64,000 bases of DNA from Halobacteria archaeon HArc-gm2. Its GTDB lineage: Archaea; Halobacteriota; Halobacteria; Halobacteriales; Haloarculaceae. The stretch lies in contig JAOPKE010000003.1 of NCBI GenBank assembly GCA_025517465.1, positions 186,001 through 250,000 of the forward strand, in the 5' to 3' direction. Under the pieces are notes generated by a model. It did no database searches, was not told the origin of the DNA, and was given only the letters and a program-made list of their open reading frames with translations. Positions 1 to 64,000 of this stretch are shown in pieces. The position numbers and the translations under genes were made by a program. Within the stretch, counting starts at the first letter, position 1. Every line of letters begins with the position of its first letter.

Positions 1-561
1 TCAGGGCTCCACGTACGGGTCGTACGCGGTCGCGTCTTCGAGGACGTCCTGGAGAGCCGTGATGACGGTCGTTCCCTCGACGGGGTGGACGTCGAGCTTG
101 TTGGCGGCCGTCCGCTGTGTCATTTCGCCGGCCCTTACGCGGAGCGTATAGTGCAGCGCTGCCGCCAGTTTCGGAATTCCCTGCCGCTCGACGAACACCC
201 GAATATCCTCGTCGTCGTACTGTCGGCCGATGGCGTCGACGAGCACGGGCGTCGCGACCACTTCGCCGTGATCGGTGTCGACGGTGAGGTGAATCGGTTC
301 GACGGAGATCCGTGTGGGCGTCTCGTCTTCTTGACGCGTCAGGATGCCCATCTCTTCGAGCTCGCCGACGTACTTGTACGTCGTCGAGTGGGGAACGTCG
401 AGGTCCTCCTTGACCCTCTCGATAGCGACCGGGCCGTTTCGGAGGACGTAGACGTATAGTCTGGCCAACTGGGGTGTGGTCAGCAGTTCGGCGTAGGTGA
501 GGACGTCACTGAGTGTCTCCTCGGGGTTGGCGGAGTCAGTGAGCCGATAATCCGTCGACAT
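1..561 (-). CDS. Winged-helix transcriptional regulator (TrmB/HTH type)
   Basis: A 186-residue acidic protein, complete in the window (its TGA is the first triplet). Residues of about 25-85 read as a winged helix: a helical stretch around TTPQLARLYVYVLRNGPVAI, a recognition-helix-like VPHSTTYKYVGELEEMG, then a wing. The middle portion may be a small ligand or dimerisation domain. It probably regulates transcription in the cytoplasm; the target is unknown. ATG is preferred, but a GTG one codon upstream (564) is also possible. It is transcribed away from glmS, whose stop is about 200 bases off. Family-level call only. Confidence 0.72.
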   Translation of the reverse strand: MSTDYRLTDSANPEETLSDVLTYAELLTTPQLARLYVYVLRNGPVAIERVKEDLDVPHSTTYKYVGELEEMGILTRQEDETPTRISVEPIHLTVDTDHGEVVATPVLVDAIGRQYDDEDIRVFVERQGIPKLAAALHYTLRVRAGEMTQRTAANKLDVHPVEGTTVITALQDVLEDATAYDPYVEP

Positions 562-569
562 CACGATCC

Positions 570-592
570 ATATTATATGTATTGTGTATTAA
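570..592 (-). promoter_or_regulatory. AT-rich promoter of the winged-helix regulator gene
   Basis: Read on the minus strand, an AT-rich stretch with TTAATACACAATACATATAA lies just before the start codon. The TTAATA part is about 25-30 bases upstream, the usual place for a leaderless haloarchaeal TATA box. The closer ATACA repeats could be an autoregulatory operator; that is inference. Confidence 0.45.
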
Positions 593-766
593 TCCTTCCG
601 CTGCCCTGGATTAGTCGTCGAGACACCAGTGGGTTGTGGCAATATCCAGTGGCTCTCTATCGCGTAGCTAGGGTGTTTCGAGCCTGTCTGATGAAATGTC
701 AGTAGTCACAGCAAGGGCGGGTGTCGAATGGGTGCGCTCACTGGAAAGGGGACGACAGCAGCGTTC

Positions 767-2557
767 TTATTCCACTGTCACACTCTTCGCCAGGTTCCGC
801 GGCTTGTCGATGGAGCGCCCGAGGAAGTTCGCGGTGTGATAGGCCGCCAGCTGGAGCTGGACGTTCGCCAGCACCGCGGCGGCGCGCGGATGAGTCTCCG
901 GGATGGTCAGGACGTGGTCGGCGTAGCGTTCGATGTCCGACTGGCCGTCGGTGACCGCGACGACGGGGGCGTCACGGGCCTCGACCTCCTTGACGTTGCC
1001 CACGGTCTTGGTCGCCTGCTCGCCGTCGCCGACCGTCGTGGCGAAGACGGGCGTGTCCTCGGTGACCAGGGCGAGGGTGCCGTGTTTCAGTTCGCCCGCG
1101 GCGAAGCCTTCGGCGTGTTTGTACGTTATCTCCTTCATCTTCAGCGCGCCCTCAAGGGCGACGGGGTGCATGTGGCCCCGGCCGATGAAGAAGTACGAGT
1201 CCGCGTCCTGGTAGTGCTCGGCGACTTCCTTCGCGTCGGAGTCGTCGATGAGTTCCTGGACCTGGCCGGGGAGGTCCCGCAGCGCGGCGATGATCTCCCG
1301 GGCCTCGTCGGAGCGCGTCGTCGCCAGCGCGAGCAGGTTGAGCGCGCCGAGCTGGCTGGAGAACGTCTTCGAGGCGGCGACGCCGATCTCCGGGCCGGCG
1401 CGGATGTACAGCGCGTGGTCGCACTCGCGGGCCGCCGTCGAGCCGACGACGTTGGTGACCGCGAGCGTGCGCGCGCCGCGGTGGCGCGCCTCTCGGAGCG
1501 CGGAGAGGGTGTCGGCGGTCTCCCCGCTCTGGGTGACGCCGACGACGAGCGCGTCGCCGATGGGCGGCGGGCTGGTGGCGTATTCGCTGGCGAGGAACGC
1601 CTGGGCGGGGATGCCCGCGGACTGGAACAGCTGGGCGGCGTAGAAGGCCGCGTGGTAGCTCGTGCCGCAGGCGACGAACTGGACGCCCGTTGGCGAGAGG
1701 TCGCCCAGGTCGCCGATGTCGACGGAGGCAGAGAGTTCGTCGACGCGACCGCGCAGGCACTGCCGGAGCGCACGCGGTTGCTCGTGAATCTCCTTGAGCA
1801 TGTAGTGGTCGTAGCCGCTCTTGCCGGTCTCCTCGGGGTCCCAGGAGACGGTGTCGACCGCCTTCTCGACGACGGTGCCGTCGACGTCGGAGACTTCCCA
1901 GCCGTCGGGACTGATGCGGGCGTACTCGCCGTCGTCCAGGTAGACGACCTGGTCGGTGAAATCGCGGAACGCGGGGACGTCGCTGGCGAAAAACGTCGCG
2001 TCCTCTCCCAGGCCGAGCACGAGGGGGGAGTCGTTACGTGCGACGAACACCGACTCGGTGCCGGCGACGGTGAGCGCGACGGCGTAGCTGCCCGCCAGTT
2101 GCTCGACGGCCTGTCGGAACGCCGCTTCGGGGTCCAGCCCGTCGTTCAGCGCGTCCTCGACGAGGTGGGGGACGACTTCCGTGTCCGTGTCGGAGTGGAA
2201 CGTGTGGCCCGCCGCGACGAGTTCGTCGCGCAGGGACTGGTAGTTCTCGATGATACCGTTGTGGACGACGGCGACGTTTCCGGTGCAATCCTGGTGCGGG
2301 TGGGCGTTCTCGTCGGTCGGCGGGCCGTGTGTCGACCAGCGGGTGTGGCCCATGCCGACGGTCCCCTCGACAGTCATGCCGCTGAGGTGCTCGCGCAGGT
2401 CCTCGATCTCGCCGGCGCACTTGCGCACGTCGAGGCTCTCGTCGGCAAGCGCGACGCCCGCCGAGTCGTAGCCCCGGTACTCCAGTTTCGAGAGGCCGTG
2501 GACGAGCGTGTCGAGCGTGTCCTCGCCGCGGCCGGCACAGCCGATTATCCCGCACAT
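767..2557 (-). CDS. glmS: Glutamine--fructose-6-phosphate aminotransferase (isomerizing)
   Basis: A 596-residue GlmS that makes glucosamine-6-phosphate from fructose-6-phosphate and glutamine, the first committed step to UDP-GlcNAc. The protein begins MCGIIGCAG, so after Met removal Cys2 is the class II amidotransferase nucleophile. Residues of about 1-215 are the glutaminase domain (GHTRWSTHGPPTDENAHPH). Two SIS domains follow (FVACGTSYHAA; SQSGETADT-type sugar-binding loop), and the tail LAKSVTVE matches the family C terminus. The start codon overlaps the stop of upstream glmU (TAATG), so the two are translationally coupled. Length is normal for the family. Confidence 0.96.
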   Translation of the reverse strand: MCGIIGCAGRGEDTLDTLVHGLSKLEYRGYDSAGVALADESLDVRKCAGEIEDLREHLSGMTVEGTVGMGHTRWSTHGPPTDENAHPHQDCTGNVAVVHNGIIENYQSLRDELVAAGHTFHSDTDTEVVPHLVEDALNDGLDPEAAFRQAVEQLAGSYAVALTVAGTESVFVARNDSPLVLGLGEDATFFASDVPAFRDFTDQVVYLDDGEYARISPDGWEVSDVDGTVVEKAVDTVSWDPEETGKSGYDHYMLKEIHEQPRALRQCLRGRVDELSASVDIGDLGDLSPTGVQFVACGTSYHAAFYAAQLFQSAGIPAQAFLASEYATSPPPIGDALVVGVTQSGETADTLSALREARHRGARTLAVTNVVGSTAARECDHALYIRAGPEIGVAASKTFSSQLGALNLLALATTRSDEAREIIAALRDLPGQVQELIDDSDAKEVAEHYQDADSYFFIGRGHMHPVALEGALKMKEITYKHAEGFAAGELKHGTLALVTEDTPVFATTVGDGEQATKTVGNVKEVEARDAPVVAVTDGQSDIERYADHVLTIPETHPRAAAVLANVQLQLAAYHTANFLGRSIDKPRNLAKSVTVE

Positions 2558-3750
2558 TATCGCACCACCTCCACGCCCTCGCCGACGTGGCCGTAGGCGT
2601 GCACGCCGGAGTGGAGCGTCGCCTTCGGGCCGACGAGCGTGCCCGGGGAGAGCGAGACGTTGCCACGGGCCCGCACGCGGTCGGCCAGTACCGCACCGAG
2701 TCGCTGGTCCTCGTAGACGTCGGTGCCGACCTGGACGTCGGCCGGGCCGCCCGGGATGGTGGTGTTCGCGCCGAGCGTGGTGTCCTGGCCGACGACGGCG
2801 TCGATGATGGTCGAGCCCGCGTCGACGCGCGCGTCCACGTCGAGCACCGAGTTCCGTATCGTCGCGTTCGCGCCGACGGTCACGTTGTCACCCAGCGCGG
2901 TGTTCGACCCGACGACGGCGTTGGGGCCGACTTCGCAGTCGGGGCCGACGACGACGGGGCCCTGGAGGGTCGCGTCCTCGTGGACCGTCGCGGAGTCGTC
3001 GACCCAGACGCCGTCGGCGCGTTCGTCTTCGACGACGCGTCCGCGGGCGAGCACCTCCCGGGCGACGGCGAGCAGGTCCCACGGGTAGGTCGCGTCGACC
3101 CACATCCCGTCGGTCATGATCGCCCGCACGCGGCCGCGTTCGATGAGCCGGGCGATGGTGTCGGTCAGGGCGAGTTCCCCGTCCGAGCGGGGCGTCTCGT
3201 CGATGGCGCCGAAGATGCTCTCGGGGAAGGCGTAGATCCCCCCGTTTATCAGTCGGTACTGGTTGGAGTCGGGCTTCTCGACGATGGAGACGAGGTCGCC
3301 GTCGCGGAGGTCGACGGCGCCGTAGCGCTGTGCGTCGGCGCGCTCGATCACCGCGAGCGCGGGCGTGTCCTGGTCCTCCTCGAAGTGGTCGACGACGGAG
3401 GCGACCGTCGCCCCGTCGATGAGGCGGTCGCCGTTGACGACGAGGACGGGGCCGTCGACGACGGAGCGGGCCTGGAGGAGGGCGTGGCCGCTGCCGAGCT
3501 GTTTTGCCTGGGTGACGTAGGAGATCGGGACGTCGCGGTACGTGGGACCGAAGTAGTCCTTGACGCGGTCGCGCTTGTAGCCGACGACGGCGACGATTCG
3601 GCTGATGCCGGCGTCGATCAGCGCGTCGAAGACGTACTCGAGGATAGGGCGGTTCGCCGCTGGCAGCATCGGCTTGGGGCGGTTACGCGTCATCGGACGC
3701 AACCTGGTCCCCTCGCCTGCCGCGAGGACGACGGCTGTTCGAACGCTCAT
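2557..3750 (-). CDS. glmU: Bifunctional sugar-1-phosphate nucleotidylyltransferase/acetyltransferase (GlmU type)
   Basis: A 397-residue enzyme. The N-terminal nucleotidyltransferase domain has the signature LAAGEGTRLRPMTRNRPKPM and the product-binding stretch VNGDRLIDG. The C-terminal third is a left-handed beta-helix of hexapeptide repeats (GPDCEVGPNAVVGSNTALGD). In archaea such proteins acetylate glucosamine-1-phosphate and convert it to UDP-GlcNAc. Adjacency to glmS supports that role over a generic glucose-1-phosphate thymidylyltransferase. The start at MSVRTAVVLAAG is chosen because an in-frame Met ten codons upstream would add a sequence with no family similarity. The product probably feeds N-glycosylation of surface proteins. 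Confidence 0.88.
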   Translation of the reverse strand: MSVRTAVVLAAGEGTRLRPMTRNRPKPMLPAANRPILEYVFDALIDAGISRIVAVVGYKRDRVKDYFGPTYRDVPISYVTQAKQLGSGHALLQARSVVDGPVLVVNGDRLIDGATVASVVDHFEEDQDTPALAVIERADAQRYGAVDLRDGDLVSIVEKPDSNQYRLINGGIYAFPESIFGAIDETPRSDGELALTDTIARLIERGRVRAIMTDGMWVDATYPWDLLAVAREVLARGRVVEDERADGVWVDDSATVHEDATLQGPVVVGPDCEVGPNAVVGSNTALGDNVTVGANATIRNSVLDVDARVDAGSTIIDAVVGQDTTLGANTTIPGGPADVQVGTDVYEDQRLGAVLADRVRARGNVSLSPGTLVGPKATLHSGVHAYGHVGEGVEVVR

Positions 3751-4008
3751 ACAGCAGTAGACTGCGGGAGGCACTTTCAACGTTGTGTCCCTACTACCGT
3801 TCGCGAGAACGCTAGACGGTGGCTAATCCGCCCGTTCGTCCAGTTTTCTGTGGAACGCCCTCGCTACTGATCGGCAATTCTCCGGAGAGGAACACCCGGT
3901 ACGACATTGCTTCGCATCGGCCCGGCTGGTTCACGAGAATCCGACTGGCAAAACTGGCTAGCGCCGCCAACGACAAACCATTAGGCCCGCAGTCTCGAAA
4001 CTCCGGCC

Positions 4009-4905
4009 ATGACAGACGTGGACCTGGAGTCGGAGCAGTACGAGAAACACCGCGAAGCCGGGCGAATTCTGGCCGACGTGCGCGACGAGGCCGCGGAGAT
4101 GGTCGAAGTCGGCGTCTCCCACCTGGAAGTCGCCGAGTGGGCCGAAGAGGAGATCCGCGAACTCGGCGGCGAGCCGGCGTTCCCGGTCAACATCAGCATC
4201 GACCACGAGGCCGCACACGCCACGCCGAGCAAGGACGACGAGGCGACCTTCGGCGAGGAGATGGTGAACCTCGACATCGGAGTCCACGTCGACGGCTGGC
4301 TGGCCGACACCGCCGTGACGGTGGACCTGTCGGGCAACGACGACCTCGCGCAGGCCCCCGCGGACGCGCTGGAGGCCGCCATCGACACCGTCGCGCCGGG
4401 CGTCAGCACCGGCGAGGTCGGCGCCGCCATCGAAGAGCAGATCGAGGGCCACGGCTTCAACCCCGTCGTCAACCTCACCGGCCACGGCCTGGGCCACTGG
4501 GAGCAACACACCAAGCCGAACATCCCGAACCGCGAGATTGCCCAGGGCGCCACCTTCGACGTCGGCGACGTCGTCGCCGTCGAACCGTTCGCCACCACCG
4601 GCGGCGGCAAGGTCAACGAAGGCACCGACGAGGAGATCTTCGCGCTCGAACGCGAGGGCACGGTGCGCAACCGCGCCGCCCGCCAGGTCCTCGAACAGAT
4701 CACCGAGGAGTTCAGGACGCTCCCCTTCGCGGCCCGGTGGCTCGACTCGCCGCGCGCGAAGATGGCGCTCCGCCGGCTCAAGCAGAACGACATCGTCCAC
4801 GGCTACCCCGTCCTGCAGGAAGCTGAAGGCGAACTCGTGAGCCAGAAGGAACACACCCTCATCGTCACCGAGGACGGCTGTGAGGTCACCACGCGGTCGC
4901 GGTAG
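4009..4905 (+). CDS. map: Methionine aminopeptidase, type II
   Basis: A 298-residue cytosolic metalloprotease that removes the initiator methionine. The pita-bread fold is recognisable: HVDGWLADTAVTVDLS contains the first metal-binding Asp, HGLGHWEQHTKPNIPN the catalytic His region, and VVAVEPFAT the metal-binding Glu. The roughly 60-residue helical insertion between the last two metal ligands (about residues 205-265) is typical of type II archaeal and eukaryotic enzymes. It is monocistronic and convergent with a small membrane-protein gene. Confidence 0.95.
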   Translation: MTDVDLESEQYEKHREAGRILADVRDEAAEMVEVGVSHLEVAEWAEEEIRELGGEPAFPVNISIDHEAAHATPSKDDEATFGEEMVNLDIGVHVDGWLADTAVTVDLSGNDDLAQAPADALEAAIDTVAPGVSTGEVGAAIEEQIEGHGFNPVVNLTGHGLGHWEQHTKPNIPNREIAQGATFDVGDVVAVEPFATTGGGKVNEGTDEEIFALEREGTVRNRAARQVLEQITEEFRTLPFAARWLDSPRAKMALRRLKQNDIVHGYPVLQEAEGELVSQKEHTLIVTEDGCEVTTRSR

Positions 4906-4955
4906 GTTTCGGGCTCCAGCTCTCTTTGCTTGCTCCCGCCGAGAATGAGGCGAGT

Positions 4956-5000
4956 GGTCGCTGTCGTGAGAGCAACCGCGGCTGCGAAGCGACCTCTCAC
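4956..5000. terminator. Overlapping inverted repeats between convergent genes
   Basis: Two 7-bp inverted repeats overlap: GGTCGCT (4956-4962) with AGCGACC (4988-4994), and GTGAGAG (4966-4972) with CTCTCAC (4994-5000). They lie between map and the convergent small membrane-protein gene. They may form alternative hairpins serving as a two-way terminator; there is no clear T tract, so this is tentative. Confidence 0.3.
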
Positions 5001-5034
5001 AATCGTGCCGTGTGGCCTGTACAGGAGGTTTCAC

Positions 5035-5217
5035 TCATCGTTTAATGGCGATACTGGTAACAGCAGTCCCGGCTACCGCGAGAAGCAATCCCACTCCAGA
5101 AAGGGCATCGATTGATTCGCCCACTATGAGGAAGACGATCGCGAGCAACGTCATTTGTACCCCCGCAAACATTGCTTTCACGTTCGGTTCATCTCCAGTC
5201 ATACCGAACAACGACAT
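5035..5217 (-). CDS. Small two-helix membrane protein, unknown function
   Basis: A 60-residue protein with two hydrophobic segments (about residues 15-33 and 38-56: MTLLAIVFLIVG and GVGLLLAVAGTAVTSIAI) joined by a short loop. Base composition is clearly less GC-rich than map. It resembles half of a small drug-resistance or EamA unit in general character, but no motif supports a transporter call. It is probably a real gene because its codon pattern and start are intact. Confidence 0.5.
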   Translation of the reverse strand: MSLFGMTGDEPNVKAMFAGVQMTLLAIVFLIVGESIDALSGVGLLLAVAGTAVTSIAIKR

Positions 5218-5314
5218 GTAGGACTGCTAAATTGTTACCGGTCACTTCAGACGTCTACTGAACAGACAGTCCGGCAGACCGAACCTGCAACCAGAACCGA
5301 CTCCATCCGCGGTG

Positions 5315-5623
5315 CTAGATGTCGTCCGTCGGCTCGTGTTCGTCGCGCATTCGTTCGACTTCGGTGGCGTACCGTTCCCGAGTCGCCTCGTCCTCGACGG
5401 CACCGAGGTTCGAGCGGGAGACGAGTACCGATGCGCTCGTCCCGCGCGAGTCGCTGAAACTCGTGAGCGCCCGTTCCTTCCGGTAGTCACGGCGGCCGTC
5501 GGGCGTGGCGTAGGTGAGAATGATCAGGTTCTGTTCGTCGTCGGAGTAGGTCCGCTCGACGAGCCAGACGCGTTCCTCGTCGCTCGCCGCCGGTTCGGCC
5601 TCGTCCACCGAGTTCGCGACCAT
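5315..5623 (-). CDS. Conserved-looking acidic hypothetical protein
   Basis: A 102-residue soluble acidic protein, MVANSVDEAEP..., not assigned to a family. A central beta-rich part (VWLVERTYSDDEQNLIILTY) is followed by a basic patch (GRRDYRKERAL) and a charged C terminus. ATG at 5623 is chosen. A reading frame continues upstream to a TTG at 5746, but the upstream residues are low in acidic character and look like leader. A TATA-like TATAAAATATC on the minus strand near 5730-5743 would then leave a leader of about 80-90 bases. Confidence 0.5.
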   Translation of the reverse strand: MVANSVDEAEPAASDEERVWLVERTYSDDEQNLIILTYATPDGRRDYRKERALTSFSDSRGTSASVLVSRSNLGAVEDEATRERYATEVERMRDEHEPTDDI

Positions 5624-5846
5624 GCTCGTGCTTCGGACGCCAGCCGTTTCCCCTTTCCCCAGTCCGGGTGTGATACTGCCCCAGACGCCGCTTTCACTTT
5701 CGCTCCGGTACCCACACGTTTTTAGTTCAGCAGATATTTTATACAATTAGGGGTCAGGGCTAAAGTCACACGCTCCGTGACCCCGTTCCCATCCTCTCGA
5801 CGTCGACACCGGACAGCTGCCGGACTACCGGGAGACCGTCGTCGGA

Positions 5847-7088
5847 CTACCGCTGGACGAGGTCGAAGAGCCGGTCGAACCAGCCGGCGCGACCAGTGAT
5901 CGGTCTGTCGGAGTCGAACAGTCGGACAGTCAGATAGATCATCCCTGCGGCGAAGACGAGTTCGTAGGCGAGCCCGGCCACGACCAGCTCTGTCCCGCCG
6001 AACAGCAACTGCTTGGGCGCGATGACGGGGTGCGTGAACGGGATGAGGAACAGCACAGCCTGCATCGGGAGCGACAGCGAGGAGAAGTCGGTGAACATCG
6101 TCATGAAGAACGGCACCATCGTCAGTCCGACGAGGGGAAGGAGTAGCATCTGGGCTCCCTGCTGACTGTCCGCGAAGATGCCGAGCGAGAGAGCGAGCGC
6201 CAGCGTCCCGACGAGCGCCAGGAACAGCGAGAGCCCGATCAGAACGTATTCCAGCCCGCCGAGCGTGAGTGCACTGGTCGCCCCACCCGCGAAGTCACCG
6301 CCGACCTGGAGGAAGCTCAGACCAACCATGTAGACCGCGGTGGCGAACAGGCCGATGGCCGAGCCGCCGACCAGTTTCGCGGCGACGATGGTCCGGCGCG
6401 GCACCGGCATCGTCAACAGCGTCTCCAGCGTGCGATTCTCCGTCTCGCTGGCCATCGAGTTCATCACCATCTGACCGGAGAAGAGGATGGTCACGGTGAT
6501 CACCGCCGGGACGAAGAAGAACTGGCCGGCCAGCGTCGCCGACAGTTCGGCCGGAGATGTCTCGATCCGCTCGCCGCGGACGATAGTCGTGTACGAGTGG
6601 CCAATGGGGTCGAGTTCGGCCCGCGTCGCGCCCGTCTTCGCCACGGTGACGTTCGTCGCGGCGCGCTGGAGCACGCGCTCGACGTCGGCCGACGAGACGG
6701 CGCCGAACAGACTGACACTGTCGGTGACCGTGTACACGTGGACGGTCCCGCGCTCCCCGTTCTCGATCCGCTCCGAGAAGTTCGTCGGTATCACCACCAC
6801 CGACTCGCCGTCGGCGGCCCGCGTCTCACGAATGGCGGCCTCCCGGTCTGTCCCCCGATAGCTGACGTTGGCCTCCGACCGGAGCGTCTCGGCGACAACG
6901 GTCCCGTACTCCCCGTCGTCGTGGTCGACGACGCCGACAATGGGGTCGCCCGCACCCGAATCAGCCACCGCGCCGATGCCCTGCCCCATGCCGACGAACA
7001 GCACCGGAATCAGCAGGATCGGGAGGATGTACTGGGGCCGGAGGAGTTCGCGGGCCTCCTTCCAGACGAGTCTGAGGAAGGGCCTCAC
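5847..7088 (-). CDS. ABC-2 type transporter permease
   Basis: A 413-residue membrane protein of the ABC-2/NatB type. An N-terminal helix (PQYILPILLIPVLFVGMG) is followed by a large extracellular domain (about residues 45-185), then about five more helices ending near VFAAGMIYLTVRLF. The motif NSMASETENRTLETLLTMPV before helix 2 is characteristic of this permease class. GTG start (VRPFLRLVWKEARELL) is chosen because anything further upstream enters the ATPase gene. With the adjacent ATPase it likely forms an exporter; the substrate is unknown. Confidence 0.88.
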   Translation of the reverse strand: MRPFLRLVWKEARELLRPQYILPILLIPVLFVGMGQGIGAVADSGAGDPIVGVVDHDDGEYGTVVAETLRSEANVSYRGTDREAAIRETRAADGESVVVIPTNFSERIENGERGTVHVYTVTDSVSLFGAVSSADVERVLQRAATNVTVAKTGATRAELDPIGHSYTTIVRGERIETSPAELSATLAGQFFFVPAVITVTILFSGQMVMNSMASETENRTLETLLTMPVPRRTIVAAKLVGGSAIGLFATAVYMVGLSFLQVGGDFAGGATSALTLGGLEYVLIGLSLFLALVGTLALALSLGIFADSQQGAQMLLLPLVGLTMVPFFMTMFTDFSSLSLPMQAVLFLIPFTHPVIAPKQLLFGGTELVVAGLAYELVFAAGMIYLTVRLFDSDRPITGRAGWFDRLFDLVQR

Positions 7089-7143
7089 GAGACCACCTCC
7101 GGACCGACGGTCCGGCGTAGCCGCGCTCGCTCTCGACGGTCGT

Positions 7144-7875
7144 TCACGCGACCACCTCCATGAACACGTCCTCGAGGTTGGCAACGTCGTAGCGCTCCAG
7201 CAGTTCCGCGGGCGACCCCTGGGCGACGATCTGTCCGTCGTCGAGCAGCCCCACCCGGTCACAGAGGTACTCGACTTCGAGCATGTCGTGGGAGGACAGC
7301 AGAACCGAGCGGTCCTCGTCGGGGTAGGACTTGATGATCTCCCGGACCTTGCGGGAGTTGCGCACGTCCAGTCCCGACGTCGGTTCGTCGAGGATGACCA
7401 GTTCGGGTTCGGTCATCAGCGCGCTGGCGAGCAACAGTTTCCGCGTCATTCCTTTGCTGTACTCGCCCACGGTGTCGTCGATGCGCTCGCCCAGGTCGGC
7501 CATCTCGACGCCCTGAGCCACGTACTCGTCGGCGTCCCCGTAGAAGTCCGCGACGAACCGGAGGTTCTTCCGCCCCGAGATGGACTCGTAGGCGCCGGCC
7601 TCGTCGGGCAGGTACCGTATCGACTCCCGCACGTCGATCGCCGCCTGCTCGACGTCGTGTCCGCAGACGGTGACGTCGCCGTCGTCGACGTGCAACAGCG
7701 TCGCTAGCGTCCGAAGGGTCGTCGACTTGCCCGCGCCGTTCGGGCCGACGAGGCCGAATATCTCCCCGCGGCGGACCTCGAAAGAGACGCTGTCCAGCGC
7801 CTGTACGTCGCCGTAGCGCTTCGCCAGTTCGTCCACAGAAACCGATGGCGGCGACATCTCGTATCTTGCCGACAC
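7144..7875 (-). CDS. ABC transporter ATP-binding protein
   Basis: A 243-residue ATPase with Walker A GPNGAGKST, Walker B LVILDEPTSGLD and switch His in LLSSHDM. The signature is YSKGM rather than LSGGQ, as is common in NatA/DrrA-type ATPases. It is upstream of, and co-oriented with, the ABC-2 permease (55-base gap), so the pair likely forms one exporter. A second possible start, MSPPSV, lies six codons in. It is a cytoplasmic subunit bound to the membrane partner. Confidence 0.93.
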   Translation of the reverse strand: MSARYEMSPPSVSVDELAKRYGDVQALDSVSFEVRRGEIFGLVGPNGAGKSTTLRTLATLLHVDDGDVTVCGHDVEQAAIDVRESIRYLPDEAGAYESISGRKNLRFVADFYGDADEYVAQGVEMADLGERIDDTVGEYSKGMTRKLLLASALMTEPELVILDEPTSGLDVRNSRKVREIIKSYPDEDRSVLLSSHDMLEVEYLCDRVGLLDDGQIVAQGSPAELLERYDVANLEDVFMEVVA

Positions 7876-7918
7876 GTCCGGAGGAACGGGTTTGAACGTA
7901 CCGGTACGCGGCCGAAAA

Positions 7919-8596
7919 CTACTCCGCGAAGCCCTGCAGGACGCCCTGGCCGTCGACCGCCCCGACGTCGGGGAGCGACGCCCGCTCGGGGTGGGGCATC
8001 ATCACTGCCACGTTGCCACTCTCGCCGACGATGCCAGCGACGTTGTGTTTCGACCCGTTGGGATTCGACTCGGGCGTCACCTCGCCCTGGGCATCGCAGT
8101 ACTTGAACAGGATCCGGTCGTCGGCTTCGAGTTCGTCGAGGCGGTCGTCGTCGATTTCGTAGCGACCCTCGCCGTGGGCGATGGGAAACTCGACGACCTC
8201 GCCCTCCTCGTACGCGCTGGTCCACGGCGTGTCGGCGTTCTCCACGCGGAGGTGGACGTGCTCGCACTGGAACCGCGCGCTCTCGTTGGTCGTGAACGCC
8301 CCCGGCGTCAGTCGCGACTCACAGCCCACCTGGGCGCCGTTGCAGACCCCCAGCACCGGGACACCATCGTTCGCTGCGTCGCGGACTTCGGCCATGATCG
8401 GCGACCGCGCTGCCATCGCTCCAGCGCGGAGGTAGTCCCCGTAGGAGAACCCGCCAGGGAGCATGATCCCAGAAACGTCCTCGGGCAGGCCGTCCTCGTG
8501 CCAGACGATTTCGGCGTCGATACCCAGATGTTCGAGGGCTTGCACGGAGTCGCGGTCGCAGTTCGACCCGCCGAATCGGATGACGGCGACTGTCAC
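7919..8596 (-). CDS. purQ: Phosphoribosylformylglycinamidine synthase glutaminase subunit
   Basis: A 225-residue class I glutamine amidotransferase that supplies ammonia to the FGAM synthase complex PurSQL in purine synthesis. Visible motifs are VIRFGGSNCDRD at the N terminus, GVCNGAQ with the nucleophilic Cys, and MPHPERA with the catalytic His. GTG at 8596, giving MTVAVIRFGG, is preferred over GTG at 8605 because it matches the family N terminus. It lies 52 bases downstream of purS on the same strand. purL is not in the window. Confidence 0.95.
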   Translation of the reverse strand: MTVAVIRFGGSNCDRDSVQALEHLGIDAEIVWHEDGLPEDVSGIMLPGGFSYGDYLRAGAMAARSPIMAEVRDAANDGVPVLGVCNGAQVGCESRLTPGAFTTNESARFQCEHVHLRVENADTPWTSAYEEGEVVEFPIAHGEGRYEIDDDRLDELEADDRILFKYCDAQGEVTPESNPNGSKHNVAGIVGESGNVAVMMPHPERASLPDVGAVDGQGVLQGFAE

Positions 8597-8648
8597 AGTG
8601 ACCACCCCGTGTGGGAACAGAGAGTCGTCGTCATGGAGACGGCGACGG

Positions 8649-8903
8649 TCATTCGGCCTGCTCGACCTCCACGTCGTAGTCGTGGATGGTCGGATTCGCC
8701 AGGAGCCGCTCGGCCATCTCGCCGGCCCGCTCGGCGGCGTCGTCGGCGTCCGCGGCGTCGAGGTCGATCTCGTAGCGGTCGGTCGAGCGCAACGCGTCGA
8801 GTTCGAAGCCCAGCCGGTCGAGCGCGCGCTTGGTGGTCTCGGCCTCGGGGTCCAGCACGCCCCGCTTGAGCCGAACCGTCACCGTGGCGGTGTACGCGGT
8901 CAT
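8649..8903 (-). CDS. purS: Phosphoribosylformylglycinamidine synthase subunit PurS
   Basis: An 84-residue PurS, MTAYTATVTVRLKRGVLDPE..., the small dimeric bridging subunit of the PurSQL complex. The VRLKRGVLDPEAETTKRAL segment and a two-layer alpha/beta length match the family. The start is the Met immediately before TAYTATV; the frame upstream has no similarity. It is the first gene of a purS-purQ operon. Confidence 0.94.
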   Translation of the reverse strand: MTAYTATVTVRLKRGVLDPEAETTKRALDRLGFELDALRSTDRYEIDLDAADADDAAERAGEMAERLLANPTIHDYDVEVEQAE

Positions 8904-8989
8904 TAGGTGTGTGGCGGTGTGGGCCGGAGAAAACGCTTGTGTTCTGGTGGTCAATATGGGTTTGCTGACTTTTGGGATCAAGTAATGGA

Positions 8990-9649
8990 CTAATCAGATT
9001 CTGCGGCAGGGTTTGCCGGGCCAATTTCTATTGTTGAGTAGTATTCCAATAGATACTCTTTATCACTAATTTCACCGTTAACCCATTTAATTGCCAAATC
9101 ATAAGTGATGTATGCGGTTTCATATAGTCTGCCATCTGTCGAAATTGCGTTGATATTTACTCGTTTTGGAACCCAGCTCTCATCTCTTTGCGATTGATTG
9201 TCGCTAGTATAATATTCAACTCCAGCAGAATATCCAAAGGATATATTCTTTCTTTCCATAGAGATTGTAGAATTGTTGTCTGGATCCTCCATTTCATAAG
9301 TAATTGATATGCTGTCATTAATTGGGTCAGAGCTGCTGTTCGAAATGACAATGCCCTCTTTTTGAAGTCCATCAATATATCCGTCTAAGAATACGGTATA
9401 TTTCTGACTTTTATTAGGATCAGGTGAGTTGTGAGAAGTCGGGCTTGAAACCGATGTTAGAGTGGGAGTTGAGGTAGGAGTATAAGTTGGCCCGATCGTT
9501 GTAGTTTGGCCAGTTTCATCATCCGAATCAGTATTTGGATTTTCCGATACATTGAACCCACTGCACCCTGCTAAAAGGCCCGAAAGCACCAACATTACCA
9601 TGGCTATCTTTACAGTTTTGACCATCTTTCTTGCTGTCGTTTCTGTCAT
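8990..9649 (-). CDS. Secreted lipoprotein, unknown function
   Basis: A 219-residue protein with a basic N terminus, a hydrophobic segment and the lipobox LLAGC at about residues 25-29, so it is predicted to be lipid-anchored outside the membrane. A Thr/Ser/Pro-rich linker (about 45-75) precedes a globular beta-rich domain of no recognised family. Codon use is strikingly AT-rich compared with surrounding genes, which suggests recent acquisition. It starts 16 bases after the PKD gene stop, so the two are probably co-transcribed. Confidence 0.75.
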   Translation of the reverse strand: MTETTARKMVKTVKIAMVMLVLSGLLAGCSGFNVSENPNTDSDDETGQTTTIGPTYTPTSTPTLTSVSSPTSHNSPDPNKSQKYTVFLDGYIDGLQKEGIVISNSSSDPINDSISITYEMEDPDNNSTISMERKNISFGYSAGVEYYTSDNQSQRDESWVPKRVNINAISTDGRLYETAYITYDLAIKWVNGEISDKEYLLEYYSTIEIGPANPAAESD

Positions 9650-9665
9650 ATTATTGGAATCTCCA

Positions 9666-10778
9666 TTAATTCATGTATCTTTGAGTAGATGGCGGTGGAC
9701 TCGCTGGTTCTATTGGGGGTAGAGATGTTTCACCTGAGTCATCATCAGAAGATTCGTCTCCATCTGAGGATTCAGAACTAGATTCATCACTACCAAAGCC
9801 AAGAGAGGACGAATCTGATCCCCATCCGTTGAAGGAATCATCGTATGAATTTTCAAAACTGTTCAAGTTAGATTGAGTGACTAAATTCCGTGTAGGAGCG
9901 CCATTTGAGGATTCTTCAAACGTTTCTACCTGTCTTGGAGTCATCATCTGAACGATTCTTCCCGCGGTATTGTCGTACAAATCCAGCCCTTCCTCGCCGT
10001 TCTGTTCCAGCACTCGGTCTTCGTAGATCATGTCGGCGTCGCCTTCACCGGTACAGCCGATGAACTCGCCGTCGAAGCCGAAGTACGGTGACCCGCCGTC
10101 GGGACAGTGCTCGTAGTCACTGTAACCGCCGAGGACAGTACTGGAATCGACGTAGACGAGGCGCGACGTGGTTTGCGAGTACCCCTTCATGTCGAGAACG
10201 GTGGCGTTGAGCCGGTAGGGTTTCGTCTCGGAGAACGAGTGATTGATCGTCACGGTCTCGTTCTCGCCGGAGAGGTCGACCGTCCGTTCGACCGAGCCGT
10301 TCTCGATCCAGTACAACTGGCTGAGGTTGGCGCTGCCGGCCGAGGCGTTGACAACGAACGATGTCTGCGAGTCCGGTGTCGTCTCTCCCGGCCCCAGAAT
10401 ACCCACCGACGGACCGCTCGACTCCTCGACAGTGACGTAGAGGGTGTCGGTCCGGGTCGCGCCGTCGTCGTCGGTGACGGTGAGATTCACGGTGTAGTTG
10501 CCGGTTTCGCTGGGCGTGAACTGCGTCCGGACGCTGGCGTCGTCGGCGGTGTCGACGGTCGCCCCGTTCGGACCGGTAATCTCCCACGACACGGTGGCGA
10601 GAGAGCCGTCGGGGTCCACCGAGCCGCCGGCGTCGAGGTAGACCGTGGTGCCGTTGTCGACGGTCTGGTCGAGGCCGGCCTCCGCGAGCGGGGGTTCGTT
10701 CCCGTCCGCGGCACTGGCGCCGGCGAACAGCACCGCTATCGCGACGACTACCAAGACGGTGACCCCCAGCCGTGCCAT
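9666..10778 (-). CDS. Secreted PKD-domain protein with low-complexity tail
   Basis: A 370-residue protein with a signal peptide (VTVLVVVAIAVLFAGASA). A PKD domain follows at about residues 28-118 (PPLAEAGLDQTVDNGTTVYL; GNYTVNLTVTDDDGATRTDT), then a second Ig-like domain to about 215. The C-terminal third is Ser/Asp/Gly-rich and ends in a Pro-rich stretch. PKD domains mediate protein or carbohydrate contacts at the cell surface. GC content falls sharply at about 9960-9970, so the 3' 300 bases resemble the downstream lipoprotein gene rather than the 5' part. No C-terminal anchor is evident. Confidence 0.8.
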   Translation of the reverse strand: MARLGVTVLVVVAIAVLFAGASAADGNEPPLAEAGLDQTVDNGTTVYLDAGGSVDPDGSLATVSWEITGPNGATVDTADDASVRTQFTPSETGNYTVNLTVTDDDGATRTDTLYVTVEESSGPSVGILGPGETTPDSQTSFVVNASAGSANLSQLYWIENGSVERTVDLSGENETVTINHSFSETKPYRLNATVLDMKGYSQTTSRLVYVDSSTVLGGYSDYEHCPDGGSPYFGFDGEFIGCTGEGDADMIYEDRVLEQNGEEGLDLYDNTAGRIVQMMTPRQVETFEESSNGAPTRNLVTQSNLNSFENSYDDSFNGWGSDSSSLGFGSDESSSESSDGDESSDDDSGETSLPPIEPASPPPSTQRYMN

Positions 10779-10805
10779 CGTACGTCCAGTTGGTCCCGGA
10801 TTGGG

Positions 10806-10817
10806 TTATAAAATTTC
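10806..10817 (-). promoter_or_regulatory. TATA box of the PKD-protein/lipoprotein operon
   Basis: On the minus strand ATTTTATAACCC lies about 28-39 bases before the PKD gene ATG, consistent with an archaeal TATA box and a leader of only a few bases. Confidence 0.55.
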
Positions 10818-11035
10818 GGTTCGTGTCTGGGAAATTAATAGGTGCTCGTTCCCGACGAGAGAGGACGCTCTGATGGGGTCGTGCGAACGGAGTCCCGTCG
10901 TAGCGGGAGCTACGGTCCCCGAGAGCGATGGCTGTGACTCGGTGGCAGGAGCGGGTGGTCGAAACACGAAGGCTTTTGGCTCGCGCTGTCGGATTCTGGA
11001 GCAATGACCGCCGGTAGCGCGACGAGGTGGGCCAC

Positions 11036-12019
11036 ATGACGCGCCACCTCACGGAGATAACCGTCGTCGGCGAGGACGACACTGGCCTCATCGCGGAGGT
11101 CACCTCGCTGCTGTTCGAGCGAAGCATCAACATCGAGGACCTGGACCAGGCCGTCCGCGAGGGCGTGTTCCGGATGACGATGCACGTGGACACCGAGGGG
11201 ATGGTCTGCACGGAGGAGAAACTCCGGGAGGACCTCGACGAACTCGGGGACAACCTCGGCGTCGACGTCCAGGTTCGCTTCCCAGCCGAGCGCGAGACCC
11301 AGTCGATCGCCGTCCTCGTCACGAAGGAGAGTCACTGCCTGGAGGCGCTGTTCGAGGCGTGGGCAAGCGGCGACCTGGAGGCCGACATCGACGTCGTCAT
11401 CGGCAACCACTCCGACCTCCAGCCGCTCGCCGAGAAGTACGACGTCCCCTTCCACGACATCGGCGACGAGAAGGGGACCCCCGACGAGGACGAACTGCTG
11501 GACCTGCTGGCCGAGTACAACGCGGACCTGATCGTCCTCGCGCGCTACATGCGCATCCTCAGCCCCGACGTCGTCTTCCGGTACGAGAGCCGGATCATCA
11601 ACGTCCATCCGAGCCTGTTGCCCTCGTTCCCGGGCGCCTCGGCGTACATGCAGGCCATCGAGGAGGGCGTCCGAATCGCCGGCGTCACCGCCCACTACGT
11701 GACGACGGACCTCGACCAGGGCCCGATCATCACTCAGCGGGCGTTCAACGTTCCCGACGACGCCAGTGAGGAGGAGCTCCAGCAGATCGGCCAGCCCCTG
11801 GAAGCCGAGGCGCTGCTGGAGGGCATCAGACTCCACCTCGCCGACGAGGTCACCGTCCACCGCGGCCGGACCAAGCTCCGGGACGCCGACGACGTCGACG
11901 CCCAGCTGGGAGCACCCGCCGAACTCGACGATATCAATCCAGACCGACCCATCGACGGGCTCGGCGAGTTCGTCGCGGGAGCGGACGACGAGGACGCCGA
12001 GGTCGAAGCGGACGACTAG
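11036..12019 (+). CDS. purU: Formyltetrahydrofolate deformylase
   Basis: A 327-residue protein with an N-terminal ACT domain (about 1-85, ITVVGEDDTGLIAEVTSLLF) and a formyltransferase-fold hydrolase domain (about 90-280). The latter has the family signature INVHPSLLPSFPGASAYMQA and the catalytic Asp region TTDLDQGPII. It hydrolyses 10-formyl-THF to formate and THF, balancing one-carbon pools and supplying formate for purines. The acidic C-terminal extension of about 45 residues goes beyond bacterial PurU. ATG at 11036 is preferred over a GTG three codons earlier. Confidence 0.93.
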   Translation: MTRHLTEITVVGEDDTGLIAEVTSLLFERSINIEDLDQAVREGVFRMTMHVDTEGMVCTEEKLREDLDELGDNLGVDVQVRFPAERETQSIAVLVTKESHCLEALFEAWASGDLEADIDVVIGNHSDLQPLAEKYDVPFHDIGDEKGTPDEDELLDLLAEYNADLIVLARYMRILSPDVVFRYESRIINVHPSLLPSFPGASAYMQAIEEGVRIAGVTAHYVTTDLDQGPIITQRAFNVPDDASEEELQQIGQPLEAEALLEGIRLHLADEVTVHRGRTKLRDADDVDAQLGAPAELDDINPDRPIDGLGEFVAGADDEDAEVEADD

Positions 12020-12104
12020 GCCAGGGAGGGCCGCTCGCAAGAGCGTGCCCGACCCCGTAGTCGGACGGTTCGCAGAGGCGGACGACTAACCGCTGGACGA
12101 CGAC

Positions 12105-12500
12105 TTATTCTCCGAGGGCGAAGTAACGGTCCCGGTGGCGCCGGCAACCCGGATTGAATGCCGCTCCGCACTCGGGACAGCTGTCGTCGCAGTCGAGGTA
12201 CGCGTCGACCGACAGCGTCACGCCGCAGCCACCGCAGAGGACCGCGGGCCGGTCGAACCGATCCGGCGAGATTCGCTCGGGCTCGTGATCGGTGACCGTC
12301 TCGTGGCAGCGGAAACACGGGTAGTAACAGTCACAACAGGCGAACCGTATCGCGACCACGTCGCGGTCCGAGTCGTAGTGGTCGCAGCGGGTCGCAGGGT
12401 CGACGGCGACGCCGCGAAGCGGGACGGAGAACCGGTCGTCAGCGTCCGGGGGCGCCGTGGTTCGCCGACGAGTGCCGTTCACGTCCGTGTGGTCAGTCAT
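12105..12500 (-). CDS. CHY zinc finger protein
   Basis: A 131-residue protein whose residues of about 28-120 carry a CHY-type zinc-binding pattern: RGVAVDPATRCDHYDSDRDV, then FACCDCYYPCFRCHE, CGGCG and CPECGAAFNPGCRRH. Single-domain CHY proteins occur in haloarchaea and fungi (Hot13-like). The molecular role is unproven; redox or metal handling has been suggested for relatives. It is convergent with purU and 45 bases downstream of purC on the same strand. Confidence 0.88.
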   Translation of the reverse strand: MTDHTDVNGTRRRTTAPPDADDRFSVPLRGVAVDPATRCDHYDSDRDVVAIRFACCDCYYPCFRCHETVTDHEPERISPDRFDRPAVLCGGCGVTLSVDAYLDCDDSCPECGAAFNPGCRRHRDRYFALGE

Positions 12501-12545
12501 AGATTGCTGTCGTCCCCCTGAAGAGCGAGATAGCCGCCGTCGAAC

Positions 12546-13625
12546 TCAGAGGTCCCCGACCGTCTCGACGGCGTCGTCGAGCGACGGCGCGTCGAACACC
12601 GCACGGCCGACGTACGCGTTCGTTCCGGCACAGTAGAGATCACGAGCGGCCTGGATCACCCCCCCATCGAGCGGTTCGGGCGACTGCTCGCACAGCGACT
12701 TCCAGTCGGCGACGCCCTCGGCGTCGGCGCGTTCCTTGGCCTCACCGACGGCAGCGACCCAGTCAGGCTGGGTCCGTTTGTGGTACTGGCGGACGACCTC
12801 CTTCGAGACCTGCTGACCGTCGTAGGCGAAGCGGTTCTCGTCGAAGGTGCCGACGACGTCCGCGACGCGAATCTCGCCCTGGTAGTTGAGACACTCGATC
12901 TTGCCGTCCTGGTGGACGAGGCCGGCCTCGGCGGCCTGCTCGGTGACGACGCGGTTGACCTCACGGGCGACCGCTTCCAGGTCGTCGACGTCGGCGACAC
13001 CGGCGATACGGTCGGCCTCCGCTCGGTCGAGATAGCGGTCCTGCTCCTCGTACTTCGTGGAGAACTCGACGATGGGGTCGTCCAGTTCGACGGTCTCGTC
13101 GGGCCACTCGTCGAGGTCGAGGCCGTGGTCGGCGGGGTCGGTGCGGGAGCGTAGCGAGGAGCCGACGCCGACCCGGTTCCGGAAGACGATCTCCAGGGGG
13201 ACCAGGTAGTTATCGCCGGCGTCGGCGTGGTAGGCGTCGTAGGCGTAGCTCCCGTCTTCGAAGGGGAGGTCGGGCACCTGCGTGAGTTCGATGGCCATCT
13301 CCCGGGGCGCGACGCCGTCGTCGAGGGCCGCGTCGAGCGAGACGGTCTCGCCGACTCGCGGTTCGTCACCGCTCGCGCGTTCGGAGGCGCGTGGCGCCTC
13401 CCCGTCGACCACGACGCCATCGTAGTGCGTGGGGACTCCCTCGTCCACCAGCAGTTCGAAGTTGAACGCGCCCATGGTACACAGCGAGGCGCCCTTGTCG
13501 GGAATCTCGTCGGGCATCTTCCCCCAGTCGAAGACGGAGTAGTCGTCGGTGAAGACGAACGCGCCCCGGCCGAGGTCGGCGGCGGTGGCGGGTTCGTCCA
13601 CGCGGAACTCCTTCACAGAGGTCAT
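12546..13625 (-). CDS. purC: Phosphoribosylaminoimidazole-succinocarboxamide synthase
   Basis: A 359-residue SAICAR synthetase, which condenses CAIR with aspartate in purine synthesis. Supporting motifs include [20 protein letters not shown] near the N terminus, [17 protein letters not shown] in the middle, and [12 protein letters not shown], corresponding to the family's signature region. It is longer than bacterial PurC (about 240) because of haloarchaeal insertions. The start at MTSVKEFRV is chosen; an upstream Met would add nine unrelated residues. It is divergent from the antiporter gene. Confidence 0.93.
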
Positions 13626-13742
13626 TGGCGAAGGCTCTCGGGCCCGGACCAAAGACGTTTCTCACTCGCGGTTCCGCTCCGTCCGCGCGCACTGGCCGCC
13701 GTCCCAAAACAGCTATTCGGCTGGTCTGACCAGTGTGACGCC

Positions 13743-14774
13743 ATGGCTGGATCGACCGCCTTCGCAGCGGGGATCGTCGTGGTCGCGACCGGGGCCGTCT
13801 GGCTCGGGAGCGCCTGGCTAGAGGGTGCCAGCGAGGATCTCTCGGGGTACTACGGCCTCCCGCAGGTCGTCCAGGGATCCATCGTCGCCGCGGTCGGGTC
13901 GAGCTTTCCGGAGCTGGCGACGGTCGTCTTCTCCGCGGTCCTCACGGAATCGCTCGGGCTCGGTGCCGGCGCCATCGTCGGCTCGGCTATCTTCAACATC
14001 CTCGTCATCCCGGCGCTCGCCGGCATCTCGACCGAGGAGGACATCGAGGCCAACCGGACGCTCGTGTACAAGGAAGCCCAGTTCTACATGCTCGCCGTCT
14101 CCGCGCTGGTGATCACCTTCGCGATGGCGGTCATCTACAACCCCGATACGACCGTCGACTACATCGCCGGGACGCTCACCCGCCCACTGGCGCTGATCCC
14201 GCTCGGTCTCTACGGGCTCTACCTCTTTATCCAGGCCCAGGACACGGCCGACTACGTCGCCGATCCGTCCGCCAGCGAGGGGGTCGACGTCGGTCGGCAG
14301 TGGGGTTTCCTGCTGGCCGGACTGGTCGTCATCCTGGTGGCCGTCCACGAACTCGTCGGCGCAGTGGAGACGCTCGGGACGGTCGCCGGCGTCCCGGAGT
14401 TCATCATGGGCGTGACCGTGCTCGCGGCCGCGACGAGCCTCCCCGACGCGCTGGTGAGCGTCCGGGCCGCCCGCGACGACCGCGGCGTCGCCTCGCTGGC
14501 GAACGTCCTCGGGTCGAACACCTTCGACCTGCTCGTCGCCATCCCCGTCGGCGTCCTCATCGTCGGCCAGTGGTCGTTCAACTTCGCGCTCGCCGTCCCG
14601 ATGTTCGCCGTCCTGACGCTGGCGACGGTCCTGCTGTTCACCGTCCTCCGGACCGAGCTCGCCCTCTCGACGGCCGAATCGGTCGCCTTGCTGGTCGCTT
14701 ACGGGCTCTTCGTCGCGTGGGTCGTCCTCGAAACCGCGACGAGCGTCGTCGACTACCTCCCCGCCGGCGGGTGA
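13743..14774 (+). CDS. Sodium:calcium antiporter (CaCA family)
   Basis: A 343-residue membrane protein with about ten helices and two inverted alpha repeats: GSSFPELATVVFSAVLTESL with GAGAIVGSAIFNILVIPALAG, and AATSLPDALVSVRAARDDRG with LANVLGSNTFDLLVAIPVGV. These GSSxPE and GSNxFD patterns define the cation-binding core of Na+/Ca2+ exchangers. It probably exports Ca2+ using the Na+ gradient. The start is an ATG after an intergenic region shared with divergent purC. Confidence 0.93.
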   Translation: MAGSTAFAAGIVVVATGAVWLGSAWLEGASEDLSGYYGLPQVVQGSIVAAVGSSFPELATVVFSAVLTESLGLGAGAIVGSAIFNILVIPALAGISTEEDIEANRTLVYKEAQFYMLAVSALVITFAMAVIYNPDTTVDYIAGTLTRPLALIPLGLYGLYLFIQAQDTADYVADPSASEGVDVGRQWGFLLAGLVVILVAVHELVGAVETLGTVAGVPEFIMGVTVLAAATSLPDALVSVRAARDDRGVASLANVLGSNTFDLLVAIPVGVLIVGQWSFNFALAVPMFAVLTLATVLLFTVLRTELALSTAESVALLVAYGLFVAWVVLETATSVVDYLPAGG

Positions 14775-14921
14775 GAGCGGCCCTGGAAAGCCCTCGTTTG
14801 TCCGCACTAGGGTCGGACAATCCCCAGCACGCGAGCGTTCTCGTCCCCCTACTCGGCCCGGCTGTGGCGCGTCTCGCTCAACGGACCCGCTAACAATAGG
14901 CCGGTGGCCCCATGCCCGGGT

Positions 14922-15608
14922 ATGCATCGAGCGAAATCGACAGTCGTCGCCGTCGCCGTCCTGCTCACGACCGCGATCGCCGCGCCCGCGCTGGTCGGAA
15001 CCGTCGCCGCACAAGAACAGGGCCAGCAGATCGGCGAGTGTACGACCATCAACGAGTCCGGAACGTACGAACTGAACAGGTCCATCGGCGTGAACGACTC
15101 GGCGAACGAGGCCGCCGTCAGCGACGACGGATCCACCGACGTCGTCGCCACGTCCGGGGATTCGAACGAGACAGCCCTCCCGGCCGAGACCGGCGTCGTC
15201 GCAGCCGACGCGAACGCGAGCGCCTGCATCGCCGTCGAAGCCAGCGACGTCACCCTCGACGGCAACGGCTACACTGTCGACGGGAGCGACGCGAGCGCGC
15301 TGAATCTCTCCGGGGCCGAGACGGTCGACGCGGTGAACGCCTCTGACGGTGCGAACGCCTCGGCAGACACCAACGAATCGGTCGTCAACGGCGTCGTCGT
15401 CCGCCCGGAGACCGAGAACGGCACCGTCTCCAACGTCACCATCAGCAACGTGACCGTCCAGCACTGGTACGTCGGCGTGTACGTGCAGAACGCGGACGGC
15501 GTGACGCTCCGCAACGTGACCATGGCGAACAACACGGTGCCCGGCTTCCGCCTGGACAACTCCACCGGCCTGTCGATCCAGAACGTGAACCAGACCGCGG
15601 CCCAGTGA
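14922..15608 (+). CDS. Secreted right-handed beta-helix protein (NosD-like)
   Basis: A 228-residue exported protein: signal peptide VVAVAVLLTTAIAAPALVGTVAA, then a beta-helix pattern. Typical elements are CTTINESGTYELNRSI, CIAVEASDVTLDGNGYTVDG and repeated NVTISNVTV / TLRNVTMANNT rungs. This is the pectate-lyase/NosD type of fold found in many haloarchaeal surface proteins; no catalytic residues are evident. It is short, with only five or six visible rungs and no C-terminal anchor or PGF motif. It lies upstream of cofH but has a separate promoter. Confidence 0.78.
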   Translation: MHRAKSTVVAVAVLLTTAIAAPALVGTVAAQEQGQQIGECTTINESGTYELNRSIGVNDSANEAAVSDDGSTDVVATSGDSNETALPAETGVVAADANASACIAVEASDVTLDGNGYTVDGSDASALNLSGAETVDAVNASDGANASADTNESVVNGVVVRPETENGTVSNVTISNVTVQHWYVGVYVQNADGVTLRNVTMANNTVPGFRLDNSTGLSIQNVNQTAAQ

Positions 15609-15645
15609 AACTGACGGAAAACCAGTCGTTTCCGGCTTCCCGCAC

Positions 15646-15654
15646 GTTTTTACC
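15646..15654 (+). promoter_or_regulatory. TATA box of cofH
   Basis: GTTTTTACC sits about 26-32 bases before the cofH ATG, consistent with a leaderless transcript. The T run may also terminate the upstream beta-helix gene. Confidence 0.5.
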
Positions 15655-15677
15655 GTGGTCACCGTACACAGAGGCAG

Positions 15678-17039
15678 ATGTCGGACGCCTCACGGTCGCC
15701 GAACGTCCCCCGCGACGAGTTCGACTTCCGTCACCGGCCGGAGACGGACCAGTCTTTCGAGAACGCGCTGGCGAAGGTCCGCGACGGCGAGCGCCTGACG
15801 GTCGACGACGGCGTCGAATTGCTGACGACGGGCACGGACCACCAGGGGATCGACCCCGTCCGGAAAGAACAGGTACTGGAGGCCGCAGACCGCCGCCGCG
15901 CCGAGGTGGTCGGCGACGAGGTGACCTTCGTCGCGAACCTGAACAACAACGTCACCACCGCGTGCAACACCGGCTGCCTGTTCTGTAACTTCAAGGACCG
16001 CTCGGAGCAGTTCCGCTCGGCGAACGACGAGGATCACGGAGGCTTCACCAAGACGCCAGCGGAGTCCCGCCGGATCGTCGCGGACGCCCTGGAGACGGGC
16101 ATCTACGAAGTGACCTCCGTCTCGGGGCTCCACCCCGCCTTCGCGCTGGACGACGAACACCGCGAAATCCTGGAGGCGAGCGACCGCGAGGACCTGAACT
16201 ACCGCCCGCCCGCCGAGTACGACGTCGACCCGGGCACCTACTGCGAGCAGATGGAGGCCATGTCCGTCGGCGGCGTCCACCTCCACTCGATGACGCCCGA
16301 AGAGGCCTACCACGCCCGCCGCGGCACCGACTGGAGCTACGAGGAGGTGTACGGCCGCCTGAAGGACGCGGGCCTCGATTCGGTACCCGGCACCGCCGCC
16401 GAGATCCTCGTCGACGAGGTTCGCGCGGAAATCTGTCCCGGGAAGATCCGCACCGACGAGTGGCTGGAGGCAATGGAAGCGGCCGCCAGCGTCGGGCTCC
16501 CGATGACCTCCACGATCATGTACGGCCACGTTGAGAACGAGATGCACCGCGTCATGCACCTCGAACGTCTCCGGGAACTTCAGGACCGGACGGGGAACAT
16601 CACCGAGTTCGTCCCCCTGTCGTTCATCCACCCCGATACGCCGCTGTTCGAGCGCGGCATGGTCTCCGGCGGCGCGACGACGGCCGAGGACGAACTGATG
16701 ATCGCCGTCTCGCGACTCTTCCTCGACAATATCGACCACATCCAGTCGTCGTGGGTGAAATACGGCGACGAGCAGGGTCTGAAGATGCTCTCCTGCGGCG
16801 CCGACGACTTCATGGGGACCATCCTCTCCGAGGAGATAACCAAGCGCGCGGGCGGGGGCTACGGCGAGGCCCGCTCCTTCGCGGAGTACGTCGAGATGAT
16901 ATCGGCCATCGGCCGGACGCCCGTCGAACGCTCGACGGACTACGAGCAGCGCCGCCGAATCGACCCCGACGACCCACCCTTCGGGCCGGAACTCGGACCC
17001 CAGGCTGACGGGATGCCGCTGGTCGAGCGAGAGAAATGA
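15678..17039 (+). CDS. cofH: FO synthase subunit 2 (5-amino-6-(D-ribitylamino)uracil--L-tyrosine 4-hydroxyphenyl transferase)
   Basis: A 453-residue radical SAM enzyme. The cluster motif is C96-N-T-G-C100-L-F-C103, the CX3CX2C pattern. The region YGHVENEMHRVMHLERLREL and the EFVPLSFIHPDTPL segment identify CofH rather than CofG or MqnC. With CofG it makes the deazaflavin FO of coenzyme F420 from tyrosine and the ribityl-uracil intermediate. cofG lies about 2 kb downstream on the opposite strand, with a paralogous membrane-protein triplet between them. Confidence 0.95.
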   Translation: MSDASRSPNVPRDEFDFRHRPETDQSFENALAKVRDGERLTVDDGVELLTTGTDHQGIDPVRKEQVLEAADRRRAEVVGDEVTFVANLNNNVTTACNTGCLFCNFKDRSEQFRSANDEDHGGFTKTPAESRRIVADALETGIYEVTSVSGLHPAFALDDEHREILEASDREDLNYRPPAEYDVDPGTYCEQMEAMSVGGVHLHSMTPEEAYHARRGTDWSYEEVYGRLKDAGLDSVPGTAAEILVDEVRAEICPGKIRTDEWLEAMEAAASVGLPMTSTIMYGHVENEMHRVMHLERLRELQDRTGNITEFVPLSFIHPDTPLFERGMVSGGATTAEDELMIAVSRLFLDNIDHIQSSWVKYGDEQGLKMLSCGADDFMGTILSEEITKRAGGGYGEARSFAEYVEMISAIGRTPVERSTDYEQRRRIDPDDPPFGPELGPQADGMPLVEREK

Positions 17040-17054
17040 TTAATTGACAGGAGT
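17040..17054 (+). promoter_or_regulatory. Promoter box repeated upstream of first membrane paralog
   Basis: TTAATTGACAGGAGT starts immediately after the cofH stop and 30 bases before the next ATG. The same 15-mer with one change occurs before the second paralog, which marks it as a shared TATA/BRE promoter element. Confidence 0.6.
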
Positions 17055-17069
17055 CGGAATCGGCGCCCG

Positions 17070-17465
17070 ATGCCCGATCCCCTCCACGCCGCCCTCCAAG
17101 AACGAACGATGCTGGGTTCCGTTCTCGGCTGGGCGACCGTTGCCGGCATATTCTGGCTCATGCTCGACGGTGCGCTGGTCCAGGTCGCACTCGTCGTCGC
17201 ACTCCTCTTCAGTATCGATTCGATCGACGTCCTGCGCGACGTCTACGGGTTCAGTTCCGCTATCAAGCCGCTCGTCGTCGGCATCGTCGGCCTCGCCAGT
17301 ATCGGCGCGATACTGTCCCTGGAATCGGTGGCGATGTTCGACGAGCCAGGAGGAACGTGGCGGTTCCTGTTCTTCGCTGCCCTCACCGCTGCCGCCTGCT
17401 GGATCCTGTACGACGGCGTTCGACGACTCCGCCGCGAAGGCATCTGGTCAGACGACGCCGGATAG
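17070..17465 (+). CDS. Four-helix membrane protein, short paralog without winged helix
   Basis: A 131-residue protein with four hydrophobic helices. Its layout aligns with the N-terminal halves of the next two genes: a first helix near LGWATVAGIFWLML, a YGF/YDL turn before AIKPLVVGIVGLASIG, and a last helix ending WILYDGVRRLRREG. The matching segments in the neighbours are LKSLAVGAVA and WFLFDAVQVVRHDG. Unlike them it stops after the membrane domain, so it lacks the DNA-binding part. Function unknown. It may be a partner or modulator of the full-length paralogs. Confidence 0.72.
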   Translation: MPDPLHAALQERTMLGSVLGWATVAGIFWLMLDGALVQVALVVALLFSIDSIDVLRDVYGFSSAIKPLVVGIVGLASIGAILSLESVAMFDEPGGTWRFLFFAALTAAACWILYDGVRRLRREGIWSDDAG

Positions 17466-17518
17466 CGCCGCGGCTCTATCGTCGTCGGGGAACGCGGCTG
17501 GTGTCGCGAAGGAAACGG

Positions 17519-17533
17519 TTAATTGACACGAGT
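17519..17533 (+). promoter_or_regulatory. Promoter box upstream of second membrane paralog
   Basis: TTAATTGACACGAGT is identical at 14 of 15 bases to the element before the first paralog, and is likewise 30 bases before the ATG. Confidence 0.6.
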
Positions 17534-17548
17534 GAGAGGCAACGATCG

Positions 17549-18229
17549 ATGGCAGACGCCCTCCAGAGCACCCTTCGTGACCGGGTAGACCCCGGGTTAC
17601 TGTTGCATGGGATCGCCTATGCCGGTGCTCTCTACTGGCAACTCCGAACGTCGCCAACACCGTTGAGGGACCTCATCGTCATCGTCGCCGGCGTCACCGT
17701 CGTCGTCGCGATCATCGTTCTGGCGAGTTGGCTGACCGAGACGTACGACCTGCAGTCAGCGCTCAAGTCACTCGCTGTCGGCGCGGTCGCGACGACGTAC
17801 GGCGCCGCCCTGTTCGTCTTCGGCGATATCCCGCCGGCCGTCTCCGTCGGATTGCTCGTCGTCGGCGTGTGGTTCCTCTTCGACGCCGTCCAGGTCGTCC
17901 GACACGACGGCCTGGACGCCGACGAGCGCGGTCCCCCAGACCGACCCGGCGTCCCTCGCGACGACGTCGCCCGGAACGTCGACTACGCGCTGCGCGACAG
18001 GCCCAGAACGAAGCGCGAACTCTGCGACGAACTCGACCTCGACGTGGCGGCCGTCGACGACGCCCTGGCGACGCTCGACGAGCGGCGCGTGCTCACCCGC
18101 CAGGGGAGCGAACTCAGGACCAGTCGGACGCCAGTCGAAGAGCCGGGTTCCGTCGCCAGGATTCGGCGCGAAGTCAGACGGGGCGCCAGCCGCCTGGCGC
18201 GTCCGGTCACCGTGGAGTTGCAGGGCTGA
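17549..18229 (+). CDS. Membrane protein with C-terminal winged-helix domain (paralog 2)
   Basis: A 226-residue protein. Residues of about 15-120 form four membrane helices (LIVIVAGVTVVVAIIVLASW; ALKSLAVGAVATTYGAALFV; VSVGLLVVGVWFLFDAV). Residues of about 140-195 read as a winged helix: NVDYALRDRPRTKRELCDEL, then LDVAAVDDALATLDERRVLT and a wing. The tail (RRGASRLARPVTVELQG) is conserved in the next gene. It may be a membrane-tethered one-component regulator; ligand and targets are unknown. It has its own promoter, so it is a tandem duplicate rather than an operon member. Confidence 0.75.
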   Translation: MADALQSTLRDRVDPGLLLHGIAYAGALYWQLRTSPTPLRDLIVIVAGVTVVVAIIVLASWLTETYDLQSALKSLAVGAVATTYGAALFVFGDIPPAVSVGLLVVGVWFLFDAVQVVRHDGLDADERGPPDRPGVPRDDVARNVDYALRDRPRTKRELCDELDLDVAAVDDALATLDERRVLTRQGSELRTSRTPVEEPGSVARIRREVRRGASRLARPVTVELQG

Positions 18230-18340
18230 ACGGTCGGCTGGGACGGCGTGTTACGCCGGATTCTCGCCCGTCCGAAGCTCCGACCGGTAGCGCTCGGTGC
18301 GGACCTCGCCGATCGAAATCGGGCGGCATCTCGACGGAAA

Positions 18341-18349
18341 TGATTATCT
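18341..18349 (+). promoter_or_regulatory. TATA-like box upstream of third membrane paralog
   Basis: TGATTATCT lies about 25-33 bases before the ATG, at the same spacing as in the other two paralogs. It diverges in sequence from their shared 15-mer, keeping only a loose CTGACGACACG match downstream. Confidence 0.45.
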
Positions 18350-18373
18350 GACGACACGCCAAACCGTCGTCCG

Positions 18374-19060
18374 ATGGCAGAGACCCTCCGCGGTGCGGTT
18401 CGAGAGCGAGCGACCGCGCGAGTGCTGTTCGGGTGGATCGTCGTCGTCGCCGTCCTGTACGCCCTCCTCGGGTCCTCGCCGCTCCAGCTGGCGACGTCGC
18501 TCGCGACCGGTGCCGTCGTCGGCACCGCCGGCCTCCTCACCGAGGTGTACGACCTCCGGGACGAGGTCGAGTCCCTCGCGCTCGGCGTGGTGTCACTGGC
18601 CGGGGGCGCCGCGCTGGTCGCCGTCGAAGGCGGTCACCAGTCCGCCGGCGTGAGCTTTCTCCTGATCGGGGCGTGGACGACCCTCGACGCCGGACAGGTC
18701 CTCCGTCACAGAGGGGTCGCCGACCCCTCGAAAGCGCGGGACGGGCGCGAGGTATATCGCGACTACGTCGCTCGCCGGGTTCACGAGGCCGTCCGGGACC
18801 AACCGCGCACGCCGCGCGAACTGCGGGAAGCCCTCGACGCGGACGGCGAGGACGTCGACCGGGCCGTCGAGGAACTCGAAGCGCGTGGCGTCCTCCGGCG
18901 CGTCGGCGGCGAACTCCGTTCCGCTGACGACGACGAGCAGGCCGACCGCGGACCGCTCGCGCGGACTCGGTCCGTAGTCGCAGCGGGCCTCCGCCGGCTG
19001 GCACGACCGGTCGCGATAGAGTTCGAGTCGGAGTCGTCGGCCACGGGCGACGTTCGCTGA
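18374..19060 (+). CDS. Membrane protein with C-terminal winged-helix domain (paralog 3)
   Basis: A 228-residue tandem paralog of the previous gene. The membrane part has the same turn and helix pattern (LLTEVYDLRDEVESLALGVV; WTTLDAGQVLRHRG). The winged-helix region (VHEAVRDQPRTPRELREAL, VDRAVEELEARGVLRRVGG) and tail (LRRLARPVAIEFE) align closely with paralog 2. It is convergent with cofG, with only 21 bases between stops. Function unknown. Position beside F420 genes could be functional or incidental. Confidence 0.75.
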   Translation: MAETLRGAVRERATARVLFGWIVVVAVLYALLGSSPLQLATSLATGAVVGTAGLLTEVYDLRDEVESLALGVVSLAGGAALVAVEGGHQSAGVSFLLIGAWTTLDAGQVLRHRGVADPSKARDGREVYRDYVARRVHEAVRDQPRTPRELREALDADGEDVDRAVEELEARGVLRRVGGELRSADDDEQADRGPLARTRSVVAAGLRRLARPVAIEFESESSATGDVR

Positions 19061-19081
19061 GGCCAGGGGCGACCGGCGTCG

Positions 19082-20191
19082 TCAGGCCGGATTCTTGCCC
19101 GTCCGGAGCACCGACCGGAATCGCTCGCCGTGGACGTCGTCGGCGTCGATTGCGTCCGTGATCCGGTCTGAAACCCACACCTCGTCGCTCTCGTCCACGA
19201 ACCGCTCGTACACCGGGAGCCGCTCGCGGAGCGGGACGCCGGCCTCGTCGGCGATCTCCTCCAGTTCCCGGAGCGCGGGCCAGGCGTAGTCGGGATTGAT
19301 GTGGTCGTCGGTGACGGGGGACACGCCACCCAGGTCGTCGATGCCGCAGTCGACCAGGTCGCGGGCGGGCGCGAGGTTCGGCGGGACCTGGACGCTGATT
19401 TCGTCGGGCAGCCCCGCCCGGGCCATCGCCGTCACGCGCCGCATCGTCTCCAGGTCGGGGGTGCCGTCCGTCCAGCGCTCGTTCTCGACGACGGGCTGGA
19501 CGATGACCTCCTGGATGTGGCCGTAGCGTTCGTGCATCTCGCAGATGGCCAGGATACTCTCGGCCCGGTCCGCCCAGTCGTCGCCGATGCCGACCAGAAT
19601 CCCCGTCGTGAAGGGGACCGAGAGTTCGCCGGCGTTCCGGAGCGTGTTGAGTCGCTGGCCGGGGTTCTTGGCTCGGGGGCCGCCGTGAGCCTGCACGTCC
19701 GCCGTCGTCTCCAGCATCACGCCCATAGAGGCGTTGACGTCGGCGACGGTGGCCATCTGCTCGCGCGTCTGGTCGCCGGGGTTGGCGTGGGGGAGGAGGC
19801 CCTCGTCCAGCGCTATCTCGCAGGCCTCCCGGAGGTAGGTGTGGATGGAGTCGTGGCCCCACGATTCGAGCTGGTCGTGGACGGCGGTGTACCGGTCGTC
19901 CGGGTCGTCGCCGAAGGTGAACAGGGCCTCCGTACAGCCCGCGTCGGCACCGCGGGTACAGACGTCGCGAACCTCGTCGGGCGACATGAGTTCGGCCTGA
20001 CCCGGCGGGTCGTAGTACGTGCAGTAGGTGCAGGTGTACCGACACGCCGTCGTGAGTGGGATAAAGACGTTCCGCGCGAAGGAGAGTTCCGGCGCCGAGT
20101 CGACGTCCGCGGGCGTGACCGCCAGGAGGCGTTCGATACGCTCCTCGTCGACGGACAGGTTCACGTCGTACTCGGCGGCGCCGGGTATCAC
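19082..20191 (-). CDS. cofG: FO synthase subunit 1 (7,8-didemethyl-8-hydroxy-5-deazariboflavin synthase)
   Basis: A 369-residue radical SAM protein with C50-R-Y-T-C54-T-Y-C57. The segments FGDDPDDRYTAV, PHANPGDQTREQMATVADVN and GVSPVTDDHINPDYAWP are typical of CofG. It completes FO synthesis with CofH. The start, MIPGAAEYDVNLS, gives the usual archaeal length. It is on the opposite strand from cofH, about 2 kb away. Confidence 0.95.
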   Translation of the reverse strand: MIPGAAEYDVNLSVDEERIERLLAVTPADVDSAPELSFARNVFIPLTTACRYTCTYCTYYDPPGQAELMSPDEVRDVCTRGADAGCTEALFTFGDDPDDRYTAVHDQLESWGHDSIHTYLREACEIALDEGLLPHANPGDQTREQMATVADVNASMGVMLETTADVQAHGGPRAKNPGQRLNTLRNAGELSVPFTTGILVGIGDDWADRAESILAICEMHERYGHIQEVIVQPVVENERWTDGTPDLETMRRVTAMARAGLPDEISVQVPPNLAPARDLVDCGIDDLGGVSPVTDDHINPDYAWPALRELEEIADEAGVPLRERLPVYERFVDESDEVWVSDRITDAIDADDVHGERFRSVLRTGKNPA

Positions 20192-20264
20192 TGCTACTGG
20201 CTGGGAGTGCCTCGCTCAAAAGGGTTCAGTATCGGTAGCGCACGCGGAGGTGGCGGACGACCAC

Positions 20265-20927
20265 TCACGCGGACCGCCGACCGGCCAGCACGATGAGGAC
20301 GGCGACGGCCAGCGGCGGCACCAGACCGGCCAGGCGGGGCAGGCCGTAGAGGAACTCGACCACCGGGGCGAACGTGCCCGTGACGAGTTCCTGCTGTTCG
20401 GCCGGCGTCGAGATGATTCCGGCGACGTACAGCGACCCCACGAACAGGTAGCCCAGCGCCGCGAGCGTGGCGTCGTACCGGGCGGTCGAAACCCCGCGGC
20501 GGTGACGGCGGGCGACGAACAGAATGGGGGCCAGCAACGGGGCCACGACGGTCAGGCCGACGAAGATGAAGAAGGCCCGCGAGAAGGAGAACGACCCGCC
20601 GGGGGCGCCAGCCGTCGCACCGAGCAACACGACGACCGACAGCCCGAACAGCAGCGCGACGGCGAGCGCCAGGAACCCGCCGACCAGGGCGTAGCTCTTG
20701 AACAGGTACGACCCGCTCGACCGGAAGGCGTAGGGAAACGCGCCGAACACCCCGGCGTACGAGTCGTCGTCGGAATCGGACGCGTCAGCCTGGCCGTCCG
20801 AATCGCCCGAGTCGTCGGACGTCGCACGTCCGTCGGCGTCGTCCCCGGGAACGGCGGCGGCGAAGGAATCGGCGACATCGTCACTGTCGACTGAATCACC
20901 GACATCGTCGGTCGCGTCGTCGGCCAT
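20265..20927 (-). CDS. Four-helix membrane protein with acidic N terminus, unknown function
   Basis: A 220-residue protein. About 65 N-terminal residues are almost entirely Asp, Ser, Ala and Gly, a likely disordered cytoplasmic tail. Then come about four membrane helices (YALVGGFLALAVALLFGLSV; RAFFIFVGLTVVAPLLAPIL; ALGYLFVGSLYVAGII; LAGLVPPLAVAVLIVLAG). The start MADDATDD is preferred over an upstream Met because the extra residues are basic and unlike the rest. Family not recognised. It is divergent from pgi with a shared promoter region. Confidence 0.68.
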   Translation of the reverse strand: MADDATDDVGDSVDSDDVADSFAAAVPGDDADGRATSDDSGDSDGQADASDSDDDSYAGVFGAFPYAFRSSGSYLFKSYALVGGFLALAVALLFGLSVVVLLGATAGAPGGSFSFSRAFFIFVGLTVVAPLLAPILFVARRHRRGVSTARYDATLAALGYLFVGSLYVAGIISTPAEQQELVTGTFAPVVEFLYGLPRLAGLVPPLAVAVLIVLAGRRSA

Positions 20928-21002
20928 TGGTTTGCGGTTTCCCCGCTCCGGGGTTAAGCCCGGTGGTTTCACCGGCCCGCGCGGGGACGGAAGTGGCGGG
21001 TA

Positions 21003-21010
21003 CTTTTATC
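21003..21010 (+). promoter_or_regulatory. TATA box of pgi
   Basis: CTTTTATC lies about 23-30 bases before the pgi ATG, fitting a leaderless promoter. Confidence 0.5.
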
Positions 21011-21032
21011 GGCGCCAGTCGAGGACCGAACC

Positions 21033-22331
21033 ATGTACGTGGACATCGGAAACGCGCTGACGTCCGTCGCCGACCCGGGCGTCACGCGGTCCGAACTCGA
21101 GGGCATCGACGACCAGGTCGCAGCCGCCCACTCGCGCATCGCCGAGGGACGCGCGGACAACGAGTTCGGCTACGCGGCGCTGAACCTGCCCGACCTCGTC
21201 GACGCCGGAAGCATCCGCCGCGCGGTCGAACCGGTCGCCGACGCCGGGACCGTCGTCACCGTCGGCATCGGCGGGAGCGCGCTCGGTGCGCGGACGATCA
21301 CCACCGCGCTCACCGACGACGCCGGCGACAGTCACGTCGTCCTCGACAACGTCGACCCCGACGAGATCGAGGGCGTGCTCGCGGATCTCTCCTTCGAGGA
21401 CGTCGCCGTCAACGTCGTCTCCAAGTCCGGGACGACGGCGGAGACCCTCGCGAACTTCCTCGTCGTCCGCGAGGCGATGGCGGCGGCCGGCGTCGACTGG
21501 ACCGAGCGGACCGTCGTCACGACCGGGCAGTCCGGCCCGCTCGCGGATCTGGCCGCCGAACACGACCTGCCGACGCTCGCGGTTCCGGCGGGCGTCCCCG
21601 GCCGATTCTCCGCGCTCTCCGCCGTCGGGCTCGTGCCCGCGGCGATCCTCGGCTGCGACGTGGAGGCGGTCCTCGATGGGGCCGCGGAGGCTGCTGAGAG
21701 TCTGGGGCCGTCGCTGTTCGACTGCCCGGGCTACGCCTACGGCGCCGTCTCCTACGCGCTGGAGGCCCGCGGCGCGACCGTCAACGCGTTCATGCCCTAC
21801 GCCGAGCGGCTGGAGCCGTTCGCCGAGTGGTTCGCTCAGCTGTGGGCCGAGAGCCTCGGCAAGGACGGCAGGGGCCAGACCCCCGCACGCGCCCTCGGCG
21901 CCACCGACCAGCACTCCCAGCTCCAGCTCTACCGGGCCGGCCGGCGGAACACGATGGTGAGCTTCGTCACGCCGCGCGAACGGCCCGCGGTCGAGGTGCC
22001 CGAGCCCGACGCCGAAGCCCTGGCGTATCTCGCCGGGACCGACCTCGGGGAGTTGCTCGACGCCGAACTCCAGGCGACGGAGGCGAGCCTGGCCGAGGCC
22101 GGCCGGCCGAACGTCCGCGTCGAAATCGACCGACTGGGCGCCCACAGCCTCGGGGAACTGCTGTATGGAATGTGTGCTGCCTGTATCGTGGCCGGCGAAC
22201 TGGCCGGCGTCGACACGTTCACCCAGCCGGCCGTCGAGTGGGGGAAGGAGACCGCCCGCGACCTGCTCCAGGGCGAGGAGACCGACCGGACGACCGCCGT
22301 CGAGGACAAGACCGAACTCGTCGTCGAGTAA
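21033..22331 (+). CDS. pgi: Glucose-6-phosphate isomerase
   Basis: A 432-residue classical SIS-fold PGI interconverting glucose-6-phosphate and fructose-6-phosphate. Visible motifs: VGIGGSALGARTI (sugar phosphate loop), VSKSGTTAETLANFLVV, the LWAESLGKDGRGQTPARALG segment, and ATDQHSQLQLYRAGRRN near the active-site His. It is the superfamily-type enzyme, not the cupin PGI of some euryarchaea. Its product is also the substrate for GlmS at the left of the window. It is followed 46 bases later by a CPBP protease gene on the same strand. Confidence 0.95.
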   Translation: MYVDIGNALTSVADPGVTRSELEGIDDQVAAAHSRIAEGRADNEFGYAALNLPDLVDAGSIRRAVEPVADAGTVVTVGIGGSALGARTITTALTDDAGDSHVVLDNVDPDEIEGVLADLSFEDVAVNVVSKSGTTAETLANFLVVREAMAAAGVDWTERTVVTTGQSGPLADLAAEHDLPTLAVPAGVPGRFSALSAVGLVPAAILGCDVEAVLDGAAEAAESLGPSLFDCPGYAYGAVSYALEARGATVNAFMPYAERLEPFAEWFAQLWAESLGKDGRGQTPARALGATDQHSQLQLYRAGRRNTMVSFVTPRERPAVEVPEPDAEALAYLAGTDLGELLDAELQATEASLAEAGRPNVRVEIDRLGAHSLGELLYGMCAACIVAGELAGVDTFTQPAVEWGKETARDLLQGEETDRTTAVEDKTELVVE

Positions 22332-22377
22332 CCGGTGCAATCTTGGCTCTCGGTCCCGAACGGTGCCGTAGCTTCGC

Positions 22378-23166
22378 ATGGAATCTACTGGTGCTGCCGT
22401 CGACCGGGTCGACGAGCGCTTGCTGGTGGTGAGTCTGTTCGGCGCGGTGGCCGTCATCTCCGGCGCCTTCCTGCTGGCGGTCATCTTCCAGTCCGTCGTG
22501 GCCCTGGCGCTGGGCGTGCAATCGCCCGAAGCGATTCAGGGCCAGCCCGGCCTCTACACGGTCCTCAGCGCGAGCACCTTCGTCGGGTTCATCGTCGCCG
22601 CCGTCGGCTTCCTCTCGATTCGCGAGGAGTGGGACGTCCTGCACGTCCGCCGACCGACGCTCCGGGATGTCGCGTTCGTCGTCGTCGGCCTCCTCGCCCT
22701 CGCTATCGCGGCGACGGTGACTTCCGCGCTCGTCTCGGCGATCATCGCCGTACTGGATTCGGCGTTCGGCGTCGACGCGCAGTTCGCGACGAACGAGGTA
22801 ATCGAGACCGGCCAGCGGAACCCGACGACGTTCCTCTACATGATTCCGGTCGCCATCCTGCTCGTCGGCCCGGGCGAGGAACTCGTCTTCCGCGGCGTCG
22901 TCCAGGGACTGCTCCGGCGGGCCGTCGGCGTCGTCCCGGCGATACTGCTGGCCAGCCTCCTGTTCGGCCTGGGTCACTACCTCGCCATCGCCAGCGGGAA
23001 CGCCTGGACGTACGTCTTCGTCGCTGGCGCGATGGGCATCGTCCTCGGCGCCATCTACGAATACACGGAGAACATCGCCGTCCCCGTGGCCATCCACGGC
23101 CTCTGGAACGCCGCGATTTTCGCGAACCAGTGGGCCAACGCGACCGGCGCTTCGCTCCCGTTCTGA
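22378..23166 (+). CDS. CPBP family intramembrane glutamic protease
   Basis: A 262-residue membrane protein with about eight helices. CPBP (Rce1-like/ABI) motifs are present: E167-E168 and R172 in GPGEELVFRGVVQGLLRR, H200 in FGLGHYLAI and H240 in VAIHGLWNA. It is predicted to cleave membrane or exported substrates; relatives process prenylated proteins or protect against bacteriocins. The substrate is unknown. It may be co-transcribed with pgi. Confidence 0.9.
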   Translation: MESTGAAVDRVDERLLVVSLFGAVAVISGAFLLAVIFQSVVALALGVQSPEAIQGQPGLYTVLSASTFVGFIVAAVGFLSIREEWDVLHVRRPTLRDVAFVVVGLLALAIAATVTSALVSAIIAVLDSAFGVDAQFATNEVIETGQRNPTTFLYMIPVAILLVGPGEELVFRGVVQGLLRRAVGVVPAILLASLLFGLGHYLAIASGNAWTYVFVAGAMGIVLGAIYEYTENIAVPVAIHGLWNAAIFANQWANATGASLPF

Positions 23167-23179
23167 CCCCGTCGCTGGC

Positions 23180-23208
23180 GTCAGACAGCGGTCTGACGGG
23201 TTTTTATT
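23180..23208 (+). terminator. Hairpin plus T tract after the CPBP gene, overlapping the next promoter
   Basis: GTCAGAC (23180-23186) and GTCTGAC (23191-23197) form a perfect 7-bp stem with a 4-base loop, followed by GGGTTTTTATT. This looks like a terminator for the CPBP gene. The T-rich part doubles as the TATA element about 27-34 bases before the next small gene. Confidence 0.55.
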
Positions 23209-23234
23209 ACACGAAATCGCATACCTGAATTCCC

Positions 23235-23381
23235 ATGCCAACCCGGTTCGCCGTCGCGTGCGACGAGGAGCAAGCCCAGGCGGTCTCGCGCCTCGCCCAC
23301 CGGTACGGCATCACCGAGGAGGAGGTCGTCAAACAGCTGATCGACCTCGGTCTGGAGTCGCTGGAAGAGGAGGCCCAGTAG
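23235..23381 (+). CDS. Tiny ribbon-helix-helix-like protein
   Basis: A 48-residue protein translated from the DNA: MPTRFAVACDEEQAQAVSRL, then a turn and VVKQLIDLGLESLEEEAQ. A short beta strand followed by two helices with a G-I-T turn matches the ribbon-helix-helix (CopG/Arc) fold, so it is probably a DNA-binding dimer. A TATA-like TTTTTATT sits about 30 bases upstream and the reading frame is clean. No toxin-like partner is adjacent. It may be a stand-alone regulator. Confidence 0.7.
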   Translation: MPTRFAVACDEEQAQAVSRLAHRYGITEEEVVKQLIDLGLESLEEEAQ

Positions 23382-23407
23382 CGCACCCAGGCGAGCCGTC
23401 CACTTCG

Positions 23408-23773
23408 CTATCGCTCCGAGTTCTCGTCGTCCGGTAACCGTTCGATGGCTTTCTCCCAGTCGTAACGCGCGATACCGCCCAGCTCGGCGAACCGGCCAGC
23501 GTACTGTTCCGTGGGTATCGGCCCCCACATAGAACCGCTCCCCTCCCAGCCGCGCGACCGCCAGAGCCACAGGCCAGTCAGGCCGACCCACAGCACGCCG
23601 AAGATGGCGAGCCCCACGAACCCGTCGGGGTACGCGACGGCGATCCCGACCGCATCGAGCGCCACCAGGAGCGCCTGCCCGCCGAAGACCAGCCCGGAGC
23701 AGACGGCGAACGCGGCGACCAGGAACCGAAACACCCGCTTCGGCACGCCGGAGACCGAAATCGTCCGGGACAT
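23408..23773 (-). CDS. Two-helix membrane protein, unknown function
   Basis: A 121-residue protein with two or three hydrophobic segments (FLVAAFAVCSGLVFGGQALLVAL; GFVGLAIFGVLWVGLTGLWLW) and a hydrophilic C-terminal half containing GIARYDWEKAIERLPDDE. No family recognised. The start MSRTISVSG is chosen because the frame upstream is Arg-rich and overlaps nob1 antisense. It lies downstream of nob1 on the same strand. Confidence 0.6.
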   Translation of the reverse strand: MSRTISVSGVPKRVFRFLVAAFAVCSGLVFGGQALLVALDAVGIAVAYPDGFVGLAIFGVLWVGLTGLWLWRSRGWEGSGSMWGPIPTEQYAGRFAELGGIARYDWEKAIERLPDDENSER

Positions 23774-23852
23774 GGTCGACGGTAGTCGGCCCACTGACAA
23801 GAAGCTAGCCGGTCGCGGGCGACTGTGACGCGAGTGACCGTCGGTCCGTACC

Positions 23853-24311
23853 CTACGCCGGGTTCTTCCGCGAGAGGTCGCTGCCACACACCGGACAGCG
23901 GTCGTGGTTCTCCTCGAACTCGCGGCCGCAGCCCGCACACTGGAAGCGCCAGTCGCGCTGCTCGTCGATGCCCTCCTGTGCGATGACCTCGACGGAGACG
24001 TTCAGCTTCTCGGCGACGTTCTGCATCGCGTAGTCGTCGGTGACGAGGCGAGCGTCGAGTTCGAAGGATGCGGCCACGAGACGAACGTCGGTGTCGGAGA
24101 GCGTCGCCAGATCACCGGTCTCCCGGGCGGCCCGCTCGACGCGCTCGACGGTCTCGGGTTCGGGGATGTGCATGTGCATGCCCGAGCCCTCCAGCGCGTC
24201 GAAGCGGAACGCGCTCTCGTCTTCGAGTTCCTCGCGAACGAGCGGGATGGAAGCGATGGGCTCGTCGGTGTGATACTCGTTGATAAACGCGGACGAATCG
24301 AGGACGTACAT
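23853..24311 (-). CDS. nob1: rRNA maturation endonuclease NOB1 (PIN domain and zinc ribbon)
   Basis: A 152-residue protein: a PIN nuclease domain (MYVLDSSAFINEY with the first acidic metal ligand; LSDTDVRLVAASFEL and LVTDDYAMQNVA with the others) followed by a zinc ribbon (CAGCGREFEENHDRCPVCGSDL). NOB1 trims the 3' end of 16S rRNA during small-subunit maturation. Its ATG directly abuts the stop of the PRC-barrel gene, so the two are translationally coupled; PRC-barrel proteins also occur in ribosome maturation (RimM). Confidence 0.92.
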   Translation of the reverse strand: MYVLDSSAFINEYHTDEPIASIPLVREELEDESAFRFDALEGSGMHMHIPEPETVERVERAARETGDLATLSDTDVRLVAASFELDARLVTDDYAMQNVAEKLNVSVEVIAQEGIDEQRDWRFQCAGCGREFEENHDRCPVCGSDLSRKNPA

Positions 24312-24551
24312 CTAGCGCTTGATGATCATGTGGTCCTTGACCGCCTGGACCCGGTTGACGGGGACGAGGATCCGTCCGGTCTCGTCACGGTCGAAGCCGG
24401 TCTCGCCCACCGACTCGTTGGCGTCGATCACCAGGTCGTGGAGCGCGCCGGACTTGAGGTCCATCGTGATGTTGTACAGGCTGCCCAGTTCGGCACCGTC
24501 GGTGCCCATGACGTCTTTCCCCGAGAGATTCTCGGCGAGGATCTCTGGCAT
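24312..24551 (-). CDS. PRC-barrel domain protein
   Basis: A 79-residue single PRC-barrel: MPEILAENLSGKDVMGTDGA, then SLYNITMDLKSGALHDLVID and ILVPVNRVQAVKDHMII. Short archaeal PRC-barrel proteins are common; their role is thought to be RNA or protein contact. Zero-gap coupling to nob1 suggests a role in rRNA processing. The start is set after a TATA-like TTTATATT at about 24575-24582 on the minus strand, giving a leaderless mRNA. Confidence 0.88.
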   Translation of the reverse strand: MPEILAENLSGKDVMGTDGAELGSLYNITMDLKSGALHDLVIDANESVGETGFDRDETGRILVPVNRVQAVKDHMIIKR

Positions 24552-24574
24552 ACCGACTCTTTCCGAGTGCGTGA

Positions 24575-24582
24575 ATATAAAC
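24575..24582 (-). promoter_or_regulatory. TATA box of the PRC-barrel/nob1 operon
   Basis: Minus-strand TTTATATT is about 24-31 bases upstream of the PRC-barrel ATG. It is the only AT-rich block there. Confidence 0.55.
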
Positions 24583-24685
24583 GCCACGGGCTGTCTGACA
24601 GACGTCAGCGGCGCGAGAGGAGCGACGGTGCAGGAACGCCGGCAGAACGACGGCTCTAATTCGGAGGAGCCGCTAGGGTCGCTAC

Positions 24686-25918
24686 ATGGCTACCGTCGGC
24701 GCGCTACGCAGGTCCACGCCCGACGTGACGTCGGTCCAGCGTGATCGGGCCATCCTGGCGCTCACTATCTTCGTCGTGCTGTTCGCGCAGGTGCTGCTCT
24801 ATCCCGGTGTCACCGACTTAGTCGCCGCACTGGGCGCGGTGGGGGACCTCGACGCGAGCACGTGGTTCCTGGGGTCGGAGTTCGCCGCGTTCGTCCTCTT
24901 CGCGGGCCTGTGGGGCGTCGTCAGCGACCGGACCGGGCGGCGCGTCCCGTTCATCGTCGCCGGCGCGGTGGGCGGGTCGGCCGGCTACGCCGCCCTCGTC
25001 GTCCTCGGCGGGACGCCCGGTGCGACCTTCGAGTCGGTGATCGTCGTCCGGTTCCTCCAGGGCATCGCGACGATCAGCGCGTTCTCGCTGGCGATGACGA
25101 TGCTGATGGATCTCGAGGGAGGGAACGGCCAGAACATGGGCGCGGCGGGCATCGCCATCGGCCTCGGGACCGCCTCGGGCGCGCCGGTCGGCGGCGCCCT
25201 CACCGAGATCGGACCGTTCGTCCCGCTGTGGGTCGCCAGCGGCGCGCTGCTACTTGCCGGCCTGCTCGCGCTCCTGCTCGTCGACCGGGCGCCGACCGGG
25301 AAGCGGGTCGGCCTCCGGAGCGCCGTCCGTCGCCTCCGCGAGACGCCGGCGCTGGGGTTCCCCTACGCCTTCGGCTTCATGGACCGGCTCACCGCCGGCT
25401 TCTTCGCGCTCGTCGGCACGGTCTATTTCAGGGACGTCTTCGAACTCGACGCGGCCGGCGCGGGGATCATGCTCGGGCTCTTCTTCGTCCCCTTCGCCCT
25501 CCTCCAGTACCCCTTCGGTATCCTCTCGGACCGGGTCGGCCGACAGGTGCCCGTGGCGGTCGGATCGATATGCTACGGCGGCGCCGTCGTCGCGGTGTAC
25601 CTGGCGCCGACGGTGTGGCTCGCTGGCGCGACGATGGTGCTACTGGGCGTGCTGGGTGCGCTCATCTCGCCGGCGACGATGGCGCTGGTGTCGGATCTGT
25701 CCGGTGAGACCGACCGCGGCGTCGCCATGGGCGGGTTCAACGTCTTCGGCAACCTCGGCTTCCTCGCGGGCTTCGTCGTCGGGAGCGTCGTCACCGATAC
25801 CTTCGGCTACGGCGCGGCGTTCGCCACCGCGGGACTACTCGAGGCCGGCATCGTGGTCGTGGCCCTGCCCGCGTTCCTGCGTCTCGACCTCGCCCGGACG
25901 GCGACGTTCACCGAGTGA
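24686..25918 (+). CDS. MFS transporter
   Basis: A 410-residue protein with twelve predicted helices. The motif-A loop WGVVSDRTGRRVPFIVAGAV after helix 2 and its echo GILSDRVGRQVPVAVGS in the second half mark the major facilitator superfamily. It looks like a drug/H+ or small-molecule exporter of the 12-helix type, but substrate cannot be inferred. It is monocistronic, with about 125 bases before infB. Confidence 0.9.
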   Translation: MATVGALRRSTPDVTSVQRDRAILALTIFVVLFAQVLLYPGVTDLVAALGAVGDLDASTWFLGSEFAAFVLFAGLWGVVSDRTGRRVPFIVAGAVGGSAGYAALVVLGGTPGATFESVIVVRFLQGIATISAFSLAMTMLMDLEGGNGQNMGAAGIAIGLGTASGAPVGGALTEIGPFVPLWVASGALLLAGLLALLLVDRAPTGKRVGLRSAVRRLRETPALGFPYAFGFMDRLTAGFFALVGTVYFRDVFELDAAGAGIMLGLFFVPFALLQYPFGILSDRVGRQVPVAVGSICYGGAVVAVYLAPTVWLAGATMVLLGVLGALISPATMALVSDLSGETDRGVAMGGFNVFGNLGFLAGFVVGSVVTDTFGYGAAFATAGLLEAGIVVVALPAFLRLDLARTATFTE

Positions 25919-26043
25919 GGGCCGGATCGAACACCGCCGAGGGCGTGGCGGCGAGAACCGGCCCGCCCTCCGGCGGCGGCCATTACGATGCACTTATCCG
26001 GCACCACCGGCTTCTTTCTGACAACTTCTGGACGGTGACTTCT

Positions 26044-27858
26044 ATGGCAGAAACAGACGCAGACTCCGACGACGGACCGGACGCGGGCGCCCTTCGTACC
26101 CCCATCGTCGCGGTTCTCGGGCACGTCGACCACGGCAAGACCAGCCTGCTCGACAAGATCCGCGGCTCCGCAGTGACTGCCGGCGAGTCCGGCGCCATCA
26201 CCCAGCACATCGGCTCGACCGCGGTCCCCCTGGACGTCATCTCGACGATGGCGGGGGACCTGGTCGACCCGACCGACTTCGACCTCCCCGGCCTGCTGTT
26301 CATCGACACGCCGGGCCACCACTCGTTCTCGACGCTACGCTCGCGCGGCGGGGCGCTGGCCGACATCGCCATCCTCGTCGTCGACGTCAACGACGGGTTC
26401 CAGCCCCAGACGCTCGAAGCGGTCGACATCCTCAAACGCACCGCGACGCCGTTCATCGTCGCCGCGAACAAGGTCGACACCGTGCCGGGGTGGAACCCGA
26501 ATCCGGACGAACCGATCCAGGTGACCAAGGAGAAACAGTCCGATCGGGCGAGTTCGGACCTGGACGAGAAACTGTACGAGATCATCGGCGAACTCTCCGA
26601 CAACGGCTTCTCCGCGGACATGTACTGGCGCGTCCAGAACTTCCAGGCCAACGTCGGCGTCGTCCCCGTCTCCGCCGAGACCGGCGAGGGCGTTCCCGAC
26701 CTTTTGACGGTCCTCATGGGCCTCTCCCAGCGCTACCTCAAAGAGGAGATGTCCGTCGACGTCGGCGGCCCCGGCGTCGGCACGGTGCTCGAAGTCAAGG
26801 AGGCCCGCGGGTTCGGCACCACCGTCGACGCAGTCGTCTACGACGGCACCGTCCGCGAGGACGATACCATCGTCGTCGGCGGTCTCAACGGCCCCATCGT
26901 CACGGACGTGCGCGCCCTGCTCAAACCCAAACCGCTCGCCGAGATCCGGACCGAGCAGGAGTTCGAGCGCGTCGAAGAGGTCGCCGCCGCCGACGGCGTG
27001 AAGATCGCCGCGCCGGACCTCGACTCCGCGATGGCCGGCGCGCCCGTTCGCGTCGTCCGCGACCAGGACGTCGACGAGGTCGTCGAGGCCGTCGAGGCGG
27101 AACTGGCCGACATCGCCGTCTCCACCGCGGAAGAGGGCCTCGTCGTCAAGGCCGACACGCTCGGCTCACTCGAAGCGCTCTCGGGCACGCTCGAGGAACA
27201 CGAGATACCGATCGTTCGCGCGGAAGTCGGCGACGTCGCCCCGCGCGACGTCCGCGTCGCCGGGACCGCCAACGAACCGACCAACCGGACCATCCTCGCC
27301 TTCGGCGTCGACGTGCTGGACGACGCTCGCGATCTTGCCGACCAGGAGGACGTCAACCTCTTCGAGAACGACGTCATCTACCAGCTGATCGAGGACTACG
27401 AGGACCACGTCGAGGCCATCGAGACGGCCCAGCAGGACCAGATCCTCGACAACATCACCCGGCCCGCCCGCTTCCAGATTCTCCCCGACCACACGTTCCG
27501 CCAGTCCGACCCCGCCGTCGTCGGCGTGGAGGTCCTCTCCGGGACCGTCACCCGCAACTCCAACGTCGCGCTGTTCGAGGACGCGGAACCCGAACGCGTC
27601 GGCCGGATGAAGTCCATCCAGGACGAGGGCGAGGACGTCGACGAGGCCCGGATGGGCGACCGCGTCGCCGTCTCCATCGACGGCCCCACCGTCGGCCGAC
27701 AGATCGAGGAGGGCGACGAACTGTGGACCGAACTCCCCGAGAAACACGCCAAGATCCTCGAACAGGAGCTCAAGGAGGACATCCCCGGCGACGAGCGCGA
27801 GGCTCTCGGCCTCTACCTCGAGAAACAGCGTAACCGCGACCCCTTCTGGGGCAAGTAG
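26044..27858 (+). CDS. infB: Translation initiation factor aIF5B (IF2-like GTPase)
   Basis: A 604-residue GTPase promoting subunit joining. The G domain has G1 GHVDHGKTSLLDKIRG, G3 DTPGHHSF and G4 NKVD. Domains II-IV follow, with RGFGTTVDAVVYDGTV and the C-terminal region ending RDPFWGK. The start MAETDADSDD is chosen; upstream in-frame sequence is not acidic and includes a likely promoter region. The last 19 bases through the stop codon are nearly repeated 855 bases downstream. Confidence 0.96.
   Translation: MAETDADSDDGPDAGALRTPIVAVLGHVDHGKTSLLDKIRGSAVTAGESGAITQHIGSTAVPLDVISTMAGDLVDPTDFDLPGLLFIDTPGHHSFSTLRSRGGALADIAILVVDVNDGFQPQTLEAVDILKRTATPFIVAANKVDTVPGWNPNPDEPIQVTKEKQSDRASSDLDEKLYEIIGELSDNGFSADMYWRVQNFQANVGVVPVSAETGEGVPDLLTVLMGLSQRYLKEEMSVDVGGPGVGTVLEVKEARGFGTTVDAVVYDGTVREDDTIVVGGLNGPIVTDVRALLKPKPLAEIRTEQEFERVEEVAAADGVKIAAPDLDSAMAGAPVRVVRDQDVDEVVEAVEAELADIAVSTAEEGLVVKADTLGSLEALSGTLEEHEIPIVRAEVGDVAPRDVRVAGTANEPTNRTILAFGVDVLDDARDLADQEDVNLFENDVIYQLIEDYEDHVEAIETAQQDQILDNITRPARFQILPDHTFRQSDPAVVGVEVLSGTVTRNSNVALFEDAEPERVGRMKSIQDEGEDVDEARMGDRVAVSIDGPTVGRQIEEGDELWTELPEKHAKILEQELKEDIPGDEREALGLYLEKQRNRDPFWGK
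27839..27857 (+). repeat. Direct repeat, left copy (3' end of infB)
   Basis: ACCCCTTCTGGGGCAAGTA encodes the last codons (PFWGK) and most of the stop codon of infB. The right copy at 28694-28712 differs at one base, the C/G inside GGGGCAAG/GGGGGAAG. The two copies bracket an AT-rich segment. Confidence 0.85.
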
Positions 27859-28078
27859 GCGTTTTGTGTAGTCATCTGTGAATACGATTCGTGGCTATCG
27901 AGGCCGAGCGCGCCAGACTACTCTAACAATCAGATGTGTGAGTAATTCGCCACTTCTCTCGAACGCCTCGAAACCTCCAGAGTGTGGAGGTGTAGACACC
28001 TGTCAAGATTATAGAACGGGACCCTATCGCTGCACGGTAAGGAGTGGATTCACGCGCCCGTTGTAACCGATTTTCCGC

Positions 28079-28561
28079 TCAAATAAATCGGGCTATGATT
28101 TGTAGAATGAATCCGAGACTAAGGAGTAGAAAGCCACTTGCCCGAATGATAGCCTGTTCTCGGTCAAGAAGTGGTCGAATCTGTTTTTTGACCACACGAT
28201 AATCAACATCAACCCCCAAGTCCTTTCCTAAGGCTAATTGTTCAGATTCATCCTCAGAATCCGTAAACAGAAATACAGACTCATAACCATACCTCGACGA
28301 TGTGGATTGGCCCACCCTGAAGGCCCATACTTCAGGTGGAAACTCGACATCGTATTTCGTCTCAAGTAGTTCTTTGAGGGGTTCGTACCCGATCTCTCCT
28401 TCTCGAATTCCCGTACTCTCCATCTTTTCAAGCCCATTCCGGACTACTGCTGACCCAAGAACCAGTCTCAGTCTTGGGATATCGGGGAGAGCGATGACAG
28501 CAGCTCCAATTATATCAAGCCCCAACCCACCTGTGACGAGAGCGTTTGCGATACTTTCCAT
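28079..28561 (-). CDS. Membrane-anchored hypothetical protein in AT-rich islet
   Basis: A 160-residue protein with a hydrophobic N-terminal helix (ALVTGGLGLDIIGAAVIALP) and a C-terminal one (ASGFLLLSLGFILQIIARFI). Between them is a soluble alpha/beta stretch (GYESVFLFTDSEDESEQLAL). Both ends may insert in the membrane, leaving a cytoplasmic loop domain. Codon use is AT-rich, unlike neighbours. No family recognised. It is the only convincing gene between the two infB-end repeats. Confidence 0.65.
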   Translation of the reverse strand: MESIANALVTGGLGLDIIGAAVIALPDIPRLRLVLGSAVVRNGLEKMESTGIREGEIGYEPLKELLETKYDVEFPPEVWAFRVGQSTSSRYGYESVFLFTDSEDESEQLALGKDLGVDVDYRVVKKQIRPLLDREQAIIRASGFLLLSLGFILQIIARFI

Positions 28562-28693
28562 ATAAAAATCGACATTCCCAACCTCATCAAATTCACGGCT
28601 AAGACCTCATCTCAAGTATGTTTCCCGCCTGCTAGCCAGATCTCCTCGCAGGCTCCCCATCTTTGTTGTGCTGACGTTTGTACACACAATTCA

Positions 28694-28712
28694 ACCCCTT
28701 CTGGGGGAAGTA
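28694..28712 (+). repeat. Direct repeat, right copy (infB-end-like)
   Basis: ACCCCTTCTGGGGGAAGTA matches 18 of 19 bases of the infB terminus and, read with the next base, still spells NPFWGK-stop. GC-rich DNA resumes right after it. It marks the distal border of the islet. Confidence 0.85.
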
Positions 28713-28734
28713 ACGGTCCGGTGGCCGCCAGTCG

Positions 28735-29103
28735 CTAGTTCAGGTGCCCGTGGGCAGGTCCGACCGACCGCTCCGTTTCACCGTACAGGCCGCGCTTGCT
28801 GTAGAGGTAGACCAGCGCGACCGACGATATCGCCAGCCCGACGACGTTCCCGCCGAGGAGGTTGAGCACGACTGCGATTCCGAAACTGATCATCCCGACC
28901 GGCCACGCCCACGAGTGGAGTTTGAGCAGACCGACCGCGATGACGAGGTGGGCGACCCCGACGACGATCAGCAGCGGCCCGATCAGGAGGCCAAGCAGAC
29001 CCATCGCGGAGACGGCGAGGCCGTTTGCGATCCCGAGCAACCCGTCGAAGACGGCGAAGACGCCTAGCAGAACGATGCCGGTCGGCGGGACGTTGGTGCT
29101 CAT
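28735..29103 (-). CDS. Four-helix membrane protein, unknown function
   Basis: A 122-residue, highly hydrophobic protein with about four helices (GIVLLGVFAVFDGLLGIANG; LGLLIGPLLIVVGVAHLVIA; WPVGMISFGIAVVLNLLGG; VVGLAISSVALVYLYSKRGL) and a short hydrophilic tail. It resembles small halobacterial membrane proteins of undefined role. A TATA-like GAAATAAGG is about 25-34 bases before the ATG on the minus strand. Confidence 0.65.
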   Translation of the reverse strand: MSTNVPPTGIVLLGVFAVFDGLLGIANGLAVSAMGLLGLLIGPLLIVVGVAHLVIAVGLLKLHSWAWPVGMISFGIAVVLNLLGGNVVGLAISSVALVYLYSKRGLYGETERSVGPAHGHLN

Positions 29104-29228
29104 ACCCCACCCAGAGGGATGCCGACCTTATTTCTTTCCGACGCTTCACAGTTCGAAAGAGCACGGCTGGAGTACTCGTCCCTCGCGCCGACGCGTGCTC
29201 CCCCGGCTCGCCCGGCCGGTGTAATAAC

Positions 29229-29238
29229 ATTTAATTAG
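29229..29238 (+). promoter_or_regulatory. TATA box of the 62-residue membrane protein gene
   Basis: ATTTAATTAG region lies about 25-34 bases before the ATG at 29263, suggesting a leaderless transcript. Confidence 0.5.
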
Positions 29239-29262
29239 AAAACGCCCGTCCGTTGAGGTAGC

Positions 29263-29451
29263 ATGTCCCCCTCCGTCCCCATCGCGACGGCGGACGTCGT
29301 GCTGGCCGCCGTCGCCCTCCCGATGGTGCTCGCGACGCTGGTCGGACTCTTCTACTCCGTCCAGTTCGCCGTCGCGCTCGGCGCGGGGAGCGTCCCCGCC
29401 GGCGGTACCATCGGCTACGCGCTGTTCTACGACCCGCCGAACGAAACGTAG
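29263..29451 (+). CDS. Small two-helix membrane protein
   Basis: A 62-residue protein with two hydrophobic segments (ATADVVLAAVALPMVLATLV and FYSVQFAVALGAGSVPAGG) and a short polar tail ending YDPPNET. No family recognised. A well-placed TATA box and high third-position GC support that it is a real gene. Confidence 0.6.
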   Translation: MSPSVPIATADVVLAAVALPMVLATLVGLFYSVQFAVALGAGSVPAGGTIGYALFYDPPNET

Positions 29452-29480
29452 CGACCGCAGAGAGGAGAGAGAAACCGCCG

Positions 29481-29831
29481 TTACTGTGCGACTGCCGGCG
29501 CGTCGCCGCCCATCGCATTCTTGACCTGGAGCGCCGCGGAGGCCGCCAGCCCGTGGACGAGGTCGTCCAGTTCGTCGTCGTCGATGCGGGCGTCGTCAGA
29601 CTCGGGCGTGAAGTTCGCGCTCACGACCGCGCCCATCGGCGGCTGGACCGCGATGGTCGCGCGGACGCCCGCGTCGTCGTTCGTGATCTCCGAGCCGACG
29701 ACGAACTCGGCGGGCAGCACGTCACGCATGCGCGCCGCCATCGTCGAGAGGTCCTGCCGAAGCAACTGCCGCTGCTCGGCCGTCAGGGAGACAGTTTCGG
29801 GCTCTGCGCCGAGGGGAGAGTTTCCATACAT
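29481..29831 (-). CDS. Haloarchaeal conserved protein (possibly DUF5811)
   Basis: A 116-residue soluble protein starting MYGNSPLGAEPE. A helical stretch (LTAEQRQLLRQDLSTMAARM) leads to FVVGSEITNDDAGVRATIAV and VQPPMGAVVSANFTPE. I associate this pattern with a halobacterial family of unknown function, possibly DUF5811; the name is from memory and unconfirmed. A TATA-like CTTTTAAG about 31-38 bases before the ATG supports this start over an upstream Met. Function unknown. Confidence 0.72.
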   Translation of the reverse strand: MYGNSPLGAEPETVSLTAEQRQLLRQDLSTMAARMRDVLPAEFVVGSEITNDDAGVRATIAVQPPMGAVVSANFTPESDDARIDDDELDDLVHGLAASAALQVKNAMGGDAPAVAQ

Positions 29832-30011
29832 GAAGGGTTCGACTCCTCTTCGGCGACGGCGCTTAAAAGCCCGGCGGTGCTCGCAGTTGCAGCCCATTCG
29901 CGGCTATCGCCGTTCGCTCGTTCGTTGGCGCTTCGCTTCGCTTTCACGGCTGCGCCGTTCGAGTGACCGCGGCGCGTCGCGCCGCTCTGTCAGCGCCGGC
30001 CGGCCCACGGG

Positions 30012-30524
30012 TCACTTCGTTCCCCGTTCGCTCGTAAGCCGGTCCTTCGCTTTGCTCAGGACCGGCCTGCCCTCCCCATACACCGCACAAACCACTGCAC
30101 TCGCGTACTCGTCGGTCGCCGTCGCGGACTCGACGACGACCTGCTCGTCGACGAAAGCCCAGTCGCGAAGTTCCCGGCCGGCAGCGAGGCCCTCGCGGAT
30201 CTCGGACTCCACCGATTCGGGGTCGTCGCCGTCGACTTCGTAGAAGATGCCACGTCCCGACTCGCTTCGGGCCCAGCCGACGCCCGCCGCGACGGACTCG
30301 CCCGGCGCGGCGACGGCGGAAGACTCGACGACGTGGAGTTCGTCGCCGACGGGGCCCAGATCCGGGGCAGTCCCGACCACCTCGATGTCGGGACCGGCGG
30401 GGATGACCGACGACAGCGTCACGAGGTTGTAGTTGTGGACGCCGGCGTCGGCCAGTGCCGTATCGAAGGCCGACAGCTCCGTGGGACCCTCGCCTGCGCC
30501 CCAGACGACCCTGATGAGACTCAT
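30012..30524 (-). CDS. pdaD: Pyruvoyl-dependent arginine decarboxylase
   Basis: A 170-residue proenzyme that self-cleaves to make its pyruvoyl cofactor and converts arginine to agmatine. The cleavage site is the Ser38-Ser39 pair in NLVTLSSVIPAG, and GVGWARSESGRGIFYEVDG matches the family. In haloarchaea agmatine is needed for agmatidine in tRNA-Ile2, a likely role here. The start MSLIRVVWGAGEG is chosen; the longer upstream frame is shadow sequence. The 5' flank contains a small GTTGC...GCAAC inverted repeat. Confidence 0.93.
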   Translation of the reverse strand: MSLIRVVWGAGEGPTELSAFDTALADAGVHNYNLVTLSSVIPAGPDIEVVGTAPDLGPVGDELHVVESSAVAAPGESVAAGVGWARSESGRGIFYEVDGDDPESVESEIREGLAAGRELRDWAFVDEQVVVESATATDEYASAVVCAVYGEGRPVLSKAKDRLTSERGTK

Positions 30525-30645
30525 TATCGGATCTGAACGACCTGCGGGGTAAGGCGTTTCGTTTCCGGGCGTCGCCGGTCTCTCGTCGAGAGCGCCGGGA
30601 TCAGCGAGAGCGACCGCGTGGGTCAGTTGCGGCGGCCGTCTGCCA

Positions 30646-30672
30646 GGATGTTGCTTCCCGGCAACAACCCCG
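30646..30672. repeat. Small inverted repeat between divergent genes
   Basis: GTTGCTTCCCGGCAAC has 5-bp arms (GTTGC/GCAAC) and sits between divergent pdaD and the membrane sensor gene, next to CAACAACCCC. It could be an operator or simple hairpin; no stronger support. Confidence 0.3.
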
Positions 30673-30736
30673 GATGCAAACGAGGCCTTACCGCAACAAC
30701 CCATTTTGCGCAGACTGTCGTTACGTACCCCTACGG

Positions 30737-31819
30737 ATGCAACGGCCACGTCCCGGACTCCTGACCACGGCGCTGATCCTCTGCGTGGCCGTGGTGCCGC
30801 TCGCGACCAGCGTCCAGGCCGTGCCGTACGCACAGGCGGTCGCGCCCGACCAGCGCCTGCCGGCCCAGCAGGTCGAAGGGACCGACACCGGGTCGCCGCC
30901 AGCCAGCAACGAGACGACGCCGACGGGCACCGACGGCGTCATCCTCTCGGTCGACCTCTACGAGAACGGGACGGCGGGCTGGGAGATCGAGTACCGGACG
31001 CGACTCGAGAACCGCGACGACAGGACGGCGTTCTCGCGCCTCCAGCGGAACCTCGAGTCGGACGCTCGAAACGCCAGCGGCGGGTTCCACGACCGGATCC
31101 GGGGGACCGTCGCGGCCGCCGAGTCGGCGACGGGTCGAGAGATGGCCGCGACGGAGTTCGACGTCCGAACGACGGTCCGGCGGATCCCCCGCGAGTACGG
31201 GGTCGTCGTCTACAGCTTCCGGTGGGACGGGTTCGCGACCGGCGAGGACGGGGAGCTCCGCGCCGGCGACGCCCTCGAGGGGTTCTTCCTCAGCGGCGGC
31301 GAGCGCCTCGTGGTCACCTGGCCCGAGGGGTACGAACTCGACGCGGTCGAGCCGACGCCGGACGCACAGCGCGAGCGGACCGTCGTCTGGCGCGGCCCGA
31401 CGACGTTCGGGGCGGGCGGGCCACAGCTCACTCTCAGCCAGCAGCCACTGGCCGGAACGAGCCCCGTCCCCGTCGCCGCGGCGGTCGGCGTCGTCGCGCT
31501 CGCCGCTGGCACCTGGGCCCTCCGGGGCCGCGTCGGAACGCCCCCAGCCCCCTCCCTGGCGCGACTGCTCGACGACGGCAGCGGGGGCGACGACGCGGAA
31601 CTCCTGAGCAACGAGGAACGCGTCGTCCGCCTGCTGGAGGAACGCGGCGGTCGCGTCAAGCAGCAGGAGGTCGCCAACGAACTCGGCTGGACCGAGGCCA
31701 AGACCAGCTACGTCGTCTCCAACCTCCGCGAGGAGCAGTGGATCCGGAGCTTCCGGATGGGACGCGAGAACGTCCTGTCGCTCGCAGACTCGTTCGACGG
31801 CCAGGGATCCAGGACATGA
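30737..31819 (+). CDS. Membrane-anchored winged-helix regulator with extracellular sensor domain
   Basis: A 360-residue protein. An N-terminal signal or anchor (LLTTALILCVAVVPLATSVQA) is followed by a roughly 190-residue extracellular domain rich in beta structure (VILSVDLYENGTAGWEIEYR; FFLSGGERLVVTWPEGYEL). A second membrane helix (VPVAAAVGVVALAAGTWAL) leads to a cytoplasmic winged helix at about residues 290-350 (RVKQQEVANELGWTEAKTSY, VVSNLREEQWIRSFRMGREN). This layout is a common halobacterial one-component sensor type. Ligand and targets unknown. A gene for a secreted protein follows 46 bases later. Confidence 0.82.
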   Translation: MQRPRPGLLTTALILCVAVVPLATSVQAVPYAQAVAPDQRLPAQQVEGTDTGSPPASNETTPTGTDGVILSVDLYENGTAGWEIEYRTRLENRDDRTAFSRLQRNLESDARNASGGFHDRIRGTVAAAESATGREMAATEFDVRTTVRRIPREYGVVVYSFRWDGFATGEDGELRAGDALEGFFLSGGERLVVTWPEGYELDAVEPTPDAQRERTVVWRGPTTFGAGGPQLTLSQQPLAGTSPVPVAAAVGVVALAAGTWALRGRVGTPPAPSLARLLDDGSGGDDAELLSNEERVVRLLEERGGRVKQQEVANELGWTEAKTSYVVSNLREEQWIRSFRMGRENVLSLADSFDGQGSRT

Positions 31820-31865
31820 GTCCGCACCGTACGACGCGACAACGCCACGCCCGACTTTCGATACG

Positions 31866-32468
31866 ATGACCGACGACTCCACGTCCGACGCGCGACCGAT
31901 CGCTCTCCTCCTCCTGGCAGCCGCGGTCGGGCTCGTCCTCCTCGTCCCGACCGCGTCGGCCCAGGACGTATCGTGTACCGAGGTACTCGAGAACCAGAGC
32001 GACGCCCACAACGCCTCCACCGCCCCCGGCGGGCTGCTCGCCGACGCCATCGGCGACCAGCGCGACGAGATCGGCAACGAAATCGACGAGAACGGGTTGG
32101 AGGCCCGTCTCGACAACGCGACCTCGACTCGGGAACGGGCCAGGGTGATCGCCGCGGAGGTCGACCGGATCGAGGCGAACGTTTCCACGGTCGAACGGTG
32201 CTGGGGGACCAACGGGACCGAACCGGCCGCCAACAGGAGTCTCGACGAACTCGACGACGACGAGCGCGCGACGCTGGAGAACCACACCCACACGCTCCAC
32301 GACCGCCTCAACGCGACGCACGTCGCGGCCGACAGGCTCCCCCGGTCCGTGCGTCGCAGCCACGACGTCGACGCCCGACGGCTGACGTCCCTGGAGCGAC
32401 GAGTCGTCGCGGTCCGAAACGCCACGGCCCGAGCGGAGCCGACGACGGACGACCGGTTCCCCTTCTGA
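31866..32468 (+). CDS. Secreted helical protein, unknown function
   Basis: A 200-residue protein with a signal peptide (IALLLLAAAVGLVLLVPTASA) followed by a mainly alpha-helical, charged region with several N-glycosylation sequons (NQS, NAT, NVS, NGT). Two Cys residues (in SCTEV and ERCWG) may form a disulfide. Long heptad-like stretches suggest coiled coil. It probably shares a transcript with the upstream membrane sensor and could be its extracellular partner; that is inference. Confidence 0.65.
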   Translation: MTDDSTSDARPIALLLLAAAVGLVLLVPTASAQDVSCTEVLENQSDAHNASTAPGGLLADAIGDQRDEIGNEIDENGLEARLDNATSTRERARVIAAEVDRIEANVSTVERCWGTNGTEPAANRSLDELDDDERATLENHTHTLHDRLNATHVAADRLPRSVRRSHDVDARRLTSLERRVVAVRNATARAEPTTDDRFPF

Positions 32469-32522
32469 CGAATTCGGCGGAGAGACCGCACCTGTCACGC
32501 GCAGAAAACGCGCTCGCAGGCC

Positions 32523-33176
32523 TCACCCGAGGTCGGCCGGATCAACGACCTGGCCGTCGAGCAGCACCACCACGTCGTCGGTCGCCGTCTCGAACGCCGT
32601 CACCTCACCGCTGAACAGGTACTCGTCGACGCTGCTCCCGGTCACGCGCCCCGTCACGGCGTCGACCAGGTTCCCGTCCGGGTCGGCCGGGGTCCCCCCG
32701 GAGATGGACTCGACGGCGCCGGAGACGGCGAGCTCGTAGTCGACCGCCGGACCCTGGGCGTGAACGGAGAGCCGCGTCGGCCCCTCGCGTTCGCCCGGAC
32801 CGTCCCGCCGGAAGTCGAGTTCGACCGCGACCTCACCCTCGACCACTTCGAGGTCCACCATCGGGCCGGAGAAGCGGTAGCCCTCGCGCTCGCCCTCGCC
32901 GTCCAGCCGACAGATGGCGACGTCGTCGTACGATGGCTCCGAGTCGCCCAGCAGGCAGTCCGATCCGATCTCGCCGCCGACCTCGACCCTGACGATGGCC
33001 CGCTCGGAACGGGCCTCGAGGACGAGCCTGTTCGGCTTCGGGTGGCCGCGGGCCGCGTCGGCGTCGGTCCCGGCGACGTCGGCCTCGCCGGGTCCGGCCG
33101 GGCTGTCCGTGGAGGGCTGTCCGTCGACGCCGCCGGTCGCGCGTCCCGCGTCGGCGGCCTGGTCGTTGTGTGACAT
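32523..33176 (-). CDS. Acidic hypothetical protein
   Basis: A 217-residue soluble protein. The first 45 residues are a disordered Gly/Ala/Asp-rich tail, then a beta-rich domain (RLVLEARSERAIVRVEVGGE; VDLEVVEGEVAVELDF; DYELAVSGAVESISGG; VVVLLDGQVVDPADLG). The run of beta strands suggests a sandwich or jelly roll. No family recognised and no signal peptide. GTG one codon upstream is an alternative start. It is convergent with the secreted helical protein gene. Confidence 0.6.
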   Translation of the reverse strand: MSHNDQAADAGRATGGVDGQPSTDSPAGPGEADVAGTDADAARGHPKPNRLVLEARSERAIVRVEVGGEIGSDCLLGDSEPSYDDVAICRLDGEGEREGYRFSGPMVDLEVVEGEVAVELDFRRDGPGEREGPTRLSVHAQGPAVDYELAVSGAVESISGGTPADPDGNLVDAVTGRVTGSSVDEYLFSGEVTAFETATDDVVVLLDGQVVDPADLG

Positions 33177-33431
33177 CACCAGACACCGGGACCGGACACT
33201 GTGTCAAGGCCGAATATCGTTCAGTTCCGTTGCCGAGAATCGGGGTGAGTTCGACCCGATCAAGGCCGATTCAACCGAACAAGGGGCGCCTTACCGCCAG
33301 ACGGAGCCGCGATAGCCCGCGATTTCGAACGCGTGTCGCACCAGTTGCGAGTGCCCGTCACTGGCCACTCGACCGGCCAAGCACGTGGATTCAGCACAGT
33401 TCGGCATCGAAAACAGTGGTTCGGGACCGGA

Positions 33432-34652
33432 TCAGGCGAACGCGACCGGGAGGCTGCCGTCCTCCGTCTCCGATTCGATCTTCTCGAGCGCGTCGTCGAA
33501 GTCGACCTTTCGGACCTCGGTTCGCTCGTCACGGATGGCGAACATCCCCGCCTCCGTGGCGACGGAGGCGATTTCGGCCCCCGAGAGGCCGTCGGTCTGC
33601 TGTGCGATCGGGGCCAGGTCCACGTCGTCGGCGAGGTTCATCTCCTGGGTGTGAATCTCCAGGATGCGCTGGCGGCCGTCGAACGCCGGGTTGGGCACCT
33701 CGATGAGGCGGTCGAAGCGGCCGGGCCGCAGGATGGCCCGGTCGAGCATGTCGAAGCGGTTGGTGGCGGCGATGATGCGTATCTCGCCGCGCTCGTCGAA
33801 GCCGTCCATCTCCGAGAGGAGTTGCATCATCGTCCGCTGGACCTCGGCGTCGCCAGAGGTCTTGGATTCGGTCCGCTTGGCGGCGATGGCGTCGATCTCG
33901 TCGATGAAGATGACGGCCGGTTCCCGCTCGGAGGCGAGTTCGAACAGGTCACGAACCAGTCGCGAGCCCTCGCCGATGAACTTCCGCACGAGTTCGGAGC
34001 CGGCCATCTTGATGAACGTCGCGTCGGTCTCGTTGGCGACGGCCTTCGCGAGCATCGTCTTCCCGGTCCCCGGCGGCCCGTGGAGCAGGACGCCGCTCGG
34101 CGGTTCGATGCCGACCTCGCGGAACTGGTCGGCGTTGATTAGCGGCTCCTCGACGGCCTCGCGGACCTCGCGGATCTGCTCTTCGAGGCCGCCGATGTCA
34201 TCGTAGGTGACTTCGGGCGAGCCGGTGACCTCCATCGCCTGGGCGCGGGCGTCCGTCTCGGCTTCGAGGATCTGCTTGACGCTGAAGGAGTCGTTGATGG
34301 CGACCCGGTCGCCAGCGTCGAGGTTCTCGCGGATGGAGGGGGCGACTTCGGTCAGCACCTCCTGGTTGTTGCCGTGCTGTTTGACGATGACGCCGTCCTC
34401 GGTGACCTCCTCGGCCGTGGCGATGTACAGCGACGACGTCTTGAGCATCTCGTTTTCGCGTTCGAGCTGGTCGACGTCGTCGGTCAGGTCGGCCTGTCGG
34501 CCGCGAGCGGCCTCGAGTTGCGATTCCAGTTCACGGTGGACCGTCGAGAGCTTGACGAAGTGCTCCCGGAGCGCCTCGAGGCGCTCGTCGGGGGTCATTT
34601 CCGGGTCCAGGTCCAGCCGGGGTCTGTCGGGAAGCGAAGGGCTGCGCGACAT
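33432..34652 (-). CDS. pan2: Proteasome-activating nucleotidase, PAN2/PanB type
   Basis: A 406-residue AAA+ ATPase that unfolds substrates for the 20S proteasome. An N-terminal coiled coil (VHRELESQLEAARGRQADLT) leads to an OB region (EDGVIVKQHGNNQEVLTEV), then Walker A GPPGTGKTML, Walker B AVIFIDEIDAIAAKR and the ILRPGRFDRLIEVP segment. The N terminus MSRSPSLPDRP resembles the second PAN of Haloferax. The C terminus ends VAFA, so the HbYX docking motif is not evident. An alternative start lies seven codons upstream. Confidence 0.93.
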   Translation of the reverse strand: MSRSPSLPDRPRLDLDPEMTPDERLEALREHFVKLSTVHRELESQLEAARGRQADLTDDVDQLERENEMLKTSSLYIATAEEVTEDGVIVKQHGNNQEVLTEVAPSIRENLDAGDRVAINDSFSVKQILEAETDARAQAMEVTGSPEVTYDDIGGLEEQIREVREAVEEPLINADQFREVGIEPPSGVLLHGPPGTGKTMLAKAVANETDATFIKMAGSELVRKFIGEGSRLVRDLFELASEREPAVIFIDEIDAIAAKRTESKTSGDAEVQRTMMQLLSEMDGFDERGEIRIIAATNRFDMLDRAILRPGRFDRLIEVPNPAFDGRQRILEIHTQEMNLADDVDLAPIAQQTDGLSGAEIASVATEAGMFAIRDERTEVRKVDFDDALEKIESETEDGSLPVAFA

Positions 34653-34775
34653 CGGATATCGGTCGTACGGCATGGAACTACAAAGTGCCTTTGGGTGCGC
34701 CAGGGTTCGCCGTCTGTCGAAGCCGTCGCTATCGGGCCGTCGGGGAGCTGGGCGACGCGGCCGGCGGCCGGCCGG

Positions 34776-36998
34776 CTACAGCGTCTCGAACCCGTAGACG
34801 AACCCCTCGTCGCTAGGGGCCGCGACGGTGCCGTCGACGACGGCCGGCCTGTCGTGGAGGCCGTGGTACGCGTCGTAGGACTGCCGGAGTTCACCGGTTT
34901 CCGGGTCGAACCCGTGGAGGCGCCCGCCTGCAGTCGCGGCGTACGCCGTGCCGTCCGAGATCGTCGGCATCGAGATGGGGCCCTCGTCGGCCGAGAACTC
35001 CCACAGCGGCGAGCCGTCGGCCAGCGACAGGGCCCGGTAGTGGCTCGCCGGGGACCCGACGGTTCGGGCGACCACGACGCCATCCGATCCCGCGTCAGCG
35101 ATCACTTCGAGCCCCGTGACGTTGTTCGACAGATCGCGCGTCCACACCGTCGTCCCCTCCTGGTCGACGGCCCGCACGGCGTTCCGCCAGGACGCGACGG
35201 CGTGGTCCGATCCGCCGGCGAGCGCGTACACCCGCTGGTCCACCGACCAGCGTTCGGAGCCGTCGGCGGCGTCGTACCCGTGCAGGCCGTCGTCGACCTC
35301 GGCGACCACCACGTCGCCGGCGACGGCGGGCGTCGCTCCCCCGACGTCGATAGACGGCGCACAACGGCCGGCACCGACGGCCCACTGCTCACTCCCGTCG
35401 GCGGCATCGACGGCGTAGATAGCGCCGCCACCGTCACCCCAGCCGAAGTAGAGGGTCCCGTCGTGCAGGCAGAGACCGGTCCGCGCCTCGCCGGGAGTGC
35501 TCGCCCGCCACGCGACGGAGCCGTCCGACGGATCGCGGGCGAGGAGGGAGAACGACGCGTGAAAGCAGTACTCGTCGTTCGCGACCGGCCGGCCGACGAG
35601 GTCGTCGTCGCTGATCTCCCAGCGGGTCGCGCCCGTTGCGGGTTCGAGTGCGGCCAGGGCGCCGTCGTCGCCCGACGTCGAGGCGGCGTAGACGACGCCG
35701 TCCCCCGCGACGGCCACCCGGTCCGGTTCGTCGCCGACCTCGGCCCGCCAGCGGACCCCGTCCGGGCGCTCGTCGATCCGGTAGACGTCGTCGTCGTCGA
35801 CGACGGCGTACAGCGCGTCTCCCGCCGATACGGTGCGGACCGGTTCCGAACCGACAGTGTCGATGTAGCGACGGGAGAAACGCCAGCGTTCGGAGCCGTC
35901 GGCCGGGTCGAGGGCCGCGACCTCGTCGAGGACGCCCGCTCCGTTCTCCACGACCGACTGCAGCGGCACGTAGAGGTGGTCGCCGTCGGCGACGAGTGTG
36001 GAACGCCGGTCGGCGATCGCCAGATCGACCGTCCACAGCGTCTCCCCCGTGCCCGCGTCGAGCGCGCGAACGCCCCGGGGGTAGTGCTGGACGAACAGGC
36101 GACCGTCCGCGAGGACCGGTGCCGTGTCGACGTTCTCGTCGAACGTTCGCTCCCAGACGAGAGTGCCATCGGCGGGCGAGAACGCACGGACGGCGTCGTG
36201 AGCCGTCACGTAGACGGCGTCCGCGGCGACGGGGGCCGCGTACGGCGACGCGGCGACACGCCAGCGTTCGGTGCCGGCAGCCGGGTCGAGCGAGTACAGG
36301 AACTCGCCGTCGGTGACGTAGACGGCCGACCCGTCCGGGGCGACCGCGGGAGCCTTCCGCGAATCGTTCGCCATCGATATCGACGCGACGTCGTCCGCGA
36401 AGCGCCACTGCTCGTCGCCGGTCTCGACGTCGAACGCCAGGAACGCCCCGTCCGCCATCGCCAGGAAGACGGTTCCGTCGGCGACCGTCGGCGTCGACAG
36501 TTCCGCGTCGAGGTGGTGGGACCACTGGACCGTGCCGTCGGTCGCGTCGAACGCGTATACGCAGTTCCCGAGGGCCGCGACGAGCGTCCCGTTAGCCAGC
36601 GCGAGTGCCGTTTCGTCTCTGTTGCGGTCGACCTCGCCGTCGACCGTCTCGGCCCAGCTGACGGCACCGGTGTCGCGGTCGAGCGCCGTGACCGTCGCCC
36701 CGGACTGAACCGTGAACACGCACTCGCTACCGACGACGGGGCCGCTCGCGTCCCGGTCGAGTCCGGTTCGCCACGAGTACATCGGGTCCGCCAGCCCGGC
36801 CCCGCCGGGATTGTATCCCGTGTTAGCGGGGTCGAACTGGTACGAACCCCAGCCGGAGGGATCAGTCGTCGCGGAGTCGGACTCCGTTTCGCCGGAGCCG
36901 CGGGACGCGCTCGTAAGGGCGCCGAGACCGAGCGCGCCCGAACCGACGACGCCGAGCGCCTGGAGGACCGTCCGTCGCGAGCGAGGATGCTTCGACAT
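34776..36998 (-). CDS. Tat-exported PQQ-like beta-propeller protein
   Basis: A 740-residue protein with a twin-arginine signal (RSRRTVLQALGVVGSGALGL). The rest consists of PQQ-like beta-propeller repeats, each with a pattern such as DGTVQWSHHL, GDEQWRFADD, GTERWRVAAS and GETLWTVDLA (W in A/G-x-x-W-x). Enough repeats are present for one large or two propellers. Halobacterial PQQ-like proteins of this type usually lack a proven PQQ site and may act as extracellular scaffolds. Protein folded before export fits the Tat signal. Monocistronic. Confidence 0.85.
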   Translation of the reverse strand: MSKHPRSRRTVLQALGVVGSGALGLGALTSASRGSGETESDSATTDPSGWGSYQFDPANTGYNPGGAGLADPMYSWRTGLDRDASGPVVGSECVFTVQSGATVTALDRDTGAVSWAETVDGEVDRNRDETALALANGTLVAALGNCVYAFDATDGTVQWSHHLDAELSTPTVADGTVFLAMADGAFLAFDVETGDEQWRFADDVASISMANDSRKAPAVAPDGSAVYVTDGEFLYSLDPAAGTERWRVAASPYAAPVAADAVYVTAHDAVRAFSPADGTLVWERTFDENVDTAPVLADGRLFVQHYPRGVRALDAGTGETLWTVDLAIADRRSTLVADGDHLYVPLQSVVENGAGVLDEVAALDPADGSERWRFSRRYIDTVGSEPVRTVSAGDALYAVVDDDDVYRIDERPDGVRWRAEVGDEPDRVAVAGDGVVYAASTSGDDGALAALEPATGATRWEISDDDLVGRPVANDEYCFHASFSLLARDPSDGSVAWRASTPGEARTGLCLHDGTLYFGWGDGGGAIYAVDAADGSEQWAVGAGRCAPSIDVGGATPAVAGDVVVAEVDDGLHGYDAADGSERWSVDQRVYALAGGSDHAVASWRNAVRAVDQEGTTVWTRDLSNNVTGLEVIADAGSDGVVVARTVGSPASHYRALSLADGSPLWEFSADEGPISMPTISDGTAYAATAGGRLHGFDPETGELRQSYDAYHGLHDRPAVVDGTVAAPSDEGFVYGFETL

Positions 36999-37081
36999 TG
37001 TCCGTCCGGAATCGGTCCGGAGACAATCCTATGCAGCAGATAAGGATCGTTTAGCTGGTATCTAAGCTGGCGACACCGCCC

Positions 37082-38872
37082 TCAGACCAGCGCTGACAGT
37101 TCGTCCAGGTAGTCACCGTACGTCGACACCGCGCGCTCGACGGGCTCGGGCGAGGCCATGTCGACGCCAGCGCCCCGCAGGAGTTCGAGCGGGTACTCCC
37201 TGGATCCGTTGGAGAGGAAGTCGACGTAGCGCTCGGCGGCGGGCTCGCCCTCCTCCAGGATGCCGTCGACCAGCGCGACGGCGGCGGAGATGCCGGTGGC
37301 GTACTGGTAGACGTAGAACGCGCGGTAGAAGTGCGGGATACGCATCCACTCGCGGGCGATGCGGTCGTCGACGGCGGCCGGTTCGTAGTACGTGCCCTTG
37401 AGGTCGCGGTACAGGTCGTCGAGCCGGTCCGGCGTCAGGGGTTCGCCGGCCTCGTCCATCTCGTGGGTCCGGTGTTCGAACTCCGCGAACATCGTCTGGC
37501 GATAGAGGGTCGAGCGGAACCGTTCGAGGTACTCGTTGAGGACGTGTCGTCGCAGTCGCTCGTCCTCGACCGTCTCGAGCAGGTGGTGGGTCAGCAGTGT
37601 CTCGTTGACCGTGGAGGCCACCTCGGCCACGAATATCTCGTAGCCCGAGTAGACGTAGGGCTGGTGGTCGCTGGTGTACTCCGAGTGCAGCGAGTGGCCG
37701 AGTTCGTGGGCAAGCGTGTACATCGACTCGACGTCGTCCTGGTAGTTCATGAGGATGAACGGCTGGGAGTCGTAGGTGCCCCCGGAGTACGCGCCGGACT
37801 GCTTGTTGGCGGTCTCGTAGACGTCGACCCACCGCGATTCGAGTCCGTCGGCGACGCGGTCCTGGTACGCCTCCCCCAGCGGCGCCATCGCGTCGACGAC
37901 GAATTCGCAGGCCTGCTCGTACTCGAGTTCGGGGGACTCCTCCTGGACGACCGGGACGTACAGGTCCCACATCTGCAGTTCGTCCGCCCCGATTGCGTCG
38001 CGTTTCAGCTCGGCGTGACGATGCAGTTTGTCGAGGTTGTCGTTGACCGTCTCGACGAGGTTGTCGTACACCTCGACGGGGACGTTCGGGCCGTCGAGGG
38101 CGGCCTCGCGCGCCGTGTCGTAGTCGCGCGCCTGGGCCATCTTCACGTCCGTCTTGACGCTGTTCTTGTAGGCCGCCCCGACCGCGTTGCGAACCGTCTC
38201 CCACTCGTCGTAGAACGTCTCGTACACCCGCTGTCGGAACTCCCGGTCCGGGTTCTTCTGCAGCGTCGTGAAGTTGTTCAGGGTAATTGGCTGAGGCTCA
38301 CCGTCCGGATCGTCGACAGTCGGGAACGCCATGTCCGCGTTGGCGAGCATGTTGTACACCTCGCCGGGCGCGCCCGTGACCTCGCCCAGTTCCGCGAGCA
38401 GGTTCTCGACTTCGGCCGAGCGGGTGTGTTCCTTCATCCGGAGCACGTCGTCGAAGTAGTGCTCGTACTCGGCGAGTGCGGACTCCTCGTCCATCATCGC
38501 CTCGACGTCGTCCCACGCCAGTTGCTGGAGGGCCGGTTCGAGGAAGCTCGCCGCGCTCGACGCATCCGACGAGAGTGACTGGGAGCGAGCCGTCAGGGCC
38601 TGGTATCTGTCCCGCGTCGTGTCCTCGTCCTTGCGCATCCGGGCGTAGGAGGCGACGTTGGCGACGGTCCGCATCAGCTCCTCGTAGGTCTCCAGCGTCG
38701 AGAGGAGCGTGGCGGCGTCGTCGGTCGCCCGCCCTTCGTAACTCTCCAGGTCCGCGACGAGTTCCTCGGCCGACTCGTAGGCCGCCTCCCACTCCTCGTC
38801 GTCGGCGAACAGGGACTCCAGGTCCCACTTGTGCTCCTCTGCGATCTCCGAGCGCTCGGGCACCGAACTCAT
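37082..38872 (-). CDS. pepF: Oligoendopeptidase F
   Basis: A 596-residue M3 family zinc metallopeptidase. The motif HELGHSLHSEY is present in YTLAHELGHSLHSEY, with the downstream Glu in FVAEVASTVNE. The N-terminal helical part (EEHKWDLESLFADDEEW) and C-terminal YATGISAAVALVDGIL fit PepF. It cleaves short peptides in the cytoplasm, probably recycling proteasome products. Length matches the family. Confidence 0.94.
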   Translation of the reverse strand: MSSVPERSEIAEEHKWDLESLFADDEEWEAAYESAEELVADLESYEGRATDDAATLLSTLETYEELMRTVANVASYARMRKDEDTTRDRYQALTARSQSLSSDASSAASFLEPALQQLAWDDVEAMMDEESALAEYEHYFDDVLRMKEHTRSAEVENLLAELGEVTGAPGEVYNMLANADMAFPTVDDPDGEPQPITLNNFTTLQKNPDREFRQRVYETFYDEWETVRNAVGAAYKNSVKTDVKMAQARDYDTAREAALDGPNVPVEVYDNLVETVNDNLDKLHRHAELKRDAIGADELQMWDLYVPVVQEESPELEYEQACEFVVDAMAPLGEAYQDRVADGLESRWVDVYETANKQSGAYSGGTYDSQPFILMNYQDDVESMYTLAHELGHSLHSEYTSDHQPYVYSGYEIFVAEVASTVNETLLTHHLLETVEDERLRRHVLNEYLERFRSTLYRQTMFAEFEHRTHEMDEAGEPLTPDRLDDLYRDLKGTYYEPAAVDDRIAREWMRIPHFYRAFYVYQYATGISAAVALVDGILEEGEPAAERYVDFLSNGSREYPLELLRGAGVDMASPEPVERAVSTYGDYLDELSALV

Positions 38873-38954
38873 TACCCCGGGGTTGGGTCGGTCCCCTCCT
38901 AAGCCTTTCCGGGGCGGTCGCGAGACGGCGTCGCTGGCTGGGCGACCGCCAGAA

Positions 38955-38981
38955 GATATATATTAGCTTCGGCTAATATTA
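38955..38981 (+). promoter_or_regulatory. arsR promoter with perfect palindromic operator
   Basis: ATATTAGC (38960-38967) and GCTAATAT (38972-38979) form an 8-bp perfect inverted repeat around TTCG. It overlaps the TATA-like GATATATATTA, about 30 bases before the arsR ATG. An ArsR dimer bound here would block TBP, so autorepression is likely. Confidence 0.7.
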
Positions 38982-38993
38982 GTAGTTGCTAAG

Positions 38994-39368
38994 ATGAGCG
39001 AACCACAGCCGGACGGCGATTCGGTGACCGCACGAGACGGGCAGGCGTCGGGCTGTTGCACCGTCGGCCACTCACTGACGGACGACGAGATAGCGGCCGA
39101 CGTCCAGACGCTCGCCGCCGTCGGGAACGACACGCGCTACGAGGCGCTGCGGCTCATCGCCGACGCCGACGATGACGTCTGCGTCTGTGAACTGGAACCC
39201 CGTCTCGGCGTGAGCCAGGGCGCGGTTAGTCAGGCGCTCTCGCGACTGTTCGGCGCCGGCCTGGTCGAACGGCGAAAGGAGGGGCGATGGCGGTACTACA
39301 CCGCGACGCCGCGCGCGGACCGACTGCTCGACGTTCTGGACGACACGAGGTCACTCGACGATGACTGA
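38994..39368 (+). CDS. arsR: ArsR family metalloregulator
   Basis: A 124-residue winged-helix repressor. The helix-turn-helix spans about residues 64-100 (CELEPRLGVSQGAVSQALSR, LVERRKEGRWRYY). The CVC motif in DDVCVCELEPRL is the usual As(III)-binding pair, and an extra Cys pair lies near the N terminus (GCCTVGH). It controls the downstream arsM, whose start overlaps its stop by 8 bases, and probably itself through the upstream palindrome. Confidence 0.92.
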   Translation: MSEPQPDGDSVTARDGQASGCCTVGHSLTDDEIAADVQTLAAVGNDTRYEALRLIADADDDVCVCELEPRLGVSQGAVSQALSRLFGAGLVERRKEGRWRYYTATPRADRLLDVLDDTRSLDDD

Positions 39369-40182
39369 CACCACCACTGACACCGACGAACCGGCACTCG
39401 ACGAACGGGAACAGCGCGCAGCCGTCCGCGAGCGGTACGCCGACATCGCGATGGACTCGTCGTCGTCCGCCTCGTGCTGTGAGGACGGCGACGACTGCGG
39501 CAGTGACTCCGAGCAACTCGGTTACTCGGCCGAGGAGCTCGACGCCGTCGAACCGGGCGCAGACCTGGGACTGGGCTGTGTCAACCCCACCGCCATCGCC
39601 GGTCTGGGCGAGGGCGAACGCGTCCTCGACCTCGGGTCCGGCGCCGGGTTCGACTGCTTCCTCGCCGCCCAGGAGGTCGGCCCCGAGGGCAGCGTCGTCG
39701 GCGTCGACATGACGCCTGCGATGATCGAGAAGGCCCGCGACAACGTCGAGGCGAACGACGCGACGAACGTCGAGTTCCGCCTCGGCGAGATCGAACACCT
39801 CCCCGTCGCCGACGCGTCCGTCGACGTGATACTCTCGAACTGCGTCGTCAACCTCTCGCCGGCCAAGCCGCAGGTGTTCCGCGAGGCGTTCCGCGTCCTC
39901 CGCCCCGGCGGCCGCCTCGCAATCTCGGACGTCGTCCTCACCGCTGCGCTGCCGGCGGACGTCCGCGGAGACCCTTCGTCGGTCGCTAGCTGCATCGCCG
40001 GCGCGTCGCCCGTCCCAGACCTCGAATCGATGCTGGCCGACGCCGGGTTCGAGAGCGTCGCCATCGAGCCGAAAGACGACAGCGACGAGTTCATTTCCGA
40101 GTGGGACGCCAAGCGCGACCTGAGCGACTACGTCGTGGCAGCGACTATCGAAGCCGAGAAGCCGCGGTCCGACCAGGCCTGA
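39361..40182 (+). CDS. arsM: Arsenite S-adenosylmethionine methyltransferase
   Basis: A 273-residue SAM methyltransferase. Motif I is VLDLGSGAGFDCFLAA, followed by VVGVDMTPAMIEKA and the ArsM-type ILSNCVVNLSPAK with the conserved arsenic-binding Cys. An N-terminal cluster SASCCEDGDDC provides more Cys. It methylates As(III), giving volatile or less retained species. It overlaps arsR by 8 bases, so regulator and enzyme are translationally coupled. No ars efflux gene is present nearby. Confidence 0.93.
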   Translation: MTDTTTDTDEPALDEREQRAAVRERYADIAMDSSSSASCCEDGDDCGSDSEQLGYSAEELDAVEPGADLGLGCVNPTAIAGLGEGERVLDLGSGAGFDCFLAAQEVGPEGSVVGVDMTPAMIEKARDNVEANDATNVEFRLGEIEHLPVADASVDVILSNCVVNLSPAKPQVFREAFRVLRPGGRLAISDVVLTAALPADVRGDPSSVASCIAGASPVPDLESMLADAGFESVAIEPKDDSDEFISEWDAKRDLSDYVVAATIEAEKPRSDQA

Positions 40183-40248
40183 CTGGCGGACTCAGTCTCT
40201 CGACCGCCGCTCGAAAGCATCCCGATGGCCGGCAGTCGAACCGGTCCG

Positions 40249-41043
40249 TCACTCCAGTCCGTCCAGAATCGATCCGGCCACGCGCGCGTTCGTCGCGTGC
40301 TCGACGCGGCGTTCCGAGAACACCGACCGCGCGCTCGCTGCAGCCTCCGCGTCGACGGCAAACTCGACGTCGTAGACCACGTCCCACAGCACGAGCGGTG
40401 GGGCTGGTGCGGTCGGAACGCCGGCCGGCCCGGACAGCGACTCGTCCGAGAGGACTCGCCGTACCCGCTCCAGCGTCGCCTCGCCGCCGATCACCTCGTG
40501 AATCAGGCCGACCGCTCGCCTGACCATGTGTCGCGCGAATCCGCCGGCGCGCAGGCGAAGGACCAGAAAGTCGCCGTCGCGCTCGACGCTCGTCTCCAGC
40601 GTCCGGACGGTCCCCCGCTCGTCGGGCGTCAGGTTGTGGAAGTCGTGCTCGCCGGCGAGCGCGGCCACCGCATCGCTGACCAGTACGTCCTCGGCGTCGG
40701 GCGCGTACAGGTGATACAGGTACTCGCGCGCGAGTGCGTCGTGGGTCGCGTGGAAGGAATCGGAGACGGTCGCGCTCGCCCAGACGCGCACGTCGGCGGG
40801 GAGTTCGCTGTTGAACGCCGCAGGCGTGAGCCACTCGGGGGCGTCGAAGGCGACGGTCTGAGCGAGCGCCGAGACGCCGGCGTCGGTCCGACCCGCCGCC
40901 GCGTAGGCCGGCGGTTCGTCGCCGTCGACGGCACCGAGGCGACCGAGCGCGTCGAACAGCACGTCCTCGACGGTGGGGACGTCCGGCTGGCGCTGGAAGC
41001 CGTAGTAGGGCCGGCCGTCGTAGGCGACGCGATAGGCGCGCAT
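40249..41043 (-). CDS. truA: tRNA pseudouridine(38-40) synthase
   Basis: A 264-residue enzyme that isomerises U38-U40 in the tRNA anticodon arm. The catalytic Asp is in the AAAGRTDAGVSALAQTVAFD motif. The N-terminal AYRVAYDGRPYYGFQRQPDV and FARHMVRRAVGLIHEV segments are typical. ATG at 41043 is chosen because the frame upstream lies antisense to the GNAT gene. Divergent from the GNAT gene. Confidence 0.95.
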   Translation of the reverse strand: MRAYRVAYDGRPYYGFQRQPDVPTVEDVLFDALGRLGAVDGDEPPAYAAAGRTDAGVSALAQTVAFDAPEWLTPAAFNSELPADVRVWASATVSDSFHATHDALAREYLYHLYAPDAEDVLVSDAVAALAGEHDFHNLTPDERGTVRTLETSVERDGDFLVLRLRAGGFARHMVRRAVGLIHEVIGGEATLERVRRVLSDESLSGPAGVPTAPAPPLVLWDVVYDVEFAVDAEAAASARSVFSERRVEHATNARVAGSILDGLE

Positions 41044-41176
41044 GCTCTCTCGTCGCCGGGGGAGACACTTAGCGCGCACGGCTCCGGGCGAGCCCGTCGG
41101 ACCACCGCCGACCGGATTCCCAATTTCTCGGAACGGCGTCTGGGGTTTAGATGGCTGGAGGACGTAGGGACATCCA

Positions 41177-41719
41177 ATGGCAGCCTCCCCACCGACGGCC
41201 GACGAGTCCTTCCCGCGTCCACCGCTGTCGTTCGTCGACGGCGACGACCGCCGGATCGCTCTCGAGGCGACCGACGGCGACGACGCGTACCAGGACCTCG
41301 TGGCCATGTACGACGACTTCGCCGACGAGGACCTCTCGCAGGGAGTCCCGCCCCGCGACGAGCAGCGCCGGCACGGGTGGGTCGAGGAACTGCTGGCCAA
41401 CGGCGTGAACGTGCTCGCCCGGCACGAGGACAGCGTCGTCGGTCACGCCGTCCTCGTTCCGTTCGACGACAGGTCGGAACTGGCCATCTTCGTCCACCAG
41501 GACTACCAGCACGCCGGCATCGGGTCGAAGCTCATCCGCGCGCTCCTCGGCGAGGGGGAAGCCGCCGACATCGACCGCGTCTGGCTCTGCGTCGAGCGCT
41601 CGAACGACGTCGCCATCAACCTCTACCGCTCCGTCGGGTTCGAGAAGACGGTCGACCGGATGGAACTGGAGATGGAACTGGAGTTCGGGGACGAGTCGGA
41701 GACGGAGGATACCGCGTAA
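41177..41719 (+). CDS. GNAT family N-acetyltransferase
   Basis: A 180-residue acetyltransferase. The core spans about residues 75-165: AVLVPFDDRSELAIFVHQDY, then the acetyl-CoA loop QHAGIGSKLIRALLGEGE and NDVAINLYRSVGFEKT. The substrate is unknown. The acidic C-terminal tail is typical of halophiles. Its stop directly abuts the convergent stop of the next gene. Confidence 0.88.
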   Translation: MAASPPTADESFPRPPLSFVDGDDRRIALEATDGDDAYQDLVAMYDDFADEDLSQGVPPRDEQRRHGWVEELLANGVNVLARHEDSVVGHAVLVPFDDRSELAIFVHQDYQHAGIGSKLIRALLGEGEAADIDRVWLCVERSNDVAINLYRSVGFEKTVDRMELEMELEFGDESETEDTA

Positions 41720-42145
41720 TCACTCGACGTCCAGGGACCGCTCCTCTTCGCCGGTTCCCGCATCGTCTTGCTCTGCGAGTAGCCGCTCCAGCTGGTGCTC
41801 GAATTCCGCTTCGTCGATGTCGCCGGACACGTACGCCGCCCGGAGTTCCTCGACTGGATCCGTCGGCTCGGGGTCCACCTGCTCGTCGGCCGTGAGATTC
41901 CGCCCTTTCGAGAACTCACGTCCCGTCCGTCGCCAGATACTGGCCTCCTCACTGTCAGCCACGATAGCCAGCGAATCGCCCAGAACTGCGACCAGCGGCA
42001 CGACGAGAAAATACCCGACGAAGAAGACACCACCCATGAGTCGAGGAACGCCCGCGACGAAACCGGCGAGTACTCCCAGCGCGAACGTCGCGACGATCAG
42101 CCACCCGAGCAGGCGGCTGCGCTCCATCGGAAACAGACGGCCCAT
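41720..42145 (-). CDS. Membrane protein with C-terminal SHOCT domain
   Basis: A 141-residue protein with two N-terminal membrane helices (LGWLIVATFALGVLAGFVAG; GVFFVGYFLVVPLVAVLGDS), a linker, and a short C-terminal helical hairpin PVEELRAAYVSGDIDEAEFE, the SHOCT pattern (short C-terminal oligomerisation domain). Function unknown. MERSRL six codons in is an alternative start. Confidence 0.8.
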   Translation of the reverse strand: MGRLFPMERSRLLGWLIVATFALGVLAGFVAGVPRLMGGVFFVGYFLVVPLVAVLGDSLAIVADSEEASIWRRTGREFSKGRNLTADEQVDPEPTDPVEELRAAYVSGDIDEAEFEHQLERLLAEQDDAGTGEEERSLDVE

Positions 42146-42184
42146 CGTTCACAGAGGAACGGCCGCGAAACAAAAATCTACTCG

Positions 42185-43495
42185 TCAGGCGAAGTCGTCG
42201 TACGTCGGCCGGTCGCGGTCGCCGGGGAACTCGTCGACCGGCGCCGTCGTCTGGTCGCCGCTCTCCATGTCCTTGACAGTCACTTCGTCATTCTCCAGGT
42301 CCTGCTCGCCGACGATGACGACCGTCTCGGCGTTGATGGAGTCGGCGTAGCCCATCTGGGCGCCGAAGCTCCGGTCGGAGACGTCCGTCTCGACGACGTG
42401 GCCCGCCTCGCGCAGGTCGCGAGCGATGCGGGCGGCGACCGAACGCGTGTCGCCGACCTGCAGGAGGTAGTAGTCCGTCGACAGCTCCTCCTCGGGCCAG
42501 ACGCCGGCGCGCTGGAGGAGCAAGGGGAGCGTCGAGTTCATGACGCCCGGGGCGAACCCGACCGCAGGCGTCTGCTGGCCGCCGAAACCCTCGATGAGGT
42601 CGTCGTAGCGCCCGCCGCCGAACACCGACCGGGAAACCTCGCCCGTCGAGTCGAAGCACTCGAAGACGACCCCGGTGTAGTAGTCCAGCCCGCGGGCCGT
42701 CGTCAGCGACACCGTGCAGTACTCGCGGACGCCGAAGTCCTCGGCGGCCGAGAGCACGGCCTCCAGGTTCTCGACCGCGGCCGCGACGTCGGCGGAGCCG
42801 GTCATCTCCGCCAGCGTCCCGAGTTCGTCGGCGTCGGTGTGGAGCATCTCGTCGAAGTTGTCCGCCTGGCCGTAGTTCAGGCCCGCGTCGGTGAGCAGGT
42901 CCATGTACTCCTCCTCGTCTATCTTGGCGCGCTTGTCGACGGCCCGGATCGCGTCCTGGACGTCTACGTCCGCCTCGAACGATTCGAGGAGACCAGAGAG
43001 GATGTCCCTGTGTGAAACCCGGAAGTCGAAGTCGTCGCTCGTCAGCCCCAGACCGGTGAGCACGTCCACGGCGACGGCCATAACCTCGGCGTCGGCCGAG
43101 GGGTCGCTAGATCCGAAGATGTCGATGTTGGTCTGGTAGAACTCCCGGAATCGACCCTGCTGGGGCTCCTCGTAGCGCCAGAAGGGGCGCGTCGAGACCC
43201 ACTTGATCGGCTTGGGGAGTTCCTGTTGCTTGGCGACGACCATGCGCGCGACGGTCGGGGTGAGTTCGGGGGTCAGCGCCACGTCGCGACCACCCTTGTC
43301 CTCGAAGCTGTACAGTTCCTCGACGATCTCCTCGCCAGACTTGTCGACGTACATCGCCGTCGGTTCCATCGCCGGCGTGGCTATCTCCCGAAACCCGTAG
43401 TTCCGGGCCGTCTCCTCGACGGTGTCGATGACCTCCCGGTGGGCGGCCATCTCCTCGGGATAGAAGTCGCGAAACCCCTTGATCCGGTCGTACAT
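42185..43495 (-). CDS. hisS: Histidyl-tRNA synthetase
   Basis: A 436-residue class II aminoacyl-tRNA synthetase. Motif 2 is RPFWRYEEPQQGRFREFYQ, the histidine-binding signature is ARGLDYYTGVVFE, and motif 3 is GGGRYDDLIEGFGG with AVGFAPGV. The C-terminal anticodon-binding domain (DYYLLQVGDTRSVA onward) is present. Length is usual for archaeal HisRS. Confidence 0.96.
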   Translation of the reverse strand: MYDRIKGFRDFYPEEMAAHREVIDTVEETARNYGFREIATPAMEPTAMYVDKSGEEIVEELYSFEDKGGRDVALTPELTPTVARMVVAKQQELPKPIKWVSTRPFWRYEEPQQGRFREFYQTNIDIFGSSDPSADAEVMAVAVDVLTGLGLTSDDFDFRVSHRDILSGLLESFEADVDVQDAIRAVDKRAKIDEEEYMDLLTDAGLNYGQADNFDEMLHTDADELGTLAEMTGSADVAAAVENLEAVLSAAEDFGVREYCTVSLTTARGLDYYTGVVFECFDSTGEVSRSVFGGGRYDDLIEGFGGQQTPAVGFAPGVMNSTLPLLLQRAGVWPEEELSTDYYLLQVGDTRSVAARIARDLREAGHVVETDVSDRSFGAQMGYADSINAETVVIVGEQDLENDEVTVKDMESGDQTTAPVDEFPGDRDRPTYDDFA

Positions 43496-43564
43496 GTCAC
43501 GCGCTTCGCCGAGCGCACAATTGAAACTGTCCTTCTGTGCGTCGGCGACGTGCGCCCACGCCCC

Positions 43565-44299
43565 CTATTCGCTCTCGTCCGCCGTGGAAGGCTCGCGCTG
43601 GACGACGAGCACTGGCCCGAGAAACTGCTCGGCGACCTGGTCGGCCGGCATCCCGAACACGAACGTCGTCAGGGACGGGTCGGTCTCGCCCATCACGACG
43701 GCGTCGTACTCGTCTGCTGCGCCGACGATAGCCTCGAGAGGACCGCTGTCGCGCTCGATACGCGTCTCGACTCCCGGTCTGTCCAGCCCGAGGTCGCGCA
43801 TCCGGTCGACGACGCCGTCGAGGAGCGTCTGGACGTCCTCGTCGGTCTCGTCTTCGTCGGCGACGTGGTACAGCGTCACCGAGACGTCCGTGTCGGCGAA
43901 GAGCCCGACGACCACGCGGGCCAGTCGGTCGACGCCGACCGCGCCGCGGACTGCGACGAGGACGTCCGACGGAGGTCGCGTCGCGTTGGGGACGAGGACG
44001 GCCAGCGCGTCGTACTCGCTGATCATCCGGTCGATCGTCTGCTGCCCGTCGTGGGTGAACACGAGCCGCCGCTCGACGCTGGCGCCCGCGTCCTCGAATA
44101 TCGCCTCGTACTCGTCGAGGCGCTTCCTCGCGCGCTCCTCGAACTGCATCCGGGCCTGTCCCGTCGCGGTCTGGTCCGGCACGACGTGATAGCCCAGCAG
44201 GACGACGTGGGCGTTCGCGAGGAGTTGGGGCACTCCCTCCGGAATCGGTTCCCCTTCGAGCACGCGAACCGGGACGAGTATCGACGGTCTCTCTGTCAT
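43565..44299 (-). CDS. Universal stress protein (UspA family)
   Basis: A 244-residue protein with a UspA-like fold in tandem: N-terminal SILVPVRVLEGEPIPEGVPQ and C-terminal EYDAVVMGETDPSLTTFVFG, ending GPVLVVQRE. The C-terminal G-x(9)-G-P-V-type nucleotide region is only partly kept. It begins 2 bases after the stop of the APC permease gene, so it is a co-translated cytoplasmic partner. Haloarchaeal permeases are often fused to Usp domains; here the two are separate proteins. Confidence 0.88.
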   Translation of the reverse strand: MTERPSILVPVRVLEGEPIPEGVPQLLANAHVVLLGYHVVPDQTATGQARMQFEERARKRLDEYEAIFEDAGASVERRLVFTHDGQQTIDRMISEYDALAVLVPNATRPPSDVLVAVRGAVGVDRLARVVVGLFADTDVSVTLYHVADEDETDEDVQTLLDGVVDRMRDLGLDRPGVETRIERDSGPLEAIVGAADEYDAVVMGETDPSLTTFVFGMPADQVAEQFLGPVLVVQREPSTADESE

Positions 44300-44301
44300 G
44301 A

Positions 44302-45732
44302 CTAGATCTCCCCTTCGAGGACGACGTCGCCCGCGTAGTATCTGTACCAGAGGTACGAGACGAGCATAACTGCGACGCCGATGACGATAGAGGCGGGTTG
44401 CATGAACGCGATCAGGCCGAAACTGGCGAGCGCGCCGACCGCCGGGACCAGCGGATAGGCCGGCGTTCGGAAGTCGGGGTCGTACCAGTCCGGGTCCCGG
44501 CGGCGGACGACGATCAGCGCGACGCAGATCAGGCCGTACATCACCAGGTGGAGGAACGAGGCGACCTCGGCGAGCAGTTCGACCTCGCCGGTCGCGACGA
44601 GGACCAGGATCGGGCCACCGGCGGCGAGCAGGGCGACGTGTGGCGTGCCGTACCGGAGGTTCACCTCGCTCGCCCGGCGCGGGAGCAGGGCGTCCCGGCT
44701 GAGCGCGTACACCGCCCGCGAGGCGCTGAGTATCGACGCGTTCGCGCTGGAGAACGTCGCCAGGAGTCCGGCACACAGGATCGCTATCGCACCGGGCAGC
44801 CCGAGGAACTCGCGGGCCACCTCGACCATGGCCGTCGCTCCGAACCTGCCCAGCTGGTCCGCGCCGAAGGCACTCGTCGCGACGAAGATGGTGACGACGT
44901 AGAACACGGTGACGACGACGACCGAGCCGACCATCGCCAGCGGGAGGTTCCGCCCCGGCTGCTTGATCTCCCCCGCGACGGTCGCGACCTGGGCGAACCC
45001 GAGGTACGACGTGAACACGAGCGCGGCGGTCGTCAACACCGGGACGTACCCCTGAGAGAAGAACGTCTCCGGGACGGCGCCGCCGCCGAAGACGCCGGCC
45101 GCGTCGAGGACGCCGTAGGAGAGAAATCCCGTGAGGACCACCAGCAGGATCCCGACGACGCCGTTCTGGAGTTTCGCGGTGTTCTCCGTGCCGCCGATGC
45201 TCAGCGCGGTCAGTCCGGCGCCGAACACGACCCCGATGGCGATGACCGGATTGATGGAGAGCGAGAGGCCGACTTCGGCGAGGACGGCGGTGGCGTAGTG
45301 ACCCAGTCCGACGAGGTAGAACGCGGCGGCGAAGACGAGCCCCAGCCACAGGCCGAGGCCGACTATCGCGCCGAATCCAGTGCCCATTCCCCGCGAGATG
45401 AAGAAGTAGCCGCCGCCGCTCCGGGGCATCGACGTGGCGAGTTCCGAAGTCGGCAGCGCCACCAGCAGTGCGATCACACCGCCGATTGCGAAGGAGAGCG
45501 TCGCCGCGAGACCGGCGTTTTCGGCCGCCAGCCCCGGAAAGACGAAGATACCCGCACCGATCATGGTACCGATCCCGATCGCCAGCCCGCCGGTGAGCCC
45601 GATAGTGCGTTCGAGTTCGACGTCCTCGTCGTGGACCGTCGCCTCGTCGGTGACCGCGTCAGGCTCCTCGGCAGGCGCCTCACCGGCGACGTTCTCGCCC
45701 GTGGACACCGCTTCCACCGGACGGTCGACCAT
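44302..45732 (-). CDS. APC family amino acid permease
   Basis: A 476-residue transporter with twelve predicted helices. Helix 1 has [20 protein letters not shown], the unwound substrate-binding GxG region of the APC superfamily. Helix 6-like [20 protein letters not shown] also fits. The substrate is probably an amino acid or other cationic or neutral solute; not resolvable. The downstream Usp gene suggests stress- or ATP-dependent control. Confidence 0.9.
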
Positions 45733-45808
45733 ACAGGATCGTTTTCACATCACGTAGAAAAAGCCGGCGGCGGGAACAGGGGCCAGAGCACCGATTCCCG
45801 TGCGACCG

Positions 45809-46405
45809 TCACCGAAGGCCGACGACGCGGGACTGCGTGTGTTCGGGGAAGACGTCGTCGACCGTCGCCGTCCCGTACTCGTCGGCCAGTAGCGCGCGCA
45901 ACTCGGTCTCGTAGTCGGCCTTGGGAACTGTCTCGCTGGGCCCGGACTCGACGACCAGCCGCTCCTCGACGAGCCGGTCGATAGCGCCGCGCCCGAAGCC
46001 GGCCAGCGGCGCCACGTACTCCACGCCGAACCGGTCCTCGACGCTCTGGGCCAGCGGCCGGTCGACCGTCGGCGCCCGGTCGTCCCGCCGGGTCCCGTCG
46101 GCGACCGCGTCGAACGCTCCCACGTCTGCGATTCGCTCCAGGGCGTGCTCGTGGACCAGCTGGATCCCACCGCTGGGGTAGCCGTCCGCAACCATCCGTT
46201 CGACCGCTGCCTCGGCGACGTCGGCGTCGAGAGTCAACGTCTCGAAGGGGAGTCCCACCGCCTCGGCCGCGTCGCGACCGTTCTCCACGACGCCGTCGTC
46301 GATGCCGAAGCCGCCGCTCACGAGCGTCACGTCGAAGAAATCGTCCAGCAGGAGCGCGGCGAGCGTGGAGTCCTTGCCGGCGCTGTACAGCAACCCGCAG
46401 TCCAT
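45809..46405 (-). CDS. PP-loop ATP pyrophosphatase (QueC/ATPase II-like), unknown substrate
   Basis: A 198-residue protein starting MDCGLLYSAGKDSTLAALLL. SAGKDS is the PP-loop that binds ATP and activates a substrate carbonyl by adenylation, as in tRNA-thiolating enzymes, QueC and asparagine synthetase. GTRRDDRAPTVDRPLAQSVE resembles a second conserved block. Its ATG abuts the stop of the PDCD5 gene. Candidate roles include tRNA or translation-factor modification. The substrate is not deducible. Confidence 0.8.
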   Translation of the reverse strand: MDCGLLYSAGKDSTLAALLLDDFFDVTLVSGGFGIDDGVVENGRDAAEAVGLPFETLTLDADVAEAAVERMVADGYPSGGIQLVHEHALERIADVGAFDAVADGTRRDDRAPTVDRPLAQSVEDRFGVEYVAPLAGFGRGAIDRLVEERLVVESGPSETVPKADYETELRALLADEYGTATVDDVFPEHTQSRVVGLR

Positions 46406-46759
46406 CTACCGGCGCCGGATGTCGAAGCTCTTCGAGTCCGGCGTCATCTCCTTGAGCAACTCCTTCATCTTCTCGTCGTCGATCTTCCCCTGGACGCGAC
46501 CACTCTGGGCGAGAGCGACCATCTGCTGTTCGACCTGCTCGCCGACCTGGGGCTTTGACATCTTCAGCGTGTTCAGGCGCTGGCGCGCGTCGTCGGTGAG
46601 GTGCTGTCGCAGGACGGCCTTCTTCTGGGCCTCGGCCCGATCCTGTGCCGCCTGCTGGGCCTCGGCGTCCTGGCCGCCGCCCTCCTGTTGCTCCCGGAGC
46701 TGTTCCATCTTCTTCTGGCGCAGTTCGTCGAGCTCTTCCTCGTTTGGTTCCCCACTCAT
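46406..46759 (-). CDS. DNA-binding protein, PDCD5 (TFAR19) homolog
   Basis: A 117-residue PDCD5-family protein: charged N-terminal helix ([20 protein letters not shown]), then [20 protein letters not shown] and [20 protein letters not shown], ending in a basic tail. Archaeal members bind DNA and may assist folding or translation. rps19e lies upstream on the same strand, a commonly seen archaeal neighbour, here separated by a 501-base intergenic region. Confidence 0.93.
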
Positions 46760-47260
46760 GGCTTACGCTATATACCGACTTCTGGGGGAAAGGAGTTTCG
46801 ACCCCACCTTTTTCTTCGTCGGGTTCGCGCTCCGCGCGAACCACTCCTCGAAAAACGTGGGCGAAAAAGGCCGGTCGCGCGGAGCGCGACCGATGAACCG
46901 GCTCGCTTCGCTCGCCGGATGCTTGACCGCAACTACCGGTTCAGCCACGCCCGGTACACTCCGCGAATAGCTGTTCAAACCTCAATGAGACCTAATCGAG
47001 ATCCATCTACGTATCTTGACTGGCCATCGACGGCATCTTTGCAGGCCACCAAGAGCGGGCTACACGAGCATACCGCTCGCCTTCGGCGAGCGGTTTCACC
47101 GTCAGAGCGGAGCTCTGACGAGCCCAACGTCGTTGCACTCCGTTAGACACCGGACGCGAACGGAGTGAGCGTCCGGCTTTTTTCGCGAACGTTTTTCGAG
47201 GAGTGGTGCCCGCAGCGGGTCACGAAGTGACCCGCGAGGACACCCGACGAAGAAAAAGGC
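46760..47260. repeat. 501-bp intergenic region with an inverted pair of a palindrome-rich repeat
   Basis: No credible gene. Two copies of one element face each other. Left copy: CCTTTTTCTTCGTCGGGT (46807-46824) and ACCACTCCTCGAAAAACGT (46840-46858). Right copy, inverted: 47242-47259 and 47189-47207, identical in both blocks. Between the two blocks each copy has a different hairpin: TTCGCGCTCCGCGCGAA on the left, GGGTCACGAAGTGACCC on the right. More hairpins follow (CCGGCTCGCTTCGCTCGCCGG; CCGCTCGCCTTCGGCGAGCGG). A central stretch of about 90 bases near 46970-47060 is less GC-rich. Confidence 0.75.
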
Positions 47261-47722
47261 TCAGGCGTAGCGCTCGAGGTCCGGTCGGTCGAGATCCTGG
47301 AGGACCTCACCGGCGAGTTCGTCGAGGAACGCGGTGCCCTCGGCGGAGACGCGCCGTCCCTCACCGCCGGCGGCCTCGATGTAGCCGACTTCCTCGAGCT
47401 GCTGGAGCGCGGTGCGGATGACGTTCCCGGAGGCCTGGGCCTTCTGCGGGGGGCGGACCTGGTAGCGGTTGGATCCGCCCTTGGCATCGCCGTACTCGGT
47501 CCGGAGGCTGTTGACGCCGACGGGGCCGTCGACGGCGACCTTGCGCAGGAGGCTGGCGGCGCGGCGCTGCCAGAAGTCGTCCTGTTCGGGGGGCAGTTCG
47601 CGGGAGTTGCCGGTCTTGGTGAACTCGGCCCAGTCGGGGGCCTCGATTTCGTCCTCGTCGGCGAGCTCGACTGCGGCGGCCTCGATGAGGTCCTCCGCGG
47701 GTACGTCGTAGAGCGTCGTCAT
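47261..47722 (-). CDS. rps19e: Ribosomal protein S19e
   Basis: A 153-residue small-subunit protein shared by archaea and eukaryotes. Its winged-helix-like fold has DFWQRRAASLLRKVAVDGPV, the GVNSLRTEYGDAKGG stretch and VIRTALQQLEEVGYIE. The start MTTLYDVPAEDLI is chosen since the preceding in-frame residues are unrelated. The right copy of the intergenic repeat begins two bases beyond its stop codon. Confidence 0.95.
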   Translation of the reverse strand: MTTLYDVPAEDLIEAAAVELADEDEIEAPDWAEFTKTGNSRELPPEQDDFWQRRAASLLRKVAVDGPVGVNSLRTEYGDAKGGSNRYQVRPPQKAQASGNVIRTALQQLEEVGYIEAAGGEGRRVSAEGTAFLDELAGEVLQDLDRPDLERYA

Positions 47723-47760
47723 TGCAGAAGGATTCCCGTCGGCGTCATTTAAGGCCATCG

Positions 47761-48801
47761 TTAGCGACCGGTGACGTCGCTCCGGTCGGCCCCGAGCGCG
47801 CTGGCGACGCCGCCGCCGAGCAGCGTCGGGAGCCAGTAGGTCGCACCGCGGTGGATCAGCACCGCCGACGTCGCGATGGCCGGTGACACGGGCGTGAGCG
47901 AGACGAGCAACGTCGCGATGACCGTCTCGATGGCGCCGGACCCCCCGGGGAGCGGCGTCACGCTGGCGATAGAGCCGACGGGGATTACGAGGAGCATCGC
48001 TGCGAAGGGGACGTCGATGGCCGGAGCCAGCGAGTACAGCGACAGCCACAGCGACGTCGAGAGGGCGAGCCAACCGAGCGCGGAGAACCCCAGGGCGCGA
48101 AACAGCGTCGAGCGGTCGCCCGCGACCCGGTCGATGGCCAGGAAGAAGCGCTCGATGCGCTCCGCGATGGCGGCCGGCGTCGGTGCGGACCGCCCGGGGA
48201 GCAGGCGTCCGAAAGCCCGGACGACCGGGGTCAGCAGGCGGACGACGGCAGCCTCGAGTTCGTACCGGTAGCGCCAGCCGAGGTACGAGCCGACGGGGAG
48301 GGCGACGGCCAGTACGGCCACGGCGCCGGCGGCAAACAGGAGGTTCCGGCCCAGTCGCACGGTACCGGCGATGACGAAGGTGAACCCCACCAGCGAGAAC
48401 CCGATAGTCGGGACGAAGTGGAGCGCGTCGACGCTGGCGATGGCGGCGAGTCCCGTCTCGTACTCGCTGTCGGCGGCCTCCGAGATGAGCAGCGCACTCA
48501 CCGGTTCGCCGCCAGCCTGGCCGAACGGGGTGACGTTGTTGGAGAACACGGCGGCGGCGTAGACGAGGATCGCAGTCCGGGCCGACACCGGCGAGCCGAG
48601 GACGTCGAGGACGGTCTGCAGCGCGAGCCCCCACGAGGTGAGCCAGACGGCCGCGACGACGATGACGAGCCCGATGACGGGGAGACTGGCCTGCGTAAGG
48701 GCTCGAACGATGTCGTCGACGCCGACGACCCACACCAGGATCGCGAGCACGACCAGCGCCCCCGCGAAGCCGAGTACGGTCGGGAGCCGGTCGCTTTCCA
48801 T
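47761..48801 (-). CDS. UPF0104/lysylphosphatidylglycerol synthase-type membrane protein
   Basis: A 346-residue protein with about eight helices. The family motif appears as FSNNVTPFGQAGGEPVSALL, and the C-terminal SIASVTPLPGGSGAIETVIA is also typical. Members include flippase-like proteins and the AglD-associated domain of haloarchaea; lipid or polyprenol handling is plausible. The start MESDRLPTVLG is chosen. Divergent from thiL with 83 bases between starts. Confidence 0.85.
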   Translation of the reverse strand: MESDRLPTVLGFAGALVVLAILVWVVGVDDIVRALTQASLPVIGLVIVVAAVWLTSWGLALQTVLDVLGSPVSARTAILVYAAAVFSNNVTPFGQAGGEPVSALLISEAADSEYETGLAAIASVDALHFVPTIGFSLVGFTFVIAGTVRLGRNLLFAAGAVAVLAVALPVGSYLGWRYRYELEAAVVRLLTPVVRAFGRLLPGRSAPTPAAIAERIERFFLAIDRVAGDRSTLFRALGFSALGWLALSTSLWLSLYSLAPAIDVPFAAMLLVIPVGSIASVTPLPGGSGAIETVIATLLVSLTPVSPAIATSAVLIHRGATYWLPTLLGGGVASALGADRSDVTGR

Positions 48802-48884
48802 GGCGGTACAGAGGCGTGGCGGCCGTTTCAACCCCACGATGGCGGAGACCGACGGTTTTAGTGGTTCGCCGTCGACCCACGTCC

Positions 48885-49751
48885 ATGGACGAACGGGCGG
48901 CCCTCGACGCGCTCGCCGACCGCCTCCCGACCGCCGGCGACGACTGCGCGGTCGTCGACGGGCAGGTGCTCACGACGGACATGCTCCACGCCTCGACCGA
49001 CTTCCCGGCGGGGACGACCCACTACACCGCCGGCTGGCGCGCAGTCGGCGCCTCGCTCTCCGACGTCGCCTCGATGGGGGCCGAGCCGACCGCCACCGTC
49101 GCCGTCTACGGCGCACCGACGTTCGACGAACAGGACCTGCTCGCGTTCGTCGACGGCGCCACCGACGTCTGCGACGCGGTCGACACCGAATACGTCGGCG
49201 GCGACCTCGACAGCACGAGCGAACTCACCGTCGTGTCGACCGCACTGGGCCGGACGGACGACCCGGTGTTTCGTTCCGGCGCCGAAGTCGGGGACGCCGT
49301 CTGCGTGACCGGGACGCTGGGCCGGAGCGGGGCGGCGTTCCGGCGCTTCGAACGGGGCGACGTCGAGATAGCCAACGACCTCTACCAGTTCCTCCCGCGC
49401 GTGGCCGCGGGCGTCGCGCTCCGCGAGCACGCGACGGCGATGATGGACTCCAGCGACGGCCTGGCCCGGTCGCTCCACCAGCTCGCCGAGGCCTCGGACT
49501 GCGGGTTCGCCGTGGAGTCGCCGCTCCCCATCGATCCCAGCGTCGACGCGGTGGCCGCTGACGAGACAGACCGACTCGAACTGGGCGCGTTCTTCGGCGA
49601 GGACTTCGAACTGGTGTGTACGATGCCGAAGGGTGATGTCGCACGTGCACGCGAGGCGGTGCCCTGCGATTTGACCAGAATCGGGACGGCGACGGAGTCG
49701 GGCGTCACGCTCGACGGGGACCCACTACCGGATCGGGGCTGGACGCACTAA
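48885..49751 (+). CDS. thiL: Thiamine-monophosphate kinase
   Basis: A 288-residue enzyme making thiamine pyrophosphate from thiamine phosphate and ATP. Motifs: AGDDCAVVDGQVLTTDMLHA (Mg-ATP site), VGASLSDVASMGAEPTATVA, GGDLDSTSELTVVSTALG and MMDSSDGLARSLHQLAEAS. It is slightly shorter than bacterial ThiL, mainly at the N terminus. It is followed by a long non-coding repeat region. Confidence 0.93.
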   Translation: MDERAALDALADRLPTAGDDCAVVDGQVLTTDMLHASTDFPAGTTHYTAGWRAVGASLSDVASMGAEPTATVAVYGAPTFDEQDLLAFVDGATDVCDAVDTEYVGGDLDSTSELTVVSTALGRTDDPVFRSGAEVGDAVCVTGTLGRSGAAFRRFERGDVEIANDLYQFLPRVAAGVALREHATAMMDSSDGLARSLHQLAEASDCGFAVESPLPIDPSVDAVAADETDRLELGAFFGEDFELVCTMPKGDVARAREAVPCDLTRIGTATESGVTLDGDPLPDRGWTH

Positions 49752-49864
49752 GGGTGAGAGTGGGCGTTCGATTGCTGGCTTTGCTTCTCCGAGTGGTCTG
49801 TACAGATCAAGGACTGAGCGAATAGTGGCGTCGGGTTCGGCGCTGATAGCACGAACTCAAAAAC

Positions 49865-50027
49865 TCGAAAGCCCTCGGCGCGCTCGACTCGTGCGAACCC
49901 GCTGTCGTCCGAAAATCGAAGATTTTCGTGATGACGAGAGAGCGAAGCTCTCTCGAACCATGCGCGCTCGTTCCTCGCGTGCTTGCGGGTTCGGACTTCG
50001 CCGACCGCACCTCGCCCTTTCAGTCCA
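49865..50027 (-). repeat. Structured unit A-left (GACTGAAAGGG family)
   Basis: On the minus strand it opens GGACTGAAAGGGCGAG and closes GAGGGCTTTC. Stem strands CGAACCCGC and GCGGGTTCG correspond to 49985-49993 and 49894-49902. Two strong internal hairpins are 49911-49927 (GAAAATC/GATTTTC) and 49936-49954 (GAGAGAGC/GCTCTCTC). The core CCGCAAGCACG is conserved. Confidence 0.75.
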
Positions 50028-50142
50028 CCAGGGACAGCCGTTGCTCGCGCGATGAAACGCGCTCGCGATTAGAACCACCACTCCTCCCCGGTCGCTCGCC
50101 GTCCGGCGAGCGACACGCTTCCTGACCGCAACCGCCCGGCGG

Positions 50143-50252
50143 TCGGCCGGGAGGCCGTCTCGTCGGCCGACCAGGGGAAGGGCAGGGCTGCGGTGCTTCG
50201 GCCGGGAGGCCGTCTCGTCGGCCGACCAGGGGAAGGGCAGGGCTGCGGTGCT
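50143..50252 (+). repeat. Perfect 55-bp tandem duplication
   Basis: Two identical 55-base units (50143-50197, 50198-50252), each starting TCGGCCGGGAGGCC and ending GGGCTGCGGTGCT. Each unit carries its own TCGGCC...GGCCGA inverted repeat. Perfect identity suggests a recent slippage or duplication event. Confidence 0.9.
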
Positions 50253-50264
50253 GTGCTGGGCCTG

Positions 50265-50375
50265 GAGGACTGAAAGGGCGAGTGCGTTTCCGGGAACCTG
50301 GACGACGCAAGCACCGCAGGCGAAGCCGAGGAGCGCAGCGAGTCCCGGGACCGGAAACGCGCGAGGGCTTTCTGG
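50265..50375 (+). repeat. Structured unit A-right (GACTGAAAGGG family)
   Basis: Opens GAGGACTGAAAGGGCGAG and closes GCGAGGGCTTTCTGG. Outer GAAAG (50272-50276) can pair with CTTTC (50368-50372). GCGTTTCCGG (50284-50293) pairs perfectly with CCGGAAACGC (50351-50360). The apical core GACGACGCAAGCACCG and GAGGAGCGCAGCGAGTC are shared with the unit at 55.0 kb. Confidence 0.8.
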
Positions 50376-50486
50376 GTGTTGGCGTTCTCATTTCTTCCAC
50401 ACCCCTCTCTTGAGAACCCACTGTTCCATACACACAAGCCACACATCAGGAGTCTCTGCGACCGAAGATAGCGCGAAGACCAACGA

Positions 50487-51635
50487 TCACACCTGGGCGC
50501 CGAGTTCGAACGGAACGGGCGTGAAACAGAGGATGCCGAGGACGAAGGTCAGGATGGCCAGCGCGACCCGTTTACTGTCCAGCGGCGTGTCCCGGATTGG
50601 GGTTGCCGGCCCGGCGTAGGCGAGCCCGGTCGCCAGCAGCCCCCACATCACCCAGATGCCGACGGCATTGGTGACGTCCGAGATGAAGTAGAGATAACCG
50701 GCGAGTCCGAACAGGGCGGCCGGGACGGCCGCGGCGACCGTCTCCTGGCGCTGGCCGAACACCGAACGCACGATGTGGCCGCCGTCGAGCTGGCCGACGG
50801 GCAGGAGGTTCAGGAACGTGATGAACATCCCGACCCAGCCGCCGAAGACGACCGGGTGGTACGCGTTCTCGGCGAGCTTCGCCGACGTGCCGGTCGCGGC
50901 GGCGATGCCCTGGAGCAGGAGCGGGAAGTGGAACTCGACGACGGTGGCGCCGGGTTCCGGCGTCCCCTGCTGGACGGCGAGGGGGTCCAGCTGGAGGCCG
51001 ATGGCCGAGACGACGATAGTCGCGACCAGTCCGGCCAGCGGGCCCGACGCACCGATGTCGAACAGCGCCTTGCGGTCCGGGATCCGGCCCTTCATCCGAA
51101 TCACCGCGCCCATCGTCCCGATGAGCGTCGGAAAGGGGATGAAGTAGGGCAGGCTCGCCTCGACGCCGTGGTACCGGCTGGCGACGTAGTGGCCGAGTTC
51201 GTGGACGGCGAGCACGCCGAGGACGGCCGCGGCGAACGGCCAGGCCCGGAGCAGCGCGAGGGGGTTGCCGGTCGGGTCGATCTGGTACCACTGGACGGCA
51301 CCGACCAGAAGCGTCGAGCCGATGGTGAGCAAGAGGAGGACGACGTTGGTCCACGGGATCCCGTCGATGCCGGGCGTGCGCGGCCGGGCGACGAGCACCC
51401 ACCCGTGGGTCGGGATCTGTACGTCGGATTCCGGGTCGTAATCGCGCTCCAGCGAGAGCTCATACCCCGCGTCGTGGAAGGGCTCCCAGAGTCGCCGTTC
51501 GATGGCGTCGGGCGTGGTTCGCGGGTCGCCGACGTACAGCAATCGGTCGCCGTCGCGCCGGACCTGGTAGACGTGGAAAACCGGCCTGAGTTGCTCGACC
51601 GACGGCGCACCCGCCAGCGAGTCGCCCGCGTCCAT
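50487..51635 (-). CDS. Site-2 protease family protein (M50), compact type
   Basis: A 382-residue intramembrane metalloprotease. The zinc motif is H145-E-L-G-H149 in GVLAVHELGHYVASRYHG, and the third ligand lies in LLPVGQLDGGH. About seven helices follow a roughly 90-residue N-terminal cytoplasmic domain (VFHVYQVRRDGDRLLYVGDP). It probably performs regulated intramembrane proteolysis; the substrate is unknown. A TATA-like TTTTATGC about 26-33 bases before the ATG supports the start. Confidence 0.92.
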   Translation of the reverse strand: MDAGDSLAGAPSVEQLRPVFHVYQVRRDGDRLLYVGDPRTTPDAIERRLWEPFHDAGYELSLERDYDPESDVQIPTHGWVLVARPRTPGIDGIPWTNVVLLLLTIGSTLLVGAVQWYQIDPTGNPLALLRAWPFAAAVLGVLAVHELGHYVASRYHGVEASLPYFIPFPTLIGTMGAVIRMKGRIPDRKALFDIGASGPLAGLVATIVVSAIGLQLDPLAVQQGTPEPGATVVEFHFPLLLQGIAAATGTSAKLAENAYHPVVFGGWVGMFITFLNLLPVGQLDGGHIVRSVFGQRQETVAAAVPAALFGLAGYLYFISDVTNAVGIWVMWGLLATGLAYAGPATPIRDTPLDSKRVALAILTFVLGILCFTPVPFELGAQV

Positions 51636-51660
51636 TACCGGAAGTTAGGCCGCGCGCCTG

Positions 51661-51668
51661 CATAAAAC
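51661..51668 (-). promoter_or_regulatory. TATA box of the compact site-2 protease gene
   Basis: Minus-strand GTTTTATG lies about 26-33 bases before the ATG at 51635. Confidence 0.5.
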
Positions 51669-51810
51669 CCCGGACGGGCGACTGTCCAGGGGCGACGGGT
51701 CACGGTCGAGCGACTGGCCGTAGGCTGTTCGCAGGAGTACCTCACAATCAGGGCGAAAGGGGAACGAAAGGGGAACGAAAACAGGGTGCGTGGAGGGGAC
51801 CGCGGGCGGC

Positions 51811-52053
51811 CTAGACCGATTCGACGCGCCAGGTCGTCGCGCTCGTGTACGACCACTTCTCGACCTCGAGTTCGGCCGAGTCCTTGAGCTTGACCATCAG
51901 CGCGCCGATCTCCTTGGGGGAGAGGCCGACTTCGTCGGCGATGAACTTGCTCTTGAAGTACATCTCGCCGTCGGCCGCCTTGTCCTGCAGGAAGGCCTTC
52001 AGTCGGTCTTCCTTACTGAGCTGTTCGCGGGAGGGCTGCGCAGTTACGCTCAT
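51811..52053 (-). CDS. Haloarchaeal small winged-helix protein (DUF7123-like)
   Basis: An 80-residue protein, MSVTAQPSREQLSKEDRLKA, continuing into FLQDKAADGEMYFKSKFIAD and EVGLSPKEIGALMVKLKDSA. This is a compact winged helix with a beta wing (LEVEKWSYTSATTWRVES). I recall this pattern from a highly conserved halobacterial family (DUF7123); the name is from memory. Likely a DNA-binding regulator of unknown target. TATA at 52089-52098 on the minus strand fits its promoter. Confidence 0.82.
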   Translation of the reverse strand: MSVTAQPSREQLSKEDRLKAFLQDKAADGEMYFKSKFIADEVGLSPKEIGALMVKLKDSAELEVEKWSYTSATTWRVESV

Positions 52054-52437
52054 GTTGTTGACCTCGACTATCCATTACCCCGGGATGAGTATATAAAGAA
52101 AGGAAGCTTCGAGTCACTTCGGGCACTTTCAGGTTGAAACGTCGGTACGCCGATTTTTCACGACGTTTCGAGAGACGCTTAGACCTTTTACAATCTGATC
52201 TGAGGGAGTATTACGACGACCCAGCTGGAGTTTCTGAACGGTTCAGAAAGGGTCGATTGAACGGCAAACGGGGCGTAAAACAAGCGTTTATTGCCGATAG
52301 TTTCCGCCGGTCTGACGGTCGTCTGACGACCAGATAGACCCGGAGCCCCGGGTATCGAGTCAGTAGGTCGTGGTCCCGGTGCCGGCGTCGTTCGGGGTTG
52401 ACAACCCTTAAGACCGCCACGGGGGTACGCCGACCCA
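52054..52437. other. 384-bp intergenic region with several palindromes, lower GC
   Basis: The left end holds the TATA box (TTTATATACT, 52089-52098 minus) of the small winged-helix gene. The centre is less GC-rich and carries two clear inverted repeats: GAAACGTCG/CGACGTTTC (52136-52144, 52161-52169) and the perfect TTTCTGAACGGTTCAGAAA (52231-52249). A third, GGTCGT/ACGACC, lies near 52317-52331. The right end holds GGGTTGACAACCC (52395-52407) before the pyrH TATA. A 67-codon frame starting with TTG at 52134 spans the palindromes but is not convincing as a gene. Confidence 0.6.
52404..52411 (+). promoter_or_regulatory. TATA-like box of pyrH
   Basis: ACCCTTAA lies about 27-34 bases before the pyrH ATG and overlaps the right arm of the GGGTTGACAACCC inverted repeat, so a regulator binding there could occlude it. 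Confidence 0.4.
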
Positions 52438-53157
52438 ATGAAGGTAGTCGTCTCCGTCGGCGGGAGCGTCCTCGCGCCGGACCTCGAAGCCGACCGGGTC
52501 TCCCAGTACGCCGCAGCGCTCGAAGGCCTCGACGACGAGGGCCACGAACTCGGCGTCGTCGTCGGCGGCGGGCCCACCGCACGTGAGTACATCGAGACCG
52601 CCAGGGAACTGGGCGCCAACGAGATCGAACTCGACGAGATCGGGATCGCCGTGACGCGACTCAACGGCCGATTGCTCATCGCCGCCCTCGACGAGCGCGC
52701 CGCACCCACGCCCTCGGAGACGTACGAAGACGGGCGGGAGGCCCTGCGTCGCGGCGACATCCCGGTCCTCGGCGGCACCGTCGCGGCCCAGACCACCGAC
52801 GCCGTCAGCGCGGCCTTCGCCGAGTACGTCAACGCCGACCTGCTCGTCTACGCGACGAGCGTCCCAGGCGTCTTTAGCGCCGACCCGAACGTCGATTCGG
52901 CGGCCGAGAAGTACGAGGAGATGACTGCCGACGAACTGGTCGACCTGATCGCCGGCCTGGAGATGAACGCCGGGAGCAACGCCCCCGTCGACCTGCTAGC
53001 CGCGAAGGTCATCCAGCGCGCCGGACTGCGAGCCATCGTCCTCGACGGCAACGACCCCGAGGCGGTCGCACGCGCCATCCGGACCGGTGAGCACGACGGG
53101 ACCGACGTCCTCCCGAACGGCCACGAGACGGACCCCGAGCAATGGGACCGAGAATGA
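52438..53157 (+). CDS. pyrH: UMP kinase, archaeal type
   Basis: A 239-residue amino-acid-kinase-fold enzyme phosphorylating UMP to UDP. MKVVVSVGGSVLAPDLEADR is the archaeal N terminus; VVVGGGPTAREYIETAREL and AAQTTDAVSAAFAEYVNADL continue the fold. It overlaps lysS by ATGA, implying co-translation. Confidence 0.94.
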   Translation: MKVVVSVGGSVLAPDLEADRVSQYAAALEGLDDEGHELGVVVGGGPTAREYIETARELGANEIELDEIGIAVTRLNGRLLIAALDERAAPTPSETYEDGREALRRGDIPVLGGTVAAQTTDAVSAAFAEYVNADLLVYATSVPGVFSADPNVDSAAEKYEEMTADELVDLIAGLEMNAGSNAPVDLLAAKVIQRAGLRAIVLDGNDPEAVARAIRTGEHDGTDVLPNGHETDPEQWDRE

Positions 53158-54944
53158 GCGACAGCGACGCGGACTCGGCGACGACCGATCCGTACGCCGT
53201 CGGTGGACGAGAGAGCGGCGAGGACGATGGCGCGGACGCACGGCACGTCTTCTGGGCCGACGAGGTCGCCGACCGCATCCTCGAACGTGATCCGAGTGAA
53301 CCCATCGTCGTGAAGGGCGGCATCTCGCCCTCGGGCGTCCCCCACCTCGGCAACGTCAACGAGATTATGCGGGGCTACGTCGTCGCCGAGGTCCTGCGCG
53401 AGCGCGGCCACGAGGTCCGGCAGGTGTTCACCACCGACGACCGCGACCCCCTGCGAAAACTGCCCCGGAAGCTCGCCGACCTCGACGGCAACGTCGTCGA
53501 CCTGGGCGACGTCAACGCCGGCGCGCTGGGGAAGAACCTCGGCCACCCCTACACGGACATCCCGGATCCGTTCGGCTGCTGTGAGTCCTACGGCGACCAC
53601 TTCTCGTCGCTCATCGAGGACTCGGCGAACCTCCTGGGCGTCGACATCGACGTCGTCTCGACGACCGACCTCTACGAAGCGGGCGAGTTCGAGGAACTCA
53701 CCCGCTACGTCCTCGAACATCAGGAAGAGGCCCGCGAGGTCCTCTCGGAGTACCAGGACAAGATCGACGAGGAGTACGTCCCGTTCAACCCCATCTGTGG
53801 CGAGTGCGGGAAGATTACGGAGACGGTGACGGCGGTCGACCTGGAGGCCGAAACTGTCGAGTACGAGTGCACCGACATGGAGGCCGGCGACCAGACCATC
53901 CAGGGCTGTGGCCACGAGGGCACGGCCACCTTCCGCGAGGGGAAACTCCCCTGGCGCTTCGAGTGGCCCGCCGGCTGGGACGTCCTCGGCGTCGACTTCG
54001 AGCCGTTCGGGAAGGACCACGCCGAGGGCTCGTGGCCCTCCGGCGTCGACGTCGCCGAGAACGTCTTCGACATCCAGCCGCCGGTCCCGATGGTGTACGA
54101 GTGGTTCACCCTCGACGGACAGCCCTTCTCCTCCTCGGAGGGCCACGTCGTGCTGGTCCACGACCTCCTCAAGATCCTCGAGCCCGAGGTCCTCCGGTAC
54201 TTCTTCACGAAAGACCCGGGCAAGGCCCGGGACTTCAGCGTCGAGCGACTGGACCAGACCGTCGACGACTTCGACCGCACCGAGGCCATCTACTTCGGCG
54301 AGGAGTCCGGAAGCGAGCGCGAGGAAGCGCTGGCGTCCCGGACCTATCCGCTCTCCGTCCGCGCCACCGTCGCCGACGCGTTCAGTTCAGAACTCGACGA
54401 GACAGCGTGGCAGACCCTCGCCGACGACCCCGAGGCTCGCGTGCGCGTGGACGAACTGCTCGACGACGAGTTCGCCGACCGCGTCCGGATCCCATACACG
54501 TTCGCCGCCGTGCTGGGGATGTTCGACGACCCCGCCCTCCGCGAACAGGTGGCCCGGAAAGAGGGGCACCTCACCGACGCGACGCCCGCGTGGGCCGTCG
54601 ACACCGCGCTCGGACGGGTCGACCTGGCCGCCGAGTGGGCCCGCCGCACCGACAACGAGTTCAACTACGAACTGAAGCGGGCCGAGATTCCCGACGCCGA
54701 CTTCGACGCGGCGACCGAGGCCGCGCTGGACGAACTCGCCGACTTCGTCGCCGAAGGCCACGACGGCGAGGAAATCCAGGGCGAAATCTACGAGACCGCC
54801 CGGCGCCACGACCTGGAACTGGGCGACTTCTTCGGCGCCGGCTATCGTCTCCTGTTCGACGAGGACGAGGGGCCCCAGCTCGGATCGTTCATCGCCAAAC
54901 TCGACCGGGAGTTCGTCGTCGAGCGCCTGCGACGGGAGGAGTGA
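53154..54944 (+). CDS. lysS: Lysyl-tRNA synthetase, class I
   Basis: A 596-residue class I LysRS, the type found in many archaea instead of class II. The HIGH-like motif is PSGVPHLGNVNE, the KMSKS-like loop is PFSSSEGHVVLV, and a zinc-binding pair is in CGECGKITETV. The C-terminal helical anticodon domain is complete. An acidic extension of about 30 residues precedes the catalytic domain. The start is the ATG overlapping the pyrH stop. Confidence 0.95.
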   Translation: MSDSDADSATTDPYAVGGRESGEDDGADARHVFWADEVADRILERDPSEPIVVKGGISPSGVPHLGNVNEIMRGYVVAEVLRERGHEVRQVFTTDDRDPLRKLPRKLADLDGNVVDLGDVNAGALGKNLGHPYTDIPDPFGCCESYGDHFSSLIEDSANLLGVDIDVVSTTDLYEAGEFEELTRYVLEHQEEAREVLSEYQDKIDEEYVPFNPICGECGKITETVTAVDLEAETVEYECTDMEAGDQTIQGCGHEGTATFREGKLPWRFEWPAGWDVLGVDFEPFGKDHAEGSWPSGVDVAENVFDIQPPVPMVYEWFTLDGQPFSSSEGHVVLVHDLLKILEPEVLRYFFTKDPGKARDFSVERLDQTVDDFDRTEAIYFGEESGSEREEALASRTYPLSVRATVADAFSSELDETAWQTLADDPEARVRVDELLDDEFADRVRIPYTFAAVLGMFDDPALREQVARKEGHLTDATPAWAVDTALGRVDLAAEWARRTDNEFNYELKRAEIPDADFDAATEAALDELADFVAEGHDGEEIQGEIYETARRHDLELGDFFGAGYRLLFDEDEGPQLGSFIAKLDREFVVERLRREE

Positions 54945-55026
54945 GTTTTTCGCGAGAGCGTGACTTCCGAAACTGGGACGACTACCACCAGCCACGATTT
55001 TCGCCTGTTTCGACGACCAGCAAGGT

Positions 55027-55140
55027 GGGACTGAAAGGGGCCGCTTCCTCGTCGAGCGAGACGAAGCAAGCACCGTAGTGAGCGCTAGCGAACGAGGAGC
55101 ACAGCGAGTCGCAGCCGGCGAGGAAGCGGGGGCTTTCTGG
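55027..55140 (+). repeat. Structured unit B, single copy (GACTGAAAGGG family)
   Basis: Opens GGGACTGAAAGGGG and closes GGGGGCTTTCTGG. GAAAG (55033-55037) pairs with CTTTC (55133-55137). GGG faces GGG as an internal loop, and CCGCTTCCTCG (55041-55051) pairs perfectly with CGAGGAAGCGG (55119-55129). The apical core GCAAGCACCG and GAGGAGCACAGCGAGTC are conserved with unit A-right. It lies between lysS and the PDZ site-2 protease gene. Confidence 0.8.
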
Positions 55141-55237
55141 TTGTTCGCGGTAGTCGTAGCACTCACCGCATCGAGAACTCCTACCCGTCGTCGCCATTCC
55201 AAACCCTCTTTGTCGGGCGCCGCTACGATTACGACGA

Positions 55238-57022
55238 ATGGTGAGCACGCTGACGTGGGTCCTCGCCGGCCTCGTCGGATATTCGATACTCGTGATGGCG
55301 TTGCGGACCCGCGGACTGCTGCCGGAGTCGGTCAAAGTCTCCGGGCCGATTACGACGATACACACGAAGCGGGGGCGCGAGTTCCTCGACTGGGCCGCTC
55401 AGCCGAAGCGCTTCTGGCGGGCCTGGGGGAACCTCGGTATCGGCATCGCCCTTGTGGTGATGGCCGGTGCGTTCGTCGCGGTGCTGTTCGCCGGCTACCA
55501 GTCGGCTATCCAGCCGGCCGCCCAGCCGGTCCAGAACCCCCAGAACATCCTGGTGATCCCCGGCGTCAACGACTTCCTGCCGCTGTCGGCGACCCCGGAG
55601 ATCGTCTTCGGGCTGGCACTCGGCCTGGTCATCCACGAAGGTGGCCACGGCCTCCTCTGTCGCGTCGAGGACATCAAGATAGACTCGATGGGGCTGGCGC
55701 TGCTGACGGTGGTCCCGCTCGGTGCGTTCGTCGAACCCGACGAGGAGGACCGGGCACAGGCGGACCGGGGCGCCCAGACGCGGATGTTCGCCGCGGGCGT
55801 CACCAACAACTTCGCTATCTCCATCGTCGCGTTCATCCTGCTGTTCGGCCCCGTCGCGGGTTCCATCGCCGTCGTCGACGGCGTCACGGTCGGCGACGCC
55901 GCGCCGGGTTCGTCGGCCGCTGAAGCCGGCCTCGAACACGGCGACGTCGTCACCGAGGTGGCGGGAACCCCCGTGGCGAACGCGAGTGAGATGGAACGCG
56001 TCCTCGGGGAGACCGACGACCGAAACGTGACGATCCGCCTCGCCTCCGGCGAACAGAAAACCGTCGAACGGCGACTGGTGATAACCCGTGCCGTCCCGAG
56101 CGCAGTGCCGGGTATCGACCTGGACGGGGAGCGGCCACCGCAGGTGCTGGCCGTCAACGGGTCCGAAGTCCACACTGAGCGGGGCTTCCACCGTGCCGTG
56201 GCAAATCGGAGCATCGCCGAAATAGAGACCGATAGCGGCTCCTCGACCGTGCCTGTGGGCGCGTACGTCGCACAGGTCACAGCGGGCGGACCGCTCGGTG
56301 GGGCCGGTGCCCCCACCGACGGCACCCCCGTGGTCGTCACTCAGATAGGTGGCGAGCGCGTCCCCAACGCGACCGCGCTCTCGACCGTGCTCGACGGACA
56401 CGAACCCGGCGACACGGCGACGGTCGTCGCCCACGTCGACGGAGAACGACGGAGCTACGACGTCACCTTCACCGAAGGCGACGACGGCGGTGCGCGACTC
56501 GGCGTCTTCCCCCGTGCCGGGACGACGGGGCTGACCGTCGACGACCTCGGCATCCACGAGTACCCCGCGTCGGGCTTCCTGCAGGCCATCGGTGGCGGCG
56601 GTGACTTCCTCGGCGGCCTCTCGGCCGACAGGGTCTACATGCAGATCCAGTTCATGCTCGTCTCGCCGTTCCTGAGCCTCATCCAGCCCGGTGCGGTGTT
56701 CAACTTCGCCGGCTTCACCGGCGGCGTCGAGAACTTCTACCGGGCGGCGGGACCACTCGGCTTCCTCGGTGGCGGCGTCATCGCACTCGCGAACGTCCTG
56801 TTCTGGACGGCCTGGATAAACTTCCAGATCGCGCTGTTCAACTGCATCCCGACGTTCCCGCTGGACGGCGGCCACATCCTCCGGACCAGTACGGAGGCCA
56901 TCGTCTCGCGGCTCCCCATCGAGGGGAAGCGGTCGGTGGCGACCGCCATCACGGGGACGATTACGATCACGATGATCGCCGCGCTCATACTGATGATCTT
57001 CGGGCCGCAGCTACTCTCCTGA
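55238..57022 (+). CDS. Site-2 protease family protein (M50) with PDZ domains
   Basis: A 594-residue membrane metalloprotease. Zinc motif H133-E-G-G-H137 is in VIHEGGHGLLCRVE, and the third ligand is in PTFPLDGGHILR near the C terminus. The long insertion between them carries two PDZ-like parts (VGDAAPGSSAAEAGLEHGDV; VVTQIGGERVPNATALSTVL). It is an archaeal S2P of the type that cleaves transmembrane substrates after a first cut. It is distinct from the compact S2P at 50.5-51.6 kb. Confidence 0.93.
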   Translation: MVSTLTWVLAGLVGYSILVMALRTRGLLPESVKVSGPITTIHTKRGREFLDWAAQPKRFWRAWGNLGIGIALVVMAGAFVAVLFAGYQSAIQPAAQPVQNPQNILVIPGVNDFLPLSATPEIVFGLALGLVIHEGGHGLLCRVEDIKIDSMGLALLTVVPLGAFVEPDEEDRAQADRGAQTRMFAAGVTNNFAISIVAFILLFGPVAGSIAVVDGVTVGDAAPGSSAAEAGLEHGDVVTEVAGTPVANASEMERVLGETDDRNVTIRLASGEQKTVERRLVITRAVPSAVPGIDLDGERPPQVLAVNGSEVHTERGFHRAVANRSIAEIETDSGSSTVPVGAYVAQVTAGGPLGGAGAPTDGTPVVVTQIGGERVPNATALSTVLDGHEPGDTATVVAHVDGERRSYDVTFTEGDDGGARLGVFPRAGTTGLTVDDLGIHEYPASGFLQAIGGGGDFLGGLSADRVYMQIQFMLVSPFLSLIQPGAVFNFAGFTGGVENFYRAAGPLGFLGGGVIALANVLFWTAWINFQIALFNCIPTFPLDGGHILRTSTEAIVSRLPIEGKRSVATAITGTITITMIAALILMIFGPQLLS

Positions 57023-57091
57023 CCACCGCTCGGCGGCGGTCGCGGACGGGACATTCGTTATTCCTATACCGACGCCCCTGATAGCGCGAGT

Positions 57092-58843
57092 ATGTTCCTG
57101 CAGCTCCGCGCGGAGGTCGAGGACGCCCTGACCGGGGCGCTCGACGCGCTCGACCTCCCGACCGACGACCTTGGGATAGAAGAGCCGCCGGAGGACGTGC
57201 CGGCCGTCGTGGCCTCCAGCGCCTCCTACCGGCTGGCCGGTGAGTTGGGCGCGCCGCCGCCGGAGGTAGCCACTGAGATAGCCAGTGAAATCGACGCCGG
57301 CGACCTCGACTACGTCGGGAGCGTCGAGACCCAGGGCCCCTACGTGAACTTCCTGCCGAGCGAGTCGTACTTCGCCGAGACGCTGAAGGCGGCCCAGTCC
57401 GAGGAGTTCGGCCACCTGCCCGACCGGGACACCAGCGTCGTCGTCGAACACACCTCCGCGAACCCGACCGGCCCGGTCCACGTCGGCCGGGCGCGCAACC
57501 CGATCATCGGCGACGCGCTGGCGCGCGTGCTCGACTACGCCGGCTACGACGTCGAGACGAACTACTACGTCAACGACGCCGGCCGACAGATAGCCGTCTT
57601 CACCTGGGCCTACGAGACCTTCGACGAGGACGACCTGCCCAAGCCCGAACGCGACTCCCCGGAGTACGACATGGTCCGGTACTACCGCAAAGGGAACTCC
57701 TTCCTCGAAGACGCCGACGCCGACCGCGTCGACGAGGCCGAGAGCGAGATTCAGTCGATCCTCCAGGGCCTGGAGGAAGACGACGAAGAGACCTACGAGC
57801 GCGTCGGCGAAGTCGTCGACACGGTGCTTTCGGGCATGACCGACACCCTGGCTCGCCTCCCCGCGGAGTTCGACGAGTTCGTCAAGGAGACCCGCTTCAT
57901 GCGCGACGGGTCGACCGACGATTTGGTCGACCGGCTGAAAGAGCTCGACGAGGCCGTCTTCGAGGACGAGGCCTGGCAGCTCGAACTCGACGAGTACGGC
58001 ATCGAGAAGAACATGGTGTTCCTCCGCTCGGACGGCACCTCGCTGTACACCACGCGCGACCTGGCCCACCACGAGTGGAAGCTCGCCAACTTCGACGAGG
58101 CCGTCACCGTCCTCGGCGAGGACCACAAGCTCCAGGCCGACCAGCTCGACGCGACCCTCGACCTGCTCGGCAACGACACCGACCGCATTCGCTCCATTCA
58201 CTACTCGTGGGTCAACCTCCCCGAGGGCGGGATGAGTACGCGCGAGGGGACCGGCATCGACCTCGACGACCTGCTGGACGAGGCCGTCTCGCGCGCCCGC
58301 GACGAAGTGGAAGAGCGCATGGACGACCGCATCCGCGACGACGACCTGACCGACGACGACGTCGAGCGCATCGCCCACCAGGTCGGCGTCGGCGCCGTCC
58401 GATACGACATCGTCTCCAAACAGCCGACCAAGGGCATCACCTTCGAGTGGGAACGGGCCCTGGACTTCGAGGCCCAGTCGGCCCCCTACGTCCAGTACGT
58501 CCACGCGCGCTGCTGTGGGATTCTGGACGAAGTGGACGGGGGAGTACCCGAAGCGGTCGACTTCGACGCGCTCGACGCCCAGGAGGCCGAAGACCTCCTG
58601 CGAGCCATCGCTCGCTTCCCGGCCGTCGTCGAGCAGTCCGCCGAGGAACTCCGGCCCCACGTCGTCGCCACCTACACCCGGACGCTCGCCGAGCGGTTCA
58701 ACGCCTTCTACCGCGAGTGCCCGGTGCTGACGGCCGACGACGAGGAGACTCGCGAGGCCCGGCTCGCACTCGTGGCCGCCGCTCGCCACGCCGTGGCGAA
58801 CTCGCTCGACGCGCTCGGCGTCGAAGCGCCCGACTCGATGTGA
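57092..58843 (+). CDS. argS: Arginyl-tRNA synthetase
   Basis: A 583-residue class I synthetase. The HIGH motif is in [20 protein letters not shown]. The ADD1-like N-terminal domain (about 1-110) and the DALR C-terminal anticodon-binding domain ([20 protein letters not shown]) are present, and [13 protein letters not shown] is characteristic. A TATA-like CTATAC about 22-28 bases before the ATG supports the start. Followed by a large non-coding repeat locus. Confidence 0.96.
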
Positions 58844-58965
58844 TCGTCGAGGGGAGTTGGTATTCGTTTTCTGTGTTTGTCCGTTAGCGCCAGTGCAGGG
58901 CCGGTTTTGTGAACTGAGCGGATGATTCGCGTTTGAACGAGTGAAGCAAACACCGACAGCAAGAC

Positions 58966-59135
58966 CCAGAAAGCCCTCGGCACGCTCGGGTCGCGGGGAC
59001 CACCTTGCGCTCCTCGCTCCGCTGTCGTTCGAAAGGCGCTCCGCGCCTTTCGTGATGACGAGAGAGCTTCGCTCTCTCGAACCACGGTGCTAAGGGGTCC
59101 CGGCTTCCCCGACCGCGCCTCGCCCTTTCAGTCCA
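58966..59135 (-). repeat. Structured unit C-left (GACTGAAAGGG family)
   Basis: On the minus strand it opens GGACTGAAAGGGCGAG and closes GAGGGCTTTCTGG. GGGACC and GGTCCC (plus-strand 59096-59101 and 58996-59001) form the equivalent stem, different in sequence from A-left. The GAGAGAGC/GCTCTCTC internal hairpin is shared with A-left. The core reads TTAGCACC instead of GCAAGCACC. Confidence 0.7.
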
Positions 59136-59303
59136 CCGTCAGAGCAAGCTCTGGCGAGCCCTGCCTCGCTACGCTCGGCAGGACCCCAGGACAGCACCGC
59201 CTCTGCCCTTCCCCTTCCACGCGAGCGAAGCGAGTGTGGGCTCGAAAGACGAGGTGTGCCGAGTCTTTCGGTGGGTCGCGCGATGAAACGCGCTCCCGGC
59301 CGA

Positions 59304-59363
59304 GCGGTTGCGGAAGGAAGCGTGATTCGGCGCGGACGCGCCGAATCCGGGGAGGAGTGGTGG
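59304..59363 (+). repeat. GGAGGAGTGGTGG hairpin module
   Basis: GCGGTTGCGG and AGGAAGCGTG lead into a perfect 10-bp hairpin (GATTCGGCGC 59324-59333 with GCGCCGAATC 59338-59347), then CCGGGGAGGAGTGGTGG. Locus A has the same flanks in reverse (50074-50135) around an 11-bp hairpin of unrelated sequence (50091-50101 with 50104-50114). Confidence 0.75.
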
Positions 59364-59408
59364 ACTCAATCGCGAGCGCCTCTGTGGCGCGAGCGAAGCT
59401 GAGCCTGG

Positions 59409-59508
59409 AGGACTGAAAGGGCGAGGTGGGCTCGGCGAAGCACGAGCCCGCAAGCACCTACGGCGCGCAGCGGGTTCGCGCGAGTCGAGCGCGCCGAGGG
59501 CTTTCGGG
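59409..59508 (+). repeat. Structured unit C-right (GACTGAAAGGG family)
   Basis: Opens GGACTGAAAGGGCGAGG and closes CGAGGGCTTTCGGG. CGAGCCCGC (59443-59451) pairs with GCGGGTTCG (59470-59478). The single difference from A-left (A to G) keeps pairing as G-U. The core CCCGCAAGCACC is conserved. GAAAG (59415-59419) faces CTTTC (59501-59505). Confidence 0.78.
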
Positions 59509-59642
59509 GCGTTTATTTTCATGCTCTCTGCTGGAACGTCGAAACCCGCCAATCGCTACGTAGCTGATCTGTACTGAACAGGTCAGGTAGTCATCAGCAA
59601 TAGAGACGAACAACACCACGACTCCCGCGGACACATCGCCAC

Positions 59643-60464
59643 CTAGTTGAACAGGCCGAAGACGCCGCCCGACCCATCTTCTTCCTCGTCCTCGCTCTCT
59701 TCCTCCGCGACGTCGCCGTCGACGAACCACTCCTCCTCGAAGACGGTCTCCAGTTCTCCCACGGTCTTGCCGCCGAAGAAGAGACCGTCGAGGTTGTCGG
59801 TCAGCTGCCGGAACGCCTCGGCGGCGGGGCTCTCGGGCGTGTTGACGACGAGCGGTTCCTCGCTGGTCGCCTTCTGGTCGTCGGGGACGACGGCGAGCAA
59901 CTGGAAGCCCAGCCGGTCCTGGATCTCGGCGACGTCGGTGTGGCGAGTCACCCGGTTGAGGACGGCGCCGATGACGTCGCCGTCGATGCGGTCGGCCAGC
60001 TGGGCCGTCTTGACGGTGTCGCCGACGGCGACGTCGTCGGGCGTCGTCACGAGGACGATGCCGTCGGCCAGCCCGAGCGGGACCGCCACCTCGTGGCTCA
60101 GCCCCGCGCCGGTGTCGATCATGACGACGTCGTAGGCGTTTCGTAGCGTCTTGATCACCTGCCTGAGCTTCGCCGGGTCGGCGTCGGCGAAGGCGTCGAG
60201 GCTCTGCTCGCCGGGGATTATCGTGAGCCCGCCCGGCGCGTCGGTCAGTGCCTCGCTCACGGCCGCGTCGCCGGCGAGTATCTCGTGGAGACTGGTCGCG
60301 TGGTCGATACCGAGCATGGCCCCCAGATTCGCCATCCCCAGGTCTGCGTCCACCACCACCACGTCGTGACCCTTCTCCTGCAGCGCGGCACCGACGTTGA
60401 CCGCGGTGGTGGTCTTGCCGACCCCTCCTTTCCCGCCCGCGATCGTACAAACGTACCCCGCCAT
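59643..60464 (-). CDS. MinD/ParA-type P-loop ATPase
   Basis: A 273-residue deviant Walker A ATPase: IAGGKGGVGKTTTAVNVGAA at residues 6-25, VVVDADLGMANLGAML, and VMIDTGAGLSHEVAVPLGLA. The protein fits the archaeal MinD group, which positions cell-surface and chemotaxis machinery rather than division in haloarchaea. The highly acidic C-terminal tail (EEESEDEEEDGSG) is unusual and may modulate membrane targeting; an amphipathic MinD tail is not evident. TATA at 60493-60503 on the minus strand fits the start. Confidence 0.9.
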   Translation of the reverse strand: MAGYVCTIAGGKGGVGKTTTAVNVGAALQEKGHDVVVVDADLGMANLGAMLGIDHATSLHEILAGDAAVSEALTDAPGGLTIIPGEQSLDAFADADPAKLRQVIKTLRNAYDVVMIDTGAGLSHEVAVPLGLADGIVLVTTPDDVAVGDTVKTAQLADRIDGDVIGAVLNRVTRHTDVAEIQDRLGFQLLAVVPDDQKATSEEPLVVNTPESPAAEAFRQLTDNLDGLFFGGKTVGELETVFEEEWFVDGDVAEEESEDEEEDGSGGVFGLFN

Positions 60465-60492
60465 AGTGTGCTAGGTAGGGGCAGGAATGGCT

Positions 60493-60503
60493 ATCATATA
60501 AAG
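60493..60503 (-). promoter_or_regulatory. TATA box of the MinD-type gene
   Basis: Minus-strand CTTTATATGAT lies about 29-39 bases before the ATG, implying a leader of a few bases. Confidence 0.55.
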
Positions 60504-60565
60504 CCGTCCGTCGCAGCGGCCGGAGCGACCCGTCACACGCCACACAGGTTCTGTGCCCGCGACCC

Positions 60566-60576
60566 ACTGCTTATCA
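60566..60576 (+). promoter_or_regulatory. TATA-like box of the four-carbon acid kinase operon
   Basis: TGCTTATCATC lies about 24-34 bases before the kinase ATG, fitting a leaderless transcript. Confidence 0.45.
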
Positions 60577-60599
60577 TCGACCGAGCCCTGGCCGAGGGT

Positions 60600-61865
60600 A
60601 TGACTGTCACCACGCTGGTCGTCGCCGACGACCGCTCGGGCGCCTGCGACACGGGACACCAGTTCGCCGCCCGGGGACGCGAGACGGTCGTCGTCGGCCG
60701 CCGCGACCGGTCTGCCACCGCAGACGTCCTCGTCGTCGACACCGACTCGCGCTACGCCGACGCGAGTACCGCCGCCGAGCGAGTTCGCGACGCCGTGACG
60801 ACCCGGGACCCCGACCTGGTCTACAAGAAGGTCGACTCGACGCTCAGGGGGAACCTCGTCGCGGAGGTCGACGCCGCGCTCACTGCCAGCGGCGCGGACC
60901 TGGCGCTGGTCGCCCCGGCGTTCCCCGCCGAGGGCCGGACCACCGTCGGCGGCTACCACCTCGTCGACGGGACCCCCGTCGCCGAGACGGCCGCCGGATC
61001 CGACTCAGACGCCCCCGTGGAGACCTCCCACCTGCCGACGCGATTCTCGGGCTCGAACTACCAGGTCGACCACATCCCCATCGACGCCGTCGGCGACGCG
61101 TCGACGGTCGCGGGTCGACTCGCCGACGCTGCAAGTGGGGATGACCCGACGGTCCTCACCTGCGACGCGGCGACGGACGACCACCTCGCGGCCATCGCCG
61201 CCGGTGCCGCAGACGCCACCGACGCCGCGGACAGCCCGCTCGACGTACTGTACGTGGGCAGCGCCGGCCTCGCCCGCCACGTCACCGTCGGGAGCGAAAG
61301 CGGCCCGATCCTCGGTGTCGTCGGCAGCGCCAGCCCCAGAACCTTCGACCAGCTCGACGCGCTCCCCGACGAGCAGGTCGTCGCCCTGGACGGCCCGGCC
61401 CTGATCGACGACGAGGCGACGGCCGTCTCCGCGGCCGTCGACCAGGCCCTCGACCGACTCGGAAAGGGGACGTCGACCGTCGGAACGGCCGTCGTCGTCA
61501 CCGCAGCGAAATCGCCCACCGACGTCGACGCCACCCTCCAGGCGGCAGAGGAGGCCGGCCTCTCGGGAGCAAGCGCACGGGAGCACGTCGCCTCGGGGCT
61601 GGCAGCCGTCGCGGCGCGAGTCACTGAGGCGTCGTCGCCGGGGGCCTACCTGCTCTCCGGCGGGGCCGTCGCCGCGGCGACGCTCGACGCGCTCGACGCC
61701 GACGGTATCCGCCTCACCGGGCAGGCCGTCGAGGACGGCGTCCCTATCGGCCGCGTCGTCGGTGGCGCCGCGGCGACGTCTCCCGTCGCGACGAAGGCCG
61801 GCGCCTTCGGCGACCGCAGGACAATCCGTAACTGCCTCGGCGCCCTCGCTGGGTACGATGAGTGA
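60600..61865 (+). CDS. Four-carbon acid sugar kinase (DUF1537/OtnK-DtnK family)
   Basis: A 421-residue kinase with VVADDRSGACDTGHQFAARG at the N terminus (family DDxTGA-like site), YKKVDSTLRGNLVAEVDAAL, and APAFPAEGRTTVGGYHLVDG. The C-terminal nucleotide-binding domain includes LSGGAVAAATLDAL. In bacteria relatives phosphorylate D-threonate, D-erythronate or 3-oxo acids at C4. It overlaps the PdxA-like gene by 8 bases, matching the DtnK-PdxA2 pairing of threonate/erythronate catabolism. The exact substrate is inference. Confidence 0.9.
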   Translation: MTVTTLVVADDRSGACDTGHQFAARGRETVVVGRRDRSATADVLVVDTDSRYADASTAAERVRDAVTTRDPDLVYKKVDSTLRGNLVAEVDAALTASGADLALVAPAFPAEGRTTVGGYHLVDGTPVAETAAGSDSDAPVETSHLPTRFSGSNYQVDHIPIDAVGDASTVAGRLADAASGDDPTVLTCDAATDDHLAAIAAGAADATDAADSPLDVLYVGSAGLARHVTVGSESGPILGVVGSASPRTFDQLDALPDEQVVALDGPALIDDEATAVSAAVDQALDRLGKGTSTVGTAVVVTAAKSPTDVDATLQAAEEAGLSGASAREHVASGLAAVAARVTEASSPGAYLLSGGAVAAATLDALDADGIRLTGQAVEDGVPIGRVVGGAAATSPVATKAGAFGDRRTIRNCLGALAGYDE

Positions 61866-62859
61866 GCACAAGCCGGTCGTCGCCGTGACGATGGGTGACC
61901 CCGCCGGCGTCGGTAGCGAAGTGATCGTGAAGGGCCACGCGCGAGCGAGTCGGGACGCGGTCCCCCTCGTCGTGGGCGACGCCGACGTCCTCAGGGACGC
62001 CGTCGAAGTCTGCGGGTCGGCGCTGTCGGTTCGAACCGTCGACGACCCCGCCGACGCCCGCGACGACCCGGAGACCATCGACGTGCTCGACCTCGACAAC
62101 GTCGACGACCTCTCCTACGGCGACCTCCGGGAGGCCTACGGCGCGGCGAGCCTGGAGTACGTCGAGCGCGCCATCGAACTCGCCAGAGCAGGCGCCGTCG
62201 ACGCCATCACGACGGCGCCGATCAACAAGCAGGCCACCCGCCTGGCCGGCAGCGAGTACGCCGGGCACACGGGGATGCTCGCCGACGCCACCGACACCGA
62301 CCACTACTCGATGCTGCTCGTCGAGGACGACCTGCGCGTCTCCCACGTCAGCACGCACGTCCCACTGGCCGAGGCCTGCGACCTCGTCACGGAGGAGCGC
62401 GTGTTCCAGACGGTCCGCGTCACCGACGAGGCGCTGCGCTCACTGGGCGTCGCCGATCCAACCGTCGCCGTCGCGGGGCTCAACCCCCACGCCAGCGACG
62501 GCGGCCTGCTCGGTGACGCCGAGGCCGAAGCAATCGAGCCAGCTATCGAGCGTGCTCAGAACGAGGTGGGCATCGACGTCCTCGGCCCCGAGTCGCCAGA
62601 CACCGTCTTCTCGCAGGCCGCCGCGGGCGACGACGTCGACTGCGTCGTCGCGATGTACCACGACCAGGGCCACATCCCCATCAAGATGCTCGGCTTCCAG
62701 TCCGGCGGCGTCAGCGGCGTCAACGTCACCATCGGGCTCCCCATCGTCCGGACGAGCGTCGACCACGGGACCGCCTTCGACATCGCCGGCGAGGGAATCG
62801 CCTCCGAGGAGAGCCTCGTCGACGCCGTCGACCTCGCGGCGAAGATGACCTCGGATTAG
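61858..62859 (+). CDS. pdxA2: PdxA family dehydrogenase, probably 4-phospho-threonate/erythronate type (PdxA2)
   Basis: A 333-residue NAD-dependent decarboxylating dehydrogenase. VVAVTMGDPAGVGSEVIVKG is the PdxA N terminus. ITTAPINKQA, YAGHTGMLAD and VVAMYHDQGHIPIKM contain the substrate and metal His/Asp residues. PdxA itself serves vitamin B6 synthesis, but haloarchaea normally use PdxS/PdxT. The kinase partner points to oxidative decarboxylation of a 4-phospho C4 sugar acid to dihydroxyacetone phosphate. Its stop overlaps the convergent next gene by 4 bases. Confidence 0.88.
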   Translation: MSEHKPVVAVTMGDPAGVGSEVIVKGHARASRDAVPLVVGDADVLRDAVEVCGSALSVRTVDDPADARDDPETIDVLDLDNVDDLSYGDLREAYGAASLEYVERAIELARAGAVDAITTAPINKQATRLAGSEYAGHTGMLADATDTDHYSMLLVEDDLRVSHVSTHVPLAEACDLVTEERVFQTVRVTDEALRSLGVADPTVAVAGLNPHASDGGLLGDAEAEAIEPAIERAQNEVGIDVLGPESPDTVFSQAAAGDDVDCVVAMYHDQGHIPIKMLGFQSGGVSGVNVTIGLPIVRTSVDHGTAFDIAGEGIASEESLVDAVDLAAKMTSD

Positions 62860-64000
62860 AGCGGCGTCTCCAGTTCGCCGTCGGCGTCGAACGCGAGCGC
62901 TTCGAGGTCCCCGACGGTGACCTCGGGGTGGTCCGCGAGTTCGTCGGCGACCGGCTCCGACACCAGCAGGTCGTCGGGTTCCAGCGTGTTCTCGATGCGC
63001 GCGACCCGAAGGTCCGCCGGGTCGCGGACACCGGTCATCGAGCAGGCCACGAGGAGCGCCGTCGCGTCCGCCGGGACGGTGTAGGGCAGGCGCGCCCGCG
63101 AGGGCTCGCCGCTCGTCGCGATGTTGACGTACGTGTCGCCCAGGTCGATGGCGTCGAGGACGTCGACGTGGGCGAAGTCGGCCAGCCCGACGCCCACCGC
63201 GTTCCCGTGGGACGCCTCGGTGAGCGAGCGGACGTAGATACGGGTGATATCAGGTGCGTCGGGCTCGGCCTGGCCGTGGAAGTTCACGCGCCCGAGGACG
63301 TTGGTGTCCATCCCGGTGCCGCTTACCTCCTTGCCCATCTCGTCGACGACCAGCAGGTCCAGGTCGTCGACCGGCAGCGTCGCGAGCAGGTCCTTCGAAC
63401 GGTCCAGCAGTTCGGGCTCCTCGTCGAGGATCCGGTCCGCGGGGAGGCCGACGATTTCGGCCGCCCGCTCGTGAGCGTTCTCCAGCAAGGCCAGGCCGCC
63501 GACCACCGGTGCGGCGTCGAGGACTATCTCGGCGCGCTCGCCGATCACCGCGTCGAACCCGCGGGCCAGCGCGGCGTTGTGGGTCACTTCGGCGCCGCGG
63601 TGTTTCCCCATCCCGACGACCGCCATCTTCGACAGTCCGCTCTCCAGCCCGCCGCTGTAGTCGGTGTGGGCCTTCACCCGGTTCGCCAGGACGACGCCGT
63701 CGGCCGCCAGCGCGTCCGCCGCGACGTACACCGGCCGTCCTTCCTCGTCGGTTCCGACCTCTTCGACCGCCATCGACGACCGGATCGGACAGCCCACTCG
63801 CTCCTCGGTTATCCCCACCGACCGGAGCGTCTCGACCTGCCCCTCCGCGGTCGCCCCGCCGTGGCTCCCCATCGACGGGAAGACGAACGGCTCGTACCCC
63901 CGCGAGTCGAGGGCCTCGACGAGGGCCGAAAGCAGTTCGGGCGCGTCCGCGATACCCCGACTCCCGGCGGTTATCGCCACCTCGCCGCCGGCCGGGACGG
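62856..64000 (-). CDS. DUF2088/LarA-like protein (lactate racemase domain), 5' end outside window
   Basis: At least 381 residues are visible; the frame stays open past the right edge (PAGGEVAITAGSRGIA continues upstream), so the N terminus is missing. FPSMGSHGGATAEGQVETLR and NRVKAHTDYSGGLESGLSKM, then AVVGMGKHRGAEVTH, match the DUF2088 (LarA N-terminal domain) family. True lactate racemase carries a nickel-pincer cofactor and specific His/Lys residues; which are kept here cannot be settled by eye. Its neighbours suggest an epimerase acting on four-carbon 2-hydroxy acids. Confidence 0.8.
   Translation of the reverse strand, partial: VPAGGEVAITAGSRGIADAPELLSALVEALDSRGYEPFVFPSMGSHGGATAEGQVETLRSVGITEERVGCPIRSSMAVEEVGTDEEGRPVYVAADALAADGVVLANRVKAHTDYSGGLESGLSKMAVVGMGKHRGAEVTHNAALARGFDAVIGERAEIVLDAAPVVGGLALLENAHERAAEIVGLPADRILDEEPELLDRSKDLLATLPVDDLDLLVVDEMGKEVSGTGMDTNVLGRVNFHGQAEPDAPDITRIYVRSLTEASHGNAVGVGLADFAHVDVLDAIDLGDTYVNIATSGEPSRARLPYTVPADATALLVACSMTGVRDPADLRVARIENTLEPDDLLVSEPVADELADHPEVTVGDLEALAFDADGELETPL

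Follow-up and report, generated by a model that had tools for sequence, protein, structure and literature searches.

The window analysed here is a stretch of 64,000 nucleotides from the haloarchaeal genome HArc-gm2. It carries three plus strand genes (g1, g2 and g3) in the gap between cofH and cofG, which encode the subunits of FO synthase. Both neighbours were identified with NCBIfam equivalog models, CofH with 546 bits (cutoff 426) and CofG with 466 bits (cutoff 209). The features of the locus are:

15678-17039, plus strand: cofH, FO synthase subunit (NCBIfam), ending 30 bases upstream of g1
17034-17054, plus strand: promoter-like element of g1, AAATGATTAATTGACAGGAGT, which shares its first six bases with the end of cofH and has a TATA-like, T-rich core at -30
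17070-17465, plus strand: g1, 131 aa, predicted four-helix membrane protein lacking both winged helix and tail
17513-17533, plus strand: promoter-like element of g2, AAACGGTTAATTGACACGAGT, in the same register as that of g1
17549-18229, plus strand: g2, 226 aa, predicted four-helix membrane domain, winged helix and RLARPVTVE tail
18338-18352, plus strand: promoter-like element of g3, AAATGATTATCTGAC, related and in the same register
18374-19060, plus strand: g3, 228 aa, predicted four-helix membrane domain, winged helix (about residues 124-184) and RLARPVAIE tail
19082-20191, minus strand: cofG, FO synthase subunit (NCBIfam), convergent with g3

The g2 and g3 proteins align over their length with 41% identity (E 8e-32), two-sequence comparisons match g1 to the membrane half of g3 (E 6e-9) and of g2 (E 0.002), and a family profile scores all three alike as matches. 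Another species of the genus (G006) has g1, g2 and g3 in the same order, with 84, 73 and 86% identity; they are therefore real genes rather than chance ORFs. Judged by their sequences, the three are tandem copies of one small membrane protein. A preliminary description of this DNA had proposed three consecutive paralogues with a common membrane domain, and these comparisons, together with the AlphaFold helices described below, bear it out.

Predicted anatomy of the proteins

An AlphaFold model of g3 was built with nine relatives. Its helices 15-32, 36-59, 62-84 and 89-113 form the membrane part, predicted at pLDDT 53-73, so that their arrangement is of low confidence. The winged helix that had been proposed earlier is predicted with confidence (pLDDT 88-93) and comprises helices 124-142, 147-153 and 158-170 and strands 174-177 and 180-183; the C-terminal tail is modelled as a helix at low confidence. 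The g1 model consists of four helices with nothing after them (mean pLDDT 77). Hydropathy and both models agree on four hydrophobic helices. A winged helix and an RLARPV tail are present in g2 and g3 only, g1 ending after the membrane part as previously described. In all three proteins the membrane domain ends in W-x3-D-x5-R-x2-G; the end motif first given as D-x(3)-V/L-R has to be corrected to D-x4-[LV]-R, which lies within this longer pattern. The loops between helices 1-2 and 3-4 have few residues (about 4-8), and the proteins therefore have no extracellular sensor domain. The N-terminus and the linker following helix 4 are basic, which by the positive-inside rule suggests that both ends of the protein are cytoplasmic.

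Invariant residues in 19 sequences of the core family are W101, Q108, R111, G114, T146, R148, E149 and L150 and, in the tail region, R208, A210, R211, P212 and E216. Conservation is highest in the W/D/Q/R/G motif of helix 4, the T-x-R-E-L of the winged helix and the R-x-A-R-P-x3-E tail.

No Pfam or NCBIfam family matches the membrane part above noise, and a Foldseek search of the PDB with the g1 model gave no match better than E 1.8; since this model is only moderately confident, the missing match cannot be taken as a sign of a new fold. A sequence search for solved relatives gave one weak match, 2ia0 (E 0.011), covering the winged helix only. By structure the g3 winged helix matches 114 PDB chains at Z >= 8, the best being winged helices, among them the non-DNA-binding C-terminal domain of Rpa2/RPA32, the cullin WHB domain and the RNA-binding SelB; the T4 MotA activation domain is among its Foldseek matches. 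RPA32C, cullin WHB and the MotA activation domain are winged helices that do not bind DNA. They have the same fold as the g3 winged helix, but they are soluble and without sequence relationship to g3, and a shared fold does not show a shared function.

Promoters and history of the triplet

The 15-mer TTAATTGACA[G/C]GAGT is common to g1 (17040-17054) and g2 (17519-17533), where it is identical at 14 of 15 positions and spans exactly -30 to -16 relative to both ATGs. g3 carries the related element TTATCTGACG in that register, and in G006 the elements keep it as well. Both the promoter-like element at -30 of each gene and the near identity of the first two had been noted before and are confirmed. 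At up to two mismatches the 15-mer occurs in the window's genome only at the g1 and g2 sites, and in both species AAATGATTAWYTGAC, with one mismatch allowed, has no site in the genome other than those before g1 and g3; a reversed control pattern gave similar counts, so that rarity of the element proves nothing by itself. Upstream of relatives in other genera the element is absent, save for a TTAATT that genus g26 has at the corresponding position. Leaderless promoters with TATA spacing are established in haloarchaea, and the fixed position of the elements points to copied, probably leaderless promoters of g1, g2 and g3. The 15-mer was also considered as the operator of a wider regulon, a proposal rejected for the present on its restriction to the g1 and g2 sites, the similar control counts and its absence from relatives in other genera.

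The tandem triplet was found only in the window's species and in G006. A triplet with a membrane-only partner, previously presented as the layout of a family, is thus known only from two species of one genus and does not hold for the family at large. Between these species dN/dS is 0.31 for g3, 0.48 for g1 and 0.84 for g2, with cofH at 0.085. In a rough Fisher test g3 shows significant and g1 marginal purifying selection (p 0.03 for g1), and the same two-species test did not show it for g2. The tree does not fix the relationships among g1, g2 and g3; grouping the six sequences together, as expected if the triplet arose by one local series of duplications, is not rejected (p-AU 0.23).

Two further observations concern copying within the family. 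Between g2 of the window (17549-18229) and g2 of G006 (L111 7664-8335), dS is 0.06 in the winged-helix half and 0.33 in the membrane half, which suggests recombination or gene conversion. Halosimplex pelagicum has a second tandem copy (L116 8862-9725; 287 aa), an independent duplication that is fast-evolving and has kept the winged helix without the RLARP tail.

The family and the cofH-cofG gap

When 243 genomes of the order were searched with a profile, strong members of the core family turned up in about 15 (~6%), as single-copy, g3-like genes; g3 is the copy most like these relatives in other genera. Presence is patchy even within the window's genus. With relatives added from further searches, 22 genomes contain a core member, and 17 of these have it immediately next to cofH or cofG (the window's genome, G006, G019, G023, G037, G048, G051, G060, G076, G118, G132, G157, G193, Halosimplex pelagicum, H. 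carlsbadense, H. salinum and the MAG QS_9_67_15). This adjacency spans six genera and families f1, f5, f8 and f17. In the other five genomes (G175, G185, G200 and the Halomarina-type G017 and G035) the core gene lies away from cof. A wider set of more distant proteins (profile E about 1e-10 to 1e-22) shares this architecture, and none of 27 loci checked, belonging to these distant relatives and to the core members without cof linkage, has a cof gene nearby. The linkage marks one clade of a wider haloarchaeal group of membrane proteins with a winged helix. One distant subgroup (L120, L124, L125, L132 and L134) is flanked on one side by a conserved gene resembling tRNA 2'-O-methyltransferases and on the other by a TFE-like gene and two conserved genes, as named from the starts of their sequences.

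cofH, cofG and cofC belong to a conserved region of Halobacteria that also contains cetZ1, nolA and purine genes (PMC9856176), and the cetZ1-pur-cof block is likewise visible in the loci examined here. In other genomes the gap between cofH and cofG is occupied by HVO_0513_N/HTH_10 regulators, YdjM-like membrane proteins, two-component genes and enzymes, as well as by a P450 and a CBS-type membrane protein (both named from sequence by eye). Because the block is old and unrelated genes fill the same gap, the linkage may be merely positional: the convergent gap would tolerate insertions, any inserted gene would be inherited beside cof, and the family would have been carried there with a function unrelated to F420. 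We consider this somewhat better than an even bet, in keeping with the patchy presence of the family. It is compatible with either docking or DNA binding by the winged helix, so that its probability does not compete with theirs. Against it, the core gene has stayed beside cofG where cofH moved away (G048, G076 and G132) and beside cofH where cofG is distant (G019), and retention with one member of a separated pair in two separate lineages is more than inertia predicts. The linkage is real, yet it is weak evidence for a function in F420 synthesis.

Among the other occupants of this neighbourhood, at least 13 genomes have an HVO_0513_N/HTH_10 regulator, either inside the gap or adjoining one of the two cof genes (L076 1569-2231, L077 136-798 and L078 207-869, with G001-G003 of the window's genus included; further matches in G008, G019, G026, G049, G077, G085, G113, G158, G186 and G222). 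In Halosimplex it adjoins the membrane winged-helix gene, and in G004 (L079 583-1303) the HTH_10 gene of the gap appears frameshifted into two overlapping ORFs. It is possibly a second, independent regulator type attracted to the cof locus. Halorussus-type genomes have, directly 3' of cofH, a YdjM-like membrane protein (L118 7391-7948; also L084, L085, L086, L087, L088, L089 and L090), which is below threshold in Pfam (27.5 against 29 bits).

Possible functions of the winged helix

Helix 3 was compared between 23 core winged helices (g2, g3 and relatives) and 30 of PF25213 type drawn from three of these genomes, the window's own included, which controls for halophilic acidity; the controls were picked by a DNA-binding-domain model that may favour canonical sequences, and many of them are interrelated. 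All 23 core helices are acidic (net charge -3.5 on average, range -6 to -1), against a mean of +0.17 in the 30 controls (Mann-Whitney p 1.4e-8, which is only a guide since the sequences within each group are related). Directly after the buried V/I/L of helix 3, Asp or Glu is found in 23/23 core sequences and in 0/30 controls, which mostly have Y/S and then R/K/H at this position. The core pattern is D-D-E-A-[VI]-[DE]-x-A-[LV], that of the controls S-x-x-T-V-[YS]-[RKH], and distant relatives are intermediate (T-E-S-R-V-R-E-A-L, mean -2.1). Given an acidic helix 3 in every core member, DNA binding cannot be assumed, and labelling g2 and g3 as gene regulators is not yet justified.

The best sub-threshold family match of the winged helix is PF25213 (HVO_A0261_N), together with PF24270 (HTH_Cmi2_C). 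PF25213 gives 30.0 bits for g3 (E 5e-7), 20.4 for g2, 20-34 in most members and 33.6 in the relative from Halorussus aquaticus; these scores fall short of the curated 35-bit cut-off. Unlike PF25213 proteins, g2 and g3 have their winged helix fused to a membrane domain that has no family model, and they lack the S-x-x-T-V-x-R helix 3.

Transmembrane transcription regulators (TTRs) were defined by Demey et al. by a membrane region and a predicted DNA-binding domain, and are a widespread kind that includes the archaeal ArnR and ArnR1 (PMC10269533). The architecture of g2 and g3 would fit this definition, the four hydrophobic helices supplying the membrane region: as in ArnR/ArnR1, an HTH of predicted DNA-binding type is fused to membrane helices in a single protein. 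However, the HTH of ArnR/ArnR1 is in the N-terminal region, whereas in the g2/g3 family four membrane helices precede a C-terminal winged helix; the short loops without an extracellular domain, the acidic helix 3 and the distribution, so far in Halobacteria only, also set the family apart. g2 and g3 may work like TTRs, yet we do not file them as members because the DNA-binding model scores under its cut-off and core members lack the canonical DNA-reading helix 3. CsmR was considered as a related membrane regulator and set aside, the available part of its description giving no link to the g1-g3 family (PMC13286277).

Our main reading, to which we give a probability of roughly 0.45, is a haloarchaeal membrane protein family whose winged helix serves as a docking or adaptor surface and not as a sequence-specific DNA reader. 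Four helices would hold the cytoplasmic winged helix and the short basic R-L-A-R-P-x3-E tail against the membrane, and W-x3-D-x5-R-x2-G at the end of helix 4 would couple the two parts. The winged helix would dock another cytoplasmic protein, since helix 3 is acidic with Asp or Glu fixed at the canonical DNA-reading position. In the window's lineage the single gene of other genera would have become three tandem copies with copied promoters, and g1, devoid of a winged helix, could bind g2 or g3 through its membrane part, giving no cytoplasmic output. Against docking, winged helices of PF25213, MarR or ArsR style mostly bind DNA, and the best sub-threshold family matches are such domains. Helix 2 is slightly basic (T-R-R-E-L) and so is the tail, which makes an unusual mode of DNA binding possible, and helix 3 of the distant relatives is less acidic.

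A membrane-tethered one-component transcription regulator seems to us about as probable as this membrane-anchored docking module. Its membrane part would sense a signal in or near the bilayer and its winged helix would bind DNA, in the simplest form at the shared -30 element of its own genes so that the triplet regulates itself. The AlphaFold model, in which the winged helix adjoins four membrane helices, agrees with this, as does the confinement of AAATGATTAWYTGAC described above, and ArnR/ArnR1 are studied archaeal cases of membrane-bound regulators (PMC6396743, PMC13286277). On the other hand no extracellular sensor domain is present, -30 is where a TATA element is expected and may reflect a copied promoter, and the element is neither conserved outside the genus nor rarer than its chance control. 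The acidic helix 3 weakens the regulator claim, although DNA could still be bound by helix 2, by the wing or by the basic tail. Of the membrane-tethered one-component regulators put forward in the preliminary description, the family of membrane proteins with a winged helix stands, while DNA binding can no longer be taken for granted.

That description also suggested a possible link to F420 synthesis; a regulator or helper dedicated to F420 (FO) synthesis seems unlikely to us. The survey did not find the family placed at random relative to F420 genes: adjacency extends beyond the genus, the cof-adjacent gene each time follows cofH on the same strand, is convergent with cofG, or both, and the best point for such a tie is that, once the pair had split, the gene was retained by cofG in one lineage and by cofH in another. 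Yet cofH and cofG are each present in 242 of 243 genomes and the core family in about 15, so that the family does not co-occur with F420 synthesis across genomes and the protein is not needed for it; the five genomes with the gene elsewhere, the old conserved block and the unrelated occupants of the gap also argue against a dedicated role. For the suggested link to redox state, no evidence of redox sensing was found. Still less probable is the full combination, a winged helix turned from DNA reader to docking module, tuned by g1 through mixed oligomers and tied to the FO synthase locus.

What is new here is a family of haloarchaeal membrane proteins with a winged helix, encoded in most cases, though not invariably, next to the FO synthase genes and triplicated locally. 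Its acidic helix 3 deserves testing first, and the cof neighbourhood offers a concrete first phenotype. Should the winged helix turn out not to read DNA, the annotation of many haloarchaeal 'membrane HTH regulators' may be wrong, and the family would be a simple system for a change of function in winged helices; if it does bind DNA, three paralogues of which one is membrane-only would make a compact test of archaeal membrane-tethered regulators.
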